A stretch of 28,960 nt of DNA from Candidatus Altimarinota bacterium (GTDB taxonomy: Bacteria > Patescibacteriota > Gracilibacteria > UBA1369 > LOWO2-01-FULL-3), in NCBI GenBank assembly GCA_023231115.1, contig JALNWA010000011.1:1-28960 (forward strand). Reading direction: 5' to 3'. The notes below the pieces were generated by a model. That model saw only the letters and a program-made list of their open reading frames with translations, had not been told where the DNA came from and made no database searches. Shown here piece by piece: positions 1 through 28,960 of the stretch (position 1 is its first letter; every line of letters starts with the position of its first letter). The translations under genes were made by a program, and so were the position numbers.

Positions 1-276
1 ATACAAAACCAATCTTTTAACATCTCCATTCATAACTTTATCCGCATAAGCCTTGGTAAAATCATCACAAACAGAAACTATTACCGATTTCTCGTCTTTA
101 TTCGTAACCACAGAATAATTGGCGAGATTTTCAATTTTATCTTTCAAAGAAGCAGTTGTTGTTTCAACAACCGGAGCAGTTTCAGTTGGAGCAATAGGAG
201 CTATTTGTGTCTGCGCACAGCCAATAAGCCCAAGTGATAATACCCCAACAAGGAAAATAAATTTCAAATTTTTCAT
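1..276 (-). CDS. Lipoprotein, C-terminus cut by the window edge
   Basis: The frame is open from an ATG at 276 to the left edge (92 codons, no stop). The product starts with a lipoprotein signal: basic residues K2 and K5, a hydrophobic core, and a lipobox Leu-Ile-Gly-Cys with the lipidated Cys at residue 20. A Thr/Pro/Ala-rich linker follows (residues 24-43), then a soluble, charged segment. The mature protein should therefore be tethered to the outer face of the membrane. No enzymatic domain is recognisable in the visible part. It lies 73 nt downstream of the PgeF-like gene on the same strand. The lipoprotein call is confident; the function is unknown. Confidence 0.8.
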   Translation of the reverse strand, partial: MKNLKFIFLVGVLSLGLIGCAQTQIAPIAPTETAPVVETTTASLKDKIENLANYSVVTNKDEKSVIVSVCDDFTKAYADKVMNGDVKRLVLY

Positions 277-349
277 ATGGGAAAATATTAATAATAATTT
301 AATAAAGCATAACACATTGTGGAAAAAATTAAAAAGTTTCACAAATAAA

Positions 350-1210
350 TTATCTCGAATAAACAACCACCGCATTTCTCATTCCATATCCTCTAGTCTT
401 AGTATTCACAGGATTTTCTCTCAAATTTGAATACCAAGTTCCGAAAGAATCCAAAGTTCCCATAGTGGAAGAAACTAGTCCATGGCAACTTGTACACAAT
501 CCTTCTACTTCAATGTCACGAATACCCGCTAAATCAGCTTGTCTTGCCGCAATTAAAGACACATCAAACCCGATTCCTCCATTTTCAGAACGTGGTAAAT
601 TTCTTACAGGACGAACAACATCGCTTCCATAATCTTGCACCATTTTATCTCTTCGTGCCTCATTTTGGCTTTGGTACGCGGGATTATTCAGGCCATAACA
701 ACAAGCTTGTGCGGATTCACCAACTCTAAATTTTAACTGTTGAGGCCTAAATCCTTTTTGCTCAAAATATTTAATCGCATTGCCAACAATAGAAGTACCG
801 TCCTTATTATCGATGTTATCGAATCCTCCATGTAAAACAGCAATTTCTCCGTTTGGCGCTAAAATTTCAATTGTTCCACAATCTGCATTCATAATCATCA
901 CCGCAATTTTCATAAGAGTATCTCCTGTCAAACTAACAACTACACCATCAGAAACAATAGGTGTTCTAAAAAAATTTTCAACCTTTCCCTGTTCCAATTC
1001 ATCAATACCGGAAATAGGGGTTACTTTAGTATTAAACCCTAATTTTTGAGCCAATATTCTGTCCTGTCCGCTAATTTCTCTTATTCTTTCAAACTGATTT
1101 GCAAAATTAGAATCGCTTGGATGAACGCACCCAAATTCAGTTCCAGTGTGTAATACACGAGCTTTTCCATCGAAGACATCTAACTGTTTGCCTGTTGAAT
1201 TTAAATTCAT
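350..1210 (-). CDS. PgeF/YfiH-like laccase-domain family protein (divergent)
   Basis: The 286-residue product resembles the PgeF/YfiH (formerly DUF152) family, described as copper/zinc-dependent oxidoreductases and as enzymes clearing mis-amidated peptidoglycan precursors. Visible family marks are Ala-Asp-Cys at 109-111 with His127 in VLHGG (usually HAGWRG in the family), a VGES...ACCYG segment at 163-173 corresponding to the family IGPxIxxCCYEV motif, and a C-terminal FD-Gln-Gly-Ile-Cys-Cys-His arrangement (215-243) ending in an RG-type tail. The Cys and His would be metal ligands. The protein is clearly divergent: the strict HAGWRG motif is missing and the N-terminal metal-binding His is uncertain, so activity is not assured. 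It has its own extended -10 promoter. Confidence 0.72.
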   Translation of the reverse strand: MNLNSTGKQLDVFDGKARVLHTGTEFGCVHPSDSNFANQFERIREISGQDRILAQKLGFNTKVTPISGIDELEQGKVENFFRTPIVSDGVVVSLTGDTLMKIAVMIMNADCGTIEILAPNGEIAVLHGGFDNIDNKDGTSIVGNAIKYFEQKGFRPQQLKFRVGESAQACCYGLNNPAYQSQNEARRDKMVQDYGSDVVRPVRNLPRSENGGIGFDVSLIAARQADLAGIRDIEVEGLCTSCHGLVSSTMGTLDSFGTWYSNLRENPVNTKTRGYGMRNAVVVYSR

Positions 1211-1240
1211 AAATACGATTTATTTAATTTAAAGCGTATC

Positions 1241-1268
1241 AGGATAGCATATATACATAAAATGTCAA
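1241..1268 (-). promoter_or_regulatory. Promoter of the PgeF-like gene
   Basis: On the minus strand, TTGACA (1268-1263) is followed after 16 nt by TATCCT (1246-1241), preceded by TGC as an extended -10. The predicted start near 1234 leaves a leader of about 24 nt before the ATG at 1210. Confidence 0.6.
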
Positions 1269-1335
1269 CATTGACGCATGAAAAGTTTCACAAGTAACTT
1301 AAAATTTTCATTAAATAATTCTAAAAAGATAAAAA

Positions 1336-1366
1336 TTGACACCATTCTAATGGCATATGGTATACT
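1336..1366 (+). promoter_or_regulatory. Promoter of the small-ORF pair
   Basis: TTGACA at 1336-1341 and TATACT at 1361-1366 are 19 nt apart. TGG directly before the -10 makes an extended -10 element that can compensate for the long spacer. The predicted start near 1373 gives an 18-nt leader with no Shine-Dalgarno sequence. Confidence 0.6.
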
Positions 1367-1390
1367 CGACGTGCTCATTCATCACTTTTT

Positions 1391-1558
1391 ATGACTAAAA
1401 AAGATTTTGAACCAATCAGGCTTAAAGGAGAAGAAGCTCTATGGTTTGTTGACTATCTGGAAGGGAAAACAGCAACAGATAAACAGCTGGAAAAGAATAG
1501 AACAAATATATTGAAAAAAGCTTCAAAGGTAGAAAATCATGAAATGGTATGTCTTTAG
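1391..1558 (+). CDS. Small hypothetical protein (55 aa)
   Basis: A 55-codon frame opens with ATG at 1391, 25 nt downstream of a good promoter, and ends with TAG at 1556-1558. The product is charged and probably helical, with no motif I recognise. Its last codons overlap the ATG of the next small ORF by 10 nt in a -1 relative frame, which suggests coupled translation, or a single ancestral gene broken by a frameshift. The promoter and overlap are the main support for it being real. Confidence 0.5.
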   Translation: MTKKDFEPIRLKGEEALWFVDYLEGKTATDKQLEKNRTNILKKASKVENHEMVCL

Positions 1559-1740
1559 TTTATTTTAGAAATTGGGTTGGAGAAAAAATTGATAAGAAAA
1601 ATTTTGAGTACGATAAAGGGGATCAACCATTGGTTGATTTCTTTAATAAAAGAGTCGAAGATTTTATTGAGCAAAGACGCAAAAAAACAAACAAAAATAA
1701 CTCCAATGTTGTTCGATTTGAAACCTACAATCTAAATTGA
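1549..1740 (+). CDS. Small hypothetical protein (63 aa)
   Basis: The frame runs from ATG 1549 to TGA 1738-1740. An in-frame TGA at 1540 shows it cannot start further upstream. The product is Lys/Asp/Asn-rich with a helical C-terminal half that ends in a basic stretch (around residues 42-50). It starts inside the end of the 1391 ORF, so it is probably translated by reinitiation. No family is recognised. It could equally be the C-terminal half of one longer protein after a -1 frameshift; no classic slippery heptamer is present at the junction. Confidence 0.45.
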   Translation: MSLVYFRNWVGEKIDKKNFEYDKGDQPLVDFFNKRVEDFIEQRRKKTNKNNSNVVRFETYNLN

Positions 1741-1794
1741 GGAAACAATTGAACCTGCTATTTATTAAAAAATCTTTTATCTCTTTGCCAATTC

Positions 1795-1803
1795 TGATAC
1801 AAT
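1795..1803 (+). promoter_or_regulatory. Extended -10, leaderless ftsE start
   Basis: TG-A-TACAAT occupies 1795-1803. Transcription normally starts about 7 nt after the -10, which is the A of the ftsE ATG at 1810, so the mRNA would be leaderless. The -35 position shows only a weak match. Confidence 0.5.
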
Positions 1804-1809
1804 CAAATC

Positions 1810-2466
1810 ATGATTTTCCTAGACCGTGTTACAAAAAAATTCGGCACTAAAAAAGTTTTGGACTCTATCTCTTTCAAAGTGGATGGAGGTGAATTTGTTT
1901 GTATAACTGGACATTCCGGAGCAGGCAAAACAACGCTTATTCATTGCATAATCGGCGCTGAGAAAACAAACAGCGGTAATATTTTTGTTGATGAAATGGA
2001 AGTAAACAAATTAAAAGGGGAACGCCTACAAGCTTACAGAAGAAAAATTGGGACGGTGTTTCAGGATTACAAACTTCTTCCGCAAAAAACAGTTTTTGAA
2101 AATGTCTCATTTGCATTAGAGGTATCAGGTTATCCAAAAGATTTTACGCAAAAAAGAGTTACTGAAGTTTTGAAACTTACAGGACTTGAAGATCTTCGAA
2201 ACAGTTTTCCACGTGAAATTTCAGGAGGAGAAAAACAACGAGTTGCAATTGCAAGAGCGCTTGTACATGCGCCACAATTGCTTATTGCAGATGAGCCGAC
2301 AGGAAATCTTGATCCGGAAAATGCATTGGCATTGGCGGAACTTTTGCTAAAAATAAATAAATCAGGTACAACAATTTTGCTTTCAACTCACAATAAAGAC
2401 GTTGTAGCTCACGTCAAAAAAAGAGTGATTACACTTAAAGACGGAAAAATTATCAGCGACAAATAA
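1810..2466 (+). CDS. ftsE: FtsE, cell-division ABC-transporter ATPase
   Basis: The 218-residue ABC ATPase has all nucleotide-binding motifs: Walker A GHSGAGKT (34-41), Q-loop in GTVFQDYKLLP (81-91), signature SGGEKQR (138-144), Walker B LLIADEPTGNLD (157-168) and an H-loop in LLSTHNKD. The Q-loop sequence followed by TVFENV is characteristic of FtsE, the ATPase that with membrane protein FtsX activates peptidoglycan hydrolases at the septum. Length is normal for FtsE. No ftsX follows: the next gene, 11 nt downstream, is purM. FtsX may be encoded elsewhere, or this may be an FtsE-like ATPase with another partner. The start appears leaderless. Confidence 0.88.
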   Translation: MIFLDRVTKKFGTKKVLDSISFKVDGGEFVCITGHSGAGKTTLIHCIIGAEKTNSGNIFVDEMEVNKLKGERLQAYRRKIGTVFQDYKLLPQKTVFENVSFALEVSGYPKDFTQKRVTEVLKLTGLEDLRNSFPREISGGEKQRVAIARALVHAPQLLIADEPTGNLDPENALALAELLLKINKSGTTILLSTHNKDVVAHVKKRVITLKDGKIISDK

Positions 2467-2477
2467 CTTATCTAAAT

Positions 2478-3515
2478 ATGGCAACTTACAAAGAATCCGG
2501 AGTAGATATTTCTCTGGGCGACAAATGTTCGGCAATCGCATACGCGGCGGCAAAAGCGACTTTCCCAGGAAGGAAAGGCATGATTGGTGAACCCGTGATA
2601 GAAGAAGGTGGATTTACAGGAGCAATGGATATGGGCGATTATTTGCTTGTACAAAACGACGACGGAATCGGCACAAAAATGGAAGTAGCAGAAATGATGG
2701 AAAAATATGACACAATCGGACAGGATTTAGTGGCTATGGTGGCGGATGATGCGTCTTGTGTAGGAGCGGAAACAATTTCAGTTTCAAACACAATTGATGC
2801 AAACAAAGTGGATGAGAAAAAAATAACTGCAATGATGGAAGGGCTAAAAAAAGCCGCAACTGAACATAAAATAATTGTTCCGGGAGGAGAAATCGCAGAG
2901 CTCGGCGATGTTTTAAACGGATACATTTGGAATGCTACAGCTGTCGGAGTTGTAGAAAAAAATAGAGTAATTACAGGTAAAAATATCAAGCCGGGAGACA
3001 AGGTTATAGGGCTTCAATGTAACGGTTTCAGAGCAAACGGACTTTCACTTGTTAGATATGTTTTGAAACAAAAATTTGGCGCAAATTGGGCACACGAAAA
3101 ATACGACGACACGAGGACGTGGGGAGAAGTTGTTTTAATTCCATCAGTGATTTATACAAGCCTTATAATGGATTTGCACGGAAGATTTAAAGAACAACCA
3201 AAAGCGGAATTAAAAGGAATAGCTCATATTACAGGAGGAGGAATCGCTGGAAATTTTGGCAGAGTGCTAAAGAAAACAGGACTTGGTGCAAATTTGGATA
3301 ATTTGCCAACACCACACGAACAAATGCTAAAATTAATAGAAATCGGAAATATCCCAAAAGAAGATGCGTACAGAACATGGAATATGGGAGTTGGAATGAT
3401 CCTTGTTTCAAATGATGTCGATGTGATTACAGAGGCTTGTGCAAGGCATAATATAAAGATGCAAGTAATTGGTGAAATTGTTGAAGGCGGAAAAATCACA
3501 ATAAAAGGTTTATAA
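2478..3515 (+). CDS. purM: Phosphoribosylformylglycinamidine cyclo-ligase (AIR synthetase)
   Basis: The 345-residue product is PurM, which closes FGAM to 5-aminoimidazole ribonucleotide with ATP in purine biosynthesis. Family marks are the YKESGVDI start, NDDGIGTK in the ATP-binding region, the VADDASCVGAE segment, the PGGEIAELGD segment (around 135-144), and HITGGGIAGNFGRVL. Length matches the family. It sits 11 nt after ftsE with no Shine-Dalgarno sequence and is probably co-transcribed. No other pur gene is in the window, so the pathway is either dispersed or incomplete. Confidence 0.93.
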   Translation: MATYKESGVDISLGDKCSAIAYAAAKATFPGRKGMIGEPVIEEGGFTGAMDMGDYLLVQNDDGIGTKMEVAEMMEKYDTIGQDLVAMVADDASCVGAETISVSNTIDANKVDEKKITAMMEGLKKAATEHKIIVPGGEIAELGDVLNGYIWNATAVGVVEKNRVITGKNIKPGDKVIGLQCNGFRANGLSLVRYVLKQKFGANWAHEKYDDTRTWGEVVLIPSVIYTSLIMDLHGRFKEQPKAELKGIAHITGGGIAGNFGRVLKKTGLGANLDNLPTPHEQMLKLIEIGNIPKEDAYRTWNMGVGMILVSNDVDVITEACARHNIKMQVIGEIVEGGKITIKGL

Positions 3516-3580
3516 AAAATTTAGAAAAATTTTAATTTTTTTTAATCATTCCTTAATGTCGAGGTTGTTTAATGTAAGGG
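3512..3580 (+). repeat. AT-rich intergenic motif, copy A
   Basis: A T-rich run ends in ATTCCTTAATGTC (3548-3560), followed by a TGT-TTAAT element at 3566-3572. The same layout recurs upstream of recA, the cohesin-dockerin gene and the toxin-antitoxin islet, each time oriented with the downstream gene. Here it precedes the NYN-domain gene. Confidence 0.5.
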
Positions 3581-3584
3581 CTTT

Positions 3585-3590
3585 TAAAAT
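3585..3590 (+). promoter_or_regulatory. -10 element of the NYN gene (near-leaderless)
   Basis: TAAAAT at 3585-3590 lies 5 nt before the ATG at 3596, so a start placed 7 nt downstream would coincide with the start codon. No convincing -35 is visible. Confidence 0.35.
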
Positions 3591-3595
3591 AATTT

Positions 3596-4123
3596 ATGAA
3601 TTATGCCTTTATAGACAGCCAAAATTTAATTTTGGGAATGCAGAGGCTTGGATGGAAAATCGATTACAAAAAATTACAAGTCTATCTGAAAGAAAAATAT
3701 AAGGTCAAAAAAATATACTGGTTTACGGGATTTTTAAGCAAAAATCACAAACTGTATAATTTTTTGCAAAACACCGGATACGCTTTAATATTTAAGCCGG
3801 TCTCCATATCTGAAGGAAAGATAAAAGGAAATTGTGACGGAGACATGATTCTTCAGGCAATGATCGATTTTAACAACTATGAAAAAGCAATAATCATCAC
3901 AAGTGATGGAGATTTTTATTCTCTTGTGAATTATCTATACAGGAAAGACAAACTCGAGAAAGTGCTGAGTCCATACAAAAAAGAATGTTCGTGGATATTA
4001 AAAAGAGTGGCAAGAGAGAAAATATCTTTCATAAATAGAGCAAGAGATAAACTTGAACATTTACCATATGCCAAAAAGGGCTCGGCTGAAAGACAAAACA
4101 TTCAGATGGGCCCTTTCATATAA
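3596..4123 (+). CDS. NYN-domain (PIN-like) putative ribonuclease
   Basis: The 175-residue protein has the NYN/LabA-like fold of PIN-type nucleases: AFIDSQNLI with D7 and N10 at the N-terminus, a GNCDGDMILQAM segment (D81, D83) and ITSDGDFYSLV (D104, D106). These acids form the metal site in the family, which typically cleaves RNA. The C-terminal 40 residues are basic. It precedes dprA by 87 nt, an AT-rich gap without a clear terminator. The substrate cannot be deduced. Confidence 0.82.
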   Translation: MNYAFIDSQNLILGMQRLGWKIDYKKLQVYLKEKYKVKKIYWFTGFLSKNHKLYNFLQNTGYALIFKPVSISEGKIKGNCDGDMILQAMIDFNNYEKAIIITSDGDFYSLVNYLYRKDKLEKVLSPYKKECSWILKRVAREKISFINRARDKLEHLPYAKKGSAERQNIQMGPFI

Positions 4124-4210
4124 AATACAATAAAAATTTACTAATTTTCGCTGAAAAAGTCAAATTCCAAAACAAAAAATCTTTTTATAAAAATTTAATA
4201 TCAATAATTT

Positions 4211-5077
4211 ATGCAAACACTACGCCTCACAGACAAAATTTATCCACAGATGCTAAAGGAAATTCACGACCCGCCCACGCAATTTTTTTACAAAGGCAAC
4301 CTAAATATTTTAGACAGAACTTGTATCGCAGTTGTTGGGACAAGAAGATGTACGGAATATGGGAAAATGATGACAGAAAAAATAATAGAAGAATTATCTC
4401 ACTATGAAGTGACCATTGTTTCAGGGCTTGCAAAAGGCATCGACACGATTGCACATAAATCTGCGATAAAAAATAATTTAAAAACTATCGCAGTTTTACC
4501 GAGTGGACTTGTCGACATTTATCCGCCGGAAAATAAAAATTTGGCGCAGGAAATTTCCGAAAAAGGACTTTTGATTTCCGAATATGAAGAAAATTCCGAA
4601 CCTGTAAAATATAAATTTCCTCAAAGAAACAGAATTATTTCAGGGCTTTCTGTCGCAACTTTAGTGATAGAAGCTCCCGAAAAATCCGGTGCGCTGATTA
4701 CAGCGCGTCTTGCCCTCGAACAAAACAGAGAAATATTTGTGGTGCCGCAAGATGTAGATAAATTTCAGGGGATTGGGGCTTTAAAACTTTTACAAAAATG
4801 TGGCGCATATCCAATTTCATCAGGACAAGAAATAATCGAACAATTAAGTCTACAACCAAAACTAAAATTGGAAGCAGATAAGCCAAAAATTGCATATAAT
4901 ATTTCGCAAGAAGAAAAAGAAATTTTATTTTCAATGACCGTAAACCGCGAAACATCACTAGAAAAAATAAAAGAAAAATCAAAATTTGAAACACAAAAAA
5001 TCTTAACAATTTTATCTTTGCTTGAGATAAATAATTTTATAGTGAATAATGGTGGAAAGTACATTCGTAAGTGTTAA
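4211..5077 (+). CDS. dprA: DNA-processing protein DprA
   Basis: The 288-residue protein is DprA, which binds incoming single-stranded DNA during transformation and loads RecA. The Rossmann-like core shows AVVGTRRCTEYG (40-51), SGLAKGIDTIAH (71-82), LPSGLVDIYPPEN (96-108), FPQRNRIISGLS (136-147) and the SGALITA segment (159-165). The C-terminal 70 residues look like the winged-helix domain seen in many DprA proteins. The N-terminal SAM-like domain is short or missing, so it is smaller than typical. It is 9 nt from the MFS gene. RecA and a pilus ATPase in the same window fit a DNA-uptake role. Confidence 0.92.
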   Translation: MQTLRLTDKIYPQMLKEIHDPPTQFFYKGNLNILDRTCIAVVGTRRCTEYGKMMTEKIIEELSHYEVTIVSGLAKGIDTIAHKSAIKNNLKTIAVLPSGLVDIYPPENKNLAQEISEKGLLISEYEENSEPVKYKFPQRNRIISGLSVATLVIEAPEKSGALITARLALEQNREIFVVPQDVDKFQGIGALKLLQKCGAYPISSGQEIIEQLSLQPKLKLEADKPKIAYNISQEEKEILFSMTVNRETSLEKIKEKSKFETQKILTILSLLEINNFIVNNGGKYIRKC

Positions 5078-5086
5078 AAATCAAAT

Positions 5087-6271
5087 ATGGAAAAAATAAG
5101 GACACCTCATAAAAGCAAAGAAGGAAGAATATTCTCATGGCTTGCATTACTCATAGGTCTAGCGGTAAGTCTTGTTCTTCCGGTGTTTCCAAACTTTGTA
5201 AAATCGGTTGTGCACACGGATTCTGCTGTCAGTATCTTCTTTTCCATAATGGCTTTAATGACATTGATGGCAGGGGTTTTCAGTACGATAATTTTCAAAA
5301 AATTTCAAAGAACATTGGTTCTAAAAATCAGTTTTATTAGTTTGGCTGTAATCTATTTTATGTTGATTTTCGTTGTAAGAATTACAGAACTTTCCATCCT
5401 AACAACAATAAAATCATGGTTCGAACTTTTCGCAGTAATAACACTTTCACTTTTCGTAAGAGATTATGCAAACAGCAAAGATTTTGGGGAAGAAGAAGGA
5501 AGATATTTTAAATTTCAAAATATCGGATACCTCATCGGTCCGCTTTTTGGAGGATTTTTGGCGAGCCAATTCGGTTATGAAATAGTCTTTATTTTGGCGG
5601 CTGGAATACTGCTTTCGGGTTTTGTATATTTCTATAATAGTCATGTTATAAAACAATCAGTCGCGATAATAAACATGAAAAAAGAATCTACGGTAAAACT
5701 TTTTGAAAATATAAAAAATTATTTCAGCGACAAAAACAGGACAAGGGCATACATCATGAGCTTCTCATTAATGTCATGGTTTATGGTGAAAAGACTTTAC
5801 CTGCCTTTATACATAGCCGCGGCCGGATATCTCAGCAGTGTCACAGGAATTGTTTTCTCACTCGGAATAATTCCTTTCATTTTCCTTGAAGAAAAAGTCG
5901 GAAAATACGCAGGGGAAAAAGGAATAAAACTTCCGATATCATATGGTTTTTTCATAATAGCAATATGTCTTTTATTAGTATTTATAAGCCCTTTCACAAT
6001 TCTAAATCTTGCAATAATAATTCTTGCAAGCATTGGAGCGGCTTTTGTTGAACCGATACAAGAATATTTCCTTTTAAAAAACACTCCAAAAGACAAAGAA
6101 GAAGATTTATTTGGGATTTACTCAACATCGACAACATTCTCTTCATTTTTAACGCCAATGATCGGAGCGCTTGTTGTGACATTTCTGCCATTCAAATTCG
6201 TATTCCTCGTTTTTGCGATAATACTTGGAGCGGTAGGATTTTACTTCAGGTCTAGTCTAAAAGGTTTGTAG
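5087..6271 (+). CDS. MFS transporter
   Basis: The 394-residue product is almost entirely hydrophobic, with about 12 predicted membrane segments in two halves and a basic cytoplasmic N-terminus, as in the major facilitator superfamily. The cytoplasmic loop after TM6 (around residues 190-220) is Lys-rich. The substrate cannot be inferred. It starts 9 nt after dprA and probably shares its transcript. Its 3' end overlaps the convergent pilB gene by 20 nt. Confidence 0.75.
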   Translation: MEKIRTPHKSKEGRIFSWLALLIGLAVSLVLPVFPNFVKSVVHTDSAVSIFFSIMALMTLMAGVFSTIIFKKFQRTLVLKISFISLAVIYFMLIFVVRITELSILTTIKSWFELFAVITLSLFVRDYANSKDFGEEEGRYFKFQNIGYLIGPLFGGFLASQFGYEIVFILAAGILLSGFVYFYNSHVIKQSVAIINMKKESTVKLFENIKNYFSDKNRTRAYIMSFSLMSWFMVKRLYLPLYIAAAGYLSSVTGIVFSLGIIPFIFLEEKVGKYAGEKGIKLPISYGFFIIAICLLLVFISPFTILNLAIIILASIGAAFVEPIQEYFLLKNTPKDKEEDLFGIYSTSTTFSSFLTPMIGALVVTFLPFKFVFLVFAIILGAVGFYFRSSLKGL

Positions 6272-7997
6272 TCCTAAATACTTCTTCAAGTGTTGTAAGC
6301 CCTTGCGCGACTTTATTAAGTCCGTCTTGTTTAAGTTTTGTCATGCCTTTTTTTAAGGCAACCGCCTCGATTTCAGTCAAAGATGCATTCTTCAAAATAA
6401 GATTTTTTATTTCATCATCGATAGTGATTGCTTCCGCTATCACAAGCCTTCCGACATATCCTGTATTGCTACATTCATCACATCCGTGAGCATGTGGGAT
6501 TTTTTCCGGAATAGAGATTTTTTCAGTATCAAATTCTTTTTTCTCAGCATCCAAAATAGGATCTAAAGTAGAACATTTTGGACAAATTTTGCGCACCAAT
6601 CTTTGTGCAACTACGGTATTTAATGCAGGCGCAATCATGAAAGGAGCAAGTCCCATATTTGTAAGACGAGGAATCGCTTCAAGCGCACTATTTGTGTGAA
6701 GTGTAGAAAGAAGCACGTGTCCGGTCAAAGCGGCTTGTGTGGCCGTTTGTGCAGTTTCAAGATCACGAATTTCCCCGAGCATTACAATGTTCGGATCATT
6801 TCTCAAAATAGACCTAAGTCCTGCGGCAAAACTGTATCCTGATTTTTCACTTATCTGACTTTGAACAACTCCGCGAATATAATATTCCACCGGATCTTCG
6901 AGTGTAATTGTTTTCTTTTCAGGCGAATTCATCAGGTTTAGCATCGAATAAAGTGTCGTACTTTTACCGCTTCCGGTAGGCCCGGTTACGAGAACCATAC
7001 CTTGCGAAATTTTAGTGGCATCTTGCAGAGCTTTTAAGGCTTGCCCCTGAAATCCGAGTTCTTCAAGAGTTAGAGCTTTTACATCTGAAGGCAGGTATCT
7101 GCAAACAAATGATTCTCCATAAGGAGTCGGAATTGACGCGACACGAACCGCGATTTTTCTCTCATTAAATGTGAAAACATAACGTCCGTCTTGAGGGATT
7201 GCGTTTATATTTAATTGCATCCCGCTTTTAAATTTTATTTGGTCGGCAATTCTATGATACGTGTCGTTTGGTAATGTGAAAACGATATGTAAAATTCCAT
7301 CGATTCTAAAACGCACAACGGTTTCCAATTCTGAAGGTTCATAATGAATATCGGAAGCTTTTGTTTTTATGGCTCCAATATCAAGTAAATTCAACGCTTC
7401 TTCTGCGGGAACACTTCCAAGTTTCACTGGAAGATCTTTTAACGCTGTGATTTCTTTCTCGTAAGTTTGAATGTTTTTTTCTTCGACACTTTGTACAAGT
7501 TCAATCTTTTTATATTTTTGAGTGGCATCATAAAGCTTGAAAGCCTCTGTAATCCCAATCTCAGAAGCAAGGCTTAAATCCACTTCAAATCCATTATCTT
7601 TAAGCATTTGAATGACTTTCTTTGTTTCTTCATTGTCAGAATCCGCAACTGCAATTTTTAAAGATTTTGCCGCCTTTAGAAAAGGAATCATTTTCGCCTT
7701 TTTGGCTGTCTCAAGATCAAGAACTTTTATAAAATCCGGATTAAGAGGAGTTCGTTCAATGTCGATATATGGCATATTTTTCGCACGTGCCGCTTTCAAG
7801 ACGGACTTCTCCAAAAACTCTCTATTCACTTGAGAAACCTGCCCGATAGCAGTTTTATCGGTAGCCCCTTTTTGAATTTGTTTTGGCTTTTCTTCGGCAA
7901 TTTTAAGCCCTTGATCTTCTATAGGTGCAACAACAGTCCCAGACTTTTCATCTTTGATTGTTGGATCCGCAACATTTGAGCTATTTGTATCTGCCAT
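6252..7997 (-). CDS. pilB: Type IV pilus / type II secretion assembly ATPase (PilB/GspE family)
   Basis: The 581-residue product has an N-terminal MshEN/T2SSE-N domain (about 60-170) after a disordered Asp/Glu/Lys-rich leader of 55 residues, then the hexameric ATPase: Walker A GPTGSGKST (339-347), Asp box TLEDPVEY (365-372), Walker B IVMLGEIRD (404-412), His box GHVLLSTLHT (426-435), and a tetra-Cys zinc site (C472, C475, C506, C509). It powers pilus or pseudopilus extension at the inner membrane. The zinc site favours the PilB/GspE extension type over PilT. No pilC, pilT or pilin genes are adjacent. It has its own promoter in the divergent region with the Cys-rich gene. Confidence 0.9.
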   Translation of the reverse strand: MADTNSSNVADPTIKDEKSGTVVAPIEDQGLKIAEEKPKQIQKGATDKTAIGQVSQVNREFLEKSVLKAARAKNMPYIDIERTPLNPDFIKVLDLETAKKAKMIPFLKAAKSLKIAVADSDNEETKKVIQMLKDNGFEVDLSLASEIGITEAFKLYDATQKYKKIELVQSVEEKNIQTYEKEITALKDLPVKLGSVPAEEALNLLDIGAIKTKASDIHYEPSELETVVRFRIDGILHIVFTLPNDTYHRIADQIKFKSGMQLNINAIPQDGRYVFTFNERKIAVRVASIPTPYGESFVCRYLPSDVKALTLEELGFQGQALKALQDATKISQGMVLVTGPTGSGKSTTLYSMLNLMNSPEKKTITLEDPVEYYIRGVVQSQISEKSGYSFAAGLRSILRNDPNIVMLGEIRDLETAQTATQAALTGHVLLSTLHTNSALEAIPRLTNMGLAPFMIAPALNTVVAQRLVRKICPKCSTLDPILDAEKKEFDTEKISIPEKIPHAHGCDECSNTGYVGRLVIAEAITIDDEIKNLILKNASLTEIEAVALKKGMTKLKQDGLNKVAQGLTTLEEVFRTTNLLD

Positions 7998-8022
7998 AAT
8001 TCAGGTTCATTTATATCTGAAT

Positions 8023-8031
8023 ATTATAGCA
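8023..8031 (-). promoter_or_regulatory. Extended -10 promoter of pilB
   Basis: A perfect extended -10, TGC-TATAAT, reads on the minus strand from 8031 to 8023. The predicted start near 8016 gives a leader of about 19 nt. The -35 is poor. Confidence 0.65.
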
Positions 8032-8041
8032 GAAAACAGCT

Positions 8042-8069
8042 TTGAAAGGAAGGCCAAAGGAGTTAGAAT
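8042..8069 (+). promoter_or_regulatory. Promoter of the Cys-rich zinc protein gene
   Basis: TTGAAA (8042-8047) and TAGAAT (8064-8069) are 16 nt apart. A start near 8076 gives a 25-nt leader. AAAGGAG at 8056-8062 lies within the promoter spacer, upstream of the predicted start, and is not a ribosome binding site. Confidence 0.6.
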
Positions 8070-8100
8070 ACAGTACTGATAGCTCCTTACTACAAAAATA

Positions 8101-9750
8101 ATGGAAAAGGCATGCAAAAACTGTAATCATCAATTTGAAATTACAGATGAAGATTTGGCTTTTTACGACCGCGTTTCTTCTTTATTCTCAGACAAAAAAT
8201 ACAATATTCCATCTCCCACATTATGTCCGGACTGCAGGCAGCAAAGGCGTTTAAGCTTTCGTAACGAAAGAAATCTATATAGACGTAAATCAGATCTAGG
8301 AGGAAAGGAAGTTGTAACAATGTATTCTCCAGAATCAAAATATTTGGTTTACGATCAGAACGAATGGTGGGGAGAAAGTTTCGATCCATTAAAATACGGC
8401 AAAGATTTTTCATTTGATAAGCCATTTTTCGAACAGTTTCAAGAATTAATGATGGCAGTACCACGTATTAGCTTGATAAATAAAGAACCGGAAAATAGTG
8501 AATATTGTAATTTTGCATTTAGAAATAAAGATTCATATTTACTTTTTACGGCAGGGGAAAATGATGGATGCTCATATTCAAACCGTATCCTAAAATCACG
8601 AGATACTTTAGATTCATCAAACATTACGAATTGTGAACTTTGTTATTCCGCAGTAGATAGCGAAAATTCATACAACTGTGCTTTTGTAAAAAATTGTTCA
8701 AATTGCTCAGATTGTATTTTGGGACAAAATTTAAGAGGATGTAAAAATTGTTTTGCGTCATTTGGATTAGCCAATAAACAATATTGCATTGGGAATATTC
8801 AATACGAAAAAGAAGAATATGAACGCAGAGTGAAGCCATTTCTAGAAAATCTACCAAAATCAAAAGAAGACTATTTTAAGTGGCTCAATAAAATACCACG
8901 CCGCTACATGGAGGCCACAAACGCAGAAAATTGCACAGGCGATAATATTTATAATTCTAAAAATGCAAAAGAATGTTATGAAGTAAAAGAGCTACAGGAT
9001 TGCAAATTCGTAAGCAATGCGACTTCTTTAAAAGATTGCTACGACATAAATAACGATGACAATTCAGAACTTGTTTACGAATGTATCGGAAGTGAGAAAA
9101 ATTATATGCACACTTTTAATGACATTTGCTGGTTTAATAGCGAAATATCTTATTGCAGTCTATGTTTCAATTCAAAGAATTGCTTTGGATGTGTAGGCCT
9201 AAAAAAGAATCAATATTGTATTCTAAATAAACAATATACAAAGGAACAATATGAAGAACTCGTTCCAAAAATCATCGAACATATGATTAAAAATATGGAA
9301 TGGGGAGAATTTTTCCCGATGAATATTTCTCCTTTTTCATACAATGAATCAATGGCTCAAGATTATTTTCCATTAAGCAAAGAAAACGTCACATCAATGG
9401 GGCTAAAATGGCGTGAGGATAAAGAAGAAACTCCAAAGACTGGATACAAGCTTCCAGATTTTGCGAAAGACGCAAAAGATGATATTTGCAAACAAATTCT
9501 TGTTTGTGAGGCGAGTGGCAAAGCATATAAAATTGTGCCAAGTGAATTAAATTTCTACAAAAAGACAAACTTACCACTGCCTAAAAAATGCCCGAACCAA
9601 AGGCATAAAGAACGTATGGCATTAAGAAATCCACGAAAACTTTATGATCGTAAATGCGATAAATGTGGTACTGAGATAACAACAACTTATAATCCAAAAC
9701 AAACTGAAACTGTGTACTGCGAAAAATGCTATTTAGACACAGTTAGCTAA
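8101..9750 (+). CDS. Large Cys-rich zinc-ribbon repeat protein of unknown function
   Basis: The 549-residue soluble protein has over 35 cysteines and a mirror-like layout. The N-terminal module (1-63) carries C5/C8 and C42/C45 around an FY motif, like small zinc ribbons of the CxxC...FY...CPxCR type. The C-terminal module (463-543) repeats it: Cys, a K..ELNFYKK segment, then CP, RNPRKLYDRK and pairs C519/C522 and C540/C543. The N-terminal copy has RNERNLYRRK at 54-63, but its second Cys pair is replaced (SDLG). Between them lie Cys-rich stretches and a second internal duplication (211-241 versus 358-387), both with CF..GL..QYCI.N.QY.KE.YE. The middle probably forms a metal-bound or beta-solenoid array. 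I associate such proteins with CPR genomes but know no function. Its stop codon lies in the stem of the 9745-9883 structure. Confidence 0.85.
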   Translation: MEKACKNCNHQFEITDEDLAFYDRVSSLFSDKKYNIPSPTLCPDCRQQRRLSFRNERNLYRRKSDLGGKEVVTMYSPESKYLVYDQNEWWGESFDPLKYGKDFSFDKPFFEQFQELMMAVPRISLINKEPENSEYCNFAFRNKDSYLLFTAGENDGCSYSNRILKSRDTLDSSNITNCELCYSAVDSENSYNCAFVKNCSNCSDCILGQNLRGCKNCFASFGLANKQYCIGNIQYEKEEYERRVKPFLENLPKSKEDYFKWLNKIPRRYMEATNAENCTGDNIYNSKNAKECYEVKELQDCKFVSNATSLKDCYDINNDDNSELVYECIGSEKNYMHTFNDICWFNSEISYCSLCFNSKNCFGCVGLKKNQYCILNKQYTKEQYEELVPKIIEHMIKNMEWGEFFPMNISPFSYNESMAQDYFPLSKENVTSMGLKWREDKEETPKTGYKLPDFAKDAKDDICKQILVCEASGKAYKIVPSELNFYKKTNLPLPKKCPNQRHKERMALRNPRKLYDRKCDKCGTEITTTYNPKQTETVYCEKCYLDTVS

Positions 9751-9883
9751 AATAGAGATATGCGTGAGGAATAGATTGTCGTGCTTTTTAGCCGATCATG
9801 TATCGGCTAAAATTGGACAAATCATACATGTTAGATTTGTCCAATTGCACGACCTATTACGAATGGATATCTCTATTTTGGCT
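9745..9883 (+). other. 139-nt branched inverted-repeat structure (candidate structured RNA or mobile palindrome)
   Basis: The outer stem P1 pairs 9745-9761 with 9867-9883 (17 bp, one T-G pair). A middle stem pairs AATAG (9770-9774) with CTATT (9854-9858) and GTCGTGC (9778-9784) with GCACGAC (9847-9853). Inside are two adjacent hairpins: 9786-9796 with 9802-9812 (11 bp, loop CATGT) and 9813-9823 with 9834-9844 (11 bp, 10-nt loop). The fold is thus a three-way junction. The wobble is U-G only in the plus-strand RNA. It fills the gap between the Cys-rich gene, whose stop codon is in P1, and the convergent nusA. It may act as a terminator, but no strong U-tract follows. Confidence 0.75.
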
Positions 9884-9903
9884 GACGTATTTTCAAAAAC
9901 ATT

Positions 9904-11148
9904 TTACGCCACCTTCTTAAGAGCCTCTATAATTTGATTTGCGCCAGCTTCGTCTATACCCTCGACTTCCATTAAATCTTTCGCGCTAAGCCCTTTTATT
10001 TGCTCCACAAGAGTAAGGTTTGCTTTAGACAATGCTTCGACAATTGCATCGCTTAATCCAAGGTCTGATAAATTTTCAATCAGCATTTTAACGTCGCCTT
10101 TTCCTTGAGCGATAAGATCTGAAATATCAAGGATATCAATTTCCCAGCCCGTAAGGATAGAAGCCAATCGAACATTTTGTCCTTGTTTACCGATGGCAAG
10201 AGGACGTTGATCAGGTTGTACATAAACTTTTGCTCTTCTTTCATTATCAAAAAGTTTGATAGCGGTAACTTTCGCAGGAGCCAATGCTGTTTTGATGTAA
10301 TCTTCCATATTTGCAGACCATTGAATAATGTCGATTCTTTCGCCATTAAGTTCGTCCATTATATTTTGTACGCGAACACCTTTTTGTCCGACACATGAGC
10401 CGATTGGATCAATTTTCTCATCATTTGAACGTACTGCGACTTTACATCTTATTCCAGGTTCTCTTGAGATAGATTTGATTTCGACAATTCCTGATTTAAT
10501 TTCAGGGATTTCAAGTTCAAGAAGTTTTCTGACAAGATTTGGATGATTTCTTGAAATAATAAGTTGAGGACCTTTTGTAGTTTTAATAACTTTGTCCAAA
10601 TAAAGCTTAATTCTCTGTCCGGAATAATATTTTTCTCCAGGAATTTGTTGATCATAAGGCAAATTCGTAGTCGTTTTATTGTCCAAATTTACATAAACAT
10701 TTGTTCCATCAACACGATGAACAATAGAATTCAAAAGCTCATTTTCACGATCTTTAAATGTCTCATAAAGTACATCTCTCTCGGCATCTTGAATTTTTTG
10801 AATGATAACTTGTTTTGCGGCTTGAGCGGCAATTCTTCCGTAGTTTGTAGGAGTAACATCTATTTTGATTTTATCTCCGATTTTAGCTTTTTTGCTGTAT
10901 TTTTTTGCTTCAAGTTCAGACATTTGAAGGTCTTCATCTTCAACTTTTTTTACAACTTCTTTCACAATGAATACTGTTGCAAGTCCTGAATTTTCATCAA
11001 GATCAACATCAACTTCCTGATTTTTATTTCCGTAATCTTTTCTAAAAGCGGCACGCAAAGCGGCTTTTATAGTTTCAACTACTTTATCTCTTGGAATATT
11101 TTTTTCATCGCAAAGCTGGTTTATCGCAGCGAGAAACTGTGATTGCAT
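9904..11148 (-). CDS. nusA: Transcription termination/antitermination factor NusA
   Basis: The 414-residue NusA binds RNA polymerase and modulates pausing and termination. Domains in order: N-terminal RNAP-binding domain (about 1-130, beginning with the FLAAINQLCDEKNIPRDKV pattern), S1 (about 135-200), KH1 and KH2 (about 205-345; GSCVGQKGVRVQNI and AIGKQGQNVRLASILTGWEI are the KH loops), and one C-terminal helix-hairpin-helix repeat (about 385-414, VEGIDEAGANQIIEAL). It follows recX by 39 nt rather than sitting with rimP and infB as in most bacteria. Possible alternative hairpins just upstream suggest attenuation. Confidence 0.93.
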   Translation of the reverse strand: MQSQFLAAINQLCDEKNIPRDKVVETIKAALRAAFRKDYGNKNQEVDVDLDENSGLATVFIVKEVVKKVEDEDLQMSELEAKKYSKKAKIGDKIKIDVTPTNYGRIAAQAAKQVIIQKIQDAERDVLYETFKDRENELLNSIVHRVDGTNVYVNLDNKTTTNLPYDQQIPGEKYYSGQRIKLYLDKVIKTTKGPQLIISRNHPNLVRKLLELEIPEIKSGIVEIKSISREPGIRCKVAVRSNDEKIDPIGSCVGQKGVRVQNIMDELNGERIDIIQWSANMEDYIKTALAPAKVTAIKLFDNERRAKVYVQPDQRPLAIGKQGQNVRLASILTGWEIDILDISDLIAQGKGDVKMLIENLSDLGLSDAIVEALSKANLTLVEQIKGLSAKDLMEVEGIDEAGANQIIEALKKVA

Positions 11149-11176
11149 ATATTTCTTTTTAAAGGATACAAAAACA

Positions 11177-11225
11177 AACAGGATAAATTAATAATCCTGT
11201 TCTCTATCGCTAGAATAACAGGATT
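11177..11225 (-). promoter_or_regulatory. Possible attenuator between recX and nusA
   Basis: On the minus-strand RNA three short elements can pair in two exclusive ways: element 1 AATCCTGTT (11225-11217), element 2 AACAGGATT (11201-11193) and element 3 ATCCTGTT (11184-11177). The 2:3 hairpin is followed by TTGTTTTTG and looks like an intrinsic terminator; the 1:2 hairpin would prevent it. Elements 1 and 2 lie in the last codons of recX, so ribosomes ending recX could decide which forms. Confidence 0.5.
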
Positions 11226-11703
11226 TTAATGATGTGTAAATAGCTTCTTTTGAAAACCCCCTAGAGGCTAGAAATTGAAAAGCTTTTTCTTTACGTTTTT
11301 GGGCGGGATGTTTAGTCCATAATTTCATTTTCTTCTGAATAAGATCTTCGCAGGCTTTGGATTCATCATAGTCAATGTTTTCAAATCCACCTTCTATGAT
11401 GTTTTTGTGTATGCCCTTTACGCGCAGTTCCTGTTTTATAAGCGAAATCCCTCTCGGTTTAAACTGGATTCTGCTAAGGACATAATCTTTTACAAACTCG
11501 GTGTCATCCAGATATTTTAGTTCAAGCAGTCTATTTATAACCTCATTTATAATATCGACTTCAATTTCAGGATGATTTTTACAAAGATAGGACAACTTTT
11601 TCTTTATTTCTGAAACGGTATATCTTTTCTTTGACACAAGTCTTAAAGAATAATCCAAAAGCCTGCTTTTATTAACGATCTTATTGTTCATCAGCAACTT
11701 CAT
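11188..11703 (-). CDS. recX: RecX, regulator of RecA
   Basis: The 171-residue product matches RecX in size and in its repeated three-helix modules: [19 protein letters not shown] near the N-terminus, [20 protein letters not shown] in the middle and [20 protein letters not shown] near the C-terminus. RecX inhibits RecA filament growth. The first ATG at 11703 overlaps recA by 23 nt; a second ATG at 11691 gives an 11-nt overlap and a start ([10 protein letters not shown]) as plausible as the first. Either way translation is likely coupled to recA. Confidence 0.85.
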
Positions 11704-12763
11704 CAGTTAATTCGGCACTTTCAGATATTGTTTTTGCGATTTCATTGGCATTTCCGGAAATAAAAGTTTTCACATCTTTTTCGATTTCTTTAGTTATTTT
11801 GCCATTTCCCAAAAGATAATTTTTTGCAGTCTCACGCCCTTGTCCAAGTTTTTCATCATGATAGCTATAGAAAGCACCGGATTTTCTTACGATATTATAT
11901 TTTGTGGCAAGGTCAAGAAGGTCTCCCTCAAAGGAAATTCCTCTATTATAAAGAATATCAAATTCCGCGATTTTGAAAGGAGGTGCAATTTTATTTTTTA
12001 CGATTTTTACTTTCACACGATTTCCAACAAGTTCCTTTTCTGCACTACCTGCATCTTCGATTTTTCCTATGCTTCTAATATCCATTCTCACAGAAGCGTA
12101 AAATTTTAGAGCCTGTCCTCCTGTTGTAGTTTCAGGATTTCCGAACATAACTCCAATTTTCATACGCAACTGATTAAGGAAAATGACAGTAGTATTTGTT
12201 TTTGATGTGATTGCTGTAAGCTTTCTTAACGCTTGACTCATAAGTCTTGCTTGAAGACCCATGTGAGAATCTCCCATATCTCCATCAATTTCGGCACGTG
12301 GCGTAAGTGCCGCAACGGAATCTATTACAATTGCATCAATACCGCCGCTTCTTACTAGAGTTTCGACTATTTCGAGAGCCTGTTCTCCACTGTCGGGCTG
12401 AGCCAAAAGTAGAGCATCAACATCAACGCCTATTCTTCTTGCGTATTCAGGGTCAAGAGCATGCTCCGCATCAACAAATGCAACAGTACCTCCAGCTTTT
12501 TGCGCATGAGCCAAAATGTGAAGACTCAAAGTGGTTTTTCCTGAACTTTCAGGCCCAAAAATCTCAACAACTCTTCCTCTTGGAATTCCTCCACCCAACG
12601 CGACATCAAGAGAAAGAGATCCTGTTGATATTGTTTCAATAGGTACCCTAGCTTCTTCGCCCATTTTCATGATAGAACCTTTTCCGAAATTCTTTTCTAT
12701 CTGAGCTATCGCTAAATCGATAGCTTTATTTTTTTCGTTTTTTATTTCATTTTTCGCTGACAT
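11681..12763 (-). CDS. recA: Recombinase RecA
   Basis: RecA forms filaments on single-stranded DNA for homologous recombination and repair. Starting at the ATG at 12763 the protein has 360 residues, with [11 protein letters not shown] (22-32), Walker A GPESSGKT (70-77), [25 protein letters not shown], the L1 loop region [14 protein letters not shown] and the L2 region with [16 protein letters not shown]. An in-frame ATG at 12808 is rejected because it lies inside the promoter spacer, upstream of the -10. The next gene is recX, overlapping by a few codons. DprA in the same window is its known partner in transformation. Confidence 0.96.
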
Positions 12764-12793
12764 AGGATGATTGTTATTTGGTAAAGTGTCTAC

Positions 12794-12822
12794 AGTATAG
12801 GTGAGCATACACTCACCGTCAA
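12794..12822 (-). promoter_or_regulatory. recA promoter with an inverted repeat in the spacer
   Basis: TTGACG (12822-12817) and TATACT (12799-12794) are exactly 17 nt apart. The spacer holds a perfect inverted repeat, GGTGAG-N6-CTCACC (12800-12817), reaching from the -35 to the -10. It matches no LexA box I know (not CTGT-N8-ACAG, nor GAAC-N4-GTTC), but its position is ideal for a repressor. The start near 12787 leaves a leader of about 24 nt. Confidence 0.7.
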
Positions 12823-12832
12823 TAGATTTTTT

Positions 12833-12848
12833 GTATTTCGCGAAATAC
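12833..12848. promoter_or_regulatory. Perfect 16-bp palindrome upstream of the recA -35
   Basis: GTATTTCGCGAAATAC is perfectly self-complementary and ends about 10 nt upstream of the recA -35. A similar palindrome, CTTTTCGCGAAAAG, occurs upstream of the cohesin-dockerin gene (22742-22755). Both contain TTTCGCGAAA, so they may be sites for one DNA-binding protein. Confidence 0.5.
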
Positions 12849-12862
12849 GCTTAAGCAAGCCA

Positions 12863-12899
12863 CTTATACCATAGTGACATTAAATTTTCGTTAAAAAAA
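12863..12899 (-). repeat. AT-rich intergenic motif, copy B (24-nt exact match to copy D)
   Basis: The 24 nt at 12876-12899 are identical to 22778-22801; the shared core on the plus strand is ATTAAATTTTCGTTAAAA. On the minus strand the block ends in TTAATGTC, followed by an extended -10-like TGG-TATAAG (12871-12863). It lies between the zinc-ribbon gene and recA, pointing at recA, and could be a second upstream recA promoter. Confidence 0.6.
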
Positions 12900-12916
12900 C
12901 TTAAATTTTTTCTAAA

Positions 12917-13129
12917 CTATTTGGCGATTGTCTTTTTTTCGCCAGGTTTTGGCTCGTCAAGTCTAAAAAAAGAAGAAATACTTTTTTGTGTGCCAAAAGC
13001 CACATTTTTAGTTCCGCATTTTTTGCAAGTGTATACATATTTTTTACCGACGCGATTCGTTTCGACGATTTCTTCGCAATCTTTGCAGTAAAAAATGATA
13101 TTACAGTCTGTTAAATTTTCTTCAGTCAT
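12917..13129 (-). CDS. Small zinc-ribbon protein (70 aa)
   Basis: Four Cys in two CxxC pairs (C15/C18, C35/C38), separated by a short beta-rich segment with YVYTCKKCGTKN, form a typical zinc ribbon. The last 20 residues are basic and probably disordered. It starts 11 nt downstream of the membrane-protein gene and is surely in the same transcript. Such ribbons often bind nucleic acid or RNA polymerase, but nothing here identifies the role. Confidence 0.65.
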   Translation of the reverse strand: MTEENLTDCNIIFYCKDCEEIVETNRVGKKYVYTCKKCGTKNVAFGTQKSISSFFRLDEPKPGEKKTIAK

Positions 13130-13140
13130 GAAAAAATAAA

Positions 13141-13743
13141 TTATAAATCTATAGTTTTTTGTTCACTTTCATTCTTCTCAAGATATTTCTCTATTGGATC
13201 ATTGTCATAAAGAATATCATCTGAAACACCTCCTGCGACTCTATCTTCAACATCAATTAAAGGCTTCATCTCGCCATCAATGTCAAAATCAACTTCTCTC
13301 TTTTTTATCCCTGCAAAAGCTCCAAGGACTGTAAGTCCTGTTCCGATAAATGAGAAAATTACGCCAATCCCGATATTTTTTTCAGTTAAATTTATTCCAA
13401 ATTTTGGATGGAAATAAACACTCAACGCGAGAACAAGCATGAGCACAGAAAGTGCGCTTGCAGATGCGTAAATTTGAATTTCTGAAAGTGGCAATTTTAC
13501 TTCAGATTTTCTGAAAAGTTTAATTCCTGCGATAAGTGCGCATGACGCACCCGAAGCAAGGATAATCAGCCCTGCAAGGTACATTGGACCGGTAATTCCC
13601 AAAAACATGTCTCCAGTCTTGAATTTATCGATATCCTGATACCATGGCAAAAAAGCACCGATAATCATCAAAAATCCGCCGGCCAAAGCCAATTTCTTGT
13701 AAAAAGGTAACTGCCTAAATTTATGTTTGAAAGAGTCAGGCAT
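13141..13743 (-). CDS. Four-TM membrane protein of unknown function
   Basis: The 200-residue protein has four predicted membrane helices (about residues 18-36, 50-71, 87-108 and 123-144) and an acidic cytoplasmic tail of about 50 residues. The first helix is followed by a LPWYQD motif often seen in small membrane proteins with extracellular loops. I do not recognise a family. It is divergent from the glycosyltransferase at 13791 with only 47 nt between them, so the promoters overlap. Confidence 0.6.
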   Translation of the reverse strand: MPDSFKHKFRQLPFYKKLALAGGFLMIIGAFLPWYQDIDKFKTGDMFLGITGPMYLAGLIILASGASCALIAGIKLFRKSEVKLPLSEIQIYASASALSVLMLVLALSVYFHPKFGINLTEKNIGIGVIFSFIGTGLTVLGAFAGIKKREVDFDIDGEMKPLIDVEDRVAGGVSDDILYDNDPIEKYLEKNESEQKTIDL

Positions 13744-13778
13744 ATTGAATAAAGTTTAAGTTTATTACAGAATTGTAA

Positions 13779-13784
13779 TATACT
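13779..13784 (+). promoter_or_regulatory. -10 element of the glycosyltransferase gene, leaderless
   Basis: TATACT at 13779-13784 lies 6 nt before the ATG at 13791, so the expected start coincides with the start codon. The -35 is weak. Confidence 0.45.
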
Positions 13785-13790
13785 GAAAAC

Positions 13791-14897
13791 ATGAAAATTG
13801 CAATAGACATTAGGTCGGCCGCAGGAGAGAAAGCGGGGAAAGGATGGTTTACTTTTAATATTGTTAGAAATCTCCTGAAAATTGATCGCAAAAATGAATA
13901 CATTTTATATTGCTCGGATTTCGTTGCGGGCTTTGAAGAATTCAAAAACGCAAAACAAAAACGAATAAGTGGTTCAGGTATTTTTTGGCATATAAAAACG
14001 GCCATTGAAATATACAAAGAAAAGATAAATATATTCTTCGCGCCGACAAGTTTTATAATCCCGATTTTACTTCCAAAATCGGTAAGAAGCATAGTCGTAG
14101 TACACGATTTAGTGGCTTTCCTATTCCCAAAAACACACAATAAAAAAGCTGTGTTTATAGAAAAATTATTATTAAAAACAGCGCTAAAAAAAGCATACAA
14201 AGTTGTAACAGTTTCAAAAAACACAAAGAAAGATATCATTGAAAAATTCGCAGTGGATGAGCAAAAAATAGAAGTTATTCCATGCGCGGCGGCTGAAGGA
14301 TACGGAAAAGTTAATGAAGACATCCTTAAAGAATTTAAAGAAAAAACAAATCTTCCGGATAAATTTTTTCTTGCTGTCGGGACTATAGAACCTCGAAAAA
14401 ATTACGTAAATTTGATAAAAGCGTTCGCATTGATAAAGGATCGTTTTCCTGAATATTATCTGATAATCGTCGGGAAAAACGGATGGGATTATGAGCCTGT
14501 TTACGAAGAAATAAGAAAAAATTATTTGCAAAAATATGTTCACATTTTGGGATATTTATCGGAAAAAAGTTTGGTAAATTTATACAATTTAGCGGAATGT
14601 TTGGTGTTTCCTTCTTTTTACGAAGGCTTTGGAATTCCGCCTCTGGAAGCCATGAAATCACAATGCCCTGTAATCTCTTCATTCACTTCATCTTTGCCGG
14701 AAGTTGTTGGCGACAGCGCACTTTTGATTGATCCGGAAAGTCCGTCTCAACTAGCCGAAGCAATGGTGAAAGTGCTCATGGATGAAGGCTTAAGAAACAC
14801 ATTAAAAGAAAAAGGTCTGGCTCAATGCGAAAAATTTTCTTGGGCTATCTCTGCCGGTAGCCTTCACGAAGTTATTCACAAAATGCCCAAAAAATGA
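13791..14897 (+). CDS. GT4-family glycosyltransferase
   Basis: The 368-residue protein has the GT-B two-domain form of GT4 enzymes, which transfer sugars from nucleotide donors. The N-terminal domain includes the VVVHDLVAFLFP segment (about 103-114). The C-terminal domain has VGTIEPRKNYVNLIKAF, the donor-binding FPSFYEGFGIPPLEAM with the two acidic residues of the E-x7-E motif, and SLPEVVGDSALLIDPESP. The acceptor is unknown; GT4 enzymes in CPR genomes often build surface polysaccharide. nadK follows 29 nt downstream. Confidence 0.85.
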   Translation: MKIAIDIRSAAGEKAGKGWFTFNIVRNLLKIDRKNEYILYCSDFVAGFEEFKNAKQKRISGSGIFWHIKTAIEIYKEKINIFFAPTSFIIPILLPKSVRSIVVVHDLVAFLFPKTHNKKAVFIEKLLLKTALKKAYKVVTVSKNTKKDIIEKFAVDEQKIEVIPCAAAEGYGKVNEDILKEFKEKTNLPDKFFLAVGTIEPRKNYVNLIKAFALIKDRFPEYYLIIVGKNGWDYEPVYEEIRKNYLQKYVHILGYLSEKSLVNLYNLAECLVFPSFYEGFGIPPLEAMKSQCPVISSFTSSLPEVVGDSALLIDPESPSQLAEAMVKVLMDEGLRNTLKEKGLAQCEKFSWAISAGSLHEVIHKMPKK

Positions 14898-14903
14898 TAT
14901 AAT
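14895..14903 (+). promoter_or_regulatory. Extended -10 promoter of nadK
   Basis: TGA-TATAAT, a perfect extended -10, overlaps the TGA stop codon of the glycosyltransferase gene. The predicted start near 14910 gives a leader of about 17 nt before the ATG at 14927. Confidence 0.55.
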
Positions 14904-14926
14904 AAACTCGGAAATAACCCATCTCT

Positions 14927-15817
14927 ATGCTAGAACCAAAGCTAAACAAGCAGATTCACAAAATAGGGATTGTCACAAAACGCGATAACGCACACTATCA
15001 AAAATTAATAGTGGATCTCGCGAAATATTTAAAAGACAAAAACAAAGATCTTTATTTCGACAATAATTCTTTCAAGCACATAAAAGGCGCGAAAGGCGGA
15101 TATTCAAAAGAAGAACTTTTGAATATGGTGGACCTTGTGGTGGTGCTTGGAGGCGACGGAACGCTCCTTAAAACGGCGCGAAACACGCAAAGAAAGAAGA
15201 CCCTCGTTTTGGGAGTAAACCTCGGGACTGTGGGCTTTTTGAGCGAAGCAATGCCCGCCAATTTATATGAAACTTTAGACAAAATTTTTGCAGGACATTA
15301 CAACATCGACAAACGCTCACTTCTTCGTGTTACCGTTTACAGAAACACAAAAAAAATAGAAACGTTTTTAGCGCTAAACGATGCGGTAATCAATCAAGGA
15401 GCTTTTGCCAGATTAATCAGACTTGAACTTGCAATTAATAGCAGAAAACTTGTAAGTTTCTCTGCGGATGGAGTTATTGTTGCAACTCCGACAGGCTCAA
15501 CAGCCCATTCACTTTCAGCCGGCGGACCAATTGTGCATCCAAGCATTCAGGGAATTACAATTACTCCGATATGCCCAAGATCACTTTCAATGCGTCCGAT
15601 AATTGTTCCGGATTCACGCCAACTTTCATTAATTGTAGAAACTCACAGACGTGAAGAGGCGGCCACAATCGGGCTTACAATAGACGGACAGGAAATGATT
15701 CAGCTCGAATACGGAGACAAAATCACATGCCGAAGAAGTCGCAGATATTTATATTTGGTCAGAACAAAAAACCGCTATTACAAACAACTTCGCGACAAGC
15801 TAAGCTGGGGAGAATAA
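14927..15817 (+). CDS. nadK: NAD kinase
   Basis: The 296-residue product phosphorylates NAD to NADP. The family signature GGDGTLL is at 75-81, followed by NLGTVGFLSE, the NDAVIN segment, and ATPTGSTAHSLSAGGPI with the substrate-binding loop. Length is standard. Its TAA stop directly abuts the ppdK stop on the opposite strand with no base between, so the two transcripts must overlap. NADP made here would serve NADP-dependent enzymes such as a possible NADP-type GDH. Confidence 0.95.
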   Translation: MLEPKLNKQIHKIGIVTKRDNAHYQKLIVDLAKYLKDKNKDLYFDNNSFKHIKGAKGGYSKEELLNMVDLVVVLGGDGTLLKTARNTQRKKTLVLGVNLGTVGFLSEAMPANLYETLDKIFAGHYNIDKRSLLRVTVYRNTKKIETFLALNDAVINQGAFARLIRLELAINSRKLVSFSADGVIVATPTGSTAHSLSAGGPIVHPSIQGITITPICPRSLSMRPIIVPDSRQLSLIVETHRREEAATIGLTIDGQEMIQLEYGDKITCRRSRRYLYLVRTKNRYYKQLRDKLSWGE

Positions 15818-18475
15818 TCACATCTTAAGCACCGCCTGCGCGGCCGCAAGCCTTGCAACAGGAACTCTATAAGGACTGCAACTTACATAATTAAGTCCTA
15901 TTTTGTGACAGAATTCGATGGATTTTGGCTCACCTCCGTGCTCGCCACAAATTCCTATTTCAAGATCCGGTTTTTCTTTACGACCAAGTTCTACGCAAAG
16001 TCGCATTAGTTGGCCGACTCCTGATTGATCAATAGTTTCGGTCGGATCTCTTTCGAAAATGCCTTTTTCAAGATATTCATTCAAAAATTTACCGGAATCA
16101 TCACGTGAAAAACCAAGTGTCATTTGAGTAAGATCATTTGTTCCGAATGAGAAAAAGTCCGCTTCCTTAGCCAAGTCGTCGGCCGTCAAACAAGCGCGCG
16201 GAACTTCAATCATCGTTCCGATTTTATAATTAAAATTCACTTTATCTCCATAAGACAAAACCGTTTCCTGCGTAAGTTTTTTTAGATTTTTTAGCTCAGT
16301 GTCGAATCCGATTAAAGGAATTTCAAACTCGACATTTACTTCAACCCCACCATCAGAAACTTCAATAGCCGCCTCGGAAATGGCTTGCACCTGCATTTTA
16401 TAGATGTCAGGGAAAGTTATTCCAAGTCTGCATCCGCGATGTCCAAGCATTGGATTTATTTCATGTAAATTTGAAATTGTCATTTTTAAATCATCGAAAG
16501 TTGTGTCCAAATCTTCGGAAAGTTTTCGAATATCTTCTTCTTTGTCCGGCAAAAATTCATGTAAAGGAGGATCAAGCAAACGTATTGTCATCGGCATCCC
16601 TTTCATCACTTTGAAGATTTCGATAAAGTCCTCTTTCTGAAATTCTTTTAGTTTTTTTAATTGTTTTGCGCGCATTTCATCATCTTTGGACAAAATCATT
16701 TTGCGAACAAGTGGAATTCTTTCTTCATCAAAAAACATGTGCTCTGTGCGGCAAAGTCCGATTCCTTCAGCTCCAAAATCAACTGCAACCTGACAATCTT
16801 TTGGAGTGTCGGCATTAGTTCGAATTCTCATAATTCGTACTTTATCAGCCCATTCCATGATAGTTTTAAAATCTCCGGACATCTTCGGCTCCTCAAGTTC
16901 CACGCTTCCCAAAATCACTTCTCCGGTGCTTCCATCAAGCGTTATTATATCGCCCTCATTTATAACAAGATCTCCAATAATAATTTTTTTTGCAGACGCA
17001 TTTACGTTAATTTCAGAACATCCCGCGACACAGCATTTTCCCATTCCTCTTGCGACAACTGCCGCATGACTCGTCATGCCGCCGCGTGAAGTCAAAATTC
17101 CCTGAGCCGCATGCATTCCGTGAATATCTTCAGGACTCGTTTCTTTTCGCACAAGAATAACTTTTTCTTCTTTTTCGTTCGCCCACTCAAAAGCATCATC
17201 CGCGTTAAACACAACTTTTCCGCAGGCCGCTCCGGGAGAAGCAGGTAAGCCTTTCGCAATTATATTTTTCTTTGCGGATTTTTTTATTTGAGGATGAAGT
17301 AATTGTCCAAGCGCTCCTGCGTCTATTTTTAGCAACGCTTCCTCCTTTGAAAGAAGCCCTTCTTCAACTAAATCAACAGCAATTTTTATGGCCGCATGAG
17401 CCGTTCTTTTGCCATTTCTTGTTTGCAACAAAAACAATTCCCCACGTTCAATTGTGAACTCGATATCCTGCATGTCCCGATAATGTTTTTCCAAATTATC
17501 TTTAATTTCAATAAGCTGGTTATAAGCCGTTTCATTGATTTCTTTCAAATCATCAATTTTGCTTGGAGTTCTGATCCCCGCGACAACATCTTCTCCTTGG
17601 GCATTCATCAAAAATTCCCCATAAAATTCTTTTGTTCCGGTCGAAGGATTTCTTGTAAACGCGACTCCTGTGCCACTATCGTCGCCCATATTTCCGAAAA
17701 CCATCGACTGAACATTTACCGCAGTTCCTTTAAGTCCTGTAATATTATTAATTTTTCTATAAGTTTTTGCGCGCTCGTTATCCCAAGAATTAAATACCGC
17801 CTCGATAGCTAATTTTAGCTGTGCAAGGGGATTTTCAGGGAATTCATTTTCTGAATTTTTACCGATAATTCCTTTAAATTCATAAACTAACTTTTTCAAA
17901 TCTTCAGCACTCAAATCAGTATCATGTTTAACACCTTTTTTTTCTTTTATCCTTTCAATGGCTCCCTCGAAAAGATCATGAGAAACACCTAAAACGACAT
18001 TTCCAAACATTTGCACAAATCTTCGATAGCAGTCATATGCAAATCTTTCATTTTTTGTGTTGGAGATAAGTCCCTCAACTGTCTCATCATTAAGCCCAAG
18101 ATTAAGGATTGTATCCATCATTCCGGGCATTGAAACAGCCGCTCCACTTCTTACAGAAACTAGCAAAGGATTTCTCGCATTGCCAAGCTTTTTGCCTGTT
18201 TTTATTTCAAGCAAATTTAATTTTTCTTCAAGTTGTTCTGCGAATTTTTCAGGATAAGTATTTTTTGAAACAAAGTATTCGCAAACCTCAGTCGTTATGG
18301 TGAAACCAAAAGGAACAGGAATTCCTATATTAGTCATCTCGGCAAGGTTTGAGCCCTTTCCTCCGAGCAAATCACGCATGTCTTTATCTCCCTCGTCGAA
18401 AGAATATATATATTTTTTTTTGAAAACCTCGCGACTAGCACTTGACGCTTTCGCTATTGAAGAGCTTGGTATCAT
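15818..18475 (-). CDS. ppdK: Pyruvate, phosphate dikinase
   Basis: The 885-residue enzyme interconverts pyruvate, ATP and phosphate with PEP, AMP and pyrophosphate. The order is standard: N-terminal ATP-grasp domain (GGKGSNLAEM at 38-47, VRSGAAVSMPGMMDT at 108-122), phosphohistidine domain with catalytic His470 in GGMTSHAAVVARGMG (T468 would be the regulatory position), and a PEP/pyruvate barrel with GLCRTEHMFF, MLGHRGCR and the catalytic Cys in GICGEHGGEP near the C-terminus. It starts 12 nt after gdhA. In organisms lacking pyruvate kinase or PEP synthase it can run in either direction. Confidence 0.95.
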   Translation of the reverse strand: MIPSSSIAKASSASREVFKKKYIYSFDEGDKDMRDLLGGKGSNLAEMTNIGIPVPFGFTITTEVCEYFVSKNTYPEKFAEQLEEKLNLLEIKTGKKLGNARNPLLVSVRSGAAVSMPGMMDTILNLGLNDETVEGLISNTKNERFAYDCYRRFVQMFGNVVLGVSHDLFEGAIERIKEKKGVKHDTDLSAEDLKKLVYEFKGIIGKNSENEFPENPLAQLKLAIEAVFNSWDNERAKTYRKINNITGLKGTAVNVQSMVFGNMGDDSGTGVAFTRNPSTGTKEFYGEFLMNAQGEDVVAGIRTPSKIDDLKEINETAYNQLIEIKDNLEKHYRDMQDIEFTIERGELFLLQTRNGKRTAHAAIKIAVDLVEEGLLSKEEALLKIDAGALGQLLHPQIKKSAKKNIIAKGLPASPGAACGKVVFNADDAFEWANEKEEKVILVRKETSPEDIHGMHAAQGILTSRGGMTSHAAVVARGMGKCCVAGCSEINVNASAKKIIIGDLVINEGDIITLDGSTGEVILGSVELEEPKMSGDFKTIMEWADKVRIMRIRTNADTPKDCQVAVDFGAEGIGLCRTEHMFFDEERIPLVRKMILSKDDEMRAKQLKKLKEFQKEDFIEIFKVMKGMPMTIRLLDPPLHEFLPDKEEDIRKLSEDLDTTFDDLKMTISNLHEINPMLGHRGCRLGITFPDIYKMQVQAISEAAIEVSDGGVEVNVEFEIPLIGFDTELKNLKKLTQETVLSYGDKVNFNYKIGTMIEVPRACLTADDLAKEADFFSFGTNDLTQMTLGFSRDDSGKFLNEYLEKGIFERDPTETIDQSGVGQLMRLCVELGRKEKPDLEIGICGEHGGEPKSIEFCHKIGLNYVSCSPYRVPVARLAAAQAVLKM

Positions 18476-18487
18476 AAATTTTTTAGA

Positions 18488-19723
18488 TTAAATTTTCCAA
18501 TTTTCCTTGATTGCCTTTTCAACACGTGAGATAGCAGTGATGAAAGCCGCTTCTCTAAATGTGCAGTTGTATTTGGCTTTATTGCCTTTAACGTCATTCC
18601 AAGCTTTTACCATAATATCTTTAAGCTTTGCGTTGACGTCATCAGTTTCCCAATATTTATTATCTGCATTCTGCACCATTTCAAACCAGCTGACCGTAAC
18701 ACCGCCGGCATTTGCAAGGATGTCAGGTATAACAGGAATACCTTTCTTTGACAAGATTTCATCAGCTTCAGGCATTGTTGGGCCGTTAGCAAGTTCAAGA
18801 ACAAGCTTAGCTTTTACTTGATCGGCATTACCCTTTGTTAATTGATTTTCAAGAGCCGCAAGAATCAAAATATCGCAGTCCTGTACCAACAATTCTTCAT
18901 TTGTAACAGCTTTCCCTCCTTCAAATGCATGAACAGTTCCTTTTTCAGCTTTGCATGCTGACAATGCAGCAAAATCAAGTCCATCGGCGCAGTAAATTCC
19001 ACCTTGCGAATCCGAAGTCCCTACAAGCTTGTATCCGGCCGCAGTAAGAAGCTCGATCATTATGCTTCCGGCATTTCCAAATCCTTGAACTATAATTTTT
19101 GTTTCAGCAGGATTCATGCCACTTTCAGTAGCAAATTCATGCAAAACATAAGTTCCTCCCATTGCAGTAGCTTTGTCTCTTCCCTTGCTTCCGCCATTTT
19201 CCAAAGGTTTTCCTGTGACAACACCTTTTGCATCATGTCCGACAATTTTTGAATATTCATCGGCGATCCATGACATAATTTCTGGAGTTGTGTTTACATC
19301 CGGAGCCGGAACGTCTGTCGTAGGCCCGATTACAGGTGCAATCATTCTGATGTATTGTCTTGTAAGCCTTTCTAGTTCTCCTTTTGAAAGTTCTTTTGGA
19401 TTAACAATAATTCCACCTTTTCCTCCTCCAAGTGGAATTCCAACAACTGAACATTTGATAGTCATCCATGCAGAAAGGGCCATAACTTCACCGAAATCGA
19501 CTTGTTGGTGGTATCTGATTCCTCCTTTGAAAGGTCCGCAAGCGTTATTATGCTGAACTCTAAAACCTGTAAACATTCGAAGCGTTCCGTCGTCCATTCT
19601 TACGGGAATATTAACTTCGACTTTTCGCATAGGAGTCGACAAAAGTGTAGCAATATCTTTATCTAGACCCATAATATCGGAAGCCCTCTTGATCTGCGCA
19701 AGGGTGTTTTCAAAAAGAGACAT
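18488..19723 (-). CDS. gdhA: Glutamate dehydrogenase (Glu/Leu/Phe/Val family)
   Basis: The 411-residue enzyme reversibly deaminates glutamate to 2-oxoglutarate. The substrate domain has GPFKGGIRYH (63-72), the catalytic Lys in PLGGGKGG (97-104), and VPAPDVNT with the Asp of the active site. The NAD(P) domain has the dinucleotide fingerprint in VQGFGNAGSIMIELL. Coenzyme preference is not clear; the acidic position after the second beta strand is not evident (TSDSQGGIY). It shares an operon with ppdK. Confidence 0.93.
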   Translation of the reverse strand: MSLFENTLAQIKRASDIMGLDKDIATLLSTPMRKVEVNIPVRMDDGTLRMFTGFRVQHNNACGPFKGGIRYHQQVDFGEVMALSAWMTIKCSVVGIPLGGGKGGIIVNPKELSKGELERLTRQYIRMIAPVIGPTTDVPAPDVNTTPEIMSWIADEYSKIVGHDAKGVVTGKPLENGGSKGRDKATAMGGTYVLHEFATESGMNPAETKIIVQGFGNAGSIMIELLTAAGYKLVGTSDSQGGIYCADGLDFAALSACKAEKGTVHAFEGGKAVTNEELLVQDCDILILAALENQLTKGNADQVKAKLVLELANGPTMPEADEILSKKGIPVIPDILANAGGVTVSWFEMVQNADNKYWETDDVNAKLKDIMVKAWNDVKGNKAKYNCTFREAAFITAISRVEKAIKENWKI

Positions 19724-19753
19724 GTTTGAATTTGTTAATATATTTGTGGCGCA

Positions 19754-19781
19754 ATTCTATCCCCGCCAGCAAAAAATTCAA
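19754..19781 (-). promoter_or_regulatory. Promoter of gdhA-ppdK
   Basis: TTGAAT (19781-19776) and TAGAAT (19759-19754) are 16 nt apart on the minus strand. A start near 19747 gives a leader of about 24 nt. No Shine-Dalgarno sequence precedes the ATG. Confidence 0.6.
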
Positions 19782-19832
19782 CAAATACAGGTTGCGAACA
19801 TATACCTTTTTGTGGTGTCGGATTTCAAAATA

Positions 19833-20312
19833 TTACTTCCAAAGCTGAAACCATTTCTTTTTTGGAGCGCTTAACAAATTCAACTGATTTTCAAGAACAA
19901 CAATTCTTTCCTGAAAAGAAGTAATAAGTCTTAGGAAATTCTGCCTTTCGTCAGAATGCTGATTCAAAAGCCTTTCCATTGTTTGAGAAAAATTCTTGAA
20001 ATCATTCGCAGAAATATAAACTTTGTCTTCGCTTTCTTCAGTCTCTGCAAATTTTATAAAAGATTTAACTTTTTTATTTGTAACTCCGCTGATTTCATTT
20101 GAAGGAGCGTCTGTTTTAGCGCTTGCAGGAGCCTCATTTTTTATTCCGTAAAATTCACAAAAAGAATTTCTTTCAATCATATAATTAAATCCTTGAGGAG
20201 TTTTTTGTCTCTTAATCCTCATTTTTTTAGCCTTAATTGCACGTCTAATCGTTTGAATAGATTTAAGAGATAAATCTGCCGCGTCTTGTATACTGATAAA
20301 TTCTTTTTCCAT
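19833..20312 (-). CDS. MerR/excisionase-like HTH protein with C-terminal coiled coil
   Basis: The 159-residue protein begins with an HTH of the MerR/HTH_17 type: ISIQDAADLSLKSIQTIRRAI (7-27) then a basic wing (KAKKMRIKRQKT) and a GFNYMIERNSFCEFYG recognition segment. An Ala/Ser/Pro linker (about 60-75) leads to a predicted coiled coil (about 105-148), ending with a basic-aromatic tail KKKWFQLWK that may bind membrane or DNA. It is probably a dimeric regulator. A 34-nt palindrome overlaps its promoter start, consistent with autoregulation. The target genes are unknown. Confidence 0.6.
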   Translation of the reverse strand: MEKEFISIQDAADLSLKSIQTIRRAIKAKKMRIKRQKTPQGFNYMIERNSFCEFYGIKNEAPASAKTDAPSNEISGVTNKKVKSFIKFAETEESEDKVYISANDFKNFSQTMERLLNQHSDERQNFLRLITSFQERIVVLENQLNLLSAPKKKWFQLWK

Positions 20313-20316
20313 AGGT

Positions 20317-20350
20317 ATTTTGAGTAATCATTTTTTTGACTACTCAAAAT
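20317..20350. promoter_or_regulatory. Palindrome at the HTH gene promoter (probable operator)
   Basis: ATTTTGAGTAATCA (20317-20330) and TGACTACTCAAAAT (20337-20350) form a 14-bp inverted repeat with one mismatch and a 6-nt centre. A TATATT -10 at 20353-20348 and a TTGTGT -35 (20375-20370) place the start near 20341, inside the repeat. The position fits a self-repressed operator; as RNA it could also form a hairpin 4 nt before the ATG. Confidence 0.55.
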
Positions 20351-20374
20351 ATAGTCGATTTAAGGGCAAACACA

Positions 20375-20392
20375 AAATAGATTATTCTATTT
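20375..20392. repeat. Small perfect inverted repeat at the cohesin gene end
   Basis: AAATAGA-TTAT-TCTATTT is a 7-bp inverted repeat covering the stop codon of the gene at 20387. On the minus strand it is followed by TGTGTTTGCCC. It may be a weak terminator or a second operator for the HTH gene. Confidence 0.35.
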
Positions 20393-21166
20393 GAAATTGA
20401 CAGAACCCACCGCTCTTTTCTTTCCATATTTAAACGCAAGGAAAAGGGCTAAAGTCACTACTCCAAATATAGCCATTCCAAACAAACACCAAAAGAAAAA
20501 TTTATTTTTCGAAAAATTAAAGTTTTCGAAAACGCTCGCTATTCTCTTTGAAAAGCCATCTTTCTCAAGAAGATTTATTTCGGAATTTTCAAATTTTATG
20601 TTTTTAATTTTTTCAGCTCCATTGTCCATTGCAGAAACATTTCCGTTTGAAAAAGAAAAAAGAATTTTGGAATTTTCGGCATCAGCATAAGCTTGATCTG
20701 CCATTGTATATTCAGGAATTTTAAAATAAAAATCAACTATTTTTCCTCCCTGTGTTGGGAACGAATCGCCTTTTTTTAAAGTCGCTCCAAAATAAATTTT
20801 ATTTTTTTCAGGAGAATTTTTCACCAAATAAAAAGGTTCTCCGCCGGCTTCCAAAAAATCACCGGCTTTATATTCAACAAAAGAAATTTTCTTCGCGTCA
20901 TACTTTAAATGGAAAGAAACGCCTATCACAGGAGAAAAAACGTCTTCTGCATACACGGAAATTTTAAAAGAATTATCGTCTATAAAATTTTTTTCAATAA
21001 AAATTCTTCCATTTTTAGTCTCAACATCACTATTCACATTGTTTTCGAGAATAAAACTTTCGCCGCTTATTTCAAACAAAGTATCATCAATAACATCGGC
21101 GAAAACTTTATTTTCAATAAAAAAAAGTATGAGAACGAAAACACAAAACGCTATAATCTTTTTCAT
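20387..21166 (-). CDS. Membrane-anchored cohesin-domain protein
   Basis: The 259-residue protein has a signal peptide (1-23, ending VFA-D), a beta-rich cohesin-like domain (about 64-198; SVYAEDVFSPVIGVSFHLKYD followed by FVEYKAGDFLE... is the usual first half, and GGKIVDFYFKIP a later strand), then a charged linker, a membrane helix (224-246) and a short basic tail (KYGKKR). The C-terminal helix anchors it with the cohesin outside. Cohesins bind dockerin modules with high affinity; the upstream gene encodes a secreted protein with a dockerin, so this is a likely receptor. Sequence similarity to known cohesins is only by pattern. Confidence 0.68.
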   Translation of the reverse strand: MKKIIAFCVFVLILFFIENKVFADVIDDTLFEISGESFILENNVNSDVETKNGRIFIEKNFIDDNSFKISVYAEDVFSPVIGVSFHLKYDAKKISFVEYKAGDFLEAGGEPFYLVKNSPEKNKIYFGATLKKGDSFPTQGGKIVDFYFKIPEYTMADQAYADAENSKILFSFSNGNVSAMDNGAEKIKNIKFENSEINLLEKDGFSKRIASVFENFNFSKNKFFFWCLFGMAIFGVVTLALFLAFKYGKKRAVGSVNFK

Positions 21167-21198
21167 TTTTTTAATAAATTATAAAAATTTTTATCATG

Positions 21199-21226
21199 GG
21201 AGGGGACTGTGGAAAAAATCCCCTCC
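21199..21226 (-). terminator. Hairpin downstream of the cohesin-dockerin gene
   Basis: GGAGGGGA (21226-21219 on the minus strand) pairs with TCCCCTCC (21206-21199), an 8-bp GC-rich stem with a 12-nt loop. T-rich sequence follows only after a further 10 nt, so termination may be partial, reducing the amount of the anchored cohesin relative to the dockerin protein. Confidence 0.5.
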
Positions 21227-21237
21227 ACACGATTTAT

Positions 21238-22710
21238 CTAGTATTTAAGCCCGAAATTCGCACCGATGACAATCAAATCAGCGCCATCAATAATTCCGTC
21301 ATAATTAAAATCTTTCAAAGCATCGTATTCTTCATCCGCATATTCACTTCCAAAAGATCTGGCAAGTTTCTCTATGTCTTTTCCGTCTATACGATCGCTT
21401 CTGTCGCTATCGCCTTTGAGTCCGCGCGTCTCAGTTCCAGAAATGCTAGACGCTCCACCGGTTATGCCGTTTTTTACAGCAAAAACTTGATATGAGTATT
21501 CAACACCAACAACTATTTTTGTATTATCAACATAGAAATTATCGCTTCCTTCTTTGATAATCTCATAAGTGCCATTTACGTTTTCTCTTTTTACAACATA
21601 AGTCGAACCTGCAATTTGGTCCCAAGTAAGCCCAAAACTATATCTCTCTTGTCCTGCGGAGATTTTCAAATTTGTAATATTTAGAGCACTACTGCTACCG
21701 ATGGTTATAGTGGTTCCCGTAAATTTTGTGACCATATCTCCTATTGTGTCAGCCAAAAAACTGCTCGCGCCAAAAGACAAAGCGGTTGTTGTCGAAGTCG
21801 TATTTTTTACATTAAAAACAATGTCCAAAAGTTTTCCGCTTCCGTCAACACCACTTGGCGGATTAACAAGTCGCGCATCGCCGACAATAACAGTTCCCTC
21901 AACTCCATTTTGAAGAGCCACACTGAAAGAAGTTTCTTTTAAGTCAGCCTTCAAAAAAGATGATTCAGTAGCCGAAATATAAGAAAGGACACTTGGGTCA
22001 TAATTTATTTCAAATCCATATCCATACAAATCCACGATGTCTTTTGCGTCAATTGAAACAGTGACATTTTCTCCAATGCTTGCGGTTGCGCTGGCAATAG
22101 AAACTTCAGGTCCATGTCCTGCATAAACGCTATTTGCACCGGCCGGTGTTCCCAAAATACTGCCGCCATTTATGCCGACAGCTCCATTTCCTGCAACAGC
22201 CGTGCCAAAATTTGTTGCACTATCAACTTTTACTAAAGGATCAATTCTTTCCATTGTTGCCTTGCTGGTCGCATTTCCGGAATACCACGCACCACCGCTT
22301 GCATTCACGCTGTCTACGACCAATCCCGCAGTATCTTTCAAAACCAATGAATCTCCGGCATTCGCAAGAGAAAGCCCGATTACAGCATTTGCAGTCAAAT
22401 TTTTAACACTGTCTTCGTTGTCCTCAATCAAAAAATATCCGTGAGGAGCGATTTTTCCTGAAACGATTTCATATTTTGTAGTTGTGTCATCCTCGATAAA
22501 CCATCCGCTTAAATCGATTTCCAAAGAAGTTGGATTGTAAAGTTCAATCCACTCATCATTCGAATCATCGCTTGTGCCGGCCCAGGCCACTTCGTTTATA
22601 ACAACATCTCCAAGTCCTGCCGCAAAACTTGTGACGCTTTTAACGATAAGAATTGACGACGCCAAGCAAACGAGCGCTGTCAAATTAAGGAATTTTTTCA
22701 AACTTTCCAT
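21238..22710 (-). CDS. Secreted lamin-tail, cohesin, Fn3-like and dockerin protein
   Basis: The 490-residue protein has a signal peptide (about 1-31), a lamin-tail domain (about 34-190; VVINEVAWAGTSDDSNDEWIELYNP is its typical start), a cohesin-like domain (about 201-337), an Fn3-like domain (about 343-428) and a C-terminal dockerin (430-490). The dockerin has two calcium-binding loops: D434, D436, S438, D442, D445 and D467, N469, D471, D475, D478, each followed by a hydrophobic helix. Having a cohesin and a dockerin in one chain allows head-to-tail assembly or attachment to the membrane-anchored cohesin encoded just downstream. No catalytic domain is present. Specificity between the modules is inferred. 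Confidence 0.78.
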   Translation of the reverse strand: MESLKKFLNLTALVCLASSILIVKSVTSFAAGLGDVVINEVAWAGTSDDSNDEWIELYNPTSLEIDLSGWFIEDDTTTKYEIVSGKIAPHGYFLIEDNEDSVKNLTANAVIGLSLANAGDSLVLKDTAGLVVDSVNASGGAWYSGNATSKATMERIDPLVKVDSATNFGTAVAGNGAVGINGGSILGTPAGANSVYAGHGPEVSIASATASIGENVTVSIDAKDIVDLYGYGFEINYDPSVLSYISATESSFLKADLKETSFSVALQNGVEGTVIVGDARLVNPPSGVDGSGKLLDIVFNVKNTTSTTTALSFGASSFLADTIGDMVTKFTGTTITIGSSSALNITNLKISAGQERYSFGLTWDQIAGSTYVVKRENVNGTYEIIKEGSDNFYVDNTKIVVGVEYSYQVFAVKNGITGGASSISGTETRGLKGDSDRSDRIDGKDIEKLARSFGSEYADEEYDALKDFNYDGIIDGADLIVIGANFGLKY

Positions 22711-22741
22711 AGGATTTTTGGTTAAATGTTTTGTTTAAGCA

Positions 22742-22755
22742 CTTTTCGCGAAAAG
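22742..22755. promoter_or_regulatory. 14-bp palindrome upstream of the cohesin-dockerin gene
   Basis: CTTTTCGCGAAAAG is a perfect palindrome sharing TTTCGCGAAA with the one upstream of recA. In both places it lies about 20-30 nt after the 24-nt repeated block, so block and palindrome form one composite element. Confidence 0.45.
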
Positions 22756-22765
22756 AACGACCGCA

Positions 22766-22801
22766 CATTAACAGGTCGACATTAAATTTTCGTTAAAAAA
22801 A
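22766..22801 (-). repeat. AT-rich intergenic motif, copy D (24-nt exact match to copy B)
   Basis: The 24 nt at 22778-22801 repeat 12876-12899 exactly. On the minus strand the block ends in TTAATGTC, then GACC and TGT-TAATG, resembling an extended -10. The copy points at the cohesin-dockerin gene 56 nt away. Confidence 0.6.
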
Positions 22802-22862
22802 GATTAAAAAAAATTAAAATCACAAAAAACGATTTGCACAAAATAAAAAACTGTATGGAAAT

Positions 22863-23687
22863 CTATTTTTTAATCAAAAGTTCCTCCAATGTTTTTTGAA
22901 ATCCGGAAATCGCTCGGCGGTTATCTATCCTTATCCTAGGCAAAATCAGCATGTCATCATTACTCAAATTTGCTTCGCCTTCATTTGTAGTCAGGGCTAT
23001 TTTATATCCATTTTCTTTGAGAGTTTTTATTACAAGTTTGTTGTATTTTCCAGAAGGAAAAACGAAACTTAAAGGTTCAACGCCAAAATTATTTTTCAAA
23101 AAATCTCCGGAATCCAAAATCTGCGACAAAAGATTATTTTTACTAAGACTACTCATTGAAGAATGACTTTTTGAATGAGAAATTATTTCTATCCCGGCAG
23201 AACGGCAAGCCCTTAATTGCTCCATTGTCATGTGTCCCTTATTCCCAATCATGTCTGTGATAATCGCATTTGAAGCGGTAAATCCATACTTTTGCAAAAC
23301 CGGAAGAGCGGTCGTGTAAAAATCTTCAAGTCCGTCATCAAAAGTCAAAACGATAGATTTCTCAGGCACTTTTCCGTCTTCGATATCTTTTAAATTTATT
23401 GTTGTATAACCATTCTCTTTCAAATATTTCATTTGTTCTTCGAAATATTCAGGGCTTATAGAAAGCCTCCAGCCCATCGGATCAAAATTTTTATCAACAT
23501 TTCTAACATAGTGATACATCAAAATTGGAATTTTTGTGGAAACATTTTGATTGGGATAGTCAAAAGAAATAACGCTGTCTAGCGCAGACAAAAGGGTTGA
23601 ATTGTTGTTTACAGAAAATGCAAACGGCAAAACAAGGACAAACAGCAAAGAAAAAATAACGCCTATACTTAAATGTTTTTTCTTCAT
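22863..23687 (-). CDS. Secreted polysaccharide deacetylase (NodB family)
   Basis: Starting at the ATG at 23687 the protein has 274 residues: a basic N-terminus with a hydrophobic signal or anchor helix (about 5-25), then a NodB domain. The motif TFDDG (115-119) gives the catalytic base and metal Asp, HSKSH (171-175) gives the metal histidines, and PILMYHYV (54-61) is the usual first strand. The family removes acetyl groups from peptidoglycan or surface glycans. A three-codon upstream ATG at 23696 lies between the likely -10 (23702-23697) and the start point, so 23687 is preferred. It is upstream of the cohesin-dockerin gene but has its own promoter. Confidence 0.85.
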   Translation of the reverse strand: MKKKHLSIGVIFSLLFVLVLPFAFSVNNNSTLLSALDSVISFDYPNQNVSTKIPILMYHYVRNVDKNFDPMGWRLSISPEYFEEQMKYLKENGYTTINLKDIEDGKVPEKSIVLTFDDGLEDFYTTALPVLQKYGFTASNAIITDMIGNKGHMTMEQLRACRSAGIEIISHSKSHSSMSSLSKNNLLSQILDSGDFLKNNFGVEPLSFVFPSGKYNKLVIKTLKENGYKIALTTNEGEANLSNDDMLILPRIRIDNRRAISGFQKTLEELLIKK

Positions 23688-23696
23688 TGCGCCCAT

Positions 23697-23704
23697 GATA
23701 TACT
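23697..23704. promoter_or_regulatory. Overlapping divergent -10 elements
   Basis: TGA-TATACT on the plus strand (23696-23704) would drive the membrane protein at 23732 (leader about 21 nt). TATATC on the minus strand (23702-23697) would drive the deacetylase. They share bases, so the two polymerases should exclude each other. Confidence 0.45.
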
Positions 23705-23731
23705 AAAAATAATAATTGTCATACCTCACTG

Positions 23732-24082
23732 ATGAAAGATACCCTTAAAAAAATAATAAAAATCATATTGCTGTTGGTATTGGCGCTTTTAGGCCTGATA
23801 ATTTCTTCAGGTCTTTTTGATCTTTGGGCAGGGCTTGGTGCAGTATCATGTGCAAACAAGTTGGGAGGATGTATCAATTTCACAGGTTATGCTTTTGCAA
23901 CCCCTATACTTCTTGTATTGGTCGTAGTTCCAATAATTGACATCATAGACATGTTTAAGAGCAATAAATATTTTAGAATAATTTCAACAATAATTACTCT
24001 CCCGCTAATGATTCTCTTCCCGATAGGAACGATAATGGGAGTGATTTTTCTTTGGAGGATACATTACAAAAAAGACCGCTGA
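23732..24082 (+). CDS. Three-TM membrane protein of unknown function
   Basis: The 116-residue protein has a basic N-terminus and three predicted membrane helices (about 8-30, 53-72 and 83-107), with a C-terminal KKDR. A loop between the first two carries two cysteines (VSCANKLGGCINF), which may form a disulfide outside the cell. No family is recognised. A terminator starts inside its final codons. Confidence 0.55.
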   Translation: MKDTLKKIIKIILLLVLALLGLIISSGLFDLWAGLGAVSCANKLGGCINFTGYAFATPILLVLVVVPIIDIIDMFKSNKYFRIISTIITLPLMILFPIGTIMGVIFLWRIHYKKDR

Positions 24083-24100
24083 CCTATCAGGGGGCTTTTT
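24069..24100 (+). terminator. Intrinsic terminator of the 23732 gene
   Basis: A run AAAAAG...CC...CTGA pairs with TCAG...GG...CTTTTT across a CCTA loop, with two mismatches (24075/24094 and 24078/24091). The stop codon TGA is in the stem. The T-run at 24096-24100 completes it. Confidence 0.65.
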
Positions 24101-24106
24101 GTCTTA

Positions 24107-24182
24107 TGGTGGGGCGGCCGGGGATCGAACCCGGGACCATCAGCTTAAAAGGCTGTTGCTCTACCGGCTGAGCTACCGCCCC
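24107..24182 (-). tRNA. tRNA-Lys (UUU)
   Basis: On the minus strand the 76-nt sequence folds as a cloverleaf: acceptor GGGGCGG with CCGCCCC, D-arm GCTC/GAGC, anticodon loop CTTTTAA with anticodon TTT, T-arm CCGGG/CCCGG with TTCGATC, discriminator A and an encoded CCA. The outermost anticodon-stem pair (27-43) is an A-A mismatch. It is convergent with the 23732 gene. Confidence 0.95.
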
Positions 24183-24195
24183 ATACAACGAAACC

Positions 24196-24224
24196 ATTTT
24201 ATTTATCCTTAGCCCTAAACGCAA
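24196..24224 (-). promoter_or_regulatory. Promoter of tRNA-Lys
   Basis: TTGCGT (24224-24219) and TAAAAT (24201-24196) are 17 nt apart on the minus strand. The start falls about 7 nt before the tRNA 5' end. Confidence 0.5.
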
Positions 24225-24267
24225 GAGATTTTTCAATAATCAATAAATAGGGATGAAATGAATTTAG

Positions 24268-24371
24268 GGAGCTGTTCTTTATATTTCCGTGAGCGAATTC
24301 CGTTTTAAAAAAATTAAGCCACGCAAACTAAAAAAGAAGGCTGAGCTCATGGAGATGTAAAGAACAGCTCC
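24268..24371 (+). ncRNA. 27-bp hairpin, candidate plus-strand structured RNA
   Basis: Positions 24268-24294 pair with 24345-24371 in an unbroken 27-bp helix, including three T-G pairs (24282/24357, 24285/24354, 24289/24350). In the minus-strand RNA these would be A-C mismatches, so the fold favours a plus-strand transcript. A 50-nt A-rich apical region contains a possible 4-bp hairpin AGCC/GGCT (24317-24320, 24339-24342). A T-rich tract with seven T (24384-24391) follows. It lies in the only sizeable non-coding gap here (24183-24378). No SRP, 6S or tmRNA hallmark is seen, and the upstream promoter is weak. Confidence 0.55.
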
Positions 24372-24378
24372 TTTCCCT

Positions 24379-24951
24379 TCATTCTTTTTTTGTATAAAGG
24401 CTATGCACCAAAAACGCGAGAGCAGGGAGCGAAAACCAAAGCGCGCTATTGCTTACAATTGATCTGATTAAAGCTGATTCGTTATAAACATCCCAAAGAG
24501 CACTAACCGTCGTTTTAGGCTCTCCCAAGCCGATAAAAGAAATTCCGCTAACGAAAACAAGTATTGTGCTGATGATAAGTCCGGCGCTCATAATTGCATA
24601 AACAATACTCAAAACAAGCCTGATTACCGCAGATCTATCATCAACAGTTTCAACTTCGAAAGCGCCTTTTACGGCAAAAATAATGACAAAGGAAACAAAC
24701 AATAAAACTTTTATAAGTACTAGAGCCTCTATTTCATTACCTACAGCGGCCAGTTTCAAAATTTTAGTAAAAACTATAGAACCACCAAAATACTGAGAAA
24801 AAATAGTTCCCGCGGCATCGGCCGCAATCATCGAAACATAAGTTCCAAGAATAATTTTAAGAGTGCTGTCACGTCCAACAATAAAGCTGTATGCGACAAT
24901 CACAACGAAGAAAACCAGTACAAAAAGATCCCAAGAAAGAGTGATATTCAT
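24379..24951 (-). CDS. Membrane protein (190 aa), unknown function
   Basis: About five predicted membrane helices (around 8-26, 30-50, 78-95, 108-133 and 160-183) and a basic C-terminus (YTKKE). An Arg-Asp-Ser motif follows the first helix (VGRDSTLKIILG), reminiscent of small CvpA-like membrane proteins, but the similarity is too weak to name. It follows dnaJ by 36 nt. A 7-bp inverted repeat GTGATTA/TAATCAC (24961-24967, 24985-24991) brackets a TATAAA -10-like element (24983-24978), so it may have its own promoter or a small terminator after dnaJ. Confidence 0.6.
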   Translation of the reverse strand: MNITLSWDLFVLVFFVVIVAYSFIVGRDSTLKIILGTYVSMIAADAAGTIFSQYFGGSIVFTKILKLAAVGNEIEALVLIKVLLFVSFVIIFAVKGAFEVETVDDRSAVIRLVLSIVYAIMSAGLIISTILVFVSGISFIGLGEPKTTVSALWDVYNESALIRSIVSNSALWFSLPALAFLVHSLYTKKE

Positions 24952-24987
24952 AAGTAATGAGTGATTACAAAAGAAATTTTATACTAA

Positions 24988-26133
24988 TCACCAAAAAAGT
25001 CCACCACTTTTCTTTGTGTCGAGTCCGGCCTCACCAGCAAGAGCTACATAAAGTTCACGTTCTTTTTTAGAAAGTTTATCAGGAATTTTTATTTTAATTT
25101 TTACATAATGATCGCCGGCTTGTCCGCTCGCTTTTTTGACGCCCTCTCCGGAAATTTTGAAAACTTTAGAGTCATTTGTACCTGCAGGAATTTTTATAGT
25201 TTTTTCTCCATGGATTGTTGCAACGGAAATTTCATCGCCCAAAACGGCTTGTAGTAGATGTATTTCGGTTTCTCCGTGAATGTCCAAACCATCTCTTATA
25301 AATTTTTTACTTTGTTCAACGACAAGTAAAATATAAAGATCTCCGCTAGGTCCGTTTTTTATTCCGCCTTCCCCTTTTCCGGCTAATTTTAAAGTAGATC
25401 CATTATCAACACCTGCCGGAATTTTCACTTTTACACGCTCTTTTACGCGAACTCTGGTTGTTCCATGACATACGGAACATAATTTGTCGGGACGTTTCCC
25501 TTCTCCGTTACAATCGTCACAAATATTTGAAGTCGCCATTTGTCCCAAAATTGTATTTCGAATAGTTCTGATTTCACCGGTTCCTCCGCAAGTTTTACAA
25601 GTCCCGATAACGCTTCCGGGCTCAGCTCCGCGCCCGTCGCAATGCTTACAGATATCGGATTTTGTTATTTCAAGTTCTTTTTCACTTCCGAAAACCGCAT
25701 CTTCAAAAGAGATTCTGATATTTGCCTCAATGTCGTTTCCGCGCATCGGGCCTGCTTTTTTTGAACGTCTTGATCTTCCACCTCCACCACCTGCGCCGCC
25801 AAAAAATGATTCGAATATATCGGCAAATCCTCCTCCGCCTCCAAAATCAAAATTCATTCCGTTAAAATCAAAACCTCCGGCTTGACCTGCACCTCCGCTA
25901 TATCCACCTCTGCCCGTAGTAGAGCCAAAAGTGTCATACTGTTGGCGTTTTTGTTTGTCAGACAAAACCTCATACGCGACATTTATTTCTTTGAATTTTT
26001 GCTCCGAGTCTTTGTCTCCTTTATGTTTATCCGGATGATATTTGAGGGCCGATTTTCGGTATGCAGACTTTATCTCCGCATCAGTTGCGGTTTTTGGAAC
26101 TCCCAAAATTTCATAAAGATTTTTTTCTGCCAT
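24988..26133 (-). CDS. dnaJ: Chaperone DnaJ
   Basis: The 381-residue co-chaperone stimulates DnaK ATPase and delivers substrates. The J-domain has YEILGVPKTATDAEIK and the HPD motif in YHPDKHKG (about 32-39). A Gly/Phe-rich linker (about 74-120) is followed by the zinc domain with four CxxC motifs: CKHCDGRG, CKTCGGTG, CDDCNGEG and CSVCHGTT; the last lacks the final Gly. The C-terminal substrate domain follows. No dnaK or grpE is in the window. It is under a CIRCE operator. Confidence 0.95.
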   Translation of the reverse strand: MAEKNLYEILGVPKTATDAEIKSAYRKSALKYHPDKHKGDKDSEQKFKEINVAYEVLSDKQKRQQYDTFGSTTGRGGYSGGAGQAGGFDFNGMNFDFGGGGGFADIFESFFGGAGGGGGRSRRSKKAGPMRGNDIEANIRISFEDAVFGSEKELEITKSDICKHCDGRGAEPGSVIGTCKTCGGTGEIRTIRNTILGQMATSNICDDCNGEGKRPDKLCSVCHGTTRVRVKERVKVKIPAGVDNGSTLKLAGKGEGGIKNGPSGDLYILLVVEQSKKFIRDGLDIHGETEIHLLQAVLGDEISVATIHGEKTIKIPAGTNDSKVFKISGEGVKKASGQAGDHYVKIKIKIPDKLSKKERELYVALAGEAGLDTKKSGGLFW

Positions 26134-26151
26134 AAATTTTTTTACTCAAAC

Positions 26152-26180
26152 ATTATACCTTCCATAAGAAATCTTGTCTA
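26152..26180 (-). promoter_or_regulatory. dnaJ promoter
   Basis: TAGACA (26180-26175) and TATAAT (26157-26152) are 17 nt apart on the minus strand. The start near 26145 gives a short leader of about 12 nt. The -35 overlaps the CIRCE element by three bases. Confidence 0.75.
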
Positions 26181-26204
26181 GCACTCTACTTGATGAAGTG
26201 CTAG
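26178..26204. promoter_or_regulatory. CIRCE operator (HrcA site)
   Basis: CTAGCACTC-N9-AAGTGCTAG matches the CIRCE consensus TTAGCACTC-N9-GAGTGCTAA at 15 of 18 arm positions with exact spacing. HrcA binding here would block the dnaJ -35, so dnaJ is expected to be heat-inducible. The hrcA gene is not in the window. Confidence 0.88.
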
Positions 26205-26219
26205 CGCGAGGTTTAAAAG

Positions 26220-26247
26220 ATTTTATAAATATTTTAAGAAAATTTAA
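26220..26247 (+). repeat. 28-nt near-exact direct repeat, left copy (within motif copy C)
   Basis: The 28 nt differ at one position (A versus G at 26231) from 27653-27680. The shared part includes TTTTAAGAAAATTTAA. It continues into TGATTCCTTAATGTC (26248-26262) and TGT-TAAAAG (26266-26272), the intergenic motif seen upstream of other genes. Confidence 0.6.
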
Positions 26248-26286
26248 TGATTCCTTAATGTCAGCATGTTAAAAGATAGAAAATGA

Positions 26287-26315
26287 TTGACCAAAACTGG
26301 ATATTTATATATCAT
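26287..26315 (+). promoter_or_regulatory. Promoter of the MazEF-like module
   Basis: TTGACC (26287-26292) and TATCAT (26310-26315) are 17 nt apart. A start near 26322 gives a leader of about 29 nt. Confidence 0.55.
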
Positions 26316-26335
26316 ATTTATATATTATAAATATC
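26300..26335. promoter_or_regulatory. Inverted repeat over the antitoxin -10 (probable operator)
   Basis: GATATTTATA (26300-26309) and TATAAATATC (26326-26335) are perfect 10-bp arms around the -10 element. Antitoxins of the ribbon-helix-helix type usually repress their own operon by binding such repeats. Confidence 0.5.
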
Positions 26336-26350
26336 AAATAACCGCTTAAA

Positions 26351-26602
26351 ATGAAGTCAATCGTAACATTCACCAGTAATTTATCTCCAAATCTTATGAA
26401 TTGGATAACAACATATTCAAAAAAACAAAGCTCGACAAAAAGAGAGGTGATTGAGCAGGCAATAGTCATGTACAAAGAATATGTGACAAAAAAAGACATG
26501 GAGCAATCTTTCAAAAAAGCCGCCAAAGATAAAGAAATTATAAAAATGGCGGAAGAGGGAATTAGTGACTACGAAGCGCAATTAAAAAAATGGAATATAT
26601 GA
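26351..26602 (+). CDS. Ribbon-helix-helix type antitoxin
   Basis: The 83-residue protein starts with a short strand and helix-turn pattern of the ribbon-helix-helix type (SIVTFTSNLSPNLMNWI then KREVIEQAIVMYKEYV, about 30-46), followed by an acidic/basic helical tail (47-83) that would bind and mask the toxin. It ends ATATGA, with the TGA overlapping the ATG of the MazF-like gene, so translation is coupled. Together they form a type II toxin-antitoxin pair. Confidence 0.75.
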   Translation: MKSIVTFTSNLSPNLMNWITTYSKKQSSTKREVIEQAIVMYKEYVTKKDMEQSFKKAAKDKEIIKMAEEGISDYEAQLKKWNI

Positions 26603-26931
26603 AACAGCGTGAAATATATTTGATAAATTTAAATCCCACAAAAGGCAGAGAGCAGAGAGGAGTACGTCCTGCAGTGATTATTTCCGGAGACACGATGAAT
26701 AAGAATTTGGGGTTGTGTATGGTTTGTCCGATATCTTCAAAAATAAAAAATTATGCTTGCTGTGTTGAATTAAGAAAAAACAAAATAAATAATCTGGACT
26801 CGGATTCCGAAATAATAACTTTTCAATCTAGAACTGTCGCAAAAGACAGGCTAATCAAGAAAATTGGTGAAATCACAGAAGAAGAATTATCAAAAATCTT
26901 CGAAGGATTGTTTAAGGTGTTGAAATATTGA
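26599..26931 (+). CDS. mazF: MazF/PemK-family toxin, endoribonuclease
   Basis: The protein has the MazF core: QREIYLINLNPTKGREQRGVRPAVIIS (glycine-rich loop and conserved Arg), VCPISSKIK and a QSRTVAKDRLIKKIG segment near the C-terminus with the conserved Arg. MazF cleaves mRNA at short sequences. The ATG at 26599 overlaps the antitoxin TGA (ATGA), giving 110 residues; an ATG three codons earlier is possible but overlaps more. It ends 4 nt before the convergent tRNA-Glu. Confidence 0.88.
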   Translation: MKQREIYLINLNPTKGREQRGVRPAVIISGDTMNKNLGLCMVCPISSKIKNYACCVELRKNKINNLDSDSEIITFQSRTVAKDRLIKKIGEITEEELSKIFEGLFKVLKY

Positions 26932-26934
26932 TTT

Positions 26935-27009
26935 TGGTAGCGCTACGGGGAATTGAACCCCGGTTTCCTCCTTGAGAAGGAGGCGTCCTAGCCGCTAGAC
27001 GATGGCGCC
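26935..27009 (-). tRNA. tRNA-Glu (CUC)
   Basis: On the minus strand 75 nt fold as a tRNA: acceptor GGCGCCA with TAGCGCT, anticodon stem CCTCC/GGAGG with loop TTCTCAA (anticodon CTC), T-arm CGGGG/CCCCG with TTCAATT, discriminator A and encoded CCA. The acceptor has a C6-A67 mismatch and a G1-U72 pair, so processing quality is uncertain. Confidence 0.9.
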
Positions 27010-27044
27010 ATGTATTTTTAATCGCTCAAAACAGAGCAGGCTTA

Positions 27045-27073
27045 AGTTTAGCGAAGCATCAGACGTAAATCAA
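27045..27073 (-). promoter_or_regulatory. Promoter of tRNA-Glu
   Basis: TTGATT (27073-27068) and TAAACT (27050-27045) are exactly 17 nt apart. The start near 27038 lies 29 nt before the tRNA 5' end. Confidence 0.65.
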
Positions 27074-27089
27074 ACGTTTTTTGTCGCTC

Positions 27090-27326
27090 TCAATAAATGT
27101 TCCCTCGATAATCTATGTCGATAATTTCTATATCACTTTGAAGGATTTTATAAATTACCCGAATTTTCCCCACCCTAAGCCTATAAAGGCTCTCACCAAC
27201 ACCTTGTAATTTTTTTATGTCACCACCAGAGAATGGATTTTTCTTGACCTCAAGAAGCTTTTCTTTGAGCCTCAAGCGCATTTTTTTATCCAAAGACTTA
27301 ATGAATTTTGTGATTTTATCGGGCAT
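27090..27326 (-). CDS. RelE/ParE-family toxin
   Basis: The 78-residue basic protein has the RelE/ParE pattern: helical KFIKSLDKKMRLRLKEKL, a strand region NPFSGGDIKKLQG, and the core LYRLRVGKIRVIYKIL with closing IIDIDYRG. RelE types cleave mRNA on the ribosome; ParE types attack gyrase; the sequence does not decide. The Arg residues in LRVGKIR are the usual active or binding residues. It follows its antitoxin by 9 nt. Confidence 0.85.
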   Translation of the reverse strand: MPDKITKFIKSLDKKMRLRLKEKLLEVKKNPFSGGDIKKLQGVGESLYRLRVGKIRVIYKILQSDIEIIDIDYRGNIY

Positions 27327-27335
27327 ACAATCTTT

Positions 27336-27548
27336 TTATAGAGATCCAATCAAATCATCTATTCCAAGACCTTTTCCGGAATTATCTCTATTTGCATTGA
27401 AAATATTTCCAGGGGCAAAGCCTCCTTCCATAAATGATTTTGTCAAAACTATTTTTATCAAAGAACTTGCCGGAACGCCATAGGCGGCAGACTTCTTTTT
27501 GATGGCTTTGCTTAATTTATCTTCAATTTTAACTTGTAATAAAACCAT
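27336..27548 (-). CDS. Antitoxin of the RelE-like toxin
   Basis: The 70-residue protein begins with a short strand-helix pattern (VLLQVKIEDKLSKAIKKKSAAY, then VPASSLIKIVLTKSF) of the RelB/ribbon-helix-helix kind. A Gly/Asn-rich middle and an acidic C-terminus (GIDDLIGSL) would wrap the toxin. It lies directly upstream of the toxin. Confidence 0.7.
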   Translation of the reverse strand: MVLLQVKIEDKLSKAIKKKSAAYGVPASSLIKIVLTKSFMEGGFAPGNIFNANRDNSGKGLGIDDLIGSL

Positions 27549-27585
27549 GCTAATTTAATTATAAAATAATACTAAACACATATAT

Positions 27586-27614
27586 ATAATATACTAAAAC
27601 AATTACTTTTTCAA
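27586..27614 (-). promoter_or_regulatory. Promoter of the RelBE-like module
   Basis: TTGAAA (27614-27609) and TATTAT (27591-27586) are 17 nt apart in a very AT-rich region. Several other TA-rich hexamers could serve as -10. Confidence 0.4.
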
Positions 27615-27652
27615 TATAATTAAAAAAAGAATATTAAAAAAACTTTATAAAA

Positions 27653-27680
27653 ATTTTATAAATGTTTTAAGAAAATTTAA
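27653..27680 (+). repeat. 28-nt near-exact direct repeat, right copy
   Basis: This copy matches 26220-26247 at 27 of 28 positions in the same orientation. The two copies bracket the stretch with both toxin-antitoxin pairs and tRNA-Glu. The copy ends 8 nt before the glycosyltransferase stop codon. Confidence 0.6.
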
Positions 27681-27688
27681 AAATTATT

Positions 27689-28960
27689 TTAAAACTTCCC
27701 CAAAATTTTCTGCCAGACTTTTTTGAAAAATTTCTTTAATCCGTTTTGTTTCAAGTATCGCACTCCGCTTTTTGCAACACGCAAAGGGCGCTTGATTGAG
27801 CCAAAAACTCCGCTCCCAAATCCGCCAAAACTGCGACCTCCCGTCACACCTCTATCCGGTGCCGGTCTTGGATTTTCAAGCCATTTTAAAATCGGCTCGC
27901 CAACGACCTCATATCCGCAAAATTTTTCGACGTATTCTCGCCCGCGTAGTCCATATTCTTTCAGTCGCGCGCTATCTCTTCCGCCGTTATACCATTCGCG
28001 ATAAATCACCGAAATCGCACTCGCAAGTTCCTCGTAGTTTCCACTTTTCACTCCAACTCCTGCGCCATACGCAGTGCATTCCCGAGAAATTTCACTGCCA
28101 AGCGTTGTCACGATAGGCAAGCCAAATTTCATCATTTCATTTAGTCTGTTTCTCGCGCCAAAAATTGTTTCCGCGCATTTTCGATCAACGTTAAGTCCCA
28201 AATGCGCGCGTCTATATATATAAGGAATATCCGCAGTGTCGACCCATCCCAAAAACACAAACCTACCCCGAAATTCCGATTTTTCAATCATCTCTTTAAA
28301 TTTCGCAAAAGTCTTATTGTCCAATCCTGAAATTTCGCCTCCGGTAGACACAAAATACAATTTCTCACATTTTTTCATCGCCTCGCAAACGCCTTTGAAT
28401 AATGTAATTTCGTCGACCCAAGTATTGTATCCGCCCATCCAAAGCATAATAAATGCATCTTTCGGAACGCGCCCAAAAGTTTCTTTCAAGCTCAACGGAA
28501 GCTCATCTGAAAGCCCTCTTTCGCCTTCAAACCATTCTGTGCCATTTGGAATATGTTCCACAAATTTATATCCAAAACTGTCTTTTCCCATTCTTCCAAA
28601 TGCGGCAAGTTCGCCATAAAGTGCATGCTCCTGCGGTTTTGAAACAACTGAAATTTTATCCGCGCGCGAAACAACGCTTCTCTCCATATTATAGTAATGG
28701 TCCAAATAATCATTGCTATCCATTTTATAGGCTTGTGCTTGTGCTTCGGCCATTGCCCATCCATTTAAATCCGCCCAGAAAGGAGCAGAAAAACGAAGGC
28801 AAGAAGCCAAAAACGAAGGATAAGTGTTTACCCCAATCACAGCATCCGGCGAAAATTCATCGCACACACCCTGCAAAGTTTTAAAAATCTTTGGATCATC
28901 TTTTGAAATCAAAATCTCCGCATATTTCTCAGAAAGTGCGGTTTCTTTATATAAAATTTC
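27689..28960 (-). CDS. Glycosyltransferase (GT4-like), N-terminus cut by the window edge
   Basis: The frame stays open to the right edge; a TTG at 28912 could be read as a start, but 16 more in-frame codons run to the edge, so the true start is outside. The visible part has GT-B features: IPNGTEWF, MLWMGGYNTWVDE, RFVFLGWVDTADIPYIYRRAHLGLNVD and a FGARNRLNEMMKFGLPIVTT donor-site segment. The last 60 residues are unusual: a Gly/Arg/Pro-rich stretch, then a basic amphipathic tail (KKFFKKVWQKILGKF) that may attach it to the membrane. Its substrate is unknown. Confidence 0.75.
   Translation of the reverse strand, partial: EILYKETALSEKYAEILISKDDPKIFKTLQGVCDEFSPDAVIGVNTYPSFLASCLRFSAPFWADLNGWAMAEAQAQAYKMDSNDYLDHYYNMERSVVSRADKISVVSKPQEHALYGELAAFGRMGKDSFGYKFVEHIPNGTEWFEGERGLSDELPLSLKETFGRVPKDAFIMLWMGGYNTWVDEITLFKGVCEAMKKCEKLYFVSTGGEISGLDNKTFAKFKEMIEKSEFRGRFVFLGWVDTADIPYIYRRAHLGLNVDRKCAETIFGARNRLNEMMKFGLPIVTTLGSEISRECTAYGAGVGVKSGNYEELASAISVIYREWYNGGRDSARLKEYGLRGREYVEKFCGYEVVGEPILKWLENPRPAPDRGVTGGRSFGGFGSGVFGSIKRPLRVAKSGVRYLKQNGLKKFFKKVWQKILGKF

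Follow-up and report, generated by a model that had tools for sequence, protein, structure and literature searches.

A conserved gene pair of Patescibacteria predicted to form an enzyme-free cohesin–dockerin surface system

The end of the scaffoldin CipA of Clostridium thermocellum (type II) carries a cohesin, an Ig-like module and a C-terminal dockerin, and this dockerin is received by a separate, anchored cohesin. The system nearest to the one considered here is the non-cellulosomal, archaeal cohesin–dockerin pair ORF2375/ORF2376 of Archaeoglobus fulgidus, in which ORF2375 presumably also has a cohesin and the two genes presumably adjoin. Binding of A. fulgidus Doc75 to Coh76 is reported to be strong, and cohesin–dockerin bonds are counted among the strongest protein–protein contacts known (PMC9705933). 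According to a review cited in PMC9012536 and PMC10066038, cohesins and dockerins outside cellulosomes are known from all three domains of life. ANME archaea, for which PMC9012536 gives no known cellulose degradation, encode proteins that combine a dockerin with cohesins and are proposed there to attach proteins to the cell surface. In the cip-cel operon of Clostridium cellulolyticum, a stem-loop of −24.3 kcal/mol follows the scaffoldin gene, in the cipC–cel48F spacer; of 33 stem-loops of this kind in the whole genome, 28 are without a U-run, and PMC4423207 reports from RNA mapping and reporters that the stem-loops set cellulosome stoichiometry. No report of the gene pair described below was found in the part covered of the literature on cohesins, dockerins and lamin tail domains (LTD) in these bacteria or on non-cellulosomal cohesins.

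Modules of the two proteins

The window analysed here is a whole stretch of 28,960 nt from Candidatus Altimarinota bacterium (contig JALNWA010000011.1). A preliminary description had placed two genes in it, here called A and B, and both were found there on the minus strand, with B downstream of A across a spacer of 71 nt. The features are as follows.

22863..23696, minus strand: polysaccharide deacetylase, neighbour (Pfam 2.2e-26; no dockerin by Pfam)
21238..22710, minus strand: gene A, secreted LTD–cohesin–Fn3–dockerin protein, 490 aa (ORF and Pfam)
22618..22710, minus strand: export signal of A, N-terminal and hydrophobic, residues about 1–31 (hydropathy 2.32; helix 2–26 in the AF2 model)
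22303..22614, minus strand: lamin tail domain of A, residues 33–136 (Pfam PF00932 LTD, E 4.9e-19)
21703..22107, minus strand: cohesin of A, residues 202–336 (Pfam PF00963, E 8.3e-11)
21445..21678, minus strand: Fn3-like domain of A, residues 345–422 (Pfam fn3, E 0.033, below cut-off)
21250..21420, minus strand: C-terminal dockerin of A, residues 431–487 (profile A3 to 2y3n_B, 2.7e-6; helices 443–452 and 476–485)
21376..21411, minus strand: dockerin calcium loop 1, residues 434–445 (sequence and orthologue alignment)
21277..21312, minus strand: dockerin calcium loop 2, residues 467–478 (sequence and orthologue alignment)
21193..21233, minus strand: hairpin starting 4 nt after the A stop codon, no U-tail (folding, −24.1 kcal/mol)
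20387..21166, minus strand: gene B, membrane-anchored cohesin, 259 aa (ORF, Pfam, AF2 and fold match)
20621..20971, minus strand: cohesin of B, residues 66–182 by Pfam, fold match about 49–201 (PF00963, E 2.5e-7)
20423..20503, minus strand: C-terminal membrane helix of B, residues 222–248, then a basic tail (AF2 and hydropathy)
19833..20312, minus strand: possible third gene, HTH-like protein, association uncertain (BLAST cluster in 18 of 43 loci)

The modules previously proposed for A (LTD, cohesin-like, Fn3-like and dockerin, in this order) were recovered by Pfam and AF2 and are conserved, the fn3 and dockerin matches being below their Pfam cut-offs. The AF2 model of A has a mean pLDDT of 91.9, but its pTM is modest (0.62), so the arrangement of the domains is not fixed by the model. 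Both cohesins exceed the PF00963 cut-off of 24.1 bits (A 42.7, B 31.4), the profile on which the preliminary description had staked their assignment; cohesins also head the fold-comparison lists, and the cohesin beta-sandwich fold was found. A chance match of the B cohesin was ruled out by this comparison of folds; PDB sequence searches with B and with the B profile listed no cohesin. Between A and B the cohesins are remotely alike (hhalign probability 68%, E 4.8e-5).

The best three Foldseek matches of A were chains of 4fl4 and 3kcp (E 3.4e-15 to 3.8e-15), multimodular structures of CipA that we take to be its cohesin–X–dockerin piece, although their joint superposition with A is loose (rmsd about 13 Å). 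A is like the CipA C-terminus in these matches and in its module order. Unlike a cellulosomal scaffoldin, with several cohesins and a CBM, it has one cohesin and no CBM match in Pfam, and B is anchored by a membrane helix, whereas the anchoring scaffoldin of CipA is held by SLH domains. No enzyme with a matching dockerin was found in any of 11 relatives searched with the dockerin family profile (A3), where the sole strong match was A; on this ground, and on the single cohesin of A, a cellulosome was rejected. The fourth Foldseek match (2w1n, E 4.1e-14) is Clostridium perfringens GH84C, where a cohesin is followed directly by Fn3, as in A; unlike A, 2w1n is part of a glycoside hydrolase and no dockerin appears in its construct title. 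We know of no anchored partner for the GH84C cohesin–FnIII. LTD-bearing proteins are common in the class to which the relatives belong, the A profile matching 130 of 288 genomes, many in the LTD part only and often in long frames. Roles in membrane targeting and DNA association have been proposed for bacterial LTDs (PMC6085458, PMC4486849); in the preliminary description the LTD of A was seen as a possible ligand-binding tip.

The dockerin of A has two calcium loops of 12 residues, and in the AF2 model a helix comes after each. The loop positions read earlier from the residues proved correct: in an alignment of 40 orthologues (three of the 43 loci described below were omitted), D434, G443, D445, D467, G476 and D478 are invariant. 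Positions 1 and 12 of each loop thus never vary, and the other ligand positions are D, N, S or T; residue 436, for example, is D in 23, N in 12 and T in five sequences, and residue 469 is N in 19, T in 18 and S in three. Both recognition helices are also conserved among orthologues. By Pfam (Dockerin_1, PF00404; residues 432–480, E 0.41) the window protein scores 11.3 bits, below the cut-off of 22.9, while the orthologues of the 11 relatives score 25.7 (G005), 16.8–22.2 (seven) or are unlisted (three). Kinship with solved dockerins was found with the family profile, whose top five PDB matches are all dockerins (6kg9_A, 2.4e-4, in addition to 2y3n_B), with EF-hand proteins from the sixth onward. 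The two halves of the dockerin are each highly conserved yet unlike one another at the recognition positions (family consensus R/K-11, E-14 and R-18 in half 1; S-11, I-14, D-15 and N-19 in half 2), so the symmetric dual binding mode found in many cellulosomal dockerins is unlikely for A.

The model of B (mean pLDDT 82.6) consists of a cohesin core and the C-terminal helix, which, together with hydropathy (threshold, a mean of 1.6 over 17 residues), bears out the membrane anchor proposed before. Such a C-terminal hydrophobic helix, as a rule with a basic tail, occurs in 38 of 43 orthologous B proteins. The other five (G101, G072, G235, G141 and G257; loci L103, L105, L108, L114 and L117) stop after the cohesin, and their only hydrophobic segment is N-terminal. 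Conversely, 12 of the 43 are without the N-terminal segment, one being borderline (L100), and all 12 have the C-terminal one; in the other 11 (L092, L099, L104, L107, L109, L111, L115, L116, L118, L120 and L121) the signal is missing despite use of the longest frame. Every B (43/43) has at least one strongly hydrophobic segment and none lacks both ends, so that a predicted membrane segment is constant in B while its place is variable. Since these 12 are without an N-terminal segment, their cohesin could be cytoplasmic. By the positive-inside rule, the basic C-terminal tail would put the cohesin outside, though export without a signal is unusual.

Distribution and pairing of A and B

A search with A gave 825 relatives among 7991 candidates scored, and the named relatives among the best 120 were mostly Gracilibacteria or Peregrinibacteria MAGs; the search with B gave 19 relatives. 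Sequence comparison indicates that B changes faster than A, its cohesin dropping to 18% identity across loci. A scan of genome contigs located 11 loci, all in Peregrinibacteria or Peribacteria MAGs. Each of the 11 genomes has a single B, and its single strong match to the A3 dockerin profile lies in A itself; G004 has an extra weak match (E 0.15) in a 2363-aa frame.

Together with the window and 31 further genomes, these give 43 loci, in all of which B lies downstream of A on the same strand. These B proteins score 32–295 bits with the B profile (A5), which was itself built from 43 B proteins, many of them from scored loci; the B of G024, G044, G203, G274, G257, G101, G072, G235, G141, G129 and G223 was left out of it. 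B is the next ORF after A in 41 loci and the second in two, where a further ORF call intervenes. The 43 include seven genomes of the class in which B seemed absent by the first profile. By that profile, B is present in 31 of 288 genomes drawn from the class of G001; the dockerin is present in 39, all 31 falling within the 39. One of the 39 dockerin matches (G264) is in another protein, a 1429-aa frame. The other 38 genomes are recovered by the full-length A profile, as is a cut-off A in G227, and in the remaining 91 of its 130 matching genomes this profile covers, among the matches listed, mainly the LTD part. A phylum sample of 379 gave 21 dockerin matches, of which 11 are strong (all in the class draw) and 10 are weak and in other frames.

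Within the order of G001, whose named members here are Peregrinibacteria and Peribacteria MAGs, 55 of 89 genomes have the dockerin, with one match each, and the same 55 have a B match. Among the 34 genomes without the dockerin, 33 have no B match and G227 matches only inside its cut-off A. Forty of the 55 are among the 43 loci. The other 15 were judged by match coordinates, some dockerin or B matches running across a stop codon; dockerin and B adjoin on one strand in 14 of them, and in G309 each lies at the end of a separate contig. Genes for a dockerin protein and a cohesin protein are therefore side by side in 43/43 loci and 14/15 further genomes. Because the genomes and loci share ancestry, the cases of adjacency and co-occurrence cannot be counted as independent.

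Other neighbours of A occur in fewer loci than B. The preliminary description called the system one without enzymes, which is true of A and B themselves; the polysaccharide deacetylase gene is directly upstream of A in 10 of the 43 loci. By the same BLAST clusters, a glutamate dehydrogenase gene is near the pair in 19 loci and a gene that we label PPDK-like in 18, indicating that the synteny of A and B is partly shared with unrelated housekeeping genes. The HTH-like gene is two places downstream of A in 17 loci. Its product, which has a conserved C-terminal end, is possibly a regulator: an orthologue matches HTH_17 (3.2e-6), and the window copy has no Pfam match above cut-off. No tblastn match pointing to a plasmid origin was found among 72,556 plasmid records, the PHROGs search matched no family, and the sole NCBIfam match was sub-threshold and to an unrelated model.

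The hairpin between A and B

The hairpin noted earlier between the genes is present and is conserved in relatives. The whole spacer of the window folds at −26.0 kcal/mol, with z −7.5 against mononucleotide shuffles. With strong hairpins defined by −15 kcal/mol or lower and z −3 or lower (first 70 nt folded, mononucleotide shuffles), 25 of 29 A–B spacers of 25–150 nt have one, compared with 1 among 69 co-directional spacers elsewhere between conserved genes (Fisher p 4e-18, uncorrected for relatedness); the remaining 14 of the 43 A–B spacers were outside these limits or had an intervening ORF. After B, strong hairpins occur in 4 of 21 spacers. The A–B hairpin sequences differ between lineages. 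The start of 27 strong hairpins is at a median of 6 nt after the A stop, and four have a U-tail while 23 do not. A strong 3′ stem-loop of the upstream gene, mostly without a U-run, is the pattern expected of selective RNA processing and stabilization. The energy is similar to that of the cip-cel stem-loop and both are 3′ of a scaffoldin-like gene, the A–B hairpin being known from sequence alone.

At convergent gene ends of the same loci, hairpins of similar look were seen in 22 of 38 cases, only three of the 22 having a U-tail, and a terminator after A is for this reason conceivable. Terminators in these genomes may not need U-runs, given how rare U-tails are at convergent ends. A terminator scan found none at the A–B hairpin, but its 8-base loop limit would miss longer hairpins. 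A reading to be taken seriously is that A and B are neighbours transcribed apart, with the hairpin just the terminator of A, though we lean away from it: hairpins are commoner after A (39/43) than at convergent ends (Fisher p 0.0008), and 11 of the 43 B frames begin 20 nt or less from the A stop or overlap it, some starts perhaps having been called early. Separate transcription does not count against binding between A and B. The earlier suggestion that the hairpin sets the ratio of A to B is plausible, though in view of the convergent ends the hairpin may be a terminator.

Docking on B and its alternatives

In the reading we favour, with a probability of about 0.68, A and B would be a minimal, enzyme-free cohesin–dockerin surface system. 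B would sit in the cell membrane with its cohesin facing outside; A would be secreted, and its C-terminal dockerin, folded round two calcium ions, would plug into the cohesin of B, so that the cell surface would display the LTD, cohesin and Fn3 modules. A would then act like a one-cohesin scaffoldin (cohesin, Ig-like module, end dockerin) and B like an anchoring scaffoldin. We infer the A–B bond, its calcium need and the outside position of the B cohesin from the modules, and likewise what the cohesin and LTD of A may hold. The preliminary description had left A to polymerise or to dock on B. The observation of the pair is sound and more than chance, and binding to B is predicted from adjacency (43/43), co-occurrence (55/55), the single B and single strong dockerin match of each genome (11/11) and the precedent of A. 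fulgidus. ANME archaea differ in having many variable proteins, with S-layer and transporter partners, where A and B are one fixed pair per genome.

Pairwise distances were compared over 40 loci (three of the 43 dropped). The partial correlation of the dockerin was 0.36 with the B cohesin, 0.28 with the A cohesin, 0.12 with the LTD and 0.08 with Fn3; with ranks the values were 0.30, 0.37, 0.11 and 0.10. As an arbiter of which cohesin takes the dockerin, these mirror-tree distances gave no decision, the order flipping between the two analyses. Other rank correlations were 0.26 between the A and B cohesins, 0.23 between LTD and Fn3, and, for the B cohesin, 0.21 with the LTD and 0.16 with Fn3; because the B cohesin also tracks these last two, the distance signal is small. 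The data would suit dockerin binding to both cohesins or to either.

The dockerin of A might also, or mainly, bind the cohesin of another A, giving a fibre that ends on B, with the hairpin keeping A in excess. Cohesin and dockerin on one chain, the hairpin after A, the similar tracking of both cohesins and the want of any other strong dockerin of this type in the 11 genomes to fill the A cohesin speak for such chain building. We nevertheless hold it doubtful, as the resemblance between the A and B cohesins is remote, modules of one chain may track each other for other reasons, and in cellulosome scaffoldins the own dockerin and the own cohesins are of different types. Somewhat less probable still is that the A cohesin receives other dockerin proteins, from the same or a partner cell, making A an adaptor between B and cargo in a two-tier scaffold. 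It is supported by a row of genes in the same phylum (L141, below) and another above-cut-off dockerin protein in G001, beside a membrane protein in which a cohesin is suggested by eye and not found by Pfam, but PF00404 is above cut-off in just 2 of the 11 relatives, and in G005 the match is A itself. It is improbable that the modules are structural spacers, with the dockerin capping A within its own chain, the cohesins plain beta-sandwiches and no binding between A and B: the modest pTM of A leaves room for this, but the calcium loops and both recognition helices are conserved and B stays with A. Taken together, docking on B is likely, the chain model possible and the ratio model plausible. 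A long shot, slightly less probable than the spacers, is a code within the one dockerin, whereby one half binds the cohesin of the next A and the other half that of B, the hairpin fixing the A:B ratio and the fibre length. If true, bacteria with small genomes, for which no cellulosome was found, would use a single module type both to assemble a calcium-locked surface fibre and to anchor it.

Other cohesin and dockerin proteins were seen in relatives and in the phylum sample. The row at L141:3039-6430, in a genome of that sample, is a two-tier version of the A–B logic. Of its three genes, one encodes a dockerin protein (PF00404, 2.8e-7), the next combines two cohesin stretches with a dockerin (0.001, below cut-off), and the third encodes a cohesin protein (9.6e-11) in which a hydrophobic helix is visible by eye at the C-terminus. 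In G004 (L046:822-7359), a subtilisin-like protease has a dockerin-like repeat near its C-terminus by eye, unlike the A dockerin and with no dockerin found by Pfam, and its neighbour has a cohesin at the N-terminus (PF00963, 1.9e-14; unlisted by hmmscan) and three SLH domains. In G001 (L049:672-3494), the cohesin-like protein mentioned above (304 aa, C-terminal membrane helix) stands in a row with the dockerin protein of 301 aa (PF00404, 4e-6) and a membrane protein resembling WxLIP (0.014, below cut-off). Weak PF00404 matches (E up to 1) were disregarded because 9 of 14 control genomes match too. A saccharibacterial dockerin gene is named among essential features in PMC10633639.

The use of cohesin–dockerin bonds outside cellulosomes is poorly understood. 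The pair is a stripped-down case, with one dockerin, two cohesins and no enzyme, kept across much of an order of Patescibacteria, and with it the purpose of non-cellulosomal cohesins becomes testable with two small proteins, which might also find use as an orthogonal display tag. Ratio control of the cellulosomal kind may operate in these bacteria as well, as the conserved hairpin suggests. Many Patescibacteria probably live on other cells or in association with them, and the A–B pair would be a handle on how these bacteria dress their surface.
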